IMG/VR virus record: IMGVR_UViG_3300030103_004214
Location: 1-59,907 of that record
DNA length: 59,907 nucleotides
Source of the DNA: a virus
Strand: one strand, 5' to 3'
The stretch's first letter is position 1; each line of letters begins with the position of its first letter. The notes beneath the pieces are model-generated. The model worked only from the letters and a program-made list of their open reading frames with translations, did no database searches and was not told the origin of the DNA. A program made the translations under genes and the position numbers. This document shows, piece after piece, positions 1 to 59,907 of the stretch.

Positions 1-280
1 GTTGAAAGTCAAATACAATAATAACTTTCTTCTCATTAAATCCCATCAAGTCCATACCAAAACAGGGGAGGTTACTCCCCGTCTTTGGATATAATATGTT
101 GTTGTAAATACAACATTTATCATTCCATATTTCAACTTCTCTTGACTTAATTAAATTGGGATTGGAATAAGTCTTAGCAGTAAGACTCATTCCTTTTGAT
201 TCCCACTCACCCCACACTTCATTATGCCTTAATGATATCGTTTCGTGGAGTGCGTGTTTATACTTTTCCCAAAGTTTCAT
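1..280 (-). CDS. pebS: PebS-like ferredoxin-dependent bilin reductase (3' part missing)
   Basis: This is the N-terminal 93 residues of a reductase of the PcyA/HY2 family; the gene runs off the left edge. The family uses reduced ferredoxin to reduce biliverdin, and the phage enzyme PebS makes phycoerythrobilin in two steps. The visible part holds the strongly conserved stretch with LYPKTG, LPCFGMDLM and KKVIIVFDFQ (about residues 66-93), which matches phage PebS better than other bilin reductases as I remember them. The N-terminus (MKLWEKYKHALHE) is shorter than that of PebS from P-SSM2. The start ATG at 280 overlaps the stop of the PsbN-like gene by ATGA, so the two are probably translationally coupled. 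The catalytic residues of the C-terminal half cannot be checked, so PebA- or PcyA-like activity is not excluded. Confidence 0.8.
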   Translation of the reverse strand, partial: MKLWEKYKHALHETISLRHNEVWGEWESKGMSLTAKTYSNPNLIKSREVEIWNDKCCIYNNILYPKTGSNLPCFGMDLMGFNEKKVIIVFDFQ

Positions 281-567
281 TTGCGTGTAATTTTACCCTT
301 TTCGTGACGGTGTTGTGGATAGTCTTGCTCTTGTGCTTTTTGTGTCATTACAGGTAGTTGTCCTTCGTGACCGTGAGCAATACCGAGTTCGTGCATTCTA
401 GCGTGTTCTCTAATCTCGTCTTTTAGGTCTTTGCCACCAGGACCAAAGGTATAGTATACACCGTACCCCATTAGTCCTGCAAGAGATGCAACTATCCAAA
501 AGATAAACACTCCTGTTGGTGGTAATCCATCATAATTACCGTGTTCAATCAAATTAAGAAATACCAT
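277..567 (-). CDS. PsbN-like small membrane protein
   Basis: The product has 96 residues, with one predicted membrane segment near residues 16-38. This is followed by GYGVYYTFGPGGKDLKDEIREH, which resembles the C-terminal signature of photosystem II PsbN (GYALYTAFG then a charged helix). PsbN itself is only about 43 residues and assists photosystem II assembly, so this is a longer relative with a hydrophilic His-rich tail. I chose the ATG at 567 because a strong AGGAGG ribosome site lies just before it; the open frame continues to 603 but that part lies inside cobS. It overlaps the end of cobS by 14 bases and the start of the bilin reductase by 4, forming one operon. Function in infection is inferred only. 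Confidence 0.65.
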   Translation of the reverse strand: MVFLNLIEHGNYDGLPPTGVFIFWIVASLAGLMGYGVYYTFGPGGKDLKDEIREHARMHELGIAHGHEGQLPVMTQKAQEQDYPQHRHEKGKITRK

Positions 568-1663
568 TGTCCTCCTGTGTTGTTGGCATTTGGAAATCTG
601 CATCTACTTTGTCATACAGTTCCAAGAATGATTGTTTTGTCTCATCATCAAAACGATTGATGCAGACTTGTATTGATTTTGCTTTATCACCAAAGATTGA
701 ATATGCACGAATGATGTGAACCAATCTTCTTGTGCTGATGATTTCTTCGATACCACCATCATAGAAGGTTTTACGAATAATGTCAGCCCAATCTACTAAT
801 CTCTTGACAAATGCTGTGTCATTTACTTTGACACTATCTGCGTGAAGTGTGAGTAATCTCTCTTCCACTTTTGGGTGTGGATATGATTGCTCAAAGGTAA
901 CTGGAAATCTTTCAAGGAATGCTTCATTCAATACGTTAGTACCAATAAAACGTCCATCGTCAGAACCTTTACCTTTTGTGTTTGCGGTTGCAATCACATT
1001 AAAACCTGCTTTAGGTGTCACAAACTTACCAATCTTCTTTAAGAATAATCCCTTACCCTCAAGAACTGGTTGTAGACAAAGTATCTTGTTAGATGCTAAG
1101 TCAATCTCATCTAGAAGGAGGATAGCTCCCCTCTCCAAAGCTTCGATGACAGGACCGTTGTGCCAAACAGTATTACCATCAACAAGACGAAACCCACCAA
1201 TAAGATCGTCTTCGTCAGTTTCGATTGTGATGTTGACACGAATTAACTCCCTCTTGAGTTGTGCACATACTTGTTCTACACCGAATGTTTTACCATTACC
1301 TGATAGACCAGTAATGAATGTTGGATAGAACTGTTTTGATTGAACAACTTTCTTGACATCAGTAAAGTGTCCAAACTTAACAAAGGTATTATCTACAGTT
1401 GGAACTAAATTCTTCTCTGTAATCGGCATGACTGCAGGAGCAGCAAAACTATTTTCAATCTGCTGAACACTCTCCTGTGTAACTTCTAAGTTCCACTTAC
1501 CTTTGGAAACTTTGTATTGTTGTAACTTTCTAGTTACTGTTTGATATGTAATATCATTCATTGCACAGAACGCTTTGATATCCGCTGCTGTGAACTCAGT
1601 GCCATAAAGTGCTTTTAGTTTTGCAATTACTTGGTCGGCAGTCATTTTAATCTCGAAGGGCAT
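554..1663 (-). CDS. cobS: CobS-like AAA+ ATPase (MoxR/cobaltochelatase CobS family)
   Basis: A 369-residue AAA+ ATPase. An N-terminal helical region (residues 8-60) is followed by a Walker A motif GLSGNGKT (119-126), a Walker B ILLLDEID (181-188) and an Arg-finger/sensor region with ERFP. The order and spacing match CobS, the ATPase ring of aerobic cobaltochelatase, a gene common in T4-like cyanophages. CobS normally works with a VWA-domain partner (CobT) and a large chelatase subunit; a CobT-like gene lies just upstream at 2177-4372, but no CobN/ChlH is visible here. It may act on host cobalamin or chlorophyll chelatase (inference). A second in-frame ATG at 1645 has a better-placed GAG and could be the true start. 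The gene follows a terminator and a 19-base element shared with the CobT-like gene. Confidence 0.88.
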   Translation of the reverse strand: MPFEIKMTADQVIAKLKALYGTEFTAADIKAFCAMNDITYQTVTRKLQQYKVSKGKWNLEVTQESVQQIENSFAAPAVMPITEKNLVPTVDNTFVKFGHFTDVKKVVQSKQFYPTFITGLSGNGKTFGVEQVCAQLKRELIRVNITIETDEDDLIGGFRLVDGNTVWHNGPVIEALERGAILLLDEIDLASNKILCLQPVLEGKGLFLKKIGKFVTPKAGFNVIATANTKGKGSDDGRFIGTNVLNEAFLERFPVTFEQSYPHPKVEERLLTLHADSVKVNDTAFVKRLVDWADIIRKTFYDGGIEEIISTRRLVHIIRAYSIFGDKAKSIQVCINRFDDETKQSFLELYDKVDADFQMPTTQEDNGIS

Positions 1664-1681
1664 AATAAAGTTTGATTTTCA

Positions 1682-1700
1682 TTTGATATATTCATTATAA
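1682..1700 (-). promoter_or_regulatory. 19-base element upstream of cobS, shared with the CobT-like gene
   Basis: On the minus strand this reads TTATAATGAATATATCAAA and differs at only 3 of 19 positions from the element at 4385-4403. Both sit directly after a terminator T-tract and just before the gene. The TATAAT at its start could be a -10 box, but no good -35 box lies 17 bases upstream. I infer a middle-type promoter or operator. Confidence 0.5.
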
Positions 1701-1702
1701 TC

Positions 1703-1727
1703 AAAAAAGAGGGTTGTGTAACCCCCT
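1703..1727 (-). terminator. Rho-independent terminator after the 90-residue gene
   Basis: Read on the minus strand, an 8-bp stem with one G-T pair and an ACAC loop (1708-1727) is followed by six T residues. It lies just past the stop codon of the gene at 1739-2011 and before cobS, so it would end the small late transcript and insulate cobS. Confidence 0.8.
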
Positions 1728-1738
1728 TGTGTGCCACT

Positions 1739-2011
1739 TTATCGATTGGATATAAACTGTTCTAATTCTCTTATCAATCTTTTTCTACTGTGTCTACGGT
1801 CTAACTCAATTCCTATGGCTCTACCATATGTTTCAAGTTGAAGTTTAGACATTGTAGTAAAATCTAATGGTTCAGGATTAACTGGGTCTTCAACTGATGC
1901 AGGTGAATTATCTACATCAACAGTTGTCTGTTGAGTAGTTTTAGGTGAAGTTACACTTTCATATGCCGAATGAACTTCGCCACTACTTAATAGTTCAGTA
2001 AATCTAGTCAT
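1739..2011 (-). CDS. Hypothetical phage protein, C-terminal SAP-like helix pair
   Basis: I do not recognise this 90-residue protein by name. Residues 1-50 are polar, rich in Ser, Thr and Pro, and probably disordered. Residues 52-90 form a compact segment (MSKLQLETYGRAIGIELDRR, then a basic helix) of the kind seen in many phages, resembling a SAP/HeH-type helix-extended-helix nucleic-acid binding motif. It lies 2 bases downstream of the 44-residue gene and shares a late promoter (2171-2178) and a terminator (1703-1727) with it, forming a two-gene unit. A role as a small late or virion protein is an inference from that context. Confidence 0.6.
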   Translation of the reverse strand: MTRFTELLSSGEVHSAYESVTSPKTTQQTTVDVDNSPASVEDPVNPEPLDFTTMSKLQLETYGRAIGIELDRRHSRKRLIRELEQFISNR

Positions 2012-2013
2012 TT

Positions 2014-2148
2014 TTATTCCTCAGTGTTTGGTTCTTCAGTGGTTTCTGCTGATACTTCAGTCTCAGGTTTTGGTTCCTCTTTAGGTGCATATACTTTCGC
2101 ATACGCATCTAACATTTTTGCTGCATCTTCAGGTGTAATTCTAACCAT
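2014..2148 (-). CDS. Small acidic hypothetical protein (44 residues)
   Basis: A 44-codon frame starts MVRITPEDAAKMLDAYAKVY and ends in an acidic Pro/Glu/Thr tail (PETEVSAETTEEPNTEE). No domain is recognised. It is supported as a gene because it fits exactly between the late promoter-like sequence AATAAATA, 23 bases upstream of the ATG, and the start of the 90-residue gene two bases after its stop. The N-terminal 20 residues look like a short amphipathic helix. Function unknown. Confidence 0.55.
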   Translation of the reverse strand: MVRITPEDAAKMLDAYAKVYAPKEEPKPETEVSAETTEEPNTEE

Positions 2149-2170
2149 TATAATAATATAAGTTACACTT

Positions 2171-2178
2171 TATTTATT
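2171..2178 (-). promoter_or_regulatory. Late promoter-like AATAAATA
   Basis: Minus strand AATAAATA, one base from the T4 late consensus TATAAATA. It lies 23 bases before the ATG of the 44-residue gene, the same spacing as the perfect late box at 11858-11865. It overlaps the stop codon region of the CobT-like gene. Confidence 0.5.
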
Positions 2179-4372
2179 ATGCCACCAATTCAATAAATTC
2201 TCCAAGTATTTTCTTATTCATCTTCTTATTCTTAAGACTTTTAACAAATGCTCTTTTGATATCTGCCTTTGAGTCAGACTTAGGTTCAAACTCTGCATCG
2301 TTTGCAAGTGCCTGTGAAGCAATACCAAAGTAAGTATGATAACCCGCATCTTTAATTGCAAATGACCTTTCCTTTCTCCATCTAAGCATTGTCTTTTCAA
2401 CTAACTCATTACCATATCCAAGATATCTGCGAGCGAATTGACCACCATCACGACTAGACATGATACGAATACCAATGAAGTTCATATTTGGTAAACGTTC
2501 TCTAAGATTACGAAGAAGAACATCAGTCTGATTACGGTCATCATAGTAATGACCTTCACAACGATATGTTGTTCCTAATTGTCTATCACGAATAAAACAA
2601 CTCTCACCAAAATATTGTGTTCCCATATATGGTTCATCATCCCAATCTCTATGAACTTCCTTATTAAATCTCATTGGTTGACCCTCACCATCAGTCAGAA
2701 CAACACATTGAACTTTCTCAACTCCAGTTTCTTTCTTGAACTTAGGAAGTATTTGACGAAGTGCTATCATTGTTTCATTTAATGGTGTTCCTGATAGTCT
2801 GAAACCCAAAGGTGCTTGCATCCAAGCATTATTATATTTCCAATCAGATGATGCACCACATCTGAAGATATTAAGCATTTGACGGTCTAAATCTCTAGTT
2901 TTTGTGGTATGTGTAAAGAAGTTTAGAAGATGAAAATTATCAGGTATTTGTATTTCTTTATCCTTTAATTCAGCAACTCTTGGTTTATCTGTATTTGGAT
3001 AATCAACAGTAAATGCATAGACTTCATAAGGTATCTGAACTTTACGACAGAACCAAATCAAATTGTATAGTTGCTTCAATGTATCTAGTATTACATTGTT
3101 CATTGAACCAGACCAATCAAGAATGAATACTAGTCCGTGGTTTTTGCCATCGGGCACCACTGTGATTTTCTTGAAAATATCTTCATTGAACTTATATGTA
3201 TGAAGAGATTTGGTATCCAAGACACCAGTACGACTAGTAGAAGAGCGAGCATAAGCTCCTGCAGATTTGCGTCTCTCGAATTCTTTGACAAGATAGTTTA
3301 CCTCTTTCTGTGCATCTCTCTTGAATTTATAATACATCTTATCAACTTCACTGTAAATTGGTTCATCACTTGGACTCGTATTAAATCTTTCATGATACTC
3401 TTTTTCATATCTGATTTTTCTTTCTTCACAATCTACCCAATTTTTATCCATTGATTGATGAACTTTCTCATTATCAACGATAATATTTTCTAAAATTAAC
3501 TCAGGTATTTCGACATATTGACTTTCTCTAGTCTGAGTATTTGTAAGATTTTTAAGTGCTTCGCTCAATGACTTCATTGTTTCTGAGTCAGGTTCTTCAC
3601 TCCACTCTTCCTTAACATTATCATTAAGATTGAAATCCTCAAAGTCTTCAATTACTGGTTCGTTAGTTGCCTGTGGTGTGCCACTATCAATATCTGCTTC
3701 AGTCTCTTGTTGTGTCTCTTGACCGTCACCATCGGTCTCACCAGATGTTGAACCTATCATATCATCAAGTCTGATTTCATCACTCTGCATCTCAGATAAT
3801 CTATCCATCTCTTCTTTCTCTTCTGCTTTTTTCTGCTTACAGTATGCGTATAACTCTTCTGCAACATCAAGTGCTTCCTCGAATGTTTCAATCTTGTCAA
3901 TCTTGTTTACAAAGTATTGCTCTTCCTCATTAAAATCAATATCAACAAAGTTACCAATCTTGAAGTGTATATTAATACGGTCTGCAAGGTTCATATCATT
4001 TACATCTTTGTCTTTTATCTCAAAGAAATCAATATCAGTTAATTCATTGTATGCATTAAAAAATGTCTTAGATGTTCCCTCATATCTACGCTTAATAAGT
4101 TTTTCAATTCTTGCATCTTCAACAATATTGACAAATGCATGAGATGTAACTCTACCACCTTCTCTCCAATCCACATCAGGTGTGTAGAGAGCGTGTCCGA
4201 CCTCATGACATACAAGCATATCAAATACACCTTCACTTGCTTTATCCCAGTTAGGGAGTGTTAGAACACGACTGTGAACATCGAACTGTGCAGTCTCTAC
4301 ATTCTTATGCTCTACAACTAAATCCTCTGTTGCAAGTAGTTTAGCGAGTGTTGATTTGATTTCGTGTTTCAT
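2177..4372 (-). CDS. CobT-like protein: metallopeptidase-type HExxH plus VWA domain
   Basis: A 731-residue protein with three parts. The N-terminal domain carries HEVGH (56-60), a zinc metallopeptidase-type motif, with a further NIVEDARIE helix. A highly acidic Glu/Asp/Gln-rich linker spans about 183-270. A C-terminal von Willebrand A domain has the MIDAS motif DWSGSM (419-424) and later conserved VVLTDGEG. The acidic linker and VWA domain resemble CobT, the partner of CobS in aerobic cobaltochelatase, and MoxR-type ATPases generally pair with VWA proteins. CobS is encoded 0.5 kb downstream and the two genes share an upstream 19-base element, so I infer that they form a complex. Whether the HEVGH site is catalytic is unknown. 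Confidence 0.75.
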   Translation of the reverse strand: MKHEIKSTLAKLLATEDLVVEHKNVETAQFDVHSRVLTLPNWDKASEGVFDMLVCHEVGHALYTPDVDWREGGRVTSHAFVNIVEDARIEKLIKRRYEGTSKTFFNAYNELTDIDFFEIKDKDVNDMNLADRINIHFKIGNFVDIDFNEEEQYFVNKIDKIETFEEALDVAEELYAYCKQKKAEEKEEMDRLSEMQSDEIRLDDMIGSTSGETDGDGQETQQETEADIDSGTPQATNEPVIEDFEDFNLNDNVKEEWSEEPDSETMKSLSEALKNLTNTQTRESQYVEIPELILENIIVDNEKVHQSMDKNWVDCEERKIRYEKEYHERFNTSPSDEPIYSEVDKMYYKFKRDAQKEVNYLVKEFERRKSAGAYARSSTSRTGVLDTKSLHTYKFNEDIFKKITVVPDGKNHGLVFILDWSGSMNNVILDTLKQLYNLIWFCRKVQIPYEVYAFTVDYPNTDKPRVAELKDKEIQIPDNFHLLNFFTHTTKTRDLDRQMLNIFRCGASSDWKYNNAWMQAPLGFRLSGTPLNETMIALRQILPKFKKETGVEKVQCVVLTDGEGQPMRFNKEVHRDWDDEPYMGTQYFGESCFIRDRQLGTTYRCEGHYYDDRNQTDVLLRNLRERLPNMNFIGIRIMSSRDGGQFARRYLGYGNELVEKTMLRWRKERSFAIKDAGYHTYFGIASQALANDAEFEPKSDSKADIKRAFVKSLKNKKMNKKILGEFIELVA

Positions 4373-4384
4373 CTTATCTTTGTT

Positions 4385-4403
4385 TGATATACACAGTATA
4401 AAC
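4385..4403 (-). promoter_or_regulatory. 19-base element upstream of the CobT-like gene, shared with cobS
   Basis: Minus strand TTATACTGTGTATATCAAA, 16 of 19 bases identical to the element before cobS at 1682-1700. It begins right after a terminator T-tract and ends 13 bases before the ATG at 4372. Probably a middle promoter or a regulator site. Confidence 0.5.
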
Positions 4404-4405
4404 TA

Positions 4406-4429
4406 AAAAACCGCCCAATGGACGGTTCA
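4406..4429 (-). terminator. Rho-independent terminator after the 4450-4803 gene
   Basis: On the minus strand AACCG and CGGTT pair (4411-4415 with 4425-4429), with two further inner G-C pairs after one mismatch, and the hairpin is followed by a run of T. It lies 20 bases past the MKTF gene and separates it from the CobT-like gene. Confidence 0.75.
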
Positions 4430-4449
4430 GTGGACACTTTATTAACTGG

Positions 4450-4803
4450 TTACTTCTTCGATTTTTTCATTCCCTGTTGTATCTGAGTATTCATTTTACT
4501 AAATCCTTGTTCTATTTTACCTGATTTAAGAAAATCACTAAACTTATTTACTGCACCTGGCAATTCATCAGTCATTTTGGTAACTTTATCATCTACAAAA
4601 CCTTTTACTTTATTAATTGCTTCTTCATCATCTTTAGCACCTAATTTTTCAAGTGCTTTATTTTTTACAGTATTAATAACAAAATTTTTGACATCTGCTG
4701 GATTGATAACCTTACCTATTCCCTTTGCAGTTCTTTCCATAGACTTTTCTATATTCGGTAAAACTTTAGGTGTCTCTTCTTGAAATTGTTGAAATGTTTT
4801 CAT
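4450..4803 (-). CDS. Small basic protein with MKTFxxF capsid-targeting-like N-terminus
   Basis: A 117-residue protein that opens MKTFQQFQEE, the first of five genes in this window with this start (others at 10932, 11192, 24701 and 33922). T4 internal head proteins begin MKTYQEFIAE, a capsid-targeting peptide cut after Glu by the gp21 prohead protease, so I infer packaging into the prohead and cleavage near residue 9 or 10. The rest is helical, rich in Lys and Asp, and ends in a basic KKSKK tail. It has no membrane segment. It overlaps the upstream 64-residue gene by one base and is followed by a terminator; a late promoter-like box lies at 5013-5020. A protein ejected with the DNA is the likely role, but this is unproven. 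Confidence 0.65.
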   Translation of the reverse strand: MKTFQQFQEETPKVLPNIEKSMERTAKGIGKVINPADVKNFVINTVKNKALEKLGAKDDEEAINKVKGFVDDKVTKMTDELPGAVNKFSDFLKSGKIEQGFSKMNTQIQQGMKKSKK

Positions 4804-4997
4804 TATGCTTTCTCGTTAATAGCGGTTACGTTCCAACCATTAGTGGTTTTCTTTTCCCAGATGTAATCCTCTGCCTTTGCTTTTGCTTGAGACGTATAAG
4901 TTTTACGATTATCATAAGTTTCAGTCCACCTCATATCACCTTTATAATAAACAGGTCTTGATGTAATAAAACTTGTTTTTTTAATATGCCAAGCCAT
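4803..4997 (-). CDS. Hypothetical 64-residue protein
   Basis: A small basic protein with many aromatic residues (MAWHIKKTSFITSRPVYYKG, ending in WNVTAINEKA). No family is recognised. It looks like a compact beta-rich domain of about 60 residues. The stop codon overlaps the ATG of the MKTF gene at 4803, and an AATAAATA late promoter-like sequence lies 15 bases before its own ATG. I place it in the same late two-gene unit, ended by the terminator at 4406-4429. Confidence 0.55.
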   Translation of the reverse strand: MAWHIKKTSFITSRPVYYKGDMRWTETYDNRKTYTSQAKAKAEDYIWEKKTTNGWNVTAINEKA

Positions 4998-5012
4998 TTT
5001 GATCTTTTTAGG

Positions 5013-5020
5013 TATTTATT
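5013..5020 (-). promoter_or_regulatory. Late promoter-like AATAAATA
   Basis: Minus strand AATAAATA just before the 64-residue gene and overlapping the stop codon of gp46. The predicted leader is only about 10 bases, shorter than at the other late promoters here, which lowers confidence. Confidence 0.4.
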
Positions 5021-6731
5021 AAGATGCCATTTGTGAAAAACCCTTTACCTTCTCAAACCTTATGACACTCTCAAACTTATCATGTAGGTCTGCTTTATGA
5101 GATATTACAAAGACATTTGCATCTTTAATTACATATCGGATGATTTTTAAAAACTCATCAGTTCCCATACCATCAAGAGAACTATCAAATACTTCATCCA
5201 TAATTAATAGATTTGTATTGACTGAGTTCTTAACTCTTGCAACTTCTCTCCAAGTAAAAAGTAATGCTAAGTCAATACGCATCTTCTCACCTTCACTAAA
5301 AGAACTATATGAAAAGTTTTCGTGAATCGGTGATTCAATCGTTTCACTAAATTCCTCATCTAACTTAAAGTTGATATAGAAATCCATCATCTGCAAATAA
5401 CGATTTACCTGCTGATTAATGAGTGGTAGATATTTTTTGATTATCTTAGTCTTAACTCCATCGTCTTTTAGCAATGTATATGCAAAATCATGATACATGA
5501 TTTCTGTTTTTCTATCTGCTAATTCCTTAAAAATGCTTTGGAGGTTTTGATTAAACTCTTCTAACTTTCCATGTTCAGTATTTCTGTTCGCAAGTTGGTC
5601 GGTAATTTTCTGAATTTCTGATTCCAGATCTCTGATTTGTCGGTTGAATCCAGATATCCGAGTATTGTTTTGAGAAATGCCATTATTGAGTTTAGTAATC
5701 TCCTTTGTTAATTTGGTGAAAAGACGCTCTCGTTCTTCTTCGTTTTTAATTGCTTCTTCGAGTTCTTTATACCCAGATTGCAACTCTTTTGCTTTAGTTT
5801 GAGCGTCACTGATTCTATTTAATCGAAATGATTCTTCTATATCCTGAGTGCAGGTGGGACATACCGTATTTTCTGTAAAAAACTTATGTTCTTTTGTTAT
5901 AGTTGATACTTTATTGGATATTTTACCCTTCAGATTGTTAAGAGACTTTAATTTTTTATTCGATCCTGTTACCTTTTCCTGCTCTTGAGTTTTATTAAAA
6001 ACATCATTTTCTAACTGTTGATTTTCTAATGAGTATTTCTCTGCATCCTCTATCAAAGAATCAATTTTAGTTCTTTTACCTTTAATATTTTCCTTCCCAC
6101 GATTATCTAACTCTTCAATAAACTTTTCTTGCATCTCAAGTTTATCTTTGACATTATCTTTCTTTAAGTCTAATACCTGAATATTTTCTTTCTGTTTTTT
6201 TATCTTATCACGAATGATTGTGTTCATTGCAGAGAAGATACGAATATCTAACAAGTCTTCAATCACCTCTCTACGATTTGTTCCTGATAGTTGCATAAAA
6301 GGAACAAAAGCACTACTACCTAAAATTACAATTTGCGTAAATGATTTATAGTTTACTTTAAGTATATTTTCTTCTAATATCTTTTGCATTGCACGATCAT
6401 CAGATTGTTTATGCATCTTCTGACCATCTACTTCAATCTCAAATAAATTTGGTTTGATTGACCTTCGGACAATATATTGTCTACCATTAATATCAAACTC
6501 AACTTCCACTAAACAATCTTTCTCATTCGTAGCGTTAATGAGTTGAGATTTGTTTATCTTACGAAATGGTTTGTTGAATAAACTAAAGGTAAGAGCATCC
6601 AACACAGTTGATTTACCTGTGCCGTTTGTTCCTACAATTAAATTTGTTCCGTTTTTTATAAAGTCAATTTCTGAGAAATGATTTCCTGTCGAAAGGAAAT
6701 TTTTCCATCTAATTTTTTGAAACGTTATCAT
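5019..6731 (-). CDS. 46: gp46 recombination exonuclease subunit (SbcC/Rad50-like)
   Basis: A 570-residue SMC-like ATPase that pairs with gp47 to resect DNA ends for recombination-dependent replication. The Walker A motif GTNGTGKS is at 34-41, a Rad50-type zinc hook CPTC at 291-294 lies between two long coiled coils (about 175-290 and 300-400), and the ABC signature (SFSEGEKMRID) and Walker B (LLIMDEVFDSSLDG) lie in the last 120 residues. Its length is close to T4 gp46. It overlaps the DUF3110 gene at its start (about 23 bases) and follows gp47 in the same operon, as in other cyanophages. Confidence 0.93.
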   Translation of the reverse strand: MITFQKIRWKNFLSTGNHFSEIDFIKNGTNLIVGTNGTGKSTVLDALTFSLFNKPFRKINKSQLINATNEKDCLVEVEFDINGRQYIVRRSIKPNLFEIEVDGQKMHKQSDDRAMQKILEENILKVNYKSFTQIVILGSSAFVPFMQLSGTNRREVIEDLLDIRIFSAMNTIIRDKIKKQKENIQVLDLKKDNVKDKLEMQEKFIEELDNRGKENIKGKRTKIDSLIEDAEKYSLENQQLENDVFNKTQEQEKVTGSNKKLKSLNNLKGKISNKVSTITKEHKFFTENTVCPTCTQDIEESFRLNRISDAQTKAKELQSGYKELEEAIKNEEERERLFTKLTKEITKLNNGISQNNTRISGFNRQIRDLESEIQKITDQLANRNTEHGKLEEFNQNLQSIFKELADRKTEIMYHDFAYTLLKDDGVKTKIIKKYLPLINQQVNRYLQMMDFYINFKLDEEFSETIESPIHENFSYSSFSEGEKMRIDLALLFTWREVARVKNSVNTNLLIMDEVFDSSLDGMGTDEFLKIIRYVIKDANVFVISHKADLHDKFESVIRFEKVKGFSQMAS

Positions 6732-6987
6732 CCTTTGGTGGCGGTATTACGATGTCATTAGGGGTAATCACTGCATACTTATAATTATACCTCTTACAAG
6801 TCAAAATGGCAAGTGCATCATCAATTTCAATGACCTGCATTTCTTTATCTTCATCCTCCTCAAGCATCATTGCATATCTTTCTGCATCATCCTCTTCCTC
6901 AAACATAAACAAAACTTTTTCACCATAACGATTCAACACTGCGTATGCACCGTTTTCCTGTTTTTTGTCTAGTGTAAGAAGATACAT
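6709..6987 (-). CDS. DUF3110-like protein between gp47 and gp46
   Basis: A 92-residue acidic protein. The core (YGEKVLFMFEEEDDAERYAMMLEE) resembles DUF3110, a small domain largely confined to cyanobacteria, where the same pattern of a strand followed by DDAxRYxxxLE occurs. Its function is unknown in hosts and phages. It starts at the base before the gp47 stop and overlaps the start of gp46, so it is co-translated with the nuclease pair and may modulate it (inference). The C-terminal tail is Pro/Asp/Asn rich. Confidence 0.65.
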   Translation of the reverse strand: MYLLTLDKKQENGAYAVLNRYGEKVLFMFEEEDDAERYAMMLEEDEDKEMQVIEIDDALAILTCKRYNYKYAVITPNDIVIPPPKDDNVSKN

Positions 6988-8028
6988 TTAGTCTACCTCG
7001 CAAGCTTCTGCGTATATTTTTTGTAGAATACCTTTAATTAGGGTTTTATCTCCCTCAAACTCAGAGTCATCAATATAACGATTCAATATACCAATTGTGT
7101 TTTCAGTTTCCTCTACCTCAAAGTCTGCTGCCTCTTGAAGAACAAAGTTCTCAATGATTTTTAGATCTTGAATACCAGAGTTGTATAATTTATCTATAAA
7201 TTTTTCAAACTGTTTCTGGTCGGTTTTCCGTTTGACTATGACTTTTACTATCTTATTCTTGAAATCTCGATAGTCAAATAATTTATAATTTGTATCTTCA
7301 TAGTAGATATTATAGAATAAACGATAAGGATTATTAACAGGAGTATGTTTAACAGAAGTAGTATCAAAGAGATGAAAACCTCTCTTATCATTCACATCAT
7401 TCCAAAACATTTCATAAGGATTACCAAGATAATAAATCTTTCCATTATTTGATCTTGTATGATAATGTCCAGAATAAACACGATCAAACTTATCAAATAC
7501 CTTCGTATCCATACCGTGCTCCATTGTATGACCACGAGTTGCTACAAAACCATTTAACTCTAAATGACCCATCACAACCTTTGAGTCAGACATCTTAATC
7601 GCTTCAAGTGTTTCTGAACGATTCTCCTCATTAATCCAAGGTAGAAATAGAATATCTAATCCACCTACATTTATTTCGGTAGGTTTTGAGTAAACTTCAA
7701 TATTATTATATTCCTTGAGTAAAAGATCAACTGTATTCACAGAGTTTGTATCTTTGTAATATGCAGTATGATTTCCAACAATAATATGAACCTTGATACC
7801 CATTGCTTGAAGTTTATCAAAGTAAATTCTTTTTGACCATTGAAGTGATGCTAAATCAATATTCCTTCGATTGTCAAAGGTATCACCCATATCAATGATG
7901 GTATCAATCTTATTTTCTTGAAGATATGGAAAGAAGATATCATCATAAAACTTTTGGAAATAGTTATTGATATAAGAAGCACCTTTTCTGGCACCGAAAT
8001 GCTGGTCTGTAATAATTACGATGTTCAT
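6988..8028 (-). CDS. 47: gp47 recombination endonuclease subunit (SbcD/Mre11-like)
   Basis: A 346-residue calcineurin-type phosphoesterase. The metal-binding motifs are in order: DQHFG near the N-terminus, GDTFDNRR, GNHTAYY, GHLE and YSGHYHTR. It forms the nuclease with gp46 and cuts DNA ends during recombination and host DNA breakdown. Length matches T4 gp47 (about 340). Its ATG overlaps the gp55 stop (ATGA-type overlap at 8025-8028), so gp55, gp47, DUF3110 and gp46 form one transcription unit from the promoter at 8528-8556. Confidence 0.93.
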   Translation of the reverse strand: MNIVIITDQHFGARKGASYINNYFQKFYDDIFFPYLQENKIDTIIDMGDTFDNRRNIDLASLQWSKRIYFDKLQAMGIKVHIIVGNHTAYYKDTNSVNTVDLLLKEYNNIEVYSKPTEINVGGLDILFLPWINEENRSETLEAIKMSDSKVVMGHLELNGFVATRGHTMEHGMDTKVFDKFDRVYSGHYHTRSNNGKIYYLGNPYEMFWNDVNDKRGFHLFDTTSVKHTPVNNPYRLFYNIYYEDTNYKLFDYRDFKNKIVKVIVKRKTDQKQFEKFIDKLYNSGIQDLKIIENFVLQEAADFEVEETENTIGILNRYIDDSEFEGDKTLIKGILQKIYAEACEVD

Positions 8029-8504
8029 CTATTGGAAGACTTATATTGAATATTATCTTTGATTGTATTGTAATCTGAACTACTACCTGCTAATGCACCA
8101 TCATCGACAGTCATCACTTCATCAAATCCTGTCTTCTCAATTATCTTTGTCTTGATTTCTAATTGCTTCTTCTCCTTCTGTATGCGTCTCAGAAAAGCAT
8201 AGTGTATAATCTGTGTAAAGTATGCAAAAGGATTACGAGACTTCTCTGGGTCGAAGTTATGAATGTATTGGACACAATTCTCAATTCCGTCAGATATCAT
8301 ATCATCACGGAACATATAGTTTACAAAGTTTGGTTTATATGATAGATGAGTTGCTATCTTAAGAAAGCACTCTCCAAGATAGTTTGTAATTCTCGGTTTC
8401 GGCAAATCATTTTCCTTTGCGTGAGCAACTTTACCTCTGTAAACAATTAGTGCTTCTAATAATTCCTTATTATTGACATAATGCTCAGATTTCTTTCTTA
8501 CCAT
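8025..8504 (-). CDS. 55: gp55 sigma factor for late transcription
   Basis: A 159-residue relative of T4 gp55 (185 residues), the small sigma-like subunit that directs host RNA polymerase to TATAAATA late promoters. A sigma region 2-like segment is visible (NYLGECFLKIA, then DDMISDGIENCVQYIHNFDP and FAYFTQIIHYAFLRRIQKEK), with the conserved helix recognising the -10 box. No region 4 is present, as in T4. It matches the many TATAAATA boxes in this window. A good sigma70 promoter lies 17-30 bases upstream, consistent with earlier expression than the genes it controls. Confidence 0.9.
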   Translation of the reverse strand: MVRKKSEHYVNNKELLEALIVYRGKVAHAKENDLPKPRITNYLGECFLKIATHLSYKPNFVNYMFRDDMISDGIENCVQYIHNFDPEKSRNPFAYFTQIIHYAFLRRIQKEKKQLEIKTKIIEKTGFDEVMTVDDGALAGSSSDYNTIKDNIQYKSSNR

Positions 8505-8527
8505 ATCTCGTATCTGAATGTATCCAT

Positions 8528-8556
8528 ATTATAACATTATTTACTTGACTTGACAA
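8528..8556 (-). promoter_or_regulatory. Sigma70 promoter for gp55-gp47-gp46
   Basis: Minus strand TTGTCA, 17 bases, TATAAT. The predicted start of RNA is near 8521, about 17 bases before the gp55 ATG. Its -35 box overlaps that of an opposite promoter at 8550-8578. Confidence 0.7.
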
Positions 8557-8578
8557 CACCCTCAAAAACGTATACAAT
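8550..8578 (+). promoter_or_regulatory. Plus-strand sigma70 promoter, antisense to the 8605-9018 gene
   Basis: Plus strand TTGACA, 17 bases, TACAAT, one base from consensus overall. The predicted start near 8585 falls in a small inverted repeat (AACCTT TGT AAGGTT, 8579-8593). No plus-strand gene follows, so a product would be an antisense RNA running into the unknown gene and uvsW. Confidence 0.5.
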
Positions 8579-8604
8579 AACCTTTGTAAGGTTTCAAGGA
8601 CATA

Positions 8605-9018
8605 TTAAGACTCTTTCTTTGGATCTGTATTACCCTTAAAGATATTCTCAAGGCTCTGGCGAGCATCTTCAACTGTTGTGATAAATCCCATCTTTGGATG
8701 TAGAGATACTTTACCGTCAATCTCAATATCAATATCATCTTCATTTAAATACTTTTCATAAAAAGTTATCATTCGATCATCAGATACTTCTGACATTGTA
8801 ACTATTTTATCATACTTTAACAGGAAAAGATCTTCAGTAGGGAGTTCTAACCACGGGCGAACCTTTACATATGCCCCTGCAGGAGATTGAAGCATTTTCA
8901 TAATCACAGGATTTGACAGCATTATAATTGGGTCTCCATCATTCTCATCGACAGAGACTAAGGCAAAGATTTCTTCACCTGTGACTAATTTTAATACTGC
9001 GTGAAACTCTTCTCCCAT
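8605..9018 (-). CDS. Conserved-looking hypothetical protein, possible Sm-like fold
   Basis: A 137-residue acidic protein. Residues 1-60 (VLKLVTGEEIFALV, then ENDGDPIIMLSNPVIMKM) have the strand pattern of small Sm/LSm-like domains found in many phages and bacteria, followed by a region with PWLELPTEDLFLL and an acidic tail. This is a fold guess, not a recognised family. It overlaps the end of uvsW by one base (ATG after TAA) and so is co-expressed with the helicase. The 100 bases downstream contain an inverted repeat at 8579-8593 and the two opposite promoters. Confidence 0.6.
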   Translation of the reverse strand: MGEEFHAVLKLVTGEEIFALVSVDENDGDPIIMLSNPVIMKMLQSPAGAYVKVRPWLELPTEDLFLLKYDKIVTMSEVSDDRMITFYEKYLNEDDIDIEIDGKVSLHPKMGFITTVEDARQSLENIFKGNTDPKKES

Positions 9019-10481
9019 TATTTTTTGAGTGGTATGTTAACTATATCATAGTTAAAGTTCTCTTCATTATACACTTTGATTCTTTCAATTAAATGATTGA
9101 GTGTATAGTTTCTTCGTGATTTGTAACTGATATCATCAGCGATATCATAGAGTGTTGCTTTAGTTTTATTACTTCCTTTACGAAGTACACGACCTATCGA
9201 CTGTAGGTTTCGTATCCGAGACTTAGAAGGAGATGCAAAAATTATATTGTGCAAATTCTTGATGTTAATCCCAGTGGAAAAAGTCCCGTAAGAGGCAACG
9301 ATAATCGCATTATTCTCGCTTTCCGTGATCTCTCGTACCTTTTCCCTATCTTCGGTGGCAACTCCACCATGAACAAAAAAGACATGACGATCAATAATGC
9401 TATTACTATTTATGAGGTTGAATAAAGGTTCACCGTGACCTTCGACTCTTGCAAAGAGTATCAGAGTATTACCTTTTAGGTCTAATGCAAGATTACGAAT
9501 AAAATTATTTCTTCGATTATGAGTAATAATATATTGTATCTCATCTTCAAATGTCTCAAATTTATTCGGTGGGTGTTTCAATAGAAGCACGTTAATATCC
9601 AACGTCGCAACGTGACCTTTCTTCATAAGCTCGTCAGTCTTAATAATTTTGTAAGACGGACCAAATAAACCTTCTAAGACCCACTTGTGTGTTTGTGTTC
9701 CATCAAGTGTTCCTGTAAATCCATAACGATACTTCGCATTTCCAAGTTTAGTCATTATTGATATCAGTGACTTTGACTTGAACTGATGTGCCTCATCACC
9801 AACGACTACAGAAAATCTCTCAAAATACTTTCGAGGAAGTTTATAGATAGATTGCCAAGTGGTAATGATAACCTGTGCATCTGTGACTCTTTCCTTACCT
9901 GCATATATTTTGTGACAATATGAACCTACATCCCATCCATAGTCCTCGAAGTCTTTATACATTTGTTCTACAAGGGAAGTCGTTGGAACAACAATCAGAG
10001 TATTTTGACTTCTTTCAACAAAATATCGCACAATCCCGTATATCATCAGCGACTTTCCTGAAGCAGTTGGAGATATCAATAGTTTACGATTATGTTTTAA
10101 GGCATCATATACTCCATCAACCTGATAGTCTCTAGGTTTATATTTTGATATCGATGTCACATAATCCTTGACACCCTCTCTTGAGATATGTGGATTTACC
10201 TCAAATGGTAAACCATAGTATTCATTCTTCTTAAATTCGTATGTATATTCGTGGTCTTTACAAAACTGTCTTATTTTATCTAACAATCCAACATATATCT
10301 GTCCGTTCTGAATATTAAATAATCTTATCTTACCGTCCCAATACCTGCTTTTATAAGTTGGCATAAATTTTGCACCAGGTACCTCAAACGTGAAGTAGTC
10401 TGCCAATTCATAATAAACGTGTATATCAGATTCGATATGAAGATGCACTTCATCCTTCTTTGATATAATCAAATTTGTCAT
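9018..10481 (-). CDS. uvsW: UvsW RNA-DNA/DNA helicase
   Basis: A 487-residue superfamily 2 helicase. An N-terminal double-stranded-DNA binding-like domain (1-110) precedes Walker A SPTASGKS (137-144), the DEAH box (229-232), motif III (GFTGT), and motifs V and VI (STGINI and QSIGRVLRKG). Length matches T4 UvsW (about 500). The enzyme unwinds branched and R-loop substrates and drives the switch from origin- to recombination-dependent replication. The ATG at 10481 lies 27 bases from the ferredoxin stop, with a modest ribosome site. Confidence 0.93.
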   Translation of the reverse strand: MTNLIISKKDEVHLHIESDIHVYYELADYFTFEVPGAKFMPTYKSRYWDGKIRLFNIQNGQIYVGLLDKIRQFCKDHEYTYEFKKNEYYGLPFEVNPHISREGVKDYVTSISKYKPRDYQVDGVYDALKHNRKLLISPTASGKSLMIYGIVRYFVERSQNTLIVVPTTSLVEQMYKDFEDYGWDVGSYCHKIYAGKERVTDAQVIITTWQSIYKLPRKYFERFSVVVGDEAHQFKSKSLISIMTKLGNAKYRYGFTGTLDGTQTHKWVLEGLFGPSYKIIKTDELMKKGHVATLDINVLLLKHPPNKFETFEDEIQYIITHNRRNNFIRNLALDLKGNTLILFARVEGHGEPLFNLINSNSIIDRHVFFVHGGVATEDREKVREITESENNAIIVASYGTFSTGINIKNLHNIIFASPSKSRIRNLQSIGRVLRKGSNKTKATLYDIADDISYKSRRNYTLNHLIERIKVYNEENFNYDIVNIPLKK

Positions 10482-10508
10482 AATCTTACACCAATATAAA
10501 GTATATAG

Positions 10509-10799
10509 TTACCTTCTGGGATCGTCAAAATCAATCCAGTGTATACAGTCAACAGGACAAGTATCGATTGCTTCTTGTATTAATTCAGGACTATCACCAT
10601 CTTGTCGGATAGCACGACTTTTACCTCTTTCCTCTGCAACAATAAAAGTATTTGATGCAACGTGAACACAATATTGACAACCAATACATTCTTCTTCATC
10701 TACCCATACTGCTTTCTCACACAACTCTCCACCAAGACAAGGTTCATAACCTGTTATCTCAGTGTTATCAAATATCTCAAATGCAATACGAGGATCAAT
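10509..10799 (-). CDS. Cyanobacterial-type ferredoxin (3Fe-4S/4Fe-4S), unusual start
   Basis: A small bacterial-type ferredoxin with a CIGCQYC and CPVDC cluster-binding pattern (CxxCxxC, 37 residues later CPVDC) and cyanobacterial/chloroplast signatures VHVASNTF, RQDGDSPELIQEAIDTC and CIHW. It differs from the plant-type 2Fe-2S PetF of other cyanophages. An ordinary start gives only TTG at 10724 and a 71-residue product. The open frame continues upstream with TGYEPCLGGELCEKAVWVDE, which matches the conserved LEPELGG region of cyanobacterial homologues, so translation probably starts earlier. No ATG, GTG or other TTG exists there; ATT at 10797-10799 has an AAGGA ribosome site 9 bases before it. 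A +1 frameshift from the 44-residue frame is an alternative. It may donate electrons to the phage bilin reductase (inference). Confidence 0.8.
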   Translation of the reverse strand: MDPRIAFEIFDNTEITGYEPCLGGELCEKAVWVDEEECIGCQYCVHVASNTFIVAEERGKSRAIRQDGDSPELIQEAIDTCPVDCIHWIDFDDPRR

Positions 10800-10929
10800 T
10801 TTTATTTTCCTTCAACTTAAAATCTTCTGTCACACCTACACCAGCTTGATAATTTTGAGGATTTTTCTTTGCAAGTTCTACTGACTTTAGACCACCGATG
10901 ATGTCAGCACGATTGATAATAGGTTTCAT
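10795..10929 (-). CDS. Small hypothetical protein overlapping the ferredoxin start
   Basis: A 44-codon frame beginning MKPIINRADIIGGLKSVELA and ending in a charged KLKENKN tail. It fills the space between the MKTF gene at 10932 and the ferredoxin. Its TGA stop overlaps the proposed ATT start of the ferredoxin frame (stop 10795-10797, ATT 10797-10799). It may be a small protein, a leader peptide coupling ferredoxin translation, or the N-terminal part of a frameshift product. No family is recognised. Confidence 0.5.
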   Translation of the reverse strand: MKPIINRADIIGGLKSVELAKKNPQNYQAGVGVTEDFKLKENKN

Positions 10930-10931
10930 GA

Positions 10932-11195
10932 TTATTTAAAGAAGTCGCTATATTCTCCCGTAGGATCTCCAAACACTCTAATTTTTTTGTATTTATTATC
11001 TTTCCTTCTTTGTTTCAATGCGTCTACACCTGTTGAAAAGTCACTTTTATTTACTTTTGTAGATGGTGTATCTGGTGTTGATGGTTTAGATGGTGTTTTA
11101 CCTTTAGGTTTTAATAAATTATATAAAGCGACACCACCAAGACCTAAACCCACCATTGTCTTTAGACCTTCATTAAATTGTTTAAAAGTTTTCAT
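10932..11195 (-). CDS. MKTFxxF protein with a hydrophobic segment
   Basis: An 87-residue protein that starts MKTFKQFNEG, the T4 internal-protein-like capsid-targeting motif seen in four other genes here. A Gly-rich hydrophobic segment (GLGLGGVALYNLL, about 16-28) follows the expected gp21 cut, then a Lys/Pro/Ser linker and a basic C-terminal half (ALKQRRKDNKYKK). It could be an internal head protein able to associate with a membrane. It overlaps the end of the 162-residue MKTF gene (ATG at 11195, stop at 11192), and a perfect late promoter box lies 47 bases upstream within that gene. Confidence 0.6.
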   Translation of the reverse strand: MKTFKQFNEGLKTMVGLGLGGVALYNLLKPKGKTPSKPSTPDTPSTKVNKSDFSTGVDALKQRRKDNKYKKIRVFGDPTGEYSDFFK

Positions 11196-11680
11196 GTTCC
11201 TAATCTAATTTTTGCGTCTTTTGGTTTGAATGCTAGTGTTGTATTTATAGGTTTTTCTTTATTTTTTATCGGTGTTGTTTCAATTTTATTTTTATTAGTT
11301 TTATTGTTTGTCGGTGCTGTCTCAATTTTATTTTTATTAGTTTTATTTTTTGCTATTGTAGTATTACTTAGTGTATCAGATACAAAATTTCTTCCATCTG
11401 GACCTACAAATTTATTAGCAGTAGATAAACCCTTAACACCCTTTGCTATTTTATCACTTTTACTTACAAATTTAGCACCTTGAAATATTTTACCACCAGG
11501 TACTGCACCTAAAGCACTTAGTGCAGCTCTACCATAATTACCCTTTCTTGCTTGCTTAACAGCATCATATGCAGAATATGCAGCTAATCCTGCACCTATT
11601 ACTTTTCCTGCAACTGCAAGAGCAGGTAATCCTTCATTTAATTTATTGGTTTCCTGTTGAAACTCATTAAATGTTTTCAT
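11192..11680 (-). CDS. MKTFxxF protein with pretoxin-like hydrophobic region
   Basis: A 162-residue protein beginning MKTFNEFQQE. After the targeting-like peptide comes a hydrophobic Ala/Gly-rich stretch (ALAVAGKVIGAGLAAYSAYD) and AVKQARKGNYGRAALSALGAVPG. This stretch resembles the helical segments that precede toxin domains in bacterial polymorphic toxins. The C-terminal third holds two tandem 14-residue Asn/Lys/Thr repeats (NKTNKNKIET twice). I infer a head-packaged protein that could act on the host envelope; no enzymatic domain is visible. It overlaps the 51-residue gene by one base at 11680. Confidence 0.55.
   Translation of the reverse strand: MKTFNEFQQETNKLNEGLPALAVAGKVIGAGLAAYSAYDAVKQARKGNYGRAALSALGAVPGGKIFQGAKFVSKSDKIAKGVKGLSTANKFVGPDGRNFVSDTLSNTTIAKNKTNKNKIETAPTNNKTNKNKIETTPIKNKEKPINTTLAFKPKDAKIRLGT
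11242..11249 (-). promoter_or_regulatory. Late promoter TATAAATA inside the 162-residue gene
   Basis: Perfect minus-strand TATAAATA, 47 bases before the ATG of the gene at 10932-11195, embedded in the C-terminal codons of the upstream gene. It could give that gene separate late expression. Confidence 0.5.
11281..11346. repeat. Tandem 42-base repeat in the MKTF gene
   Basis: The 24 bases at 11281-11304 recur at 11323-11346 with a period of 42 bases. They encode the two NKTNKNKIET units in the C-terminal part of the 162-residue protein. Confidence 0.8.
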
Positions 11681-11835
11681 TATTCTGCAATGGTATCATA
11701 CCAGTCTTGACTCATACCTGAGATAATCTTATCTGCTGACTCTTTATCTACAGCATACTTTTCTTCAATAAGGTGTTTCACGACCTTATCATACTTCTCG
11801 TGAATCTGTTTTGCTTCTCTTGGTGTTGGTTTCAT
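11680..11835 (-). CDS. Small helical hypothetical protein (51 residues)
   Basis: The likely product starts MKPTPREAKQIHEKYDKVV and ends DWYDTIAE, a short charged helical protein. I chose the ATG at 11835 because the in-frame upstream extension to 11892 runs through a perfect late promoter (11858-11865) and is poorly coding. The promoter lies 23 bases before the ATG, the same spacing as at the 44-residue gene. It leads the small-gene run 11835-10795 and diverges from the plus-strand synthetase gene. Function unknown. Confidence 0.6.
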   Translation of the reverse strand: MKPTPREAKQIHEKYDKVVKHLIEEKYAVDKESADKIISGMSQDWYDTIAE

Positions 11836-11857
11836 AGTAATTATGATTCGTCCTGAA

Positions 11858-11865
11858 TATTTATA
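11858..11865 (-). promoter_or_regulatory. Late promoter TATAAATA for the small-gene run
   Basis: Perfect minus-strand TATAAATA, 23 bases before the ATG at 11835. It lies in an inverted repeat, GAATAT TT ATATTC (11855-11868), in the only divergent intergenic region of the window, and may be shared in regulation with the plus-strand gene. Confidence 0.75.
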
Positions 11866-11895
11866 TTCTAAATAAATTAGTTTTATCAACAATTA

Positions 11896-12693
11896 ATGAC
11901 AAGTTTGATCGACCCAAAAAAGTATACGAAGACACTTGACCTATTAAGGTCATTTTTTTTGTCTAAAGGTTTCTTAGAAGTTCATACTCAGAACCGTTTA
12001 AGTATACTTGCTGCTTGTGAAGACCCAGAGACAGTAGCAACATACACATACAACGGTGAAATCTGGCCGTTACCTCAAACAGGACAAATGTGGTTAGAAT
12101 ATGAACTCCTGAAAAATCCTGATGTTCCTGGTTTCTTTTGCCTATCTACTTCCTATCGACAAGAACCTAATCCAGTTGCAGGTAGACACGAAGTAATATT
12201 TCCAATGTTTGAGTTTGAGATGCATGGTGGTATAGAAGAACTTAAAAAGATGGAAATTGAATTATGTAAACATCTTGGATTACCAGATTTAGAAATTGAA
12301 ACATATGATGATTGGACAAATATGTTCAATACAAAAGAATTAGATCATGATCACGAGGATAAAATTGGTTATGGTATGATTACTGACTTCCCAGAATTTA
12401 CATCTCCTTTCTGGAATATGTCGAGAAACGACGATGGTAAGACTAGTCGAAAGATTGACGTAATCTTAAATGGTATGGAAACAATTGGTAGTGCAGAACG
12501 TAGCACTGACAAAAAACAGATGCGTGATACCTTCCATACGATATCTGATGGCGAATATGCTAACTTACTTTACAAATTATTTGGTAAGGAAAGAGTTGAA
12601 AAAGAACTTGAAGAGTTCTTAGAGTTTGATTTCTTCCCTCGCAGTGGTGGTGGGATAGGAGTTACACGCATAATGCAAGCGATCCCTGATTAG
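11896..12693 (+). CDS. Class II aminoacyl-tRNA synthetase-like catalytic domain (Asn/Asp type)
   Basis: A 265-residue protein, the only plus-strand protein gene. Class II motifs are in order: motif 1 (GFLEVHTQ, 25-32), the AsnRS-like TGQMWLE (62-68), motif 2 (STSYRQEPNP then RHEVIFPMFEFE, 84-108) with the ATP-binding Arg, a METIGSAERS loop (194-203) like the EIIGGSQR region of AsnRS, and motif 3 GGGIGVTRI (251-259) with its Arg. So the active site looks intact. The N-terminal OB anticodon-binding domain of AsnRS, AspRS and LysRS is missing, as in AsnA, EpmA and the archaeal AsnRS-like asparagine synthetase. Substrate is unknown. An unusual tRNA lies 10 bases downstream on the same strand, which suggests a pair. 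No clear ribosome site or promoter is seen. Confidence 0.8.
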   Translation: MTSLIDPKKYTKTLDLLRSFFLSKGFLEVHTQNRLSILAACEDPETVATYTYNGEIWPLPQTGQMWLEYELLKNPDVPGFFCLSTSYRQEPNPVAGRHEVIFPMFEFEMHGGIEELKKMEIELCKHLGLPDLEIETYDDWTNMFNTKELDHDHEDKIGYGMITDFPEFTSPFWNMSRNDDGKTSRKIDVILNGMETIGSAERSTDKKQMRDTFHTISDGEYANLLYKLFGKERVEKELEEFLEFDFFPRSGGGIGVTRIMQAIPD

Positions 12694-12698
12694 GGATC
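12681..12698 (+). other. Perfect 7-bp hairpin over the synthetase stop codon
   Basis: GATCCCT (12681-12687), loop GATT, AGGGATC (12692-12698). The TAG stop is inside it, and the tRNA starts four bases later. There is no T-tract, so an RNA processing or stability signal between mRNA and tRNA is more likely than a terminator. Confidence 0.6.
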
Positions 12699-12702
12699 TC
12701 AA

Positions 12703-12788
12703 TGTGGGGTGGCGAAACTGGTAAACGCACTAGTCTGTTTAACTAGCGTTCCTGGCGGGACTTGTAGGTTCGACTCCTACCCTCACAG
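12703..12788 (+). tRNA. Atypical class II tRNA with anticodon GUU
   Basis: The 86 bases fold fully: a 7-bp acceptor (TGTGGGG with CCTCACA, one G-U pair), a 3-bp D stem with a Leu-like D loop containing GG, a 5-bp anticodon stem CTAGT/ACTAG with loop CTGTTTA (anticodon GTT, T at position 37), a long variable arm (GTTCC TGGC GGGAC), and a T arm GTAGG TTCGACT CCTAC. The discriminator base is G; CCA is not encoded. The scaffold is like tRNA-Leu, but GUU and G73 are Asn-type identity features, and Asn tRNAs normally have a short variable loop. T at position 37 is also odd. It could be an Asn-reading tRNA, a partner of the upstream synthetase-like enzyme, or a decayed tRNA-Leu. Confidence 0.85.
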
Positions 12789-12802
12789 TAAAAAGTTATT
12801 TA

Positions 12803-13234
12803 TTAATTATAACCTGCTTGGAACTTATTCCATTCAATTGCATTTTTGATTTGATAAGTTCGATTTGATACTGCACGAATTATTTCTTCTAAAAATTTAA
12901 GCATTACATCATAGTATTTGATTTTCATATCAATCTTATTCATCTTTGCATCTGCATCTAAATGCCTTTGGATTGCATCTTTCTCACGAACCTTGTAAGG
13001 AAATGGTTCCTCCACATATGCTTCTGCAGATGCTTTTCCAGTATAATAATTATATCTTTCTAATCTAACTTTGGCATAACTTTCCCGTGCCTTCTCCCGT
13101 AACAAAGTAATTGTATTGTAGAGTGTATAATACTTTGAGTGAAGTTGTGGTATTTTAAGTGATTCATCATGTAGATTATCAGGATCGATTTGAGAGTCTC
13201 TCTCCCACATCTCCTGAATTTTTTCAAGATCCAT
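12803..13234 (-). CDS. uvsY: UvsY recombination mediator
   Basis: A 143-residue, mostly helical, charged protein of the same length as T4 UvsY (137). The middle contains the conserved pattern KVRLERYNYYTGKASAEAY (T4: KARLDYYSGRG) and the C-terminal helix NRTYQIKNAIEWNKFQAG aligns with the T4 ending AIKHIQDMRAFEAGK. UvsY loads the UvsX recombinase onto gp32-covered single-stranded DNA. It overlaps the gp3-like gene by one base (ATG after TAA at 13234). Its stop lies 14 bases from the convergent tRNA. Confidence 0.88.
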   Translation of the reverse strand: MDLEKIQEMWERDSQIDPDNLHDESLKIPQLHSKYYTLYNTITLLREKARESYAKVRLERYNYYTGKASAEAYVEEPFPYKVREKDAIQRHLDADAKMNKIDMKIKYYDVMLKFLEEIIRAVSNRTYQIKNAIEWNKFQAGYN

Positions 13235-13770
13235 TAATTACTGGTTGATAGTTTGTATATAGTATACTTGAAAGTTGCCTCTGCTGTAAAGTACTGTATA
13301 TCTGTATTTGTAGCATCAAAATCCAAAGATGTCAAGGACGTAGGAAATAAATCTTCAAATTTAACCTTTGCCACTTCTCTATAGTTACTATTCAATATTC
13401 TAAGTGTTCCATCACTAAATGCTTCTTTATTATCTTTTTGCCCATCTTTATCAGTTGTCAAAGTTTTATATTGTTTTGCTGTTTCTGGAAATCCTAATCC
13501 TTTTAACCAATCATATACTGCAAGATAATTCTCCATATTTTCATCAACTAAAAATCGAAGTGTCAAATCACCAAAAGTTAATCTTTCACCAGGTACATCA
13601 ATATTTTTTAGATATGATGGTTGCTGTGTAAGTTCTAGGTTTAACTCTGGTATTCTAGTGCTATTCGAGAAAAAGTCAACCTTTGGTAACTTAGTTAAAT
13701 TAAACTTAAATGCTACACCTGTAAGGAAGTTTCTATTTTCTATCTGCTTTGCAAATGCCGAGTTCGTCAT
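13234..13770 (-). CDS. 3: gp3-like tail tube terminator / tail-tube-fold protein
   Basis: A 178-residue protein with the tail-tube fold pattern: a PxxSxxLP-like early part (FNLTKLPKVDFFSNSTRIPELNLE), a loop GERLTFGDLTLRFLVDENMENY, a VYDWLKGLGFPE helix, and a C-terminal LFPTSLTSLDFDATN with FTAEATFKYTIY strands. Length equals T4 gp3 (176), which caps the tail tube, and its place between gp23 and uvsY matches what I recall for cyanophage gp3. A gp19 paralogue is the main alternative; the true gp19 is at 19370. It follows the gp23 terminator; a weak late-like TACAAATA lies at 13780-13787. Confidence 0.65.
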   Translation of the reverse strand: MTNSAFAKQIENRNFLTGVAFKFNLTKLPKVDFFSNSTRIPELNLELTQQPSYLKNIDVPGERLTFGDLTLRFLVDENMENYLAVYDWLKGLGFPETAKQYKTLTTDKDGQKDNKEAFSDGTLRILNSNYREVAKVKFEDLFPTSLTSLDFDATNTDIQYFTAEATFKYTIYKLSTSN

Positions 13771-13794
13771 TATTAGTTTTATTTGTATTTAGAT

Positions 13795-13823
13795 AAAAAA
13801 AAGAGGGTTCGTATGAACCCTCT
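13795..13823 (-). terminator. Strong rho-independent terminator after gp23
   Basis: Minus strand: a 9-bp perfect stem (AGAGGGTTC with GAACCCTCT, loop ATAC) followed by eight T residues. It starts about 20 bases past the gp23 stop, as expected for the end of the head operon transcript. Confidence 0.92.
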
Positions 13824-13843
13824 CGGAAAATATGTAAAAGAGA

Positions 13844-15256
13844 TTACATAAGGTTTGTAACCTTAACTCTTCTGTAGTAACGGTTCTTGTTACGTGTAAG
13901 AACACCAAGTCCTTGTCCGTCAGCCGCACTACCTTGTGAGAATGGGTTCTCGACAATACCATATCTTGTCTTGAATCCAATTTTTGGTTGGAATGTATCC
14001 TGACCAACCGCACGAACCATCTGTAGAGGAACGTATGGGCAGTAGAATAATCCAGCGTCGTATGGAGATGAACCCTTGTAACCAATAACGTAATACTGAG
14101 TATCAGATACGTTAGCTGAGAATGGGTCGATGTATACTCTATACTTACCTTGTAAAACACCAGCAAATGTATTGCCTGTGTCGTCTACGTTTAAGTTTGC
14201 ATTAAGTGCAGGTGTGTAATCTAATACACCAGCCATTGTTAATGCTGAAGCAACGTCTGCGGAACATAGGATCATGTTACCCTTTCCACGACGAGTTCTT
14301 TGTGCGATAGCGTTAGCGTCTCTTTCGATTTGGAATATAAGACCCTTAAACTTCTCAACACTCCATCTTCCGTTGGAGTCTGTGTCTAAGTCGAATGTTC
14401 CACCTGAAGCAACGTTTGCTTGTGCACCTGGTTCAGCGACGTTATAGATTGTTCTGATAACTTCTCTGTTGATTTCAGCAAGAATCTCAGTTGATAGAAT
14501 GTTTGCTAACTCAGCCTCTGCATTCAATCCGTGGATTGCTTTAAGGTCTTGAGCTAATTCTAGACTGTACTCTGCTTTTAGTGCTCTGGACTTCGCTGTT
14601 ACGGTTACTTTCTCGATTGAGAATGCCATCTGGTTGAAGTTATCACCAGTTGTTCCGAGGTCTTCAGCGTCGTCTGTACGCATACCCTGACCTACGTTGT
14701 AGTCAGTAGCATTTGTTTGTGCAGCAGTTCCATTAAGAAGTCCTGGATTAGAACCGTTCTGTGCAGTTGTACCTAAACCAACGTTGCTTGCACCTGTAGC
14801 AGTGAAACCGCTAGTAAGGTCTAATCCTTCATTCTGTCCAGAGAATGCTGAATCTGCTTCGTTGAATAGTGCTTCGCCACCAGACTGATTGTTGAATCTG
14901 GATCTCATTGCGAAGATAAGTCCTGTAGGACCATTCATTGGTTGAACACCAGCAAGGTCATAAGCGACCAAGTTTGGCATTGAACGTCTAATTAATGAGA
15001 TTAGAACTGGGTCGAAACCAGCAACAGGTCCAGTAGCACCTGCGTTAGCAGAGAAACCTGCATTAGCACCTGACTGTGTGTTTACTGTTGGTTGTTCTGA
15101 AAGGAATGATGCTTCCTCTCTTAATTCTTTTTCTTGGTTTTCAAGCAGGATTGCGGTAGTAGCTCTTCTATGAGCGTCCTTGATTGGATCAAGTCCATCA
15201 TAATCGAGGATAGGTCCCCACTTCTCCTGCAAGTGTTGTGTGTTATACATTTGCAT
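13844..15256 (-). CDS. 23: gp23 major capsid protein precursor
   Basis: A 470-residue HK97-fold capsid protein. The N-terminus (MQMYNTQHLQEKWGPILDYD) and the body (FDPVLISLIRRSMPNLVAYDLAGVQPMNGPTGLIFAMRSRF) match T4-like gp23. Residues 1-54 are the propeptide; the site FLSE (51-54) before QPTVN fits cutting by gp21 after Glu. The acidic domain near 190-230, EKVTVTAKSRALKAEYSLELAQDLKAIHG and the C-terminal VPLQMVRAVGQDTFQPKIGFKTRYG are typical. It lies downstream of gp22 and ends at a strong terminator. Codon use looks more G/C-rich than its neighbours, usual for a highly expressed gene. Confidence 0.97.
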   Translation of the reverse strand: MQMYNTQHLQEKWGPILDYDGLDPIKDAHRRATTAILLENQEKELREEASFLSEQPTVNTQSGANAGFSANAGATGPVAGFDPVLISLIRRSMPNLVAYDLAGVQPMNGPTGLIFAMRSRFNNQSGGEALFNEADSAFSGQNEGLDLTSGFTATGASNVGLGTTAQNGSNPGLLNGTAAQTNATDYNVGQGMRTDDAEDLGTTGDNFNQMAFSIEKVTVTAKSRALKAEYSLELAQDLKAIHGLNAEAELANILSTEILAEINREVIRTIYNVAEPGAQANVASGGTFDLDTDSNGRWSVEKFKGLIFQIERDANAIAQRTRRGKGNMILCSADVASALTMAGVLDYTPALNANLNVDDTGNTFAGVLQGKYRVYIDPFSANVSDTQYYVIGYKGSSPYDAGLFYCPYVPLQMVRAVGQDTFQPKIGFKTRYGIVENPFSQGSAADGQGLGVLTRNKNRYYRRVKVTNLM

Positions 15257-15301
15257 TTGAGTTTTTACCCTTACGGTTTATTGTTTGAATTAATGTTAAA
15301 T

Positions 15302-16387
15302 TCACTTTTTAACAGCTCTGGAAAGAACATCTAGATAGGCTTGCATTCTAGGTGTAGCATCCTCTTGGATTACTTCATCTGTTGAAACCTCTTCTGATAA
15401 ATTCTCAGAGGTGTTCTTTGGAGCACTAGTTTTACTTGGGAAATAAGATTCCTTAAGTGTTTCTAGTTTCTCACGATAGTCTGTATCACTTTCAAACTCA
15501 ACTTTTTCGGCAAGAGTAGCGAGTTTTTCCTTCTGAGTGTCTGCAAGACCTTCAGATACAGCGGTGAAAATACCATCTGCATTGGATTCTGCCAATCTAC
15601 GATTTAGAGCAACGTTGCGATCAATTTGCTCATTGAGTTTATTCTCCATTTCATCAAGCTTGTCTACCATGCTATTAAGCACATCATATTTTTCTTCAGG
15701 AATAGTTACATAATGTTCTTCAAAAAGACTCTTCATTCCTTCTAGGAAAGATTCAGTCATTTCTGTTTTGAGTCCTGACTCTACCTGTAATGCGTTCTCT
15801 TGGAACCACTCATCACAGACATACTCTAAGTATGAGTCAACTCTTTCTGTTAAGCCTTTCTTAATGTCATCTAGTTCTTCAACTAGTGCAGTAGCATAGG
15901 CTTCTTGCAATTCTTCTTTGATTGTTGCGACTTTAGACTTAATCGCAGCTTCAAAGATAGTAGTTGCTTTTTTCTGGAACTCTTCAGAGAGTTCTTCACC
16001 TTCAAGAAGTGCCTGAACGTCTGCTTCGACATCATAGGTTTCTTCTTCTTCGATGACTTCTTCCTCTGTTGTCTCCTCTTCGGCAACAACTTCCTCTTCA
16101 GAAGTTTCCTCTTCAGCAACAACTTCATCAGTTGCTTCTGCAGTTGGTTCTTCTTCGATTACATCGCCTTCAGGTTCTACTGATTCTGCTTTACCTGCCT
16201 TCGCATTCACGATATCCTTAACTTGTGCAAGGGTCGCTGCTGGATCTTTAAGTTTTGCAGAGTCGTCATCAGGACGATAGTTTTCTGGTGTAGGTCCACC
16301 AAGATCCTCTACTGGGATGCCTGATGATGGCATTGGATCGGCTTTACCCGCTCCTGCTGTGACCTGGTTTTCTTCGATGTTTTCCAT
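15302..16387 (-). CDS. 22: gp22 prohead scaffold core protein
   Basis: A 361-residue, very acidic protein, with Glu-repeat runs around 75-115 and coiled-coil heptads from 130 to 290. It forms the internal scaffold on which the gp23 shell assembles and is digested by the gp21 protease; several LxE and IxE sites occur, such as ALLEGEELSEE. Longer than T4 gp22 (269) because of the N-terminal Pro/Ser/Glu-rich region. Position between gp21 and gp23 and a perfect late promoter at 16440-16447 support the call. The C-terminus (DVLSRAVKK) is basic as in other scaffolds. Confidence 0.9.
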   Translation of the reverse strand: MENIEENQVTAGAGKADPMPSSGIPVEDLGGPTPENYRPDDDSAKLKDPAATLAQVKDIVNAKAGKAESVEPEGDVIEEEPTAEATDEVVAEEETSEEEVVAEEETTEEEVIEEEETYDVEADVQALLEGEELSEEFQKKATTIFEAAIKSKVATIKEELQEAYATALVEELDDIKKGLTERVDSYLEYVCDEWFQENALQVESGLKTEMTESFLEGMKSLFEEHYVTIPEEKYDVLNSMVDKLDEMENKLNEQIDRNVALNRRLAESNADGIFTAVSEGLADTQKEKLATLAEKVEFESDTDYREKLETLKESYFPSKTSAPKNTSENLSEEVSTDEVIQEDATPRMQAYLDVLSRAVKK

Positions 16388-16439
16388 TTCGTGTAAGTTG
16401 TTACCGAGTTTTTTGATTGAATTCGTAAGAATCTATACT

Positions 16440-16447
16440 TATTTATA
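16440..16447 (-). promoter_or_regulatory. Late promoter TATAAATA for gp22-gp23
   Basis: Perfect minus-strand TATAAATA, followed by AGTATA as at the gp67 promoter (17627-17634). It lies 53 bases before the gp22 ATG in the longest gap of the head cluster. Confidence 0.85.
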
Positions 16448-16460
16448 GATTTTAAATTTA

Positions 16461-17111
16461 TTAGAGGTTATTTAGAAAATCCTGAAACAGACTCAGTTTG
16501 TTCTCCTCTAATCTTCTTTGATCGACAAGTGTATTGATTGTCTTCTGAGTTTTTTCTGCGAGTTCTTCACGAAGACTACCGCCTTCCCAAATCCACTCTC
16601 TCCCTTCCATAATTCCATTTACAAAAGCGTCTGGAGCTGAAGGGTCTGCAACTATATCCGCTGCAGTTGCTAGTTGGAAATCTTCTCCAACCATTTTACA
16701 ACCATTACTACTTTCTCTAAGTGATCCAACACCACGAGAGGAAACTCCGAGTTTAACTCCTTCATCTATTAATGATGAAGCAATCTTACCCATAGGTGTT
16801 GATAGTAATTGTGCTTTTCCTCTAAAGTTATTACCCTCTCTTACAAGAGAAGTAATTTTATGTGAAACACGATCAAGATTCACAGTTGGACCTTCGGGAT
16901 GTCCTAGTTCTCCAAGTGCTCTTCCTTGACCCACAAAAGTTTTGCAGTATCTATTAACTTCTTTTTCAAGAATATCAACTGGATACATTCTCCCGTTTCT
17001 ATTCTTTATACCACCTTGAAGGAATACACCTTCGATATAAAGTTTTTTACCACCATTCTTTTTTTCGGTGATAAATTTAACTTGAGAAATTTCTTCTGTG
17101 ATTAGTTTCAT
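16461..17111 (-). CDS. 21: gp21 prohead core protease
   Basis: A 216-residue serine protease of the herpes/T4 prohead type. The early strand LYIEGVFLQGGIKNRNGRMYP and the catalytic His in LGELGHPEG (His71) and Ser in GVSSRGVGSL (124-125) match T4 gp21 (LGELNHP and GVSSRG). It cuts scaffold, capsid and internal proteins after Glu in hydrophobic-x-Glu sites. I chose ATG at 17111 (MKLITEEISQ) because the upstream open extension to 17141 lies inside the previous gene and is not conserved-looking. The N-terminal ITEE and ITEK sites could be used for self-processing. Confidence 0.93.
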   Translation of the reverse strand: MKLITEEISQVKFITEKKNGGKKLYIEGVFLQGGIKNRNGRMYPVDILEKEVNRYCKTFVGQGRALGELGHPEGPTVNLDRVSHKITSLVREGNNFRGKAQLLSTPMGKIASSLIDEGVKLGVSSRGVGSLRESSNGCKMVGEDFQLATAADIVADPSAPDAFVNGIMEGREWIWEGGSLREELAEKTQKTINTLVDQRRLEENKLSLFQDFLNNL

Positions 17112-17115
17112 TTTT

Positions 17116-17385
17116 TTAATTTGTATATCCAACAGCAGCACCCTTTACTCCAGCGTTAGCAGCAAAGATGCCTTGTAGTGGTTCTTTCTCTAATTGAACA
17201 ACAGCACCACCTGGTAATGTAAATGAACCAACTGTTGATCCGCCCACTGTTGCAACGAGTGTTACTAAATGTGCATTACTAGTCGTATTAACAACACGAA
17301 CCAGTCTTGCATTACTAAATGCATTTGCACCAGCAGTATTTGTTCCTAATGCTGCTTCTGCACCTTTAATTAATAGTCTACTCAT
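17116..17385 (-). CDS. Small virion-associated hypothetical protein (gp68 slot)
   Basis: An 89-residue neutral protein rich in Gly, Ala, Val and Thr with a beta-strand pattern (ARLVRVVNTTSNAHLVTL, then GSTVGSFTLPGGAVVQLEKE). It lies where T4 has gp68, between gp67 and gp21, but its sequence does not look like T4 gp68. Similar small beta proteins often occur in cyanophage head operons. It overlaps the gp67-like stop by 8 bases. I infer a minor head or decoration protein. Confidence 0.65.
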   Translation of the reverse strand: MSRLLIKGAEAALGTNTAGANAFSNARLVRVVNTTSNAHLVTLVATVGGSTVGSFTLPGGAVVQLEKEPLQGIFAANAGVKGAAVGYTN

Positions 17386-17602
17386 CAGTTTCCTCTGTTT
17401 CTACAGTAGTTTCATCTTCCACTTCAAGTTCAGATTCTGCTTCAGGTGCTTCAGGCACCTCTCCACCAAAGACATCTGCTGCGACCACAGGTCTAGCACC
17501 GTCAACATATTCTGATGCTCTTGCATAGAGTCTTTCCTTTATTTTATCGGAAATATCACTAGCACTAGCGTCAGTAGCTATCAAATCCACAAGATCTTCC
17601 AT
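17378..17602 (-). CDS. 67: gp67-like prohead core protein
   Basis: A 74-residue protein with an N-terminal helix MEDLVDLIATDASASDISDK, very like the start of T4 gp67, and a strongly acidic C-terminus (EVEDETTVETEETDE). T4 gp67 (80 residues) is a core protein that shapes the prohead and is cut to small peptides by gp21. Gene order gp20, gp67, small gene, gp21 agrees with T4. A perfect late promoter lies 25 bases upstream at 17627-17634. Confidence 0.75.
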   Translation of the reverse strand: MEDLVDLIATDASASDISDKIKERLYARASEYVDGARPVVAADVFGGEVPEAPEAESELEVEDETTVETEETDE

Positions 17603-17626
17603 AAGATTAATTTATTGCAATATACT

Positions 17627-17634
17627 TATTTATA
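17627..17634 (-). promoter_or_regulatory. Late promoter TATAAATA for gp67-gp21
   Basis: Perfect minus-strand TATAAATA followed by AGTATA, 25 bases before the gp67-like ATG. Confidence 0.85.
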
Positions 17635-17639
17635 CTGTA

Positions 17640-19334
17640 TTATAACTCTGCTGTTTTTGTATCTTTCTGATATTGAGCATCTACAGTTGGTCCTGCAGCA
17701 TCATCTTCGTCTTCATCTTCGAGAGATTTGCCTAAAACATTTCCATTAGTTTCTGTTGCTGACTCTCCTTCCTGTGGTAATGGTTCTCCTGTAATTGGAT
17801 CTGTCTCTGCAGGATTTGGAATAATACCTTTTTCAATTTCATCTTCAATCTGCATATCAATCTCTTCAATCTCAGAATCTGTTTGTTGTAAAACTCTCTT
17901 ACGAACATATTCTGTTGAATAATATTTACCAATATATGGTTCAATTGTTGCAAGATTACTGAGACGATTTTGTAGCATCTCAGATTCTTTGAGTTCTGCA
18001 AATTGATTATCATACAAGAAGTCATATTGAATATGATCTTCCATTTGTTTCCAATCTTCTGGAGTAACAATATTCTTAAGAATTAACTGAGTCTTAAGCA
18101 TATCATTAAACATATTTGCAAAACGTTTTCTTAAACGTCCTACAAATTTAGAGAAACGTAATTCATCTCTAAGTATTTCAGATGAACGACCTAAGTTAAA
18201 TCCTGTATCACCACCAATGCGTGACTCAGGAACATTAAGTGCACGATATAATTTTCTTTGGAAATATTCAATATCTGTTAGTTCACCTAAGTTTTGTCCA
18301 CCAGGTAAGGTTGTGATTTCAGTTCCTCTTCCACCTTCTCTTCTTGGTAGCCAGAAATCTTCCATCATCGACATAAACTTACGATCATCTCTGATTTCAC
18401 CAGTTTGTGCATTATATACTAGTTTATTACGATAACGATTCATTACCTCTTTGAGGTATTGTTCTGCTTTGATTTTTGGTAAATTACCAACATCAATATA
18501 AAATATTCTTCTTTCTGGTGCTCTTGATAGTCTATAAATTACAAGACTATCTTCAATCATTCTTAACTGGTTAAGTGCCTTGATTGATTTTTGCAAATAA
18601 GAAAGAACTCGATGATTATTACGGTCAACTAATCCTGATGTGCAATATGTGATTGAATCTTTTGATATTTTAACAGCACCTTTACCTGCACTTGCAACCA
18701 TCCCAGTTGGATAGTTTGGTTTCATTGTATAAAGATAATATTCATCAAACTTAGGATTTGGAACTATCTCTGTATCTCTACCACTACTAATTCTAATAGA
18801 TGTATCAGGTGCCTCGTTTGATCTCTTTTCCTGACGAACATATTTCATCTTCATCGGATCAATATATCTTAAATCCTGAATACCTTCTTGTGGATTCTTT
18901 GGGTCTATAACTTTTAGATAATATACTCTTCCATCAATATACCAGTTACGAAATATCTCGTGTGACTTCTTATCGAAGTCCATTGTTTCTTTTAAATATC
19001 TAAATTCTTCTCTAATTTTTTTCTTAATGCTTTCACTAGCATTAAGGTTAGATAACTCTACCTCTACAGGAGAGTCATATAAATCTGTGACGATTGCTTC
19101 ATTAACGACATCTTCGATAGCACTATCAACTTCAGGATGAAGTGCCATCTCTCGATATCTTTTAATTAATTCGTGTTCGTTACGATATGCACCTTCAATA
19201 TCTACGTATTGACCATAAAATCCACTTGATATAAAATTATCAACCCCATCCTCATTATTCTTGGGAACAGGGCTGACAAGTTTATCGGATTTATTATTTT
19301 TATCCTCAATTGAAAAACCAAAAAGTTTTGCCAT
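17640..19334 (-). CDS. 20: gp20 portal protein
   Basis: A 564-residue portal (T4: 524), the dodecameric DNA gate of the head. The N-terminal MAKLFGFSIED and the conserved stretches EGAYRNEHELIKRYREMALHPE, IDPMKMKYVRQ, RRIFYIDVGNLPKIKAEQYL, YNAQTGEIRDDRKFMSMMEDFWLPRREGGRG and NVPESRIGG are those of the gp20 family used as a cyanophage marker. The C-terminal 60 residues are acidic and variable. It lies 35 bases downstream of gp19. Confidence 0.97.
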   Translation of the reverse strand: MAKLFGFSIEDKNNKSDKLVSPVPKNNEDGVDNFISSGFYGQYVDIEGAYRNEHELIKRYREMALHPEVDSAIEDVVNEAIVTDLYDSPVEVELSNLNASESIKKKIREEFRYLKETMDFDKKSHEIFRNWYIDGRVYYLKVIDPKNPQEGIQDLRYIDPMKMKYVRQEKRSNEAPDTSIRISSGRDTEIVPNPKFDEYYLYTMKPNYPTGMVASAGKGAVKISKDSITYCTSGLVDRNNHRVLSYLQKSIKALNQLRMIEDSLVIYRLSRAPERRIFYIDVGNLPKIKAEQYLKEVMNRYRNKLVYNAQTGEIRDDRKFMSMMEDFWLPRREGGRGTEITTLPGGQNLGELTDIEYFQRKLYRALNVPESRIGGDTGFNLGRSSEILRDELRFSKFVGRLRKRFANMFNDMLKTQLILKNIVTPEDWKQMEDHIQYDFLYDNQFAELKESEMLQNRLSNLATIEPYIGKYYSTEYVRKRVLQQTDSEIEEIDMQIEDEIEKGIIPNPAETDPITGEPLPQEGESATETNGNVLGKSLEDEDEDDAAGPTVDAQYQKDTKTAEL

Positions 19335-19369
19335 TACATTATTATGATTGAACTGTTATTATGTTCTAT

Positions 19370-19960
19370 TTAGCTGATGTCTACACCGCCAGAAACTGGA
19401 CTATCTCCTTTTAGAATTTCAATATACTGAACCTGAAGTTCAACAGTAAATTCTTGGATACCAGCAGCATCATATGAAAGTTCAATTGGACCAACCTGTG
19501 TTGGGAATGTATCATAGAAACGATATTTCCTGATACTCTGTCCATCACGGTCAAGTTGGAATACAAATGCATCTGCTTGATAGTCTGCTGGATTTACTAA
19601 TCCAGTGTTATCACTCAATTTGTTAATTGTATTCATCCAGTTCTCAAACGCTGACCTTATTGCAAAGTCTGTATCGTTGATAACTGTGACTGTCCATGAA
19701 TCGAATGTTCTGTCACCTGCGATTTTAAGAACCCTTCCTCTGAAAGGAACTTCGATTTGTGCAATGTTTGATGCTGGTAATCTCGCTCCTTTAACTAAGA
19801 ACCTTGATTTATCAAGGACATCCTGTGCTGGCTGAGCAGCATCAGGAAAAGTGAGGACTACTTCAAACAGATTAGCACGAGCACCGCCACCTGTCAATTT
19901 ACTCTTAAAGTCGGAAATCGTCCTTAGTGGTGGTGGATTGACTTGATTTCTACTAGCCAT
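19370..19960 (-). CDS. 19: gp19 tail tube protein
   Basis: A 196-residue tail tube subunit. Typical features are SDFKSKLTGGGARANLFEVVLTFP, the KGARLPAS and PFRGRVLKIAGDRTFDSWTVTVINDTDF region, and the C-terminal RYRFYDTFPTQVGPIELSYD-like stretch with FTVELQVQY. T4 gp19 has 163 residues. It polymerises into the tube through which DNA passes, inside the gp18 sheath encoded 21 bases upstream. Confidence 0.93.
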   Translation of the reverse strand: MASRNQVNPPPLRTISDFKSKLTGGGARANLFEVVLTFPDAAQPAQDVLDKSRFLVKGARLPASNIAQIEVPFRGRVLKIAGDRTFDSWTVTVINDTDFAIRSAFENWMNTINKLSDNTGLVNPADYQADAFVFQLDRDGQSIRKYRFYDTFPTQVGPIELSYDAAGIQEFTVELQVQYIEILKGDSPVSGGVDIS

Positions 19961-19981
19961 AGTTGATTAAACCTCTGTTAA

Positions 19982-22186
19982 TTAAACGGAACCAATTACT
20001 TCTTCAAATGCAACACCAGTTCTGGTGGCAACGAAGGTAAGACCGATAAAGTTGATCGACCTCGCTGGTTTGATAAAGATATCAGCAACAAATTCATTTC
20101 GGTCAATGACTGCTGCAGTGTTGTTTGTTTCATCGCAAATTACAACAAAGTCAAATATACCTCTGTTGGATTGAACCTCTCTCAAGAATGGTTCAATAAT
20201 ATTTACGAAGTTTGTTCTTGTTAGTTCATCATTGAACTCAAAGAGTTGATCTTTAGCAGCTGCTGATATAGCATCTTCTAAGAAAATGAACAACCTACGA
20301 ACGTTGATACGGTCAAATGCTGATGACTTACCGAATCCAGTCTTATCTCCAAAGAGTATAATACCAGCACCAGGTGAGAGAATTACAGGATTAATTCTAT
20401 TGGAATATAGAATGTCTCTCTGTTTCTTACCAGGATTGTAGATAAGTTTTACTGAGTTGAGTATCGTTCCTCTTGCAGTTCCTGCGGGTGAGAACCAAGG
20501 GAACTGTTCAATATCAGTTCTAGCACAAGTTCCAGCGATGTCACCATTTAATGGAACATATCTGAAAGTATTGTTGAACCTATCGAACATATACTTATAA
20601 CCACTATCAAACACACCGTATGTTGTTGAAGTGATTGGTGCATAGAAACTCACCACATTTGATGTGATTGTATCTATGTTATTAACTGTAACAGAACCAA
20701 CTGCACTATCATTCAAGAATGATTGACGGTTAGGTGAGACAAATGCAACTGCATCTTTTCTCAACTCTGCAACAGCAATTATTTTTTCAGCAACTGCCTG
20801 TGTTTGCTCTTTTGGATGATGACCTGCACCCATAAGAAGGAAGTCAACTTCAATCTCTTCAGTATTCTCAAATAGTGAATAACCTGTAATAAGGTCATCA
20901 ACACCTGAGTTAAGTGCACCAGTTGAAGTATAATTTTGTACTCCACCATAGTTACACCCACCTGCGAGTGAACCAGTGAATACACCAGAACCACCGAAGG
21001 TTACTCCGTTTGCTTCCTGATCCCAACCACTATCAGCATCTAAGTTACCAACAGCAGTTGCAGTTCCACCAGTAAATCCAGTAGTTGTGATTCCAGCAGG
21101 AGCACTACCACCGTAAATGTATTGTGAAACGTTTGCAAGATACTTTCTCCAGTATGATGTTGAACCTACTGAATACTCACCATCTTTCGCTTTTGATAGA
21201 TTTAAGTGTTTCTCAAGGATAGTTCCAGCATTACCTGTTACTTCTCCTTTGTCATCAATGACAACAACGTGAACCTCATCAAATCTGCTACCTCTTGCAG
21301 CTGCGAAACTTGATGTGCCAGGTGCATCTGCTAACTGATCCCACTCTAACTTAGTAGCGTTACCATTTATATCTGTTGTTGTTAAAACAATATTTTGTTG
21401 CTCAAACCAATCTTTTTGTGCAGTAACAGATTGTGCTGTTCCTCCAATATTAGTTCCAGCTGCACTGGCAGAAATAGTGCTACCACTCTTGAAGCAGTAA
21501 ACCCCACCTTGCTGATAATCAACATTAGTTACTGTGCCAGCAGTTGATACGTGTTGTAAAACTTTTACTTCTGCTTGTCCAGATTCTGGAAGTCCAGTAA
21601 CGATACCTTTTAAGTAACCGTCAAGAACACTTGTTCCAGCTGCACCAGCAACAATTCTTCCAGCTGCGGATTGGGTAATTCCTAATCCAACTGTAGATAT
21701 TCCAGCAACAGTTAATATCTGGTCTGCTTTTGCGTCGATTATTGAAACTCTAATTCCATTCGCATAACTACCAGGAGTTTTTGCTGCGACTGTTACATTA
21801 GTGATTGTATTATCATCATAACCAAGTTGATTATAATGGTCTGAACTTTTTATTCTGATGCTACTTGCAGCACCAACAAATGCGTTCTTTAGTCCAACAC
21901 CAGTTGCACTATTGAAGTCATCCGCACGAATTACCTGCAATGTTCCACCATACGCTAAAAACGATGATGCGACCATCCAGTATTCATAATGTTTATCAAC
22001 CGAATAGGGTTGACCAAATGTCTGTAATAGATCCTCCTCACTCTCAATTAATTGAGCGTCCTCCACGGGACCTTTCGTAAATGGAGCGACAATCGCACCA
22101 ATAGAGCCGCTTGTAGCGTCCACTCTACCTATGGTGAGATCAACCTCTCTAACTACGATACCAGGAGATGCTAAATTTAATGCCAT
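19982..22186 (-). CDS. 18: gp18 contractile tail sheath
   Basis: A 734-residue sheath protein (T4: 659). The N-terminus (SPGIVVREVDLTIGRVDATSGSIGAIVAPFTKGPVEDA) and the C-terminus (FINVRRLFIFLED-type, then FVNIIEPFLREVQSNRGIFDFVVICDETNNT and SINFIGLTFVATRTG) are diagnostic of the family. The middle (about 130-420) is variable and Gly/Thr-rich, likely exposed domains on the tail surface. It contracts to drive the tube through the cell envelope. A late-type CATAAATA is 36 bases upstream. Confidence 0.97.
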   Translation of the reverse strand: MALNLASPGIVVREVDLTIGRVDATSGSIGAIVAPFTKGPVEDAQLIESEEDLLQTFGQPYSVDKHYEYWMVASSFLAYGGTLQVIRADDFNSATGVGLKNAFVGAASSIRIKSSDHYNQLGYDDNTITNVTVAAKTPGSYANGIRVSIIDAKADQILTVAGISTVGLGITQSAAGRIVAGAAGTSVLDGYLKGIVTGLPESGQAEVKVLQHVSTAGTVTNVDYQQGGVYCFKSGSTISASAAGTNIGGTAQSVTAQKDWFEQQNIVLTTTDINGNATKLEWDQLADAPGTSSFAAARGSRFDEVHVVVIDDKGEVTGNAGTILEKHLNLSKAKDGEYSVGSTSYWRKYLANVSQYIYGGSAPAGITTTGFTGGTATAVGNLDADSGWDQEANGVTFGGSGVFTGSLAGGCNYGGVQNYTSTGALNSGVDDLITGYSLFENTEEIEVDFLLMGAGHHPKEQTQAVAEKIIAVAELRKDAVAFVSPNRQSFLNDSAVGSVTVNNIDTITSNVVSFYAPITSTTYGVFDSGYKYMFDRFNNTFRYVPLNGDIAGTCARTDIEQFPWFSPAGTARGTILNSVKLIYNPGKKQRDILYSNRINPVILSPGAGIILFGDKTGFGKSSAFDRINVRRLFIFLEDAISAAAKDQLFEFNDELTRTNFVNIIEPFLREVQSNRGIFDFVVICDETNNTAAVIDRNEFVADIFIKPARSINFIGLTFVATRTGVAFEEVIGSV

Positions 22187-22221
22187 CCCTTACTCTCCAT
22201 TCAGGATATTTTTGCTGAAAT

Positions 22222-22229
22222 TATTTATG
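22222..22229 (-). promoter_or_regulatory. Late promoter CATAAATA for gp18-gp19-gp20
   Basis: Minus-strand CATAAATA, one base from the consensus, 36 bases before the gp18 ATG in an 79-base gap. A strong GGAG ribosome site follows. Confidence 0.6.
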
Positions 22230-22265
22230 GTTAGCCATTATTACACTGGGGAAACTGTGCATGAA

Positions 22266-22487
22266 CTACCAATCTGGATACTCCCATTCCCTCATCTTTG
22301 GTTTCTTTTTACTTCTCACTCTTTTTATAGTGCACACTTTACACTCATAGGAATATGATGATTTAATATTTTTATTCTTTCGTATAAGATAATATCCATC
22401 AATCAATTCTTTCATCTGACCACACACTCTACATTTTCTTTCAGAGAAAGTAAAATGTCCAAGTTCTAATTGTTCATCAAATTCCAT
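22266..22487 (-). CDS. Small zinc-ribbon protein
   Basis: A 73-residue basic protein with two CxxC pairs (CRVCGQMKE at about 19-22 and CKVC at about 49-52), the spacing of a small zinc ribbon of the type found in HNH-associated and DNA-binding phage proteins. The C-terminal tail is Lys/Arg-rich (VRSKKKPKMREWEYPDW). It lies between the NifU-like gene and gp18, sharing one base with the NifU stop. A DNA or RNA binding role is possible; no catalytic residues are seen. Confidence 0.65.
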   Translation of the reverse strand: MEFDEQLELGHFTFSERKCRVCGQMKELIDGYYLIRKNKNIKSSYSYECKVCTIKRVRSKKKPKMREWEYPDW

Positions 22488-22768
22488 TATAGAACTTGCA
22501 TTACACCAACTATCTCTGGAAAAGTTTGTGTTAGATGTCTTTCAATACCCATTCGTAATGTTTGTGCACTCATTGCACAGGTTTCACAAGCACCACTTAA
22601 TCTTACTTTAGCAATCGCTGCTTCTTCTCCTTCCTTCACCCCGTAATACATTCTAACTTGTTCTTCTAAATTATAGTCTAATTCAACAAATTCAAGATAT
22701 CCTCCATCGGATTCGATGTAAGGACGTATATCATCTAATGATTTATTAACTTCTACTGGGTCTAACAT
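22487..22768 (-). CDS. NifU C-terminal-type Fe-S scaffold protein
   Basis: A 93-residue protein matching the NifU/NfuA C-terminal domain: LDDIRPYIESDGGYLEFVEL at 11-30 and SGACETCAMSAQTLRMGIER at 58-77, with the CxxC ligands Cys61 and Cys64, ending FPEIVGVMQVL. This domain binds a 4Fe-4S cluster and passes it to target apoproteins such as ferredoxins. A 15-residue insert (EEQVRMYYGVKEGEEAA) lies between the two halves. It is located between gp17 and gp18 in the late tail operon, an unexpected place for a metabolic gene, although I recall the same placement in other cyanophages. Confidence 0.88.
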   Translation of the reverse strand: MLDPVEVNKSLDDIRPYIESDGGYLEFVELDYNLEEQVRMYYGVKEGEEAAIAKVRLSGACETCAMSAQTLRMGIERHLTQTFPEIVGVMQVL

Positions 22769-23040
22769 TATAAATCACCTCTCCAAATAATGTCAGAACC
22801 AGGCACTTGTGCTGAACGTGATGCAAAGTTTAGACAAATATTACAGAAGAACCAGAAAAAGTTAACTATCCAAGTCTGTCTCCATAGAAACTTTCGATTT
22901 GTAACAACAATAAAAGTATTCATTTCATTGTCTTGCTGTTTTACTACCTGTTCTAATATAAAAGCAATCACAAATCCAATTGCAAATATAAAGAAACAAA
23001 AATTAAAAAACTGTGAACCAACTAGAAAAAAATAAAGCAT
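22768..23040 (-). CDS. Small two-segment membrane protein
   Basis: A 90-residue protein starting MLYFFLVGSQFFNFCFFIFA. Residues 2-30 and about 53-72 (TWIVNFFWFFCNICLNF) are likely membrane segments joined by a polar stretch, with a hydrophilic tail. I use ATG at 23040, overlapping the terminase stop by one base; the frame runs on to 23055 but only within the terminase gene. No family is recognised. Its place next to the terminase does not reveal its role. Confidence 0.6.
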   Translation of the reverse strand: MLYFFLVGSQFFNFCFFIFAIGFVIAFILEQVVKQQDNEMNTFIVVTNRKFLWRQTWIVNFFWFFCNICLNFASRSAQVPGSDIIWRGDL

Positions 23041-24683
23041 TAATAATAATCCCACATATAAGAACGATCTCCATACTCATCAGTTTTCCATAAATCTCCA
23101 TCTTTGTCAACAAAGGTATCATCACCAAACCCATCAGAGATAAAACCAAATGGTGCCATATCTTGCTCTATCTGATTTTTTTGCTCTTCATATATTCTCT
23201 TTCGCACATCATTATCAGTCATTTCCTTAAAATAATCCTGTGCTACTAACCAAGAAAATATAACAAGACACATTGCTAGGTCATCGTTACATCCTTCCTC
23301 TGCCTCAAATGAGTTATGTTTTTGAGCAAAAGTTGTAAGTTCGGATATGATATCGTAATCAACCACTAATATCTTATCATCTTCTAGCATAGTTTTCAAG
23401 TTGGAACAACCCAACTTCTTGACTGCTGCTGTGGTTCTTACACCTAACTGTGATCTTTTACCACTGAAACCAGCACCAACTACTTGACCATTACGACCTC
23501 GTTGTGAACACATTAGTAAGTTTTCATATTCTAAATCATAATTCAGAATAGATGCAACCTGATCTCCAATATCATTTACCTCTACTAAAAGAAATGCCTT
23601 ATTATATGCCATTGCAATATCGTATATTACATTTGGAAAAAGCATAGGTTTAATTTCATTGTTCCGATATTTTCCAACTACTTTATATGGAAACTCTGTT
23701 ATATCAAAAACGAGAAAAGCGGAATAGTCATTTCCTAATCCACGAGCAACATCAACTGTGATAAGATAATTATGGTCTTTTCTTGGTGCTTCATATATGT
23801 CAAGACCTGCATTTCTTTGTATTGGGTCTTCATATACAAGTGTTTTTAACTTTGCTGGATTAATAAGTGTATTGACAGAACCTAAGAACTCACACTCAAA
23901 CTCAACCTTGAACTGTTGTTCTGATGTGTTTGCGATTGTTTGTTCTTTCCAAGTTTCATCACGACCTGGTACTTCTGACCAGTGAACTTCTGTTGGTACA
24001 TATTCATTTTTCTTTCTCTCAGCATCGTGCCACATACGGTAGAAATGATTCATACCTCGTGGTGTAGATACAATAATTACCTTTGTTTTCTGACCAGAAG
24101 AGATAGTAGGATAAACAGAGGCAAAGAAGTCGTCAGCAATGTGATTCGGGATGAAAGCGAACTCGTCGAGAAAGATGACATTATAGGAACCGCCTCGGAC
24201 AGCAGATGAAGATGTAGAGTTTGCAGAAATCTTTGATCCATTTTCTATTTCTAATGATCCTTTATTCCAAGATATAATACCTTGTTGCATCCATCTTGGC
24301 AAGTTTTCATATGCTAATTGTAATCTACCTAATAGATCACGGGCAGTAGATGCCTTGTTTGCAAGTATAGCAATATTAACATTATCATTAAATATTGCAT
24401 AATGTAGAAGGTATGATACAACTGTTGTTGATTTACCAGTCTGCCGAGGCATCTTGCATATATTGAAACGGTTTTCATGGAAATTCTGAATTAATTTTTT
24501 CTGAAAAGCATATTGCTTAAATGGAACTAAACCCTCATCAAGAGATACAATCTTGATATAGTTATTTGCAAAATAAACAGGATCGTCCTTACACTTCAAG
24601 AATTCACGAATATTTTCTTCCGTAAACTCAATCGGTGTGTTTGCTTTTTTTAGATTAGGATTACCAAGATAGACTTCACTCAT
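23040..24683 (-). CDS. 17: gp17 terminase large subunit
   Basis: A 547-residue packaging motor. The ATPase has Walker A MPRQTGKST (78-86), Walker B VIFLDEFAF (169-177) and a coupling motif VSTPRGM. The C-terminal RNase H-type nuclease has VDVARGLGNDYSAF (near 308), LLVEVND and the later NDDLAMC acid cluster. T4 gp17 has 610 residues. It cuts and pumps DNA through the gp20 portal. In T4 gp16 directly precedes gp17; here two other genes (25060-28029 and 24701-25060) lie between them. Confidence 0.96.
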   Translation of the reverse strand: MSEVYLGNPNLKKANTPIEFTEENIREFLKCKDDPVYFANNYIKIVSLDEGLVPFKQYAFQKKLIQNFHENRFNICKMPRQTGKSTTVVSYLLHYAIFNDNVNIAILANKASTARDLLGRLQLAYENLPRWMQQGIISWNKGSLEIENGSKISANSTSSSAVRGGSYNVIFLDEFAFIPNHIADDFFASVYPTISSGQKTKVIIVSTPRGMNHFYRMWHDAERKKNEYVPTEVHWSEVPGRDETWKEQTIANTSEQQFKVEFECEFLGSVNTLINPAKLKTLVYEDPIQRNAGLDIYEAPRKDHNYLITVDVARGLGNDYSAFLVFDITEFPYKVVGKYRNNEIKPMLFPNVIYDIAMAYNKAFLLVEVNDIGDQVASILNYDLEYENLLMCSQRGRNGQVVGAGFSGKRSQLGVRTTAAVKKLGCSNLKTMLEDDKILVVDYDIISELTTFAQKHNSFEAEEGCNDDLAMCLVIFSWLVAQDYFKEMTDNDVRKRIYEEQKNQIEQDMAPFGFISDGFGDDTFVDKDGDLWKTDEYGDRSYMWDYY

Positions 24684-24700
24684 TATATTAAAAAATTATA

Positions 24701-25060
24701 TTATACTCTTACACCAAATGGATTATTTGGTGTGCCAGATCTTACTGAACCTTTTCCAACTCCAGCTGCATTCTTATACTTAGGACCTGCTATAACATCT
24801 CCTGCAGCACCTTTTGCAGGGGGAGTCTTGAATAATTTTTTATCGTGAGTAGCAATCTTTTTATCTTTAACTTTATTTAATTTAGCTCCCTTAAAATCAG
24901 TGCCCATAAAATACTTACTGAAAAAATCAATTGCTCCCCTTTCAAGAACGTCCTTTGTTCTTATATAAGGTAATGTTCCTGAATATGAATTTGGATAAGG
25001 AGACCTCTCACTTGAATTTTTTGGAACTACTTGTTCCTGAAATTGTTTAAATGTTTTCAT
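24701..25060 (-). CDS. MKTFxxF small basic protein between gp16 and gp17
   Basis: A 119-residue basic protein starting MKTFKQFQEQ. I chose ATG at 25060 rather than 25072 because the MKTF motif starts there, overlapping the stop of the 989-residue gene, and because the other four members of this family have no upstream residues. After the targeting-like peptide come a Ser/Pro/Tyr-rich stretch and a Lys/Gly-rich C-terminus (KGAKLNKVKDKK). No membrane segment. As an inference, an internal head protein processed by gp21. Confidence 0.6.
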   Translation of the reverse strand: MKTFKQFQEQVVPKNSSERSPYPNSYSGTLPYIRTKDVLERGAIDFFSKYFMGTDFKGAKLNKVKDKKIATHDKKLFKTPPAKGAAGDVIAGPKYKNAAGVGKGSVRSGTPNNPFGVRV

Positions 25061-28029
25061 CAGCAGTTCCACCTTCTAAGTGCCTTATTAATTCTTGAAT
25101 CTGGATCTCTTGCAGTTTTTGCAGATGTAAGTCTTTTCTTCATACCTTTCATCCTTCTACAGAATGACAGTCTTCTCTTTGCATCCTTAGAACCTTTCTT
25201 CAATTTCTTCGGATCTTTTGTGACTGCAGTTTTTAATTTAGAACCAGGATTCTCACGACGATATGCCTTGACTGCCTTTTTACTTAAACCATCTGTCTTA
25301 TCTTTACGATTAACTTTCTGCCAATCTTCACCTAAGTCATCTCTCCAATTAGACATATTTTCTTTGAGTGCTTTAGGTTTAATTATATCAACAGTTTCAA
25401 TTTCTGTAAACTTGATATCATCTACATTCCAATCTTGAATTGTAAGTGCTTCATCAGCAATATTCTCATTCATTTTTTTCTTTTTCTTCTTATCCATAAC
25501 AATTTTAGTTGCGATTGCGTACTTCACGTTCTTGTCACCATATCTATCTTTCATATCTTTGGTGCTAATTGCATCAGCAATCTCATCACGTTTTTTGATG
25601 TCCTTTTTAGTCATTTTCTTTTCATCAATGACTTCACCTTCTGGTTCATAATGTGCTAAGTTAATGTTATCACCTCCCAATGTTTTTTTAATTTTTTTAC
25701 CTTTACCTACACCCATTATATTTTTATCAATACCATCATCTAGATTTTTCATTGTTCCCTTTATATTATCACCTGTCATATTTTTTTTCTTAGGTGTTTC
25801 ATAAATTGATCCTGCACCAGTGCTGGTAGCATAAAATCTTTGTAACATAGATGGTGTTACATTTGGATCATCTTTTCTTTTTTTATCTCCACCAGTTGCA
25901 GTTTTAAGTAAAACATCGGCTGCACCTTCAATCACTCCATCGTAATCGATCTCCTCTTTCCGAGTTTTCTTTTTAGACTTTTTTACGCAGTTTGGATACC
26001 TCTTACCGAACATTGTTTTCATACCCTTCTTTTCGTAACCTGGCCAGCATTTCTCTTCTAAGTCTGTTCTCCAATCAGAAAACTCCTCTTTCTTCATTTC
26101 TTTTTTCTTGCCATAAGTCTTGCAAGGTGTTTGACCACATCCACAATTCTTATCATCACCTACACCTGCTGCTCTGAGTTGTTGTGCTTGTTTTTTATGC
26201 ATTGCAACTGCCTTGTCTAATTGACCAGGTATTTTATTTGCAGTTTCACCAGCATCTTTCTTAAACTCAGGAGACTTCCTTAATCTTTCTGCCTGACTTT
26301 TATGTAATGCAACTGCCTTATCTAACTCTGCTGGTATTTTATTTACCGCAGAACCATAATGCCCTTCTTTAATATCATCTTCATGAGGTATGGTGTTACC
26401 ATCTTCATCTTTACGATGATGCTCTGCCAAAGCATCTCTCCAACGATAATGAGGTGTCTTATAAACCTTTGCTTCATATTCAACTTCTTCCTTACGACTA
26501 TTACCCCAGTTTGCAGCACCAACTTTACGACACTTAACTAATGCACCTGATGCATATGCACTTGGCCAGACTGAATATCTTGACTTGACTTTATGATAGC
26601 AAGCATCTTTTTTACCACTACCCTTACCTTTTCTATCTTTTCCTTCAGACACAGTATCGTGACACTCACACTCACAATTATCACAACTCTCACCACACTT
26701 CTGACAACCTTCTTCTAATATTGCATCTCCTACAACAACACCATTCTCAGCAAACCATCCACGATTTACTTCGATTGCATATCTAATATTTCCATTTGGA
26801 TATACTGGAATTGAACTTAATGGGTTTAATTGTTTAATACTTTCAATAATACCTTCTTCGTTTATAAACGCAATATCAAGAGGCATCATAGTATTCTTCA
26901 TATGGAAAGAGTGTTGACCTGTTTCCTCAAATATAAAAAGCATTCCCCGATCCTGTTCCAGACTCTCACGGAACATCAGACCTAATCTAAATTCTCCATC
27001 ATTTTGTGGAACTTCAAGTTGAAGTGGTAGTGAGATAAATTCTTCTTTCATTTTCTTTTTCTTAGGTTTGTCAGTTGCAACATATGTTGGTTTTGCAGCA
27101 CCTGTTTTCTTTTGTTGATTTGGATCTGCTTTTTTCTTTCTTCTTGCTGCTGATTCTCTCTCTTTTTTAGTCATACTTTCATATTTACTTCGAGACACGC
27201 ACTTTGGCACTCCCTCGCCTGGTTCATCACTTGCACAAGTTCCTCCTGTGCGAACATTAACCCAACCACCTTTTCCATCCTTAGACTTAGAACCACTGAA
27301 CCATTTATGAAGTGAACCCTCTTTTACTTCATCTTTATTTGTCATATAATCTGCTGCAGTATCAAGATAATCAGCTGCTTTAGTTATCTTAGACTGCACC
27401 CATGCTTTAACCTCACCTTCACCTTTACCAACTTTCTTTTTAATTTTCTTAGCAGAAACCATAACATTATCAGTTTGACGACGAATCATTTCATGTTCGT
27501 GGTCGCCCTTATGAGATTTACCCTCATTCATTGCTTTTGTTTTCTTTTTCATTGAGTTGATAAACTTTCTATACACTGCTGCTTCAGCAGTCTTACCCAT
27601 CACTCTTGCTCTTTGCTCCATAGCAATCGCTGCTTGAATTTTATGAGCATGTGATCGACTTGATTTCCTAATCTTTGCCACGCTCGCTTTCGCAGTAGCG
27701 ACATTCTTGAAACCCAGTCCATGAATAGTTCCTTTAGGATCTTCATCTGTATATAAATCAGAATGTTTTTTTGACTTTGCAGGTTGTCCTTTTTTACGGG
27801 CAATGCGAGGATTTGATTCCTCAGTCATTTTTTTCTTTTTACCTGCACAGTGTGCTTTCTGACTGAACCCTTTTGGATTGTCACAATCAATCGATTTTTT
27901 GTATTTTGATGACCAACCTTCTTTTACAAGAAAACCGTCTTCACGAACCTTATACCCTTTGGGTATTGGTTTATACATCTTGTCCGTATTACAGTAGTAG
28001 TATCCTTTTTTAGGGGACTTTGTGCCCAT
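25060..28029 (-). CDS. 989-residue basic multi-module protein with a DUF192 domain
   Basis: A Lys-rich protein made of many short modules. Residues 334-440 are a DUF192 domain (GLMFRESLEQDRGMLFIFEE, HMKNTMMPLDIAFI, IEVNRGWFAENG). Others are a Cys cluster (CQKCGESCDNCECECHD, 442-458), a cyanophage-type module DACYHKVKSRYSVWPSAYAS, two near-identical NKIPxxLDKAVAxHKxQA repeats (563-581, 598-616), WRxDL units (530, 653, 895) and a C-terminal DUF6321-like end (LSFCRRMKGMKKRL to ALRRWNC). Between modules stand hydrophobic-x-Glu sites: VKE 37, MTE 70, MNE 169, VKE 237, MKE 329, VSE 462, IKE 555, VIE 701, MNE 855, LKE 890. I infer a head-packaged precursor cut by gp21. It sits between gp16 and gp17. 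Confidence 0.7.
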   Translation of the reverse strand: MGTKSPKKGYYYCNTDKMYKPIPKGYKVREDGFLVKEGWSSKYKKSIDCDNPKGFSQKAHCAGKKKKMTEESNPRIARKKGQPAKSKKHSDLYTDEDPKGTIHGLGFKNVATAKASVAKIRKSSRSHAHKIQAAIAMEQRARVMGKTAEAAVYRKFINSMKKKTKAMNEGKSHKGDHEHEMIRRQTDNVMVSAKKIKKKVGKGEGEVKAWVQSKITKAADYLDTAADYMTNKDEVKEGSLHKWFSGSKSKDGKGGWVNVRTGGTCASDEPGEGVPKCVSRSKYESMTKKERESAARRKKKADPNQQKKTGAAKPTYVATDKPKKKKMKEEFISLPLQLEVPQNDGEFRLGLMFRESLEQDRGMLFIFEETGQHSFHMKNTMMPLDIAFINEEGIIESIKQLNPLSSIPVYPNGNIRYAIEVNRGWFAENGVVVGDAILEEGCQKCGESCDNCECECHDTVSEGKDRKGKGSGKKDACYHKVKSRYSVWPSAYASGALVKCRKVGAANWGNSRKEEVEYEAKVYKTPHYRWRDALAEHHRKDEDGNTIPHEDDIKEGHYGSAVNKIPAELDKAVALHKSQAERLRKSPEFKKDAGETANKIPGQLDKAVAMHKKQAQQLRAAGVGDDKNCGCGQTPCKTYGKKKEMKKEEFSDWRTDLEEKCWPGYEKKGMKTMFGKRYPNCVKKSKKKTRKEEIDYDGVIEGAADVLLKTATGGDKKRKDDPNVTPSMLQRFYATSTGAGSIYETPKKKNMTGDNIKGTMKNLDDGIDKNIMGVGKGKKIKKTLGGDNINLAHYEPEGEVIDEKKMTKKDIKKRDEIADAISTKDMKDRYGDKNVKYAIATKIVMDKKKKKKMNENIADEALTIQDWNVDDIKFTEIETVDIIKPKALKENMSNWRDDLGEDWQKVNRKDKTDGLSKKAVKAYRRENPGSKLKTAVTKDPKKLKKGSKDAKRRLSFCRRMKGMKKRLTSAKTARDPDSRINKALRRWNC

Positions 28030-28035
28030 TACAAA

Positions 28036-28467
28036 CTATTCAGAGTTATTATTATTTAGTAATCCATCTTTTAACATCTTTGAGAGTTCACTAGTTGAAC
28101 CTACAAATAATGCGTTATTTGTGACAGTGCTTTGTTTTTTAGGATTATCTTCATCTATCTCTTTAATTTTTTTCTGTAAATCCATTAACTTATCAGTGCT
28201 ATCTGCAACACTTTTAATTAATTGACCAGCAACTTCATATGCTCTTGGACTTGCTGTTTCACCAGCAACTTCCATTATACCATTAATCGCCTCTTGACCT
28301 TTTTCTATCAAGGAATATAAATTACCTCTTGTATAATCATAATCTTTACTTACATCATCAGTAAGTTTCTGGATTTGATTTTTACGAGTTTCTTCCTTCG
28401 TAATAGCATCTACTTCAACAGCATCTGTGTTAAAAGTATCATTCAATGAGTCATATGAGTTTTTCAT
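28036..28467 (-). CDS. 16: gp16 terminase small subunit
   Basis: A 143-residue helical protein of the gp16 family (T4: 164). The pattern of a central antiparallel coiled coil with DYDYTRGNLYSLIEKGQEAINGIMEVA and SPRAYEVAGQLIKSVADSTDKLMDLQKKI is typical. It recognises phage DNA ends and regulates gp17. It lies 3 bases from the gp15 stop. The 6 bases to the 989-residue gene show that this gene is spliced into the packaging operon. Confidence 0.9.
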   Translation of the reverse strand: MKNSYDSLNDTFNTDAVEVDAITKEETRKNQIQKLTDDVSKDYDYTRGNLYSLIEKGQEAINGIMEVAGETASPRAYEVAGQLIKSVADSTDKLMDLQKKIKEIDEDNPKKQSTVTNNALFVGSTSELSKMLKDGLLNNNNSE

Positions 28468-28469
28468 GA

Positions 28470-29318
28470 TTAGATGTCCACACCCCTATTCGGAGCAAAA
28501 TCTTTTGAGTCACCGAAGAACGTGCTTGTTTCAGTGAAACCGAAATCATCACCTGGTTCGATGAATGGTTCGTCTGCAGTATCTATAACATTATCTTCGT
28601 TATAATCCTTTTTCGCCTTTGGAACAACAGTATATCTCTGAACTCTCTTTGCTGTTTGTGTATTACTATCAGAGTAGTAATCCAACTGAACCTTACGAAT
28701 AAGTCCCTCTGGAGTATCAGCAATATGACCAAACATAAAGGTTTTTGCAGTAAATGATAAAGTGTAAATTAATGCTCGTCGAGTAGAAAAATCACCTTCA
28801 TAATCATCTTGTTGCTGAATACCATTCAACACCATCGGAACATCTCTTTTTTCGCCAATTGATTTTACTAAGTCTATTGAAAGAGTAAATGCTGGTTGAA
28901 AGAAAGGTAATATTTGCTCTAATATTTGTAATCCGTCATCTTGCAATTTAACTAAAATATTTAACTCAAATCCAAGATTGTATGGAACAGGCATAAACAC
29001 CTTTTTCATTTGATTATTATTGACATCTTTTGCCTTAAAGGTTTGTGTTATACCTGCCTTCCTTGTAGAATCATAAGATATATTAGTAATCTCAAAAGAC
29101 ATTCTTGGTAATGTTATTTGAGTTGCTTTATTTAAGTCTGGTTGTTGCGTTATTCTTGCTAAAAACTTTTGTCTTGGACCATATGCAACTGGAACTTTAA
29201 GTTCTGATAATACATTTCCTGCTTGATCATCGTGACGAACGTGAATATCGTTAAACAGTGTGCCGAACGCAATAACCGTCTTTCTTATAATTTCGTGATA
29301 AAAATAATTTCCTAACAT
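28470..29318 (-). CDS. 15: gp15 tail sheath stabiliser
   Basis: A 282-residue protein (T4: 272) with the family start (FYHEIIRKTVIAFGTLFNDIHVRH) and the conserved KVPVAYGPRQKFLARI stretch near residue 40. The protein forms the ring that ends the tail sheath and joins head and tail. It overlaps gp14 by one base. Confidence 0.92.
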   Translation of the reverse strand: MLGNYFYHEIIRKTVIAFGTLFNDIHVRHDDQAGNVLSELKVPVAYGPRQKFLARITQQPDLNKATQITLPRMSFEITNISYDSTRKAGITQTFKAKDVNNNQMKKVFMPVPYNLGFELNILVKLQDDGLQILEQILPFFQPAFTLSIDLVKSIGEKRDVPMVLNGIQQQDDYEGDFSTRRALIYTLSFTAKTFMFGHIADTPEGLIRKVQLDYYSDSNTQTAKRVQRYTVVPKAKKDYNEDNVIDTADEPFIEPGDDFGFTETSTFFGDSKDFAPNRGVDI

Positions 29319-30730
29319 TAGTAGTTACCGAATGGGTTTGACTCTGTGAAATCGAGAATAGCATCTGCTTCGGTCTCAAATATGTCTCCTTCATTATATT
29401 TATCGGTGCTATCTTCCTTATCAAAGATGGCAACACTAAATAATGCCTCAGAAGTGAGACCTTTGATATCTTCACCAGGGAAGAATCCAGTAGTTGTGGT
29501 TCCAATACCAATATTTGCAATTGATAAAATACCAGTATCTTGATCCCATTTTTTGACTCTTGCTTGTGTTCCTGAACGCATACCCTGAACAATTTCATTA
29601 AATTGATAAGTTCCAATCCCACTGATTGTCTCTGGGTCTGCGATTGTGACTGTTGGTGATGATGTGTAACCCTTACCAGCATTCTGAACAAATATAGATG
29701 CAACTTCATTGAATCCAGATGTAGAGACTCTGATTGATGCAATTCCAACTGCCTTATCAGATGCAATACCTGCCTGTGGATTTGCAATCGTAACAACTGG
29801 AACTGTTCCAAAACCAACACCCTTATCAGACATAATAAATCTTACTACACCACTTGCTCCAGTTACGATTGAGCAAGTTGCTGCAGCTCCAACTCCTCCA
29901 CCTCCAGAAATGGTAATTGTTGGAGAGACAGTATAACCTACACCTGCATTTGTTAATAATATTTTTTCAACTGATCTTACACCTGCTCTTTCTGTTGTAA
30001 AGGCAACGGCAGATGCATTATGTAAAATATTTCCACTGGGAGATGTACTAATTGCAACTGTTGGAGTTCCAGTAAATCCTGAACCATCGTTGTTTAGGAA
30101 TATTTCACGAATATACCCACTACCTGTTACAGCACTCGCTGTTGCGGTTCTACCGACACCAACAAGTTGGAGTGTTGCTGTAAATCCTTCATCTTGAACC
30201 TGAGTATCGATAAGGTTAATCGTAGTATCAATAACCTCGTCCTCATACTCGAAGAGTTCACATTTAAGTTTATAGACATAATTCTTACCTAACTGATAGA
30301 ATGGGTCTTCATGCTCAACAAATTTAATCTCAAATAATCTTGCACCCAAAGGAAAAAATACTAAATCACCCTCTCTTGGTCTTGTCGCAAGATCAATATC
30401 ATCATCTGAGTTCATAAATGGAGCAATAAACTCCTCAAATCTTTCTCTTGATACAGTGAGTTCAATTTCATCTCTCAAACTCATACCAAACTTTGTTAGT
30501 ACATCTCCAGCACCAGAGTATCCATCATATGAGTTAACATACATTTCAACAGAAAAGTTATCATCAAACTTTGATGCAGTAACCTCTTCAATAATTGTTG
30601 CTTTATTTACAAATTTACGTGGAATATAAGTTACTTCCTGTCCATAAAGTCTAAGTTGTTCATTGATTAAATCTTGAACTAATCTTTGCTCACCTTGCGA
30701 TCCTTGCTGAAAATACGGATTTAATGCCAT
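29318..30730 (-). CDS. 14: gp14 neck protein with inserted Gly-Tyr beta-repeats
   Basis: A 470-residue neck protein. Residues 1-190 (MALNPYFQQGSQGEQRLVQDLINEQ and LYGQEVTYIPRKFV) and the C-terminal end (EADAILDFTESNPFG) match T4 gp14 (256 residues). Between about 195 and 370 is an insert of four repeats with the pattern GxGYTxxPTVxI (216-226, 262-275, 303-318, 351-366). Similar repeats occur in the gp8, 2467- and 4277-residue proteins, so this looks like a module spread among structural genes. gp14 joins the head to the tail with gp13 and gp15. Confidence 0.92.
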   Translation of the reverse strand: MALNPYFQQGSQGEQRLVQDLINEQLRLYGQEVTYIPRKFVNKATIIEEVTASKFDDNFSVEMYVNSYDGYSGAGDVLTKFGMSLRDEIELTVSRERFEEFIAPFMNSDDDIDLATRPREGDLVFFPLGARLFEIKFVEHEDPFYQLGKNYVYKLKCELFEYEDEVIDTTINLIDTQVQDEGFTATLQLVGVGRTATASAVTGSGYIREIFLNNDGSGFTGTPTVAISTSPSGNILHNASAVAFTTERAGVRSVEKILLTNAGVGYTVSPTITISGGGGVGAAATCSIVTGASGVVRFIMSDKGVGFGTVPVVTIANPQAGIASDKAVGIASIRVSTSGFNEVASIFVQNAGKGYTSSPTVTIADPETISGIGTYQFNEIVQGMRSGTQARVKKWDQDTGILSIANIGIGTTTTGFFPGEDIKGLTSEALFSVAIFDKEDSTDKYNEGDIFETEADAILDFTESNPFGNY

Positions 30731-30736
30731 TATTCA

Positions 30737-31561
30737 TCACCCGATAAAATCAAGAGGTGGCATTTCATAATCTTGTGACATTCTATCCCTCAATGCTTGT
30801 AATTCTCTTACACCCTCATCATATATTTCTCTACCATTGAGTTCAATTCCACCTGGTAATTTAGTTCCTCTAAATTTGATTAGGTTTTGTCCCCATTGTT
30901 TTTTAATTAATGCTGTAAAATATCTCTTGACAAATGGATCATTAAATATTTGCTCTGTATCTATCGCACGAAGGCAATCAATAACAATAAAGTTTCCAAC
31001 TGTTTCTGCTCCCCAATCAATATCCAAATATAATCTATCCTGCCTCATATTAAATCTTATCTGCTTCTCTGTTGTTAACAAATGATCAATATCTTCAAGA
31101 TATGTCTTTGTCATTGCATACTGCAACAGATTAACTGAATTAAAATAGTATAGATCATTCAAGAATAACTGATACTTTATACTAAACATTCCACCAGATA
31201 TTGAACTGGAATCAAACTTAAATATTTTATGAACTCCTAAAATATTTTCTGGTACTGCCAAGAAATTGGATGTTTCATAAAAATTACTAGTAACAGTAAC
31301 ATTTGATGTCTGAATACCTGTTGTTGTAACTATACCAACACCATCAGTTCCCTTTGCTGTTCCTCTATCAATGTCTTCTTGAGTTATTTTATACTTTAGA
31401 TATATTCTCTCCAAACCATCATAATGACGTTCTTGATATATTTGAATAGTATCATCTAATGCATCATGAAGTTGATCATCATCTATATTAATTTCTAATA
31501 CAGGTGCTCCTAACTGACGCAATCCATAATTGATAAGTCTTCCTCTAGTATCTGGTTTCAT
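30737..31561 (-). CDS. 13: gp13 neck protein
   Basis: A 274-residue protein (T4: 309) with the family start TRGRLINYGLRQLGAPVLEIN followed by DDDQLHDALDDTIQIYQERHYDGLERIY. It binds the portal after packaging and forms the neck with gp14. It overlaps the upstream 59-residue gene by ATGA-type overlap (31558-31561). Confidence 0.93.
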   Translation of the reverse strand: MKPDTRGRLINYGLRQLGAPVLEINIDDDQLHDALDDTIQIYQERHYDGLERIYLKYKITQEDIDRGTAKGTDGVGIVTTTGIQTSNVTVTSNFYETSNFLAVPENILGVHKIFKFDSSSISGGMFSIKYQLFLNDLYYFNSVNLLQYAMTKTYLEDIDHLLTTEKQIRFNMRQDRLYLDIDWGAETVGNFIVIDCLRAIDTEQIFNDPFVKRYFTALIKKQWGQNLIKFRGTKLPGGIELNGREIYDEGVRELQALRDRMSQDYEMPPLDFIG

Positions 31562-31737
31562 TTGTCATCCTTAAGGTTTGCTAGTTCTTCTAGAAGTTCA
31601 TTTTTCTCTTTCTCAAAATCATTTTTTAGAGTTTGTATTTTTGCCTCTAACAAGATATTTTGATTTAATGCAGATGCTAATTTAGAATTATATAAGTTGA
31701 CGAGTATGTTAACGTCCACTTCACTGTTTTGTGGCAT
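31558..31737 (-). CDS. Small coiled-coil protein (59 residues)
   Basis: A 59-residue frame starting MPQNSEVDVNILVNLYNSK and running into a Leu/Lys/Glu coiled coil (EAKIQTLKNDFEKEKNELLE). The stop TGA overlaps the gp13 ATG, and its own ATG is adjacent to the stop of the fibre gene at 31738. Because it exactly fills the gap and has a coherent heptad pattern, I regard it as real. It could be a small tail or neck accessory, or an assembly factor like the 70-residue protein at 33710. Confidence 0.75.
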   Translation of the reverse strand: MPQNSEVDVNILVNLYNSKLASALNQNILLEAKIQTLKNDFEKEKNELLEELANLKDDK

Positions 31738-33438
31738 TTAGAAAGTTCCTCCGTCTAGGGTCGATGTCCAATGTGGTTTGTTAGTGTATGTAGTCGCTAC
31801 ACTAGAAGGTGCTGCAAGAGATGATGTTCCACCACTCTGACCTTCTCTGATAAGAGTATTGGATGAGTTAAATGTTCCTTCCACACCAACTAATGGTACT
31901 GAAGTTGCAGCATTAACTGCACTTTCAACTACACCAAATGCATCTGTACTATCTTGTTTAACGATATCACCTTGTGCAAGTGTGACGTTACCAGGCATTG
32001 TTAATACTACCTTTGTTATCGCAGTTAATATCTGCTTCGATGTAATAACAGGAGATGCAGGTGCATTTGTAGACCTCTGTAAACCTGTGCTATCAAACCA
32101 AGTGACACCACCTGAAGCAAAATCACCTGATTGATAGTAAAGACCTTTAATATCTAAGAAACCTTTGGTTCCAGAAACTACACTAGCAGTAATAGTTGCA
32201 TCAGGAACATATGTCCATCTTCTACTATCATTAGCGTGTGTTCCGTGATTGGTTGCTCCTGCAGTGCTGGTTGCGATTGAACTGTCATCTAGTCCAAAGA
32301 AACCATCCTTAGAGTTCGCTGTTCCTACACCGACATTATACTTAAATCCAAGTCCACGGTCAGTATTGGTATCTGTAGCATGAACAACTGTTATTTCAGT
32401 CTGTGTGCTGATACCAGCAATTGCTGTTCCTTGGAATGTAAGTGTCTTAGTTCCTGTGTTTATCGCAGTAACTGTGGTTATACCACTTGCTGAGAAACTT
32501 GCGTGTAAAAGAGTATCATTAACTGCAACACCAGTTACTTGGTCGATTACAACAGTTGAGTCACCAGAACTAACTGCTGTCATTACAGTTCTCTTACTGG
32601 TTGTATCACCAACAACCATAATTGGGTCGTTTACAGTTGTAGCAGTAGAGTTAACAGTTGTGGTTGTTCCATCAACCTGTAAGTTACCTTTGATGATAAC
32701 ATCACCCTCATTACTTAAACCATCTGGATATGGGTCAATGAATATCTTGTTATCAGAATTACCTAGTGATGAGATTACATTATCAGCAATTCTTATTTTA
32801 CCTAAAAGAGAAGCAGTTCCTGATGATATTAAATTACCACCGACAGTTAGATTTTTCTCAATTCCAACACCACCTTCTACAATTAATCCACCCGTATCTT
32901 TTGAGGTTGACTGTGTTGCAACGTTAATTCTAACATCTGCACCAGCAAATGTTAGTTGGTCAGTTCCATTTTCGTCATACTCAATTGTTGCATCGGGAGT
33001 TGAAGTTCCGTCAGCACCACCACCAAAACCAATTTTAGTATCATCAGGAACCATTATGTCCCCAGAACCATTTGGATTAATGATAATATCACTATCGGTT
33101 GTCTCGGAGGAAAGAACATTACCGTTTAACTTAAGATCATCGACACTCCATTCATCTATTTTTCGGTTGCTATCCAGTATTGCTACTATACCACCATCAC
33201 TATTCCTTGAATTGGTTACACCAGTTAAGTTACCTGGTGAGTGTTCCATCATTGAGGTATAGAAATGTCCCGCAACTGGATTGACGTTCGACCCGTCATC
33301 TCCTAAAAATACTCTGTCTTTATACTGGTTTACTCCACCGAAGCTACCGATACCAGTAACATACGCCATTTCACCCCAGTTCAAACTAGCAGGTTTGGCT
33401 GTACCCGATGATCGTTTGATTCTAATTATACTAGCCAT
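31738..33438 (-). CDS. Fibre-like virion structural protein
   Basis: A 566-residue Gly/Ser/Thr/Asp-rich beta protein. The N-terminus MASIIRIKRSSGTAKPASLN followed by WGEMAYV and FLGDDGSNVNPVAGHFYTSMMEH is a common start among cyanophage fibre-like proteins. Then come repeat-like segments (DIIINPNGSGDIMVP, KIFIDPYPDGLSNEGDVIIKG, TTTVNSTATTVNDPIMVVGD) and the end TSTLDGGTF. The last six residues resemble the end of the neighbouring 76-residue protein (INGGSF). It is probably a head or tail fibre or collar component; which one cannot be told. Confidence 0.75.
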   Translation of the reverse strand: MASIIRIKRSSGTAKPASLNWGEMAYVTGIGSFGGVNQYKDRVFLGDDGSNVNPVAGHFYTSMMEHSPGNLTGVTNSRNSDGGIVAILDSNRKIDEWSVDDLKLNGNVLSSETTDSDIIINPNGSGDIMVPDDTKIGFGGGADGTSTPDATIEYDENGTDQLTFAGADVRINVATQSTSKDTGGLIVEGGVGIEKNLTVGGNLISSGTASLLGKIRIADNVISSLGNSDNKIFIDPYPDGLSNEGDVIIKGNLQVDGTTTTVNSTATTVNDPIMVVGDTTSKRTVMTAVSSGDSTVVIDQVTGVAVNDTLLHASFSASGITTVTAINTGTKTLTFQGTAIAGISTQTEITVVHATDTNTDRGLGFKYNVGVGTANSKDGFFGLDDSSIATSTAGATNHGTHANDSRRWTYVPDATITASVVSGTKGFLDIKGLYYQSGDFASGGVTWFDSTGLQRSTNAPASPVITSKQILTAITKVVLTMPGNVTLAQGDIVKQDSTDAFGVVESAVNAATSVPLVGVEGTFNSSNTLIREGQSGGTSSLAAPSSVATTYTNKPHWTSTLDGGTF

Positions 33439-33669
33439 TTAGAAACTTCCTCCGTTGATGTCTAAATTCTGTGCTGAACCTGGCGTTAATTCTAAGGTTG
33501 CATCAAATTTTTGAGTATCTCCATTAAAAACAAGAACCATACCACTTTGTAAGGTTCCAGAAACATTCACATCACTTAATTCTGTTATTGATAGAGTTGA
33601 GGCACCTGCCAGAGATGAAATCACTCTCGTAGCATTCTGTTGTCCTACTCTGACTTTTATATCTGCCAT
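33439..33669 (-). CDS. Small fibre-associated protein
   Basis: A 76-residue protein beginning MADIKVRVGQQNATRVISS and containing ITELSDVNVSGTLQSGMVLVF, a pattern often seen as a repeated element in phage fibres, and ending DINGGSF like the larger fibre protein downstream. It is the first gene after a perfect late promoter (33698-33705) and is followed by the fibre gene. It may be a split domain or a partner of the fibre. Confidence 0.7.
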   Translation of the reverse strand: MADIKVRVGQQNATRVISSLAGASTLSITELSDVNVSGTLQSGMVLVFNGDTQKFDATLELTPGSAQNLDINGGSF

Positions 33670-33697
33670 CTAAAATAAGCAATTCAGATCTAAAAAG

Positions 33698-33705
33698 TAT
33701 TTATA
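33698..33705 (-). promoter_or_regulatory. Late promoter TATAAATA for fibre and neck genes
   Basis: Perfect minus-strand TATAAATA, 29 bases before the ATG at 33669. It would drive the fibre genes, gp13 to gp16 and onward. Confidence 0.85.
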
Positions 33706-33709
33706 TTTA

Positions 33710-33922
33710 CTATGATGTTATCTTTGAGGCAAGGTCATTTAATAAGGATTTTAGTTCATTAATCTCATTTTTCATGTCATCTAGTTGCTCTTGTTTACTT
33801 TTATTCCTATTTCTTAGAGCAATATAATTTTCATAAGCAACCGTATCTTGATTTACTATTGCGTTTGTATTTTCATCACGAAATAAGTCTTTATGACCTT
33901 CAACTGGTATCATTTTACTCAT
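33710..33922 (-). CDS. Small coiled-coil phage protein (70 residues)
   Basis: A 70-residue protein with an N-terminal domain MSKMIPVEGHKDLFRDENT that often starts small phage proteins, then a coiled coil (RNKSKQEQLDDMKNEINELK, continuing to LLNDLASKI). Its ATG overlaps the stop of the MKTF gene at 33922. A small structural or assembly protein by context. Confidence 0.7.
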   Translation of the reverse strand: MSKMIPVEGHKDLFRDENTNAIVNQDTVAYENYIALRNRNKSKQEQLDDMKNEINELKSLLNDLASKITS

Positions 33923-34401
33923 TACTTACCTAAATCTTTATCTATTTGTTTATTGATTGCTCTTTTATCTTTCATATTCTGGTTTTGCCTTTTCAATAAT
34001 TCTCTAACAGTTTGTGCTGGACTCTTACCTCCTTCTTTCTTTCTGAAATCATCTGAAACAGAACTAATTCTTCCAGTTGAACTTGTTGATTCAACTTCTT
34101 TACCTGCACTTAAACCTTTTTTATACCTAAGACCTGCATCAACTAATGCATTCTTTATTTTTTCTCTTGTGCTTGGTTTTTCAGCATCTGACTCTGCCTT
34201 TTTCTTTAAATCTTCTCCTTCACCTTTTTGCTGTTGCTGTCTTAGTTTCTCAAAGTTACTTCCACCATTTTTTTTGCTAGCTTGATATAACGTTCCTACA
34301 GCACCAATACCTGTCATTAAAGCAGGAAGTATAAATTTACTTCCTCCCTTCAATGCTGCTAAAGCAGCTGCATTTTCCTGAAATTGGTTGAATGTTTTCA
34401 T
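33922..34401 (-). CDS. MKTFxxF protein with a hydrophobic segment, in the baseplate operon
   Basis: A 159-residue protein starting MKTFNQFQEN. A hydrophobic Ala/Gly-rich segment follows (about 15-40, KFILPALMTGIGAVGTLYQA), then a long basic, probably helical or disordered region (EKLRQQQQKGEGEDLKKKAE) and a C-terminus with RELLKRQNQNMKDKRAINKQ. It overlaps the giant DUF4815 gene by one base at 34401. As with the other MKTF genes, I infer packaging into the head and gp21 cleavage after the first Glu; the hydrophobic segment hints at membrane contact after ejection. Confidence 0.6.
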   Translation of the reverse strand: MKTFNQFQENAAALAALKGGSKFILPALMTGIGAVGTLYQASKKNGGSNFEKLRQQQQKGEGEDLKKKAESDAEKPSTREKIKNALVDAGLRYKKGLSAGKEVESTSSTGRISSVSDDFRKKEGGKSPAQTVRELLKRQNQNMKDKRAINKQIDKDLGK

Positions 34402-37400
34402 TATGCTAGTGCAATTGCTCTAAAGTCCTTAAACTTGATTTGTGATGACTCATTTGTTGAACTCATTACTATTTTAATTGTGAATGAATTAAATTGCTCT
34501 AAATTATCAGCAGTAAATTGATACTCTGAGAATATTCCTATTCGATTAGGAGATACAAAAGCATCCGATCTACCATCATTCTCAGCAACATTAATTATTT
34601 CATCACCAAATCCATCACCATTTGTATCTCTCAAGTTTACGAAACCAGGAAATGGTCTGTATGTTGAAGACACTTCAGTTGAGTCTGAACTGAATAAACG
34701 ATAATATACTCTAAAGTCTGATTCAGGTTGCACACTTGCACCAACTAATACTTTAAGTGATGTTGCAGGTTGTTGTAAGTCAACTCTTTGAGAAACAAAT
34801 ACTGAACCATGAGGGTCATTTTTAAGTTGATTTGTGCGATCATCTGATGCATAATTAGCAAGACCAATAGGATTGTTTAATTTATTACGTCCAAGAATAA
34901 ATATTGCATTCTTAGTATCCAATACTGGTGATAAGTTTGGATCTTGAGTGCTCATATTCACATTCAAGGTTAATGATTTATTTTTTGGAAGAGTTGCTAG
35001 TCTCGCATTTTCATTAATTTTAGATGCAACTAATCTTGGTGTTGGGAAGAATGTTGCTTGATTTAGAATCGCTGGCTCAAATCCTTGATCTACAAATGAA
35101 TTTTCAACACCATCTGCACTTGTACCACTAATTGTTCTAAACGATGAATTAACCCTTGTTGTTCTACCTGGTGTAATACAATTAAATTGTGGTGTTGCAT
35201 TACTAAATTGATGGTTTTGTGATACTCTCGCAACTTTACCACCAAATGCCTTTTCATTCTTGAAACATAATAATGAATTGCCAGTTCTTGTTGGAGCAAG
35301 ATTGGAAGTATTAATTTCTAAGAAATAACTGTCAATAGTATCTTGATGTGATGATACTGTAAATGTTGTATTAATACCAACTAATGATATACCACTTGCT
35401 TCATAAGTTTGAATGTCTGCATTTTCGGGATGAGGTAAAGCAATTGTATTAAATTTACCCCTTGTTAATGTTAATGAACCAGTGCCAACAACATAAGATA
35501 CAATCTCATCCTCAAATAATGCCTCACCTCTGTCAGTTGTAATACCATTATATGATACAAATGGAGTTGTGTTTGCAACAGAAACAGTTGTTCCCTCTGC
35601 AGTTACACTTGATGTTGTTTGTATAATCTGGGTATCAGGTTTAATATTTTTAACATCAACTTGATTTAATCCAGAGTGATGTGCGTGATTGAATTGAGTG
35701 ACCTCAAATACATTACCAGTAAACTTCGCACCATTTACAGTAGAGTCACCATTTACAGCGACGTTTGTAGCAACAGTTCTAGTATTATTATTAGCACCAT
35801 AATGAACCATTACTTCATTATTTGTAAATTTCTCACCCTGAACATCAGTTAGATATAAAGTATCAAATGTTGAGTTGATTGCTGTAACAACAAACTTCAA
35901 TCCAGAACCTCTGGTATACTTAGAACTTGTAGTGTCAACTGTTAATACCTCACCAACTTGATAACCGTTACCTGCAGCATTAATGGCAATTGCGGTTACA
36001 ACACCACCAGATACAGTTGGATTCACTGTCGCTCCAGTTCCACTTCCAGTTAATGAAACAACTGGTACAGCAGTTGTGTTACTGAATGCATATCCACCAC
36101 CACCAGATACTACTTCTTCAGTGGAAATTGGTGCACCTTGTCCTTCAATAATACCTGTTACACTTTGATCTTCTAAATCAGCAGCTGCACCTGTACTTAC
36201 TTTTCTTCCTATTGGGAATACAGCATCTGTTTTTGTTCCAGACCCATCAATAACAACTTTTAATTTTCGAGGTAAAGATTTAAGTGGATTATCAGGTAAA
36301 ACTTGTGTATTTAAGTTTCCTGCTTCAATTGGAGTATTAAAGAATGTTGCAGTTCCTGAAGGTACAAATGATGCCTTACGTAACTTAAAGCATAAATCTT
36401 GGAATTGACTTGGAGTCCAAATTGTTCCATTCTGTGATTTAAATAAACTACCACCAAGATATTGTTTGGATACAATTACATTCTCAACATCAGGTAAGTT
36501 TGTTGATCTAACAGTTTTCTGACCCATTGTAGCAACCCACATCTCATATTTGTCAGATGCAGGAGATAAGAATACAATAGCATACTCTCTCTTTGGTTCA
36601 AGATAAACTGGAGATGGGAAACGAATTGTAGTTGGTACAGATGCGTCAGCAGATGTGTTGATTTGATTTGGATTTAATGCAACCTGAGAATAATCCTGTA
36701 CAAGGAATCTAGTAGGAGTTCCAAGTTCAACATGCCTTAATTCAACAAATACTTTTGCACTTGGATCTTTTGATGCAAAGAATACATCAAATGAGGTTAA
36801 GAATGCACCAGTTTCATCAGTTGTAAATGTCTGGGAAAGTGGGTCTCTATCAGGTGCTTCAACCCATCTTCTATCAGTTCTAGTGGATGTGTTAGTAAAG
36901 TTAGTAAACTCGTTTGGTCGTTGTGGGGGTGCTGGTGGGTTTCTAAGGTCTACAGTTGATGTATCTTGGGTAACTATCGTTCCTGTTCCTGTAAACGTAC
37001 CAGAAGCGTCACTGGCATGGTCTGTTGCACCAGGTATTGGTATAGAACCCTCTGATGCTGCAGTCACTCTCATTGTAATTGTTCCTGAACGGAATACATT
37101 TGGTGGTTGAGGAGTTTGGTTAGGATCTCTGAAGAAGAATGCACCAACTATATCACCCCAATTATCTGAAATAAGGTTTATATTTGTAACCGTAGCAATC
37201 GCTCCACTAGTTTCACCTATGATTGTCGCATTTCTTATAGCATATCCAAAATATTCTTCAAGATTTGCTAACGATGTAACATCAACATTTAATAATCTTG
37301 ATGTTGCAGAGTAACTTGATGATGGTGCTGGTCTACTTCTATCATAAATATCAACTTCGTAATTTTCTTCTAGAACAGCAAGAGAACCAAGTCCTGAACC

Positions 37401-40400
37401 AATATCAGGTCTTTGACTATCACCAAATTTATGATTTGGTCTTTGCAGACGAACATATCCAATTTGCTCTCCATTTAATTCAATTCTTGCATTCTCAAAA
37501 ATTGTAAATGTACCTGTGACCATTTCAATTTCAACAAGTTTAGGTACGATATCTGGAACTGCACTATCAAGATACTGGAAATGACGAGTAAGTGGTTTTA
37601 ATCCATTAACTGAGAAATAAACATTTCTTGATCTCATAAACGGATCTGCTTCACTTGTTACTTTAACGTCTTCAATATACTTGAATTCTCTTGAAGGTCC
37701 TTCTAATACATTGGTAAATGCAATTTCCCTATCAATATTAACTGTTGTAGTAGCGGTAAATCCAACCCAACCTGAGTCATCACGACTTCTTCTTGTGTCA
37801 AATTGTTGAACATCAGTTGTTGAAGTGATATTCTCATTAACAATATTTGATTGCTCTACCCATCTTGCACCTGTTGACTCAATTCTTTCATCATCAAGAT
37901 AGATTGTTCGTGACCAGTTATCTGATGGTGGATCAAGAACAATTCCACCAGCAAAGGTAATTACATTGAATGGGTTAATATTTTCTACTTCAGTTGCTTG
38001 AGGTTGATTTAACCAATCTACTTCAGTATATGCAAGTGTAATTATATCACCTGTTTTCTGACAATTAGTATCAAGTAGTTGTAAATTAGAATTTAAATCA
38101 GCAGTTGCTACAGCAATCTGTGGGTTAAGTGCTAATTCTGCTCTTAAAGACCAGAAATCAACAGCATTACACATCTCTCTTTTTCTTATGTCAACATCAA
38201 TTCTTGAACCTGTTTCTGGAGTAAAATCAATAAATCTTCTATCTTTGAAGTTATTAACTGCAAAACCACTCTTAAATCGATCTAAACCATCACCATCTCT
38301 TACTTGGAATGATTTTGTATCTAACTCAAGGGCATTTAATGTTGTTAAAGTTTCAAGATTATCAATTCTCTTTTCAAGAGCACCGATATCTCTCATCGTA
38401 AATCTTCGATTATCTTGTAACTTAATAGATGGTTGTCTTACAGGATCATAAAGATATGGTGGTAAAGAAATCTGAGCAATCTCCATAGAATCACCAAGTT
38501 CAGTTGGTGGAGCAGGATTTTCAGCAGACTCACCCTTAATAAGTTTTACTTCCTCAAATTGGTTTATAACCAATTTATCAATACGTGGTAGATAGAAATT
38601 GAATCCTAATATAGAACTCTCATTAGGTGTAATTATGAATGGATTATTTGCAACAAATGTACGATTTATTAATGAGAATGGACTACCAACTCCTCCAGCT
38701 ACAGTGTAATTTGCAACTCTTGGTCTGAAATCTAATATGTCAGTGACACGATTACGATCAACTGATATTATATCATCTGTAAATCTCTCTTTCGTATATG
38801 AACTAGCTGTAAATAAATCACCTGTAACATCCCCAGATACCTGATATTGATCATACACAACTAATAATTTTCTTGATGGAATTGCAGATTTTGCTTTTCT
38901 AACAATTCTTGACAGTCCGCAATATTCTTTAGTATGACCTGAATTTAATATGAAATTATTTGTTCTATCAACAAAATTACCTGTATCAATTCCTTGTAAA
39001 ATTGATTGTATTGCTGACTCATCAAACTTTACTTTCTCACCAACAATAAATGAATTACCATTTAAGTAAACAATTTCAACATCGTTTGCATTACGATTGA
39101 CTACTTGACCAATTGCACGACTTTCTTGACCAATTACTTTTTCACCTTTTATTGAATCTGTGTTTAGATTTAATCCACCAACAAATTTTAATTTATCAAA
39201 AGTAGGTGAATTATCAGTTTTTGATTCATATATTGCAATTACTTTATTAACATCAGGTACATTAAGTGAGATTTCTTCATCTTCAACTCTCAATCCATAG
39301 TTTGAACTCGTTGTTAATCCACTTAAAGTATTGAATTTAGATGTTCTTGTAATCTGTACTTGCTCACTTCTAATATAATCTTTTGCCTTACTTGTAATAC
39401 CAATTTTCTTTAATGTGACATTAACAGTTGCGTTTCCACTTGATTTTGATAAACCGTTAAATGCAATATTATTACCACCATTTGTAATGACTACTTGATC
39501 TGAAGTTAGTGGTTCAGTTGTACCATCACTGTATTGAATTGAATATTTTTCTGCATCAAATGGTTCAAAGAATGCACTTGTAATTCCTGCAGATGCATTT
39601 AATGCATCAGAAGATGCTAAAGTTATAGTAGAACTACTAATTGCTTTATTTAATATTTGTTTGCCGATTATTAAATTTGAGTTGGATGTATCAACATCAG
39701 CAATATTTTTTCTTGGTAACGGTGCAAATATACCTGAATTAGTCGAAATTCTAGGAACTTTAACCCTAAAGGAATTGCTTGTTGATATACCTGCTGCTTT
39801 AATGGCACCATTATTAACACCAGAAACGGTAGTTGTTGCAGATAAAGTCAAAGTTGCTCCATCAGCGGATATTGCACTTACTCTGTTTACCGTTTCATCT
39901 GCATCTGTACTAAATTGATATGCAATAAGAGCATCTGTATTAATACCAATCTGTCCAGAAAATCTACGACTTGGAACATTTGCAGTGTTTGTTCCTGATC
40001 CACCTAAGACATTAAGTTGATCTGTTAGAGAAAAATTAGGTAATACTTTATCATATAAAACTGCATCAGCAAGAAAATCTGATACCAGTGCAGGTGAACC
40101 AAGGATTGTAGAGACATCTTGTGAAACACTTTTGATGTCATCAACAGTATATTTGTTTATTTTTGTGATTGAAAAATTAGGTGAACCTTGTCCCTCATTG
40201 ATTATAATTTCTTCACCATTTATAAAATCACCAGTGGTTTCAGCGACAATCATTTCTTTTGCATGTGTCGAACCAGCATTTTCAAATAAGAAACCTACAG
40301 TACCACTTGTCTTACCTCTAACTCTTGAACCACCAATTTGTCTAGTTGGTTCAAGTGTTCCTGCAACCTGTAGAATAGTAAATGTCTGGATATCATACAA

Positions 40401-41804
40401 ATGTAAATCAAACTGAGTTGTAGCACCACTGTATACTCCATCTGTTGCACCGTAAGAATATACTCTTGCTTGACCTATTTGTATACCACCTCCACTTAAT
40501 GTTGACCCATCTCTTCTACGATTGAAAAGTTTAATTGTGTTTGTATTATCACCACCAACACTTACAAATGGTGAACCAAAGACATTATTTACTTTAAGAA
40601 CACTACCCATGTTAAATGGAATAGATGCTGCATTTACTTTCTTTACATCTCTTGGTTTTTCAATATCTAATACAGTTGTTCCTGGTAAATAAACATCAAA
40701 TCCTCTTACATATGCACGACCTGGTGATAATTTAACGCACATTAAATCATCAGTTGGTTTATTTCCCTCGTCTGTTACTTGATTTTCAGTATATAATCCT
40801 CTACTATCAATTTCATTATTCAATGAATTTTGGATATTTACACGGAAAGGAACTACAGAGTAATCACCAGATTCATCAAATGTTCTCTTCGCAAAATACT
40901 TTTTAATCTCAGAATATACTGACATATTCTGTAATTTTTTAGTTTCTCCTTCTCTTACCCTAAAAAGTTCAACAAAATTCGTATCATTAAAATCTTGAAG
41001 TGATTTTTTCGCTAATTTACAAGTTATCTTAAATCTATCAGCACCAGGTGCAGCAAAGTTAGTAAATCCTTTTGCATTGTCATACAATTTAGAGTTATCG
41101 TTTGCATTTACAACCTCTTCAATTACCTCAAATCCAACTCTGTATGATGGTTGATTATTATATGGATCTAATACTATTAATGAAGTAGGAACATCAACAA
41201 ATATACCTCTTAAGAAGTAAACACCTTTGTTTACACCAAAAGCAGAACCAGTTGCTGCAGCATTTTCAGGAGTAAGTGTTAATACAGTTTCATCAATACT
41301 TAAAGTTGTATTGCCATATGTTAATGGTTCTTCAAGTATTAAAACTTCTCCATCGGGAAAAGCAACACTCTCATTATCTGTTCCAGACTGATTATACTTT
41401 AAGAAAACAGTTATTTCATCTACACCTTCTGCTGGAGGTAATATAAAATTCTTGATAGTTGCCACAATACCAGAATTTTGCCCTCTAACTCTAGTTCCTT
41501 TACCATTATTGTTAGATATAATATCACTTAGATAAATCGATACATCAATACCAAGATGTGTCGCATTAATTTTCGCAGAATAGTAGGATTTGTCAAACTC
41601 AATGCCACCAGGAATGACCATCGAACCTTCTTTGAAGATATGTTTTCCAAAGTTTTCAACTTGATTTTGTAATATAGATTGTAATCCCGTTAATTCTCTT
41701 GCCTGAACTGGAAGACCAGGCTTGAAAAGGACTTTGTAAAAATTATCATCCTTACTGAAATCATCATAGTAAGGACTTATATTTAAATTCGTTTTTTGTG
41801 GCAT
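34401..41804 (-). CDS. DUF4815-containing giant structural protein (2467 residues)
   Basis: The N-terminus (NISPYYDDFSKDDNFYKVLF, then PGLPVQARELTGLQSILQNQ and GKHIFKEGSMVIPGG) matches DUF4815 proteins of phages, which attach to baseplates and carry fibres. The bulk is beta-rich, with an IENLETLTTLNALE-type coiled segment in the middle (FTMRDIGALEKRIDNLETLT) and a C-terminal part with GTGSLTLTRGKFNT and NEASLI-type beta folds. One GxGY repeat unit (GGGGYAFSNTTAVPVVSLTG) is near 1840. It lies between gp8 and the fibre genes, so a baseplate-attached long fibre protein is likely. It is the second largest gene here. Confidence 0.8.
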   Translation of the reverse strand: MPQKTNLNISPYYDDFSKDDNFYKVLFKPGLPVQARELTGLQSILQNQVENFGKHIFKEGSMVIPGGIEFDKSYYSAKINATHLGIDVSIYLSDIISNNNGKGTRVRGQNSGIVATIKNFILPPAEGVDEITVFLKYNQSGTDNESVAFPDGEVLILEEPLTYGNTTLSIDETVLTLTPENAAATGSAFGVNKGVYFLRGIFVDVPTSLIVLDPYNNQPSYRVGFEVIEEVVNANDNSKLYDNAKGFTNFAAPGADRFKITCKLAKKSLQDFNDTNFVELFRVREGETKKLQNMSVYSEIKKYFAKRTFDESGDYSVVPFRVNIQNSLNNEIDSRGLYTENQVTDEGNKPTDDLMCVKLSPGRAYVRGFDVYLPGTTVLDIEKPRDVKKVNAASIPFNMGSVLKVNNVFGSPFVSVGGDNTNTIKLFNRRRDGSTLSGGGIQIGQARVYSYGATDGVYSGATTQFDLHLYDIQTFTILQVAGTLEPTRQIGGSRVRGKTSGTVGFLFENAGSTHAKEMIVAETTGDFINGEEIIINEGQGSPNFSITKINKYTVDDIKSVSQDVSTILGSPALVSDFLADAVLYDKVLPNFSLTDQLNVLGGSGTNTANVPSRRFSGQIGINTDALIAYQFSTDADETVNRVSAISADGATLTLSATTTVSGVNNGAIKAAGISTSNSFRVKVPRISTNSGIFAPLPRKNIADVDTSNSNLIIGKQILNKAISSSTITLASSDALNASAGITSAFFEPFDAEKYSIQYSDGTTEPLTSDQVVITNGGNNIAFNGLSKSSGNATVNVTLKKIGITSKAKDYIRSEQVQITRTSKFNTLSGLTTSSNYGLRVEDEEISLNVPDVNKVIAIYESKTDNSPTFDKLKFVGGLNLNTDSIKGEKVIGQESRAIGQVVNRNANDVEIVYLNGNSFIVGEKVKFDESAIQSILQGIDTGNFVDRTNNFILNSGHTKEYCGLSRIVRKAKSAIPSRKLLVVYDQYQVSGDVTGDLFTASSYTKERFTDDIISVDRNRVTDILDFRPRVANYTVAGGVGSPFSLINRTFVANNPFIITPNESSILGFNFYLPRIDKLVINQFEEVKLIKGESAENPAPPTELGDSMEIAQISLPPYLYDPVRQPSIKLQDNRRFTMRDIGALEKRIDNLETLTTLNALELDTKSFQVRDGDGLDRFKSGFAVNNFKDRRFIDFTPETGSRIDVDIRKREMCNAVDFWSLRAELALNPQIAVATADLNSNLQLLDTNCQKTGDIITLAYTEVDWLNQPQATEVENINPFNVITFAGGIVLDPPSDNWSRTIYLDDERIESTGARWVEQSNIVNENITSTTDVQQFDTRRSRDDSGWVGFTATTTVNIDREIAFTNVLEGPSREFKYIEDVKVTSEADPFMRSRNVYFSVNGLKPLTRHFQYLDSAVPDIVPKLVEIEMVTGTFTIFENARIELNGEQIGYVRLQRPNHKFGDSQRPDIGSGLGSLAVLEENYEVDIYDRSRPAPSSSYSATSRLLNVDVTSLANLEEYFGYAIRNATIIGETSGAIATVTNINLISDNWGDIVGAFFFRDPNQTPQPPNVFRSGTITMRVTAASEGSIPIPGATDHASDASGTFTGTGTIVTQDTSTVDLRNPPAPPQRPNEFTNFTNTSTRTDRRWVEAPDRDPLSQTFTTDETGAFLTSFDVFFASKDPSAKVFVELRHVELGTPTRFLVQDYSQVALNPNQINTSADASVPTTIRFPSPVYLEPKREYAIVFLSPASDKYEMWVATMGQKTVRSTNLPDVENVIVSKQYLGGSLFKSQNGTIWTPSQFQDLCFKLRKASFVPSGTATFFNTPIEAGNLNTQVLPDNPLKSLPRKLKVVIDGSGTKTDAVFPIGRKVSTGAAADLEDQSVTGIIEGQGAPISTEEVVSGGGGYAFSNTTAVPVVSLTGSGTGATVNPTVSGGVVTAIAINAAGNGYQVGEVLTVDTTSSKYTRGSGLKFVVTAINSTFDTLYLTDVQGEKFTNNEVMVHYGANNNTRTVATNVAVNGDSTVNGAKFTGNVFEVTQFNHAHHSGLNQVDVKNIKPDTQIIQTTSSVTAEGTTVSVANTTPFVSYNGITTDRGEALFEDEIVSYVVGTGSLTLTRGKFNTIALPHPENADIQTYEASGISLVGINTTFTVSSHQDTIDSYFLEINTSNLAPTRTGNSLLCFKNEKAFGGKVARVSQNHQFSNATPQFNCITPGRTTRVNSSFRTISGTSADGVENSFVDQGFEPAILNQATFFPTPRLVASKINENARLATLPKNKSLTLNVNMSTQDPNLSPVLDTKNAIFILGRNKLNNPIGLANYASDDRTNQLKNDPHGSVFVSQRVDLQQPATSLKVLVGASVQPESDFRVYYRLFSSDSTEVSSTYRPFPGFVNLRDTNGDGFGDEIINVAENDGRSDAFVSPNRIGIFSEYQFTADNLEQFNSFTIKIVMSSTNESSQIKFKDFRAIALA

Positions 41805-41805
41805 T

Positions 41806-43398
41806 TTAGAATTCTAGTATGATTTTAATGTCTTCCTTTTGTCGAGAGTTTCTGACAATCAACGGTCTATTATCTAAGTAAATTGTTTCACCTGACCCTT
41901 TATTTATCTCTGAGTTAGATAACCCTGAAATAAAGTTTGTTCCTAAATTGATAAGTTTGTTACCTGTAGGATTAGTTGTAATACCAGAGAATGACTGTGA
42001 TATTGCACCTGAGAAAGATGATTCCTTTCCTTCAATATTATTTGCACCTGTGGTGGACTCAAATTGATAAATTCTACCAGAAGTAGAAATACCAGCATAA
42101 TCTGTTTGGTCAAATGTCGTTCTATTAAAGTTTAATGAACGATCTCTAAAATACTTCAATACTTTGGTTTCAGTATCATAAGATGCAATATATGCAGTTG
42201 CTACTCTTCCTACATTGGGTGAGACTGTAAGCACCTGCTTTATTTCTTCTCCAACTATCGGAACACCAGTAATGGTGTTAAATTTAACTGCCTGTAATGA
42301 TGAGTAAGTATTATCAGTATATGTTACTGAAGTTCCTACCTTAGTTGGATTTTTAACAATACCAACTTGTGCAAATTTAGTATCAATTGGAAAATCTTTA
42401 GTAGAATCATCAAAACGTGCATAAACAATACATCTATCAGTTCCTAATTCAGTATATAAATCATGACCATGACCCAATGATGGTGGAATGATGGGAATTA
42501 ATTTTGCACGACCAGTTGATGTAGATACACCGCTATTCAATGTTCCTAAATCAACAACACCATAACTATATCCTTTACCACCAGCACTTACAATAACATC
42601 AGTTATTGTGCCGTTTACAACATCAACTCTTGCTTTTGCCCCTTCACCATCTCCAATTATATCAACTTCCTGACTCAAACCATTTGCATATCCATTTCCA
42701 GCATTTTCAATAAAGACATGTTTGATTTGATTTAAGTTAACATCAGAATTACCATTCTCTCTTACTGATCTGATTTGAGAATCAGTGCTTGTGTTCCAAC
42801 CATTTGGGACAGTAATGAATTCAGTTGAATCAAATTTAATAATATCACTAGGTGAAACAGTGAAAAGATACTTCCAAACATATCCATCACCACTATTACC
42901 TGCCTTTGATGGTTCCAAATCGGTAAATGTTGGTTCATCCTGTGAGACATTCCCAAGCGGGTTTGCTCCTGTTGATCCATTATCAATACAAACGTAAACC
43001 TTAAAGTCGGAATTGAGAACGTAGTAGTTTGCATCATATAACCTATTTGCCTTTGTTAGGGGACTTGGGTTTTCAACACTATAATCATCTCTATAAATCT
43101 CATATCTATTTCCTGCAACCCAATCAACTCTCCTTATAATTCTTCTAATATTAGCAGATGATACTTTTTTACCATACATCATCGTATCACCAGTATGGGC
43201 ACGATATGAAAAACTATCTGTGGGTGCTGGAGTTGTTGAATTCCAATCAGAAGACCTTCCATACCCAACCAAAGTGTTAGTTCCAGTAGGGTTAGCTAGA
43301 CCTATGAACACATAATATGAATTATTTGTGTTTTCTACTGATTCTACGAAATTGTTTGCGTTCAGAATTCTAAATTGATCAGTTATAATTGCTGACAT
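41806..43398 (-). CDS. 8: gp8 baseplate wedge protein
   Basis: A 530-residue protein (T4: 334). The N-terminal half has family traits: ITDQFRILNANNFVESVEN, YYVFIGLANPT, DDYSVENPSPLTKANRLYDANYYV, DFKVYVCIDN, and GYVWKYLFTVSPSDIIKF. The C-terminal half adds two GxGY-type repeats (NAGNGYANG and GKGYSYG, about 225-285) not in T4. It forms the wedge with gp6 and gp7. It lies downstream of the giant gene in the gp7 slot. A perfect late promoter (43420-43427) is 22 bases upstream. Confidence 0.88.
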   Translation of the reverse strand: MSAIITDQFRILNANNFVESVENTNNSYYVFIGLANPTGTNTLVGYGRSSDWNSTTPAPTDSFSYRAHTGDTMMYGKKVSSANIRRIIRRVDWVAGNRYEIYRDDYSVENPSPLTKANRLYDANYYVLNSDFKVYVCIDNGSTGANPLGNVSQDEPTFTDLEPSKAGNSGDGYVWKYLFTVSPSDIIKFDSTEFITVPNGWNTSTDSQIRSVRENGNSDVNLNQIKHVFIENAGNGYANGLSQEVDIIGDGEGAKARVDVVNGTITDVIVSAGGKGYSYGVVDLGTLNSGVSTSTGRAKLIPIIPPSLGHGHDLYTELGTDRCIVYARFDDSTKDFPIDTKFAQVGIVKNPTKVGTSVTYTDNTYSSLQAVKFNTITGVPIVGEEIKQVLTVSPNVGRVATAYIASYDTETKVLKYFRDRSLNFNRTTFDQTDYAGISTSGRIYQFESTTGANNIEGKESSFSGAISQSFSGITTNPTGNKLINLGTNFISGLSNSEINKGSGETIYLDNRPLIVRNSRQKEDIKIILEF

Positions 43399-43419
43399 TG
43401 TTATCTAAACTTTTCTTTT

Positions 43420-43427
43420 TATTTATA
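43420..43427 (-). promoter_or_regulatory. Late promoter TATAAATA for gp8 and the fibre-rich cluster
   Basis: Perfect minus-strand TATAAATA, 22 bases before the gp8 ATG, in the 41-base gap after the giant gene. Confidence 0.85.
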
Positions 43428-43439
43428 GTGGTAATTTAA

Positions 43440-46400
43440 TCAAAGTCCAAATACTCTAATCGCACCTGATGATCTTAAACCTCTGAGTGATTCAGATGTA
43501 TAATTCTTACGTTGTATTGTTGGGAAGGTTGACATCCCCACATTTACAGTAAATCCAGTAACACCAATGGATATTGGGTTTGCATTTCTTGTAGCATTAA
43601 ACAATCTTCCCCAAGTAATTCTACCTAATGAAGTTGTCAAACCAACACCACCAGCAGCAGTTGGATTGTGGAAACCAGTAATTGCAATACCAGTTACTGA
43701 TGAACTGCTGTTTGTATGAACATTACAAACAATTTCACCTGTTGGACCAACAGATGACACCGAGTGAACCTTGTAAATGTTATCTACAAATGTAGTTCCT
43801 ACTCCTACAACAGATGAATCTTGACTATCAACAGATGTCACTCCATTTCCAACAGTTGTATCCTTAATTAATACTGGATATCCAGCAAGTAATGTATTTG
43901 CTGTCTTATCTGCCCTAAAGAAGAACTTAAGAGCTAATGGATGACCACCTGTTCCAGTTGTAGTGGTAATACCAGTTATTATACCAGTGAAACCTTCTAC
44001 ATTACTAATTGAAGTTACTTTCTCTGTTTTATACTCAGGTAGACTTACAATTACTTGTGGTGGTGTTAGATTAGAGTATCCTAGACCTGCATTTGTAATT
44101 GTTGTTGAAGTTATAGTTCCATTAGTAATTGTAGCAGTTGCTGTTGCTGTAGTTCCAATACCAACTCCGATTACTGGAGGTGCACTTATTTTAATAGTTG
44201 CTGTTGCATATCCAGTTCCAGCATTTGTTATATTCAATGATGTAATTTTACCAGCACTTGATACAATCGCTGTTGCTGCTGCACCTGTATTAACTTCACC
44301 TGATGTTACAAGAGCATCAACTGAATTATAAGTTAAATTATAATCACCTGCTGATTCATCTGGTAGAGATGCTGATAAATGATTACCTTTCTCATAGAAG
44401 AATACTTCAGCATCATCTACAAATATTCCATTTGTGCTTCCTTCACCTGATGATGTTGTGAAATCACCAATAATTTTAGATGTAGGATAAACTTGTGGTT
44501 CAAGTATTTCTCTTGATTTAGAAATTTTTCTACCACCAAGAATGACATCAACTTTTTGTTTTGTCCATCTAACTGGTTTATCATTATTCTCATCAATACC
44601 TCTACCACCGTAAATATCTGTTTCAAGTAACTTAGCACCAAGTATCTCCTTGATTGTTCTCTCAAACTGCTGTGTAGTTGTAATTCCAATCGGATGCTTG
44701 AATAATTTTAATTCATCACCAATCTTAATTGTTTCTTGAGTATCAACTATATCAACATCAATACCATCCTGTCCCTTATAGAAGAAGATGTCAACTTTTG
44801 CTTCTGATTTAGGTGCTTCCTCAAAGTCAAATGTTGTTCCACCATCAAAGGTGTATGATTCATTAGGTTTCTGTAGAACACCGTTTACAAATACAAGTAA
44901 GACTGCATTCAAGTCAATTAACTGAGATGATGAGTTTGATACATCCTTCTCAAAACTTAAGAGTTGACCATTAAAGAATAATGGGAATCTCTTTCTTGAA
45001 CCATTTTGTAAGTTCTGAATACTATCAATAAAGTCTAATTCACCAAACTGCCAAGAGGAGAAACTATCATTAAAGATGTCTATAACCTCTAACTCAAATT
45101 GTTGTATTGGTGATGATAAATGTGATGCAGTCACAAGTCCAACTGGTGTGAATTTATCACCAACCTTGAATGAATGACCAGGTCTTGCTATCTTAAACTT
45201 AGATATCTCAAAGGTAGTAGATCCAATACCTACAGTTGTAAGTGCTGCTCCAACTTCTACATCTAATAGTAAGTTAGAACCTGTATCAGTTGTTGCTCCA
45301 ACTCCTACTCTTGATACACCGATTATAGGTATATTATCATAATTTGGTTCAGGAATAATAATTTCTGGGTTGACATAACTTGTTCCAGCAGAAACAATAT
45401 TAAATGCAAGTGTTCCACCAGCACCCACAGTTGCAGTTACAACAGCACCACTACCTGCACCACCACCAACTCCAACTTGAAGAGTAATGGTATCATCAGT
45501 TTTAGCAATAATAGAAGTCTGAATACCAGCAATAGGATCAGAGTTGGGGAAACTAGTCTTAGAAATCGCTCTTGGATATGGGTGATTAGAGAAGAAGTTA
45601 TCTTTAGAGCACTTGAATACTAATCCACCAGTATCAATACCAACAGTATCACTTGTAGTTAAACCGTGATTTGGTATTGTAAGAACAAGAGTTCCTGTAT
45701 GTGATGTATAAACAGCGTTTGTTGCAGTAAATGAGTTTGCACTAGAGGCAGCAAAACTTCCCTTACGGATTGAACCAATACCAGCACTTACAAATCTATG
45801 AACATATGCTTGATCAGTAACACCAATCGCAACTGAACCACCACGATATCCAGAACCAAATGTTAAATCCTCAAAGAACTCAAATGCATTACCACCACGA
45901 AGATATGAATGTGGTATCGTGCTTGCTCCTGCTTGAACCTCAAATGTTCTGTCAGACACTATACCAACTACAAATAATCCTCTTTCGTGGTCTTGGAAGA
46001 ATGAAGTTGTGATACCTGAACCAGCAGGACAAGTAAATTCTAAATCTTTTAATTTAACTTGATTAGGTCTTTCAAGAGCAAATCCGTGAACTTTATTAGT
46101 AGTAACAGTAATAATACCTGTGATATTATCATACGTAGCAGTCTGAACACCAATATTAAATCCAGATGATGTGCCAATACCAACAATACTTGTTAATCCA
46201 CCAGCAGCATTCTTTCTTGCAATTACCTTTGCACCTTGTAATGGTGCATATCCGAGACCAGGTGTTGAACCTAATGAAACAATTAAACCACCTCTTGGAA
46301 CTTGATTCTGATTGATATCAAATTCAGATATGATAAAGTCACCATTTGTTGAAGTGATTCCAGTGAATTCAACTGTTGATATACCAGCAGTTGAATCCGA

Positions 46401-49400
46401 GATAAATTCGTAAGTATTTCCAGTGTTATTTGTTGTCTTTGGAGTTTGGAATATTCCATTGATGAATAGAACACCATTACCAACACCAATACCAGATGAA
46501 GTGTTCGCTCCACCAACCCTTAGTGAATAAGTTTTACCAATACCAGTAAATCCATCAGATATATCATCAAAAATCATATTAGTGGTATAATCACTTCTCA
46601 AGAATGTTCTACCACTATAATCTGCCTTTACGAACGGTAGATTAGTTTCATCTCTTCTTGATCTAGTGTCGCCTTTTGGTGGTTCTGCAAAGAAGATTGT
46701 GCTATCTACAATATTGAATGAACCTCTATGAACCCTCGCAGTATCGTTTGCAGAGTGAGTAGTCGCTGCAATACCTAATTGTCCTCTTTCCACTTTAACT
46801 GATGGTAGAGTGGCAATACCAAGTGCTACATCAGTAGCATCGTTTATAATACCTGTTGGTGTGCTGGAGAATCCTACTTCAGTTACTTTTACGTATTCAT
46901 CATTGATTTTTAAGAAGTCAGATGCTCTAACTGAATTGATTCCACTTAATACGAACTGAGTAAGTCCAATTGCAACGTTTGAGTCTAATGTATGAGAGAT
47001 TGATGTAAAGTTTATAGGAGTCTGGACAACACCATCAAGACCAATAATTGATTTTGTCAATTGTTTTGTCATTGACAATTTGTGTAAATTACCAGCACCT
47101 GTTCCTGTAAATGTTACAGCAGCACCTGTTGCTACGTATTCAGGTCTTGTAAACAACTGGAATCTGTTTTCATCCAGAACTTTAGCAAATACAGTGCTTG
47201 GTAATATTGTAGTAACGATACCAGCAGTATTTGCAGTTGAACCGATTGAAACAGCAGAAGCAGCAACCCCAACAAATGTAGATGTAGGTGTATAAGTTAA
47301 TTCTTCATTTGTATTGAAGAAATGACTTGGTATCGTGAATATACCTGTAGATGTGCTTAGAATGCCAGTATTAGTTGGATTAAATGTCTTAGTGAAGATT
47401 GGAATACCATCGTGCTTCAGATCAAAACTTAATTTGTCAGCTCTTTGTCCACCTGAACCATCATATGTTGTAAGGAATAATTTTTGTGATACTGTTCCGT
47501 ATGATAAATCTGGTGGTTCATTTGCAAAATCACTTAGAGTATAGAATATCTGATTAAATGATTGAACTTCAATTAAGGAATCAAATTCAGCATCTGGATA
47601 AAATCTTAGATTAATATTATTTCCACTAAATTCACCACCAAATGTTCCAATACCTGTGGTAGATCCTAGTGATACAAATGGATATTGAACTGTTAATACG
47701 TCATCAACATCTCTTATTGATACAATTTGATGAACTGCTGATGTTTCTCCACAGGATACTCTTACAAGAGATTTAACTGATGAATCAATAGTTTTATTAA
47801 TAGTTGCATATGTAATTGTGCTTGCGGTTCCAGTAACATATCCAGATTCTAATCTAGCACTTCTCTCTGCCCCTTCAGGTTGACCAGCAACTGCAAAACG
47901 ATGTGTTCCGATTCCAGCAGTGGTTGTTCCTAATCCTACAATGTTTGCTCTTACATCAAGAACATTTACTCTATCATTCTCACATTGTAATTTGATTAAA
48001 TCATTCTCAAATCTTGCTGTTACAATACCAACAGAACTCTTACTAAAACCAGATTGTGTATCAATATATGATTCTGTGATAGTGACATTCGTTCCATCAA
48101 AGTCAACTAATATCTCATTATAATTGATTTCTTTAGTTGAACTATCTTGAACAAATACAGTTGCATAGAAAGCATTAAAATCATTTTTAGAGAATTGTGC
48201 AATGGTTCCTGTGCTTACACCAACAGTTGTGCTTGCAATACCTGTATTAACACCTGTTAAGTCAACACTACCGATTACATTTGTTCCAATACCTGCTAAA
48301 TCTGTATTAAAATCAACCTTTAATATTTTAATATCATGATCTTTGGTAAATTTTTCTGTAGGAGTAAACAATAAATTCTTTTCACCTGTTTTAAGAATTT
48401 CTGAATCAAAGTCACCAAGTTTTAATGTTGTAAAATCTTGTGTTTTTTCAAGAATGTATGCATTATTTTCATCAGTTAAAGTAATTAATTCAGTGAACTG
48501 AGTATCAAATGTATCAGGATCAATTATCTGAACAAGATAATTTCCAAAATCTTCTGTTAGTTCTTCAATTATAGTATTTGTTGCATCAAATCCTTCACTT
48601 GAGAATGTTTGACTTATATCATCGTGAATAAGAACTCTATTTGTTTTACATCTAGTAAAGTCACTTAATGATCTATTTTTGATAGTTAAGAACTTAGAAC
48701 CATTAGGTCGAGTATCAAAATCTCTAGCGAAGTCAAAATTATTAATCGCATCAACTCTCTGCTTTTCCTCCAAACCAACAACATTGCCAACATCAAGAAC
48801 AATAGTTTGACTTGTGTTTCTAACTGTTCCAACTCCAACAGAAATGTTTGAATCTACTGATGTATCAGAGAAGTTTTTAAGACCTGATGGATGAACTAAA
48901 CGATTGACAGGATTGACAAATTTTTCCCACTCAATAGAACTCTTAATTGTATATGAAAGATTTTGATAGTAATCATTGTCAGGTATGACTTGATAATCTT
49001 CATTTAATTTACCGATATCGTCTAACCAACCATATTCTTGTCTATTTGAGAAATCAACATTGAATTTTGCTTGATTATTAACTAAAGAAGATATTTCTGC
49101 AGATACACCACTTAGTTCCCCTTTGACTCGATCACCTTTTTTAATCTTTGTCTTTCCATCAATCTTAATATAATCACTTCTTACCTCTTGTATTGTTAAA
49201 TCAGTTTTAACATCATCAATTAAGAGAGATTCTTTAATCTCAAATACACCTCTAGTCTGTATTGGTTTTATAACAGGATATTTTGTTTTATTAATAAGAT
49301 TAGCATAACCTGATTGGAATGTTTTTGCGATACCAGCATTTGTTGTAACACCTGCTAAACTAAACTTGACAACACTTTGAGTTCCTGCAATATAGTCATC

Positions 49401-52400
49401 AACATTAAAGAATTGATAATTATAGTTTTCAGAGTTGTATCCATCTCCAGTTACAGTTGTATTTGTTGATATTCCACCTTGTGTAGCACCTACACCAGTT
49501 TCTCCATCTCTCTGAATACCTTCAACAAATATTTCATCTCCTATCTTGAATGGTTGAATATCAAATCCATTGATTGGTGTTTCTAGGAAACAGGTTACAA
49601 CTCCAGAATTACTGGTTTGGAGTGAATTAATTCCAACACCATTTGAGTTATTAATTGCAATAATTTTATGAACCACTGAATCTAATCCAGATACAGGTGC
49701 TAATACATCAACTTGTGATATTGTTTGATTTGGAGCTACTGCTTGTAGAGATACATTATCAACAATAGTATTTGATACTGGATTGAATACTATTAAATTA
49801 GGTGCACTGATATATTCTGCACCACCATCAACAACCTCAACTTTATTAATAACATCTAAATTATTAATATTAAGCACAGGAGAAACAAATGCTTCAGGAC
49901 TTAATGTTTTATCGGATGAATATTCATATCCAAAATCAATAATTCTTACTTTTTTAATTCTACCGATTGATTTTGATGTAGCAATTATATTTGCATCGGA
50001 ACCATCTGTACTCTTAACTGTATTAAATTGTGGTAATTTTTTATAATTGAAACCTGGTGAGATAATCTTAAATCCTTTAATAGAACCGTGAACATTTTTT
50101 GACTTTGTAGAGTATTCTAATTTTTCACAATCAGAACTAAAGTATGTTAAGAACTCAGGAAGTTTAGGTGATATATCAAACTTATCGTTTGTAACATTAA
50201 AAATCTTATACTCGCCATTATAAGCACTATCAATAAATCTTATTTCTGAATAATCTGTAACCTGAGTATCAGCAGTGCTAATAAATCCACCCTTAGTTAA
50301 TCCATAATACAATGAACCAGGTGTAGATGCTGAGAATTGCACTGATAATTCAGAACCTGATAACCCAATGGTTCCTGCAGTACCTACGTTAAAGGTATTA
50401 CTATCTTGAGAACTTAAATATTCATTTGTCAGTTCCTTATCGTAGAATAACTTAAAGTCAAAGTCTGCTAAAGTAGTGCTTGATAATCCAAAAGTAAGTT
50501 TAGAATTTTTAACAACATCAATTCTTGGATTAATTAATGCAATAGATTGGTTTGCACCACCAGTATTTGCTGTAATTGAAACAGTTTTTACTGGATTTGA
50601 GTTTATATCAGTTAGTGTTTCTGCTAATTGGAATCTTCTATCACTTATTTTATTAATAAAGAATGTTCCTGTTCCAATTCCTGTTGCATTTCCATCGTAT
50701 AATACCTTATCTCCTGTCTCAAAACCGTGTCCAGCAATATCAATTTGATTAGTCTCAACGTCTGATGCAGCAAATGTAAGAGGATTGATAGTCAAAACCT
50801 CAAACTCTGGATTGTAATTAACAGAAATTGGTGCAGTTGTTCCAATACCTACTGCTAAGTTGGGGACAACATTCATTTTTATGATGTCACCATTTAATAA
50901 ATTATGAGTTGTTGTCTCTGCTACTGCTACATTTGTCTGAACTGATGTAATAATTTTACTAATATCACCAGTGATTTGTTCTTTTGTAGACTCAAAATTG
51001 TAAAGACCTGAAGAAATACCTGAATTTGTTCCCTTTGAGAAGAAGAATAATCCCTCACTTGTATTACCGATACTTGCTCTGGTTGTAACTAAACCAACAT
51101 AATTTACACCTTTGTTAATTATGAATACTTCAGTTGTATTTTGACCTGTAAATGGTAACTTAAATGTGTTAACCACTTCTGTTGGACCTACATCAAACCT
51201 TAATGCACCATTTCTCTTATTAAGATTTACTTTTTGTCCTGTCTTAAATGGGTGATTAGGTATATGAATTGTTCGAGTTGGTATTGATAAACTACTCTTA
51301 GTCTCTCCAATAACCTGCTCAACCTCAATTGCACCACCAGCAGTTGTTCCAACACCAACTGATTGAGGTCCATTAAAGAATATTAAATCATTTCTCTCAG
51401 AATCAAACTTTTTAGTTTTAACAGGTATCAATATTTGATTGTTCAATACATCTATTTCAGAACCAAAGGTGTGAGCAATTCCTGCATGTCTTTGTATTCT
51501 GATTACTTTTGGTGTTGGGAATATTTCTAATACCTTTAATATCTCTGTATTAGTTGTATTTCCAGAACCAACTCTTAATGATCCACCTACTGCAACTGAA
51601 TTAGGTATTGAGGTAACAAAAATATCTTGAATTACACCACTTGCATTACCAACTTTCATAGTTTGTGCAAGTCCTATACTATCAGTCTTAACACCAACTT
51701 TAAATGTATTTGTTAAATTAACAATCGAACTACTTAATCCTGATACTGATATTGCATCTTGGTCATTTAATTCTACAAATGGTAGATAATTTGCGGTAAC
51801 TTGATTCGGATTATTCCACTCAAAAACAACATTCTCAAATTTAGTTAATGTTGTGTCGATGAATGAAACACCAAGACCTACAATTTCATCAACTTCTGCA
51901 CCGAATCCTGAACCATTTGTATTTGTATCATCAAAATCAACCTGATCACCAACCTTATATCCAGAACCACCATTGAATATTGTAATATCATCAATATCAC
52001 CAGTAGTAACAGACTCTACAGATGATAGTTGTCTTATCTGCTCATAGGATTCAATTATAAAATCATTTTGTGCAAATTTCTCATCTACATTATATGGGAA
52101 TGTATTTCTTCTAAGGTTAGATGCATTGAAGTTAAAATCTTGATTCAGTGTTTGATTTTCTTTTATGAAAGGTGATCTATAAGTATTTCCAATAAAGTAT
52201 GGATATATTCCTTCTAATTTGTTGGTTGCAGTTCCAAGTCCAACAGTTGTAAAGTAAGCATATATTCCATTTGGAAATTCTGGTGTCTTACAGAATCTTC
52301 CATTATGAATATCTAAGTCTCCTGTACCATCAAAGATGTGATCCTGAACAAAGAAACCATCTGCATAACCTGTTGGTCTGTTTACAACTTCGGTTGTATT

Positions 52401-55400
52401 AGTTTTGTATGATGGTGTAAGTATTTTGATACTTGAGTTAATATTATCTGCTTCACTATATCCAAAAGGTCCGTAAATTGGATTACCATCATATGCCCAT
52501 CCAATGATTGGAGAGTGTCCTGTAATTTTATCAAACTCACCATTTGATTTGACACTGAATGTATTCTCAAAAGTTCCTGCAATATCTTGTGAATAACCTA
52601 ATATACTAAATTTAAGACTACCATTTTTTTCAGTTAATAGTGAATCTCCAAATCTCTCAGAGTTGTTTAATGTAAGGTTTCTAACTCTTGCTTGAAATAG
52701 TCCACCAAACCCTCTGTTAAACGCTCTGACCTCTGTTGTAAAACTACTATAACCAATTCCACTATTAATTACGATTGCGTCTGTAACCCTATTATTTTCA
52801 ACCACAGGACGTATTACCGCACCAGCACCTAATCCAGAATCTGTAATTTTTAATTCAGGAATTGAATTATACTCTCTACCTCTATTTGTAACAACACAAT
52901 CTATTATTCTTCCGTTAATTATAACAGGTTTAAATTCTGCATCTCTACCATCTTGTATTGATACTTTTGGACTAATCTCAGTATCTAATATCTCTGAACC
53001 ATAATTAGTTCCTGTTTCATATAGATAAGCACCCAATAAATCTCCAGTAACAACTGGTGTGATTGTCAAATTACCTGTAACTGTTGAACCAAAAGAAACT
53101 TCAATATTAACTTTAATTTCTGGGTAATTAAATATTTGGAATCCTGTTCCTGATGAAGTAAAATCAACAAATTTATCTCTATCAAAATCAGCGGTTGATG
53201 TTCCACCAACTCCTGCATTTGATAACTTAAACTCATCATCAGATATTTTTTTAATAATATATGATGTTGTTGTGCTCAAACCACCTATCGCAGTTGTTTC
53301 AGTAGAATACTCAACTACCTCTCCACTCTCAAAACCATGATTCTTAAAGTTAATTGAATTAAATGATGTTGAAATACCTGCAGGTTTTACTCTTAATTTA
53401 CGATGAGTATAACCAGAACCTTCATTTATGACTTTAACAGCAATAAGAGTGTTCTTTTCTTCAGTCTCAAATTTATGAATACCACTTGCACTTGTATCAG
53501 TTGATAATCCAACTGTATTAATACCAGCAATACCTGTTAATGCATCAACTTTAGAATTAAATATTCTGACTGTAGTTGAGTTTACAACTCTAACAAAGTA
53601 AGGATCTCCATCTGATAGAGTTCCTGTAATGGTATTTGTTCCATCGTAAGCAGCACCTATACCAATTGGAGTATGACCATTCGCATTGTAAAAGACTAAT
53701 TGACCATTTTCTAAGTTATGTGCTGTCTTGAAGGTGATTGTTTCGTTAACTATATCTACACCACCATTGAAAAATATATCTCTACTATCAAATTCTAACT
53801 GTCTATTACGATTTCCAAGTAATGGTTCTAATTTACATCCAGTTCCATTACCACCAGTTAATGAAATATTCTGAACAGTATCAATATCAAAGTCTTGTGG
53901 GTCAACAAATACTTCTTTTACGGTTCCTTTAATGATTGGTTCTGCTAATGCTGCTGTTCCAGAACTTGTTTCAATACCAATTACTGGTGGATTTAATACA
54001 TCATATCCAGTTCCAGAGTTTAATAAATCTACAGATTCAAGAGGACCAAAGAATATTTGATTATCTGAGATAGGTGAACGTATCTGAACACCATTTATTA
54101 GTATACCAATATCATTTACAGGAGAATCGTGCTTAGATACTGTAAATAAATTTTGTGATAATGGGATTTTTCTTAAAATTTTATCTGAATCTATCTTTCT
54201 TGAAGAGTGTCTCTTTAATACAAATCTATGAACCTCTGTTGTAATGCCTGTTGGACCTATCTGAACAGTGCTGGCAGTTCCTATTTGTGAACTTGAATTA
54301 TAAATTTTAATTTTTGATGTATTCTGATTTGCACCAGGTGTAACAGGATCAACATAATAACTCCTACCACTCTCTAATCCAACAAAACTTTGACCTTCTG
54401 GTTGATAAACTATTTCATCACCTTGAATGAATTTAATATTTTCACCTGCAGGTGGAGTAAATTTAATGAAACTATACTTTTGAGTTAATACATCAAACCC
54501 ATCTAAAACACTTTCTGTGCCACTTGTGACAGTTTCTTCAATAATATTGGTTGTAATATCATAACTTGGTAGTGAATTTGATGCAACATAACCCTCTACA
54601 TTACCGTCAACATAAACACTAAGAGTATCTGTTATAACTTTTTCATTACCCTGTAGAATCTCTGCACCTGAACTGGTTGCTTTCTCTACAATTCTGCGAA
54701 TATCATATAATTGATTTGCTACTGGTGTAAATCCTGCAATATTAGTTGCGTTTATTTGATTCAATCCAACGTCAACACTCTCAACTTCACCACTTCCTTC
54801 TATAATCTGCTCATTTCTTTTTAAGATATGGAATTTATCACCAACTTTTAATGATGCCTTATCAATTTTTGTTTCTAAGTTAAATGTTGATCCTGTTATT
54901 TCTACTTGAAATCTTGAACTTGTATTATAAATCCAAGAATTAGCAAATATTTTCTTATAAGATTGGTCATCATTATCAATTTTTTCACCAACATTCTTTA
55001 CAAATATATTTTCTCCTTCATCAACTAGTTTAATATCTGTTACTGGAACAAACTCTGATAATACACCAGTAATTCTCAATTCTATTTTCTTGCTTAAATC
55101 CCCATTCTCATATCCAAATATGGTTTCAGTTGATCTTAAACTATCAGCAGTCGATATACTTGAATTAACACCAGAGCAACCAAAGAATTGATTGATAGAT
55201 TTAGATGTATATTCTATTGTATTATCACCACTAACAACAGTTCCTATTGTTCCAAACCCTACTGTAGAGTCAACATCAATAATTGTTGCACCACTAGTAA
55301 CAGGATTTAATATTTTTGTATTACCAGGTATTGTAAATGTTCCTTCGATTAAATCACGGTCACTAAATCCTACGAATAAAGCAATTTTATAGTAACTCTT

Positions 55401-56273
55401 ACCATCTCTCTTTATAATTTCAACTTCAGATACTGAACCACTTGTATTTGAATCAGTTGATTTGAAGATAGTTTGACCAGTTAAGTTTTGAGGATTGCCT
55501 GTAGGTGTTATTAAATCTGCAACGATTACTTCACGACGTATAAACTCTGCATCAGATGGTTTAATTAGATTTCCTTCTAAGTCAATTACATTTGACTCAA
55601 CACCATATAATACCTTGAATAATATTTTAATTGATTCTTCTACACCTTTTGACTGATAGAATGAACGTGCAAACTTAACAAAGTTACCTACATCAAGATT
55701 TTCAGCAAATTCATTATTTTCTAAACCTGGTAGAAATGTTTTCTTTAATTTCTTAAAGAACTCTTGAATGAATAAAACAGATAAGTTTGTAACTTTCGCT
55801 CCAGTTGTATGAGAAGCACTATCTGTTTCATCAAAAACTAAACTCTCTTTGTTTACATCCAATAAAGATGAACTAACTCCAACATTATAACCACTTATTC
55901 CACTGAATCCACGAATACAACCTGTAAATGTATTAGTAGTAATACCAGTATAAGATATTATTTCATCATTAATCTTGAGTAAACCATACTCTGAGGGGAA
56001 ACCTTTAGTGCTAGGGACAGATATAGTAGTATCTGTAGAAGATACATCTGCTGTCGTTGTAGTTACACCTACAACAACTTCTGGAACAAGGTTATCAACT
56101 TTAAGATATTGATCAAAGTTACTGATTAAATCAGTCGGACCACCTTGATATTCTTGAGAAATATAATATTGCTTAAAAAATTCAACTGCATTAGGAAAAT
56201 CAGTTAACACATATTCGGGTAACTGATTCTCAATAATAGTATTGACTTGTATTCTTTTGTCAATTTGTGACAT
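43440..56273 (-). CDS. Giant 4277-residue protein in the gp7 slot
   Basis: This 12.8-kb gene is a fifth of the window. It lies between gp6 and gp8, where T4 has gp7 (1032 residues), so the N-terminal 250 residues (ENQLPEYVLTDFPNAVEFFKQYY, then FARSFYQSKGVEESIKILFK) probably give the wedge role. The rest is a long beta-rich series: GIGTT and GVGTT motifs, GxGY units (NSGTGYDVLNPPVIGIE, SGIGYSS, GGSGYKVGD, AGTGYATATIKI, AGLGYSN), and a C-terminal domain with HPLALKFFFR. Very large proteins in this position are known in some cyanophages. No frameshift is seen. Confidence 0.85.
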   Translation of the reverse strand: MSQIDKRIQVNTIIENQLPEYVLTDFPNAVEFFKQYYISQEYQGGPTDLISNFDQYLKVDNLVPEVVVGVTTTTADVSSTDTTISVPSTKGFPSEYGLLKINDEIISYTGITTNTFTGCIRGFSGISGYNVGVSSSLLDVNKESLVFDETDSASHTTGAKVTNLSVLFIQEFFKKLKKTFLPGLENNEFAENLDVGNFVKFARSFYQSKGVEESIKILFKVLYGVESNVIDLEGNLIKPSDAEFIRREVIVADLITPTGNPQNLTGQTIFKSTDSNTSGSVSEVEIIKRDGKSYYKIALFVGFSDRDLIEGTFTIPGNTKILNPVTSGATIIDVDSTVGFGTIGTVVSGDNTIEYTSKSINQFFGCSGVNSSISTADSLRSTETIFGYENGDLSKKIELRITGVLSEFVPVTDIKLVDEGENIFVKNVGEKIDNDDQSYKKIFANSWIYNTSSRFQVEITGSTFNLETKIDKASLKVGDKFHILKRNEQIIEGSGEVESVDVGLNQINATNIAGFTPVANQLYDIRRIVEKATSSGAEILQGNEKVITDTLSVYVDGNVEGYVASNSLPSYDITTNIIEETVTSGTESVLDGFDVLTQKYSFIKFTPPAGENIKFIQGDEIVYQPEGQSFVGLESGRSYYVDPVTPGANQNTSKIKIYNSSSQIGTASTVQIGPTGITTEVHRFVLKRHSSRKIDSDKILRKIPLSQNLFTVSKHDSPVNDIGILINGVQIRSPISDNQIFFGPLESVDLLNSGTGYDVLNPPVIGIETSSGTAALAEPIIKGTVKEVFVDPQDFDIDTVQNISLTGGNGTGCKLEPLLGNRNRQLEFDSRDIFFNGGVDIVNETITFKTAHNLENGQLVFYNANGHTPIGIGAAYDGTNTITGTLSDGDPYFVRVVNSTTVRIFNSKVDALTGIAGINTVGLSTDTSASGIHKFETEEKNTLIAVKVINEGSGYTHRKLRVKPAGISTSFNSINFKNHGFESGEVVEYSTETTAIGGLSTTTSYIIKKISDDEFKLSNAGVGGTSTADFDRDKFVDFTSSGTGFQIFNYPEIKVNIEVSFGSTVTGNLTITPVVTGDLLGAYLYETGTNYGSEILDTEISPKVSIQDGRDAEFKPVIINGRIIDCVVTNRGREYNSIPELKITDSGLGAGAVIRPVVENNRVTDAIVINSGIGYSSFTTEVRAFNRGFGGLFQARVRNLTLNNSERFGDSLLTEKNGSLKFSILGYSQDIAGTFENTFSVKSNGEFDKITGHSPIIGWAYDGNPIYGPFGYSEADNINSSIKILTPSYKTNTTEVVNRPTGYADGFFVQDHIFDGTGDLDIHNGRFCKTPEFPNGIYAYFTTVGLGTATNKLEGIYPYFIGNTYRSPFIKENQTLNQDFNFNASNLRRNTFPYNVDEKFAQNDFIIESYEQIRQLSSVESVTTGDIDDITIFNGGSGYKVGDQVDFDDTNTNGSGFGAEVDEIVGLGVSFIDTTLTKFENVVFEWNNPNQVTANYLPFVELNDQDAISVSGLSSSIVNLTNTFKVGVKTDSIGLAQTMKVGNASGVIQDIFVTSIPNSVAVGGSLRVGSGNTTNTEILKVLEIFPTPKVIRIQRHAGIAHTFGSEIDVLNNQILIPVKTKKFDSERNDLIFFNGPQSVGVGTTAGGAIEVEQVIGETKSSLSIPTRTIHIPNHPFKTGQKVNLNKRNGALRFDVGPTEVVNTFKLPFTGQNTTEVFIINKGVNYVGLVTTRASIGNTSEGLFFFSKGTNSGISSGLYNFESTKEQITGDISKIITSVQTNVAVAETTTHNLLNGDIIKMNVVPNLAVGIGTTAPISVNYNPEFEVLTINPLTFAASDVETNQIDIAGHGFETGDKVLYDGNATGIGTGTFFINKISDRRFQLAETLTDINSNPVKTVSITANTGGANQSIALINPRIDVVKNSKLTFGLSSTTLADFDFKLFYDKELTNEYLSSQDSNTFNVGTAGTIGLSGSELSVQFSASTPGSLYYGLTKGGFISTADTQVTDYSEIRFIDSAYNGEYKIFNVTNDKFDISPKLPEFLTYFSSDCEKLEYSTKSKNVHGSIKGFKIISPGFNYKKLPQFNTVKSTDGSDANIIATSKSIGRIKKVRIIDFGYEYSSDKTLSPEAFVSPVLNINNLDVINKVEVVDGGAEYISAPNLIVFNPVSNTIVDNVSLQAVAPNQTISQVDVLAPVSGLDSVVHKIIAINNSNGVGINSLQTSNSGVVTCFLETPINGFDIQPFKIGDEIFVEGIQRDGETGVGATQGGISTNTTVTGDGYNSENYNYQFFNVDDYIAGTQSVVKFSLAGVTTNAGIAKTFQSGYANLINKTKYPVIKPIQTRGVFEIKESLLIDDVKTDLTIQEVRSDYIKIDGKTKIKKGDRVKGELSGVSAEISSLVNNQAKFNVDFSNRQEYGWLDDIGKLNEDYQVIPDNDYYQNLSYTIKSSIEWEKFVNPVNRLVHPSGLKNFSDTSVDSNISVGVGTVRNTSQTIVLDVGNVVGLEEKQRVDAINNFDFARDFDTRPNGSKFLTIKNRSLSDFTRCKTNRVLIHDDISQTFSSEGFDATNTIIEELTEDFGNYLVQIIDPDTFDTQFTELITLTDENNAYILEKTQDFTTLKLGDFDSEILKTGEKNLLFTPTEKFTKDHDIKILKVDFNTDLAGIGTNVIGSVDLTGVNTGIASTTVGVSTGTIAQFSKNDFNAFYATVFVQDSSTKEINYNEILVDFDGTNVTITESYIDTQSGFSKSSVGIVTARFENDLIKLQCENDRVNVLDVRANIVGLGTTTAGIGTHRFAVAGQPEGAERSARLESGYVTGTASTITYATINKTIDSSVKSLVRVSCGETSAVHQIVSIRDVDDVLTVQYPFVSLGSTTGIGTFGGEFSGNNINLRFYPDAEFDSLIEVQSFNQIFYTLSDFANEPPDLSYGTVSQKLFLTTYDGSGGQRADKLSFDLKHDGIPIFTKTFNPTNTGILSTSTGIFTIPSHFFNTNEELTYTPTSTFVGVAASAVSIGSTANTAGIVTTILPSTVFAKVLDENRFQLFTRPEYVATGAAVTFTGTGAGNLHKLSMTKQLTKSIIGLDGVVQTPINFTSISHTLDSNVAIGLTQFVLSGINSVRASDFLKINDEYVKVTEVGFSSTPTGIINDATDVALGIATLPSVKVERGQLGIAATTHSANDTARVHRGSFNIVDSTIFFAEPPKGDTRSRRDETNLPFVKADYSGRTFLRSDYTTNMIFDDISDGFTGIGKTYSLRVGGANTSSGIGVGNGVLFINGIFQTPKTTNNTGNTYEFISDSTAGISTVEFTGITSTNGDFIISEFDINQNQVPRGGLIVSLGSTPGLGYAPLQGAKVIARKNAAGGLTSIVGIGTSSGFNIGVQTATYDNITGIITVTTNKVHGFALERPNQVKLKDLEFTCPAGSGITTSFFQDHERGLFVVGIVSDRTFEVQAGASTIPHSYLRGGNAFEFFEDLTFGSGYRGGSVAIGVTDQAYVHRFVSAGIGSIRKGSFAASSANSFTATNAVYTSHTGTLVLTIPNHGLTTSDTVGIDTGGLVFKCSKDNFFSNHPYPRAISKTSFPNSDPIAGIQTSIIAKTDDTITLQVGVGGGAGSGAVVTATVGAGGTLAFNIVSAGTSYVNPEIIIPEPNYDNIPIIGVSRVGVGATTDTGSNLLLDVEVGAALTTVGIGSTTFEISKFKIARPGHSFKVGDKFTPVGLVTASHLSSPIQQFELEVIDIFNDSFSSWQFGELDFIDSIQNLQNGSRKRFPLFFNGQLLSFEKDVSNSSSQLIDLNAVLLVFVNGVLQKPNESYTFDGGTTFDFEEAPKSEAKVDIFFYKGQDGIDVDIVDTQETIKIGDELKLFKHPIGITTTQQFERTIKEILGAKLLETDIYGGRGIDENNDKPVRWTKQKVDVILGGRKISKSREILEPQVYPTSKIIGDFTTSSGEGSTNGIFVDDAEVFFYEKGNHLSASLPDESAGDYNLTYNSVDALVTSGEVNTGAAATAIVSSAGKITSLNITNAGTGYATATIKISAPPVIGVGIGTTATATATITNGTITSTTITNAGLGYSNLTPPQVIVSLPEYKTEKVTSISNVEGFTGIITGITTTTGTGGHPLALKFFFRADKTANTLLAGYPVLIKDTTVGNGVTSVDSQDSSVVGVGTTFVDNIYKVHSVSSVGPTGEIVCNVHTNSSSSVTGIAITGFHNPTAAGGVGLTTSLGRITWGRLFNATRNANPISIGVTGFTVNVGMSTFPTIQRKNYTSESLRGLRSSGAIRVFGL

Positions 56274-56276
56274 AAA

Positions 56277-58223
56277 TTATTTCCTCTCTAAGTCTCCATT
56301 TGAGTAACTTGAGGTGTAGTAGTCTCGTGTAAATACAACTCCTGAAACATCTTCACCTGATGCGATTACGTCTTTCAATGTATTTATTGAACTACTTGAA
56401 ACATCAAAATTTAGGTATAAATCCTTTAACCCTACAACATCATTCGATTCTGGGAATGCCTGAACTTGAATTATGTTATTTTGATTCACCGTAGAAGTTA
56501 TATTGATAGTATTTAATAGTATTTCACCTTTTTTATAATCAACCCCACCTGCTTCTTTAATTAAAACAGTTTGTTCATTCTTATCATTCTTTGTAACAAC
56601 ACTGATAGTTCCTTTATTACTACCATCTAATCCACCTGAAGAATTTTTATTTGGTATATCTGTAAGATATGCAATCTTATTTGATCCAGAAACTGTAAAT
56701 CCTGTACTCTTAATATTATATCCAGCAGGATTTATATTGAAACGATTACCATAACATAACTCATATTGTGCAAATTGATTCAATAATGCCTTCAGGTCTC
56801 TACGAACAATGACTTTTGTAATATTAGAAGTGATTCCATTATCAACACGGTCTATGAGTTGATTTATTTTACTATACTTAAACCTGCCACCAAACTTATT
56901 AATCTCTACATTGTTTGCATATTGACTTAATGCAGATATAACATCTGTTCTTAAACCAGTAGCAGAAGCGATTTGAGCAGGATTATAGTAAATATTAGTA
57001 TTAATTTCTACATATAGTATTTTTAAGTCAACAATTTCTGAATTAATACCAGCAATAGCGTAACTCTTCAACTTATTCTTTATCTGAGTTTTATCAAAAT
57101 CAGATACAAATGTTCCATTTTTTGGTTTAATACTTATCTGAACTTTACCAAATTGTGGTGGGTTAAGTTCTTCTCCTCCAACTACTGATACAGACTCAGT
57201 TTGAGGGAAGATTGTTTCGATTATTGCTTCATAATCTCTTGGTGTAACTGCTCTATATTGTGCTGAGTAGAGACGAGGAGCGAAATACTTAATAGACGAC
57301 ACATCTTCACTTTCTGCACCATTAGAAGCGTTTCTGACGGTAGTAACATCAATACTCTCAGATGGTGTAAACAATGCTCCAGCATCAGTTATGAATGAAC
57401 CTTGGAAACTAAAGTTACTTGGACCATTACCTGACTCTCCATCAGTTACAATGTAAGTTGCAGTGATGACTGAACCATTTTCTAATTTCTTACCAAATAA
57501 TCCATCACCAAACAATATTTCATAACTTTCGTCCTGAACCTCTTGAGTCAGATAGATTTCAGAGTTCTTATTTAATTTTAATATATTATCTACTTGTGAA
57601 TATTTACGTCCTAGTCCTACATCTCCTGTTCCCTTTACATAAACTCTTAAAGTTGATGTATCAATGTTAGGATTATTAATTATAAACCTCTGATCAACAG
57701 AAGTATCTACTGCAAAAGTCCTTGAGAGGTATGTGCCCTCATAAACAAGAATTTCAGAATCAAATTGAGCAAAAGAAGTGCCATTAACATCCTTAACTCT
57801 GGAAGAAGTAATATCATCAGGTATAGAAAAGGTAAAAGTTGTATTTTGGACTGCACCAACAGAGACAAGTCCTGAACGTAGTGTCAAGAACTTAGGAGTC
57901 GAGTCATTCGTTGTTCCGAGATTTACATCACTTATCTTAATTGAAGCGACTGCAGCGGTTTTAGAGCGTGGAACATAACCTATATTTCTTGCTAATGAAA
58001 CAACGTTCTCACGAATTGTCGCAGAGTCTAAAAATGACTCATTAGCAACTAAATTCGAGTTGAATGCATTAATATAGGTATTATATGCTAAAGTATCAAT
58101 TAGAACAGAGAAGTTGGCACCCTCAAAGTCAAAATCAGTAAAATTGGAATTTGCACGAAGGAAATCTTTAATCTGAGCTTTGATTTGATCAAAGTCTAAT
58201 GTGTTAAACTGTGTAAACGGCAT
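56277..58223 (-). CDS. 6: gp6 baseplate wedge protein
   Basis: A 648-residue protein (T4: 660) that builds the ring of the baseplate. The N-terminal stretch LDFDQIKAQIKDFLRANSNF and SVLIDTLAYNTYINAFNSNLVANESFLDSATIRENVVSLARNIGYVPRS is characteristic of gp6, as is ITPRDYEAIIETIFPQTESVSVVGGEELNPPQFG in the middle. It is adjacent to gp25 (gap 1 base) and to the giant gene (3 bases). Confidence 0.95.
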   Translation of the reverse strand: MPFTQFNTLDFDQIKAQIKDFLRANSNFTDFDFEGANFSVLIDTLAYNTYINAFNSNLVANESFLDSATIRENVVSLARNIGYVPRSKTAAVASIKISDVNLGTTNDSTPKFLTLRSGLVSVGAVQNTTFTFSIPDDITSSRVKDVNGTSFAQFDSEILVYEGTYLSRTFAVDTSVDQRFIINNPNIDTSTLRVYVKGTGDVGLGRKYSQVDNILKLNKNSEIYLTQEVQDESYEILFGDGLFGKKLENGSVITATYIVTDGESGNGPSNFSFQGSFITDAGALFTPSESIDVTTVRNASNGAESEDVSSIKYFAPRLYSAQYRAVTPRDYEAIIETIFPQTESVSVVGGEELNPPQFGKVQISIKPKNGTFVSDFDKTQIKNKLKSYAIAGINSEIVDLKILYVEINTNIYYNPAQIASATGLRTDVISALSQYANNVEINKFGGRFKYSKINQLIDRVDNGITSNITKVIVRRDLKALLNQFAQYELCYGNRFNINPAGYNIKSTGFTVSGSNKIAYLTDIPNKNSSGGLDGSNKGTISVVTKNDKNEQTVLIKEAGGVDYKKGEILLNTINITSTVNQNNIIQVQAFPESNDVVGLKDLYLNFDVSSSSINTLKDVIASGEDVSGVVFTRDYYTSSYSNGDLERK

Positions 58224-58224
58224 A

Positions 58225-58626
58225 TTATCTCGTTGGTTCTAATATGAATGTGAATGATTGAATCGGAACATCAAGTCCTCTTATCTCAAACAATACTTTG
58301 ACCTCAAATGTATTGGTATCGGGTGTTGCATTTACCTCAACACCAATATCAGCGACTCTTGGTTCAAAGTTTTTAATCGTATTTCGTATTTGGTCTTCAA
58401 TAATCATCGTTGTTGAGGCAGTAAAGTTGTTAAACAAACTGTCACGAATATCTGTACCTAACAAAGGGTTAAAAAACCTTTCTGTTGGGATAGTTTCAAC
58501 TAAATTACGAACTGATCTGACAATTGCTCGCTCATTTGATAGCACAGGAAGGTCTTTTGTCACTGGATGCGGTGAAAAAGAGAAACTTATATCCTTAAAT
58601 GCCCTTGATTTGCGTTGAATCGCCAT
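58225..58626 (-). CDS. 25: gp25 baseplate wedge protein
   Basis: A 133-residue protein (T4: 132) of the gp25/W lysozyme-like fold. Features: AFKDISFSFSPHPVTKDLPV, NERAIVRSVRNLVETIPTERFFNPLLGTDIRDSLF, and the C-terminal strand VLFEIRGLDVPIQSFTFIL. Anchors the sheath to the wedge. First gene of the baseplate operon; a perfect late promoter is 19 bases upstream. Confidence 0.95.
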   Translation of the reverse strand: MAIQRKSRAFKDISFSFSPHPVTKDLPVLSNERAIVRSVRNLVETIPTERFFNPLLGTDIRDSLFNNFTASTTMIIEDQIRNTIKNFEPRVADIGVEVNATPDTNTFEVKVLFEIRGLDVPIQSFTFILEPTR

Positions 58627-58644
58627 TATTGATACTTTTAGATT

Positions 58645-58652
58645 TATTTATA
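58645..58652 (-). promoter_or_regulatory. Late promoter TATAAATA for gp25-gp6 and the giant gene
   Basis: Perfect minus-strand TATAAATA, 19 bases before the gp25 ATG, just past the speD stop. Confidence 0.85.
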
Positions 58653-58654
58653 CC

Positions 58655-59011
58655 CTATCTTGCATAATCATTCATCACATAATCATCACTATCGAAGTAT
58701 TCAAGCAACCACCACGCTACTTGGCGAGGATTTTTGTTACCACAAGTGAAAATATCGACTGCTACACACTGTTTTTCTGGCCAAGTATGGCAACATAAGT
58801 GACTTTCGGCAAGAGTCACGTTACAAGTCACTCCATAAGGGTCAAATTGATGAGTATATACGTTCAACACCTCTAAATTTTCAGTTTTACAAGCACCAAC
58901 ACACTTTTCTTCGATTTTTTTGATATCATTTAACTTATCAAAGGGTACATTATACACTTCAATGAGTAAGTGAGTGCCCATATGAGCATTTTTAACGTGT
59001 TTTTTTGTCAT
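58655..59011 (-). CDS. speD: S-adenosylmethionine decarboxylase proenzyme
   Basis: A 118-residue bacterial-type AdoMet decarboxylase proenzyme. The signature LAESHLCCHTWPE (67-79) contains the Glu69-Ser70 autocleavage site that makes the pyruvoyl group, His75 and, at VDIFTCG, Cys90; all catalytic positions are kept. It supplies decarboxylated AdoMet for spermidine synthesis. I chose ATG at 59011, with GGAG 6 bases upstream, over the track start at 59029, which lacks such a site. Found in several cyanophages. It overlaps the neighbouring gene by 20 bases. Confidence 0.9.
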   Translation of the reverse strand: MTKKHVKNAHMGTHLLIEVYNVPFDKLNDIKKIEEKCVGACKTENLEVLNVYTHQFDPYGVTCNVTLAESHLCCHTWPEKQCVAVDIFTCGNKNPRQVAWWLLEYFDSDDYVMNDYAR

Positions 59012-59459
59012 CAAGGACTCCGTAATCATCTTCTAAGACCTCTTCAAGGTAATTTTGTTCCCAATGGTCGTAATAATTGGTTTTTGCCAACTTTTTTCGT
59101 GCTTCAGTCAATTCTTGTCTGGGTTGGCATAGCACTAAATTATATTTTCCGTTACTTGTTTGGATTCCTTGTATGTATGTCTTGGTTTTTCCGTGATCTG
59201 CGATGAATTTATAGTCTGGATAGTTCCGATTATAGTCATCAACAGCATCATAGAGAAATTGAGCATCCATATCGTCCTCTACAACATGAATTATAACATC
59301 GAAATCAGGATTTGGCACGATTTGACATAATTTAGTCTCCTCAATACGAAAATTAGCACCTGACGCATAAGGACAGATGCTAAAATTACCAAGTTCTGGT
59401 CTAATTTTAGATAATTGACGTATCCAATGTAGAATATAACTATTTTTTGTCTCGTTCAT
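58992..59459 (-). CDS. Hypothetical protein with a DUF1415-like CPYA motif
   Basis: A 155-residue protein starting MNETKNSYILHWIRQLSKIR and containing FSICPYASGANFRIEE and FDVIIHVVEDD. The CPYA context and following beta strand resemble DUF1415, a family of unknown function common in bacteria, but I am not sure. ATG at 59459 was chosen because the reading frame upstream, to 59528, is inside the next gene; a start at 59516 with GAGGT before it is the alternative. It overlaps that gene by 20 bases, and speD by 20. Confidence 0.55.
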   Translation of the reverse strand: MNETKNSYILHWIRQLSKIRPELGNFSICPYASGANFRIEETKLCQIVPNPDFDVIIHVVEDDMDAQFLYDAVDDYNRNYPDYKFIADHGKTKTYIQGIQTSNGKYNLVLCQPRQELTEARKKLAKTNYYDHWEQNYLEEVLEDDYGVLDDKKTR

Positions 59460-59907
59460 CGGGTGTTGTCCAGAAATAGTCATCACAATCTCCCAATCTT
59501 CCCCACTTGACATCATTTTCAACCTCAAAGATGCGTGTTGATACCTTAAAGTCAGGTATTTTCACTTCTTCAGGTGTCATTGAGGTGTCATAGATGCGAC
59601 AACGGTTGTTTGGATACAATGCAAACTGCCCATTTCGTAATTCAACAAGGTTAAATGACTTATGTTCATCAGGCATCTCACTTGTGGAGGCATCAATCTG
59701 GTCAAAATCACCGTGATAGTTATCTAAAGTGCAAATATACTGCCCTTTTTGGTTTCCGAAGTGTCTTGTTCGCAGTTCCCACTCCATTGGAGCAACAAAT
59801 TGCTTGACAACGACTGTAAAATCATAATCCATACAGTTCCAGAACTGTAAATTGACCAAATCCATATCAGGGTCTGGTGTATCAGGTCTTGATAAAAAGG
59901 CAGAGAT
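59440..59907 (-). CDS. Conserved-looking hypothetical phage protein (5' end off the edge)
   Basis: An open frame of 155 codons with no start inside the window needed: it runs on beyond 59907 (SRPDTPDPDMDLVNLQFWNC near the edge), so the start is missing and an internal ATG at 59865 is unlikely to be the real one. Aromatic-rich, with FVAPMEWELRTRHFGNQKGQ and FNLVELRNGQFALYPNNRCR. A similar protein seems to be common in cyanophages, but I know no function. Confidence 0.6.
   Translation of the reverse strand: MSAFLSRPDTPDPDMDLVNLQFWNCMDYDFTVVVKQFVAPMEWELRTRHFGNQKGQYICTLDNYHGDFDQIDASTSEMPDEHKSFNLVELRNGQFALYPNNRCRIYDTSMTPEEVKIPDFKVSTRIFEVENDVKWGRLGDCDDYFWTTPDERDKK

Follow-up and report, generated by a model that had tools for sequence, protein, structure and literature searches.

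Pyrimidine synthesis in six steps is regarded as an almost universal pathway. CarAB, PyrB (ATCase) and PyrC (DHOase) start from carbamoyl phosphate and Asp, and their product, dihydroorotate, feeds PyrD, PyrE and PyrF. Aminoacyl-tRNAs can also serve as metabolic substrates, which is illustrated by the use of Glu-tRNA in tetrapyrrole synthesis and by a staphylococcal tRNA-Gly that is dedicated to cell-wall synthesis and has poor translational features. A further precedent is the archaeal AsnA/AS-AR, in which a core derived from AsnRS/AspRS and lacking an anticodon domain acts in metabolism.

Here we describe an enzyme gene and a tRNA within a phage window (the whole stretch of 59,907 nucleotides that was analyzed) that resemble each of these systems in part. 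We label the enzyme ASNL, a name used here for an AsnRS-derived family that includes the phage copy. ASNL has the catalytic fold and the L-E of the Asn pocket in common with AsnRS (class IIb), whereas it lacks the N-terminal anticodon-binding domain, scores far below AsnRS cut-offs and is found in pyrimidine operons. Its architecture is that of AsnA/AS-AR, but its pocket is AsnRS-type rather than Asp-type and its gene context differs. The product that we propose for ASNL is the same dihydroorotate that CarAB, PyrB and PyrC supply, although ASNL is an unrelated protein and would cover three steps with one enzyme, starting from Asn and CO2. The tRNA resembles staphylococcal tRNA-Gly and Glu-tRNA as a putative metabolic substrate, but it is phage-encoded, Asn-type and apparently tied to nucleotide supply through a synthetase-like enzyme. 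It also has the D arm and long variable arm of tRNA-Leu, a class II tRNA, but differs from it in carrying GUU, G73 and U37. A search of the literature for the pair, for ASNL or for an Asn route to dihydroorotate found no published account.

The synthetase-like core

The window, a single IMG/VR virus contig, covers late genes of a T4-like cyanomyovirus, and the pair is flanked by uvsY, gp19, gp23, gp22 and gp20 (Table 1). In a published table the gene is named merely 'tRNA ligase', within T4-GC 194 (Sullivan 2010). A reading of this DNA made from the letters alone (the sequence-only reading) had proposed a synthetase core followed by a complete tRNA, and both proved real and intact. The ORF matches PF00152 (tRNA synthetases class II D/K/N) with E=2e-15 and a score of 56.9 bits (cut-off 25). 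Of the three class II motifs that had been reported, motifs 2 (YRQE ... FPMFEFE) and 3 are intact, and motif 1 is weak because its Pro is missing. The protein consists of the catalytic core only, as had been claimed: the N-terminal OB domain (~100-130 residues) is absent, and alignments to solved AsnRS chains start only at residue ~140 of those chains.

Table 1. Positions in the window of the enzyme gene, the tRNA and their main elements
Feature	Position	Strand	Description
ASNL ORF, 265 aa	11896..12693	+	Catalytic core resembling AsnRS, anticodon-binding domain absent; PHROG 29758 (unknown function)
Amino-acid pocket signature QTGQMWLE, residues 61-68	12076..12099	+	AsnRS-type Q-x-x-Q-x-x-L-E (alignments)
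Motif 2 YRQE, residues 87-90	12154..12165	+	R88 and E90 in 109/109 sequences
Motif 3 GGGIGVTR, residues 251-258	12646..12669	+	G255 and R258 in 109/109 sequences
ASNL-linked long-armed tRNA	12703..12788	+	Anticodon GUU, G73, no encoded CCA
Anticodon loop CUGUUUA	12735..12741	+	U33, G34-U35-U36 (12737-12739), U37 (12740)
Variable arm, 17 nt	12747..12763	+	GUUCC/GGGAC stem, UGGC loop

The structure of ASNL was predicted with high confidence (AlphaFold2, pLDDT 91), and the closest solved folds are AsnRS structures with Asn-adenylate (1x54, 9sh8). This match, together with the pocket, bears out the AsnRS-like active site that had been proposed. Alignments show that AspRS carries K-Q where ASNL and AsnRS carry L-E, and the pocket residues Q61, T62, Q64, L67 and E68 are invariant in 109/109 family sequences. 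The presence of the AsnRS-type L-E pocket rather than the AspRS K-Q favors Asn as the substrate, and we infer that ASNL acts on Asn. ASNL scores well under the curated cut-offs of the enzyme families compared: protein P0001 (ASNL) scores 20.1 bits with the models for bona fide AsnRS (TIGR00457, NF003037; cut-off 342.6), 23.7 bits with the archaeal-type AsnA model PRK06462 (cut-off 389) and 25 bits with the model for the EF-P lysine ligase EpmA/GenX (cut-off 264), and the AspRS cut-off in NCBIfam is likewise far above its scores. Furthermore, the EGG flipping loop of AsnRS is replaced in ASNL by a near-invariant R-x-S-I-x-A-A-C-E-D-P block of its own, the position of which was assigned by alignment only.

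The linked tRNA and its distribution in phages

The tRNA begins 9 nt after the end of the ASNL stop codon (12693 to 12703). It was called by ARAGORN as GUU and by Rfam as RF00005 (50.6 bits), and it scores 98.6 bits with the tRNA model R1 that we used; neither ARAGORN nor Rfam found a second tRNA within the window. The Leu-like D arm, the long variable arm, GUU, U37 and G73 are all present, as the sequence-only reading had described. To place these features in context, we compared 46 unique linked tRNA sequences, whose extraction required GUU, although ARAGORN run without that requirement reads GUU in nearly all. G73 occurs in 46/46, which along with the conserved GUU agrees with the Asn-type identity claimed earlier. 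All 46 have a pyrimidine at position 37 (45 U and one C). At position 33, 36 have U, nine have C and one has A, and the 1:72 pair is U:A in 43, with A:U in the other three. The variable arm ranges freely from 15 to 27 nt, with no short class I loop among the linked tRNAs. Among 90 other phage tRNAs that served as a comparison set, U33 is found in 84 and a purine at position 37 in 88.

All stems pair across 23 diverse copies, and double changes occur at 18 of the 20 pairs, which indicates a real folded RNA. The minimum-free-energy fold of the tRNA alone is not a cloverleaf (z=-1.3), and the structure was settled by covariation instead.

These features divide into those that bear on charging and those that bear on decoding. 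U1:A72 is the pair read by GatCAB (PMC4206432), and 43 of the 46 linked tRNAs carry it. Relative to an elongator tRNA-Asn, the linked tRNAs have GUU and G73 but depart from U33, from the purine at position 37 and from the short variable loop. The elements for charging (G34-U35-U36, G73 and usually U1:A72) are thus kept while the needs of the ribosome are relaxed, which suggests that the linked tRNA is charged with Asn yet is not used for decoding. Two uses had been offered for the tRNA in the sequence-only reading: the non-translational use gains support from this pattern, whereas the decoding of Asn codons seems unlikely because U33 and purine-37 have been lost.

We also examined how consistently the gene and the tRNA occur together. 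The Prochlorococcus phages P-SSM2, P-SSM5 and P-SSM7 have the same pair, annotated just as 'tRNA ligase' and 'tRNA-Asn'. The GenBank record of P-SSM2 puts tRNA-Asn at 164094-164179, ~2 kb from its true site at 162083-162168 (AY939844.2), which directly follows the 'tRNA ligase' gene; this misplacement hid the linkage of the pair. At least 594 ASNL relatives were confirmed in viral contigs, and among the best 80 of these at least 594 loci the tRNA lies ~4-12 nt or ~90 nt past the stop codon wherever the contig is long enough, with L084 as the sole exception. In a reverse scan that started from the tRNA, 88 of the 89 marine phage contigs with enough upstream DNA have the gene upstream. In the exception, L339, just 374 nt of DNA precede the tRNA, and in the related L093 the gene and the tRNA are separated by a similar small ORF. 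Protein P0003, when used as a query against viral contigs, returned no relatives.

The same kind of tRNA, 4 to ~1050 nt downstream of the gene, also occurs in another, more remote group of marine phages (L090-L097, ~51-54% identity to the huge-phage query), and in a quick tree the tRNA-linked phage enzymes occupy two separate places among the cellular ones. Chance adjacency of gene and tRNA was rejected on the strength of the reverse scan. A decaying tRNA-Leu, which would have made the pairing a coincidence, was also rejected, as GUU is conserved and the tRNA is almost never found without the gene. Taken together, these genomic comparisons show that the enzyme/tRNA linkage in marine phages is obligatory, as expected of the genuine pair that had been claimed.

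Several viral loci depart from this arrangement. In the huge-phage branch ASNL is present and the long-armed tRNA absent; two such phages of 735 and 484 kb (L004 and L005; LR756501.1, LR756508.1) have 66 and 28 tRNA genes, with several isoacceptors each and including a short-armed tRNA-Asn. The linked tRNA of L096 (6314-6461) is an outlier that combines the anticodon GUC (Asp) with U1:A72 and U37. Its variable region spans ~75 nt, and the ~60-75 extra nt there may represent either an inserted segment or a giant variable arm. L220 (3479-6025), which is binned as Chloroflexi and looks viral, contains the enzyme, a GUU/U37 tRNA that encodes CCA and overlaps the end of the enzyme gene, and a small DHODH-like gene; no other phage-like case has a pyrimidine gene downstream.

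The cellular family and its pyrimidine genes

The enzyme had been taken to be phage-specific, and this part of the earlier reading did not hold. A scan of genomes with the family profile yielded 119 confirmed ASNL relatives, and homologues with 50-66% identity to the query are hosted by Gammaproteobacteria, Patescibacteria, DPANN archaea, Dependentiae, Chlamydiae, Bacteroidota and others, with relatives in Myxococcota as well; a search of plasmids found no ASNL homologue. By sequence comparison, the phage protein is a branch of this widespread, uncharacterized AsnRS-derived family of bacteria and archaea. The phage enzymes have the same residues at the 65 positions that are >=97% invariant across the whole family, and no catalytic difference was seen. 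The linked tRNA is absent from the 80 genome relatives kept of the 119, L220 excepted. When the tRNA model was applied to 26 cellular genomes, with 150 candidates scored in each, the best matches were tRNA-Leu at <=66 bits, compared with 76-99 bits for the linked phage tRNAs. That cellular carriers have no comparable tRNA implies that the tRNA is unneeded for the basic reaction. Rather than a phage-specific pair, this is therefore a pyrimidine-linked family of cells with a branch in phages, where a probably non-decoding tRNA is coupled to it.

The link to pyrimidine synthesis emerged from the neighbors of the cellular genes. By neighbor clustering, with identities from Pfam, pyrD, pyrE or pyrF lies in the same stretch in 27 of 77 cellular ASNL loci, 19 of them on the same strand and within 400 bp, and the commonest neighbors are OMP decarboxylase/orotate phosphoribosyltransferase and DHODH. 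In Pasteurella atlantica, for example, the ASNL gene sits between pyrD and pyrF-pyrE. In two patescibacterial loci (L152:2616-4916 and L197:3853-4944) an argininosuccinate-lyase-like gene lies in the operon of the enzyme, joined in L152 by an amidohydrolase gene.

Whole-genome searches of 25 carriers, which are mostly MAGs and were partly chosen for their pyr context, found ATCase, CarB and DHOase over the cut-off in 2 genomes each but DHODH in 22, the remaining 3 having no DHODH over the cut-off. Control genomes had ATCase in 14/14 and CarB in 14/14, and DHOase was detected in all of them, with only 11 over the cut-off. Of the two ATCase-positive carriers, one is a Coatesbacterium whose ASNL is divergent and the other is a Flavobacteriaceae MAG. 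AsnRS is over the cut-off in only 9 of the 25. On the Coatesbacteria chromosome (L173) the divergent family member lies beside ATCase and DHOase genes, two each over the cut-off; this coexistence raises the possibility that its branch does something else. A less biased test is provided by the Chitinophagales, in which ASNL occurs in 8 and ATCase is missing from 29 of 199 genomes: all 8 carriers are among the 29 without ATCase (pyrB; Fisher p=8e-8). Without two previously known carriers, 6/6 lack ATCase (p ~4e-6 by hand computation). The linkage to pyr genes and the exclusion of PyrB suggest that the family takes the place of CarAB-PyrB-PyrC, upstream of DHODH. A role for the family in pyrimidine synthesis is thus strongly supported by gene content and context, and we consider it highly probable that ASNL supplies dihydroorotate.

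In phages, a search of 20 records found no DHODH, which suggests that, the L220 contig excepted, the phages would depend on host DHODH. A search for the small PyrE in phages found no copy, and phage matches to the small PyrD and to PyrF came from unrelated phages.

A proposed route from asparagine to dihydroorotate

Because relatives of the enzyme occur in pyr operons of genomes without the first three enzymes, the phage pair probably feeds the synthesis of DNA building blocks rather than translation. The explanation that best fits our findings, which we hold with a little better than even confidence, is that phage ASNL is a dihydroorotate-forming enzyme and that the tRNA is its dedicated carrier of Asn. 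We infer a reaction in which Asn + CO2 + ATP yields L-dihydroorotate + AMP + PPi, and the underlying conversion (Asn + CO2 = dihydroorotate + H2O) balances exactly when computed. Dihydroorotate can be viewed as asparagine with one carbonyl that joins the alpha-amine and the amide. ASNL would first convert Asn to its adenylate in the manner of AsnRS. Addition of CO2 to the alpha-amine would then produce a cyclic N-carboxyanhydride (or an activated carbamate), and ring closure would come from the amide nitrogen of the side chain; alternatively, the carbamate itself may be adenylated. Dethiobiotin synthetase, which forms a cyclic urea from CO2, an amine and ATP, is a known analogue, and the replacement of the EGG loop by the A-C-E-D-P block would fit an altered chemistry around the amine.

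In cells, ASNL would replace CarAB, PyrB and PyrC and hand its product to dihydroorotate dehydrogenase (PyrD). In phages, it would feed pyrimidines past the feedback-controlled first steps of the host, with DHODH, PyrE and PyrF downstream being those of the host. The phage tRNA would be charged by the host, either by AsnRS or by a non-discriminating AspRS with GatCAB, its altered anticodon loop would keep it out of decoding, and the charged tRNA may then donate Asn to ASNL as a private carrier, a role that would be most plausible where tRNA-bound synthesis is the main source of Asn. If the ASNL family does supply dihydroorotate, the prospects that the tRNA takes part range from even to moderately good. 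Counting against this explanation are L084 and the huge phages, which have no such tRNA, and the A1:U72 pair of three linked tRNAs. The two carriers with ATCase, the three with no DHODH over the cut-off, the dependence of the phages on host DHODH and the lack of a comparable tRNA in cellular carriers also weigh against it.

The same tRNA-less loci favor the foremost alternative, that ASNL makes dihydroorotate from free Asn and that the tRNA is not a substrate but, for example, offsets a drain on Asn-tRNA, senses or regulates. Cellular ASNL, which has neither a linked nor a similar tRNA, fits this alternative too. However, the tRNA stands beside the ASNL gene throughout two well separated branches of the phage tree, and a tRNA that simply aided decoding would not be expected to have a pyrimidine at position 37 and a variable position 33, so we regard this alternative as unlikely, if still worth serious weight. 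An orthogonal synthetase/tRNA pair, in which the enzyme charges the tRNA with Asn (or another amino acid) to decode AAC/AAU during infection, would account for the AsnRS-like core and fold, the GUU anticodon, G73 and the obligatory linkage. It leaves unexpected both the loss of U33 and purine-37 and the relatives that lie in pyrimidine operons without the tRNA, from which the phage active site is unchanged; moreover, host tRNA-Asn already covers these codons, and we judge such a pair to be quite improbable.

Two further readings have little to commend them. An archaeal AsnA-type asparagine synthetase that raises the Asn pool would share the overall architecture of ASNL (kinship with AsnRS/AspRS but no anticodon domain), and AsnA structures 3rex/3rl6 are among the fold matches with the best target-normalized TM (0.64-0.66), but ASNL reaches just 20-26 bits against NCBIfam AsnA cut-offs of 322-389, its pocket has the AsnRS-type Glu instead of the AspRS-type Lys-Gln, and the pyr linkage and the missing PyrB and CarB would go unexplained, which makes this reading very improbable. 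Phages are known to carry tRNAs for reasons of defense conflict, and the loop altered at positions 33 and 37 could suit a decoy or a cleavage-resistant substitute against an anticodon nuclease or toxin that the enzyme keeps charged, but this reading accounts neither for the family's pyrimidine context nor for the exclusive linkage to the ASNL gene, and we find it the least credible of all.

Taken as a whole, the proposal of a dihydroorotate-forming ASNL with an Asn-carrying tRNA amounts to a second, non-homologous de novo pyrimidine route, present in both bacteria and archaea, that marine phages run from a dedicated, non-translating Asn-tRNA, a full claim that we advance tentatively, with its chances somewhat short of even. 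If it is correct, one enzyme would replace the first three pyrimidine steps, which would explain why pyrD, pyrE and pyrF occur without carAB, pyrB and pyrC in the reduced or symbiotic lineages Patescibacteria, DPANN, Dependentiae and Chlamydiae, and likewise in some Bacteroidota and Pasteurellaceae, and predictions of auxotrophy from genomes would change. It would also add another synthetase core that has been reused for small-molecule synthesis. For the phages, it would assign a concrete, testable non-translational role to a tRNA found in hundreds of marine phage contigs, in which a phage tRNA would act as a metabolic substrate.
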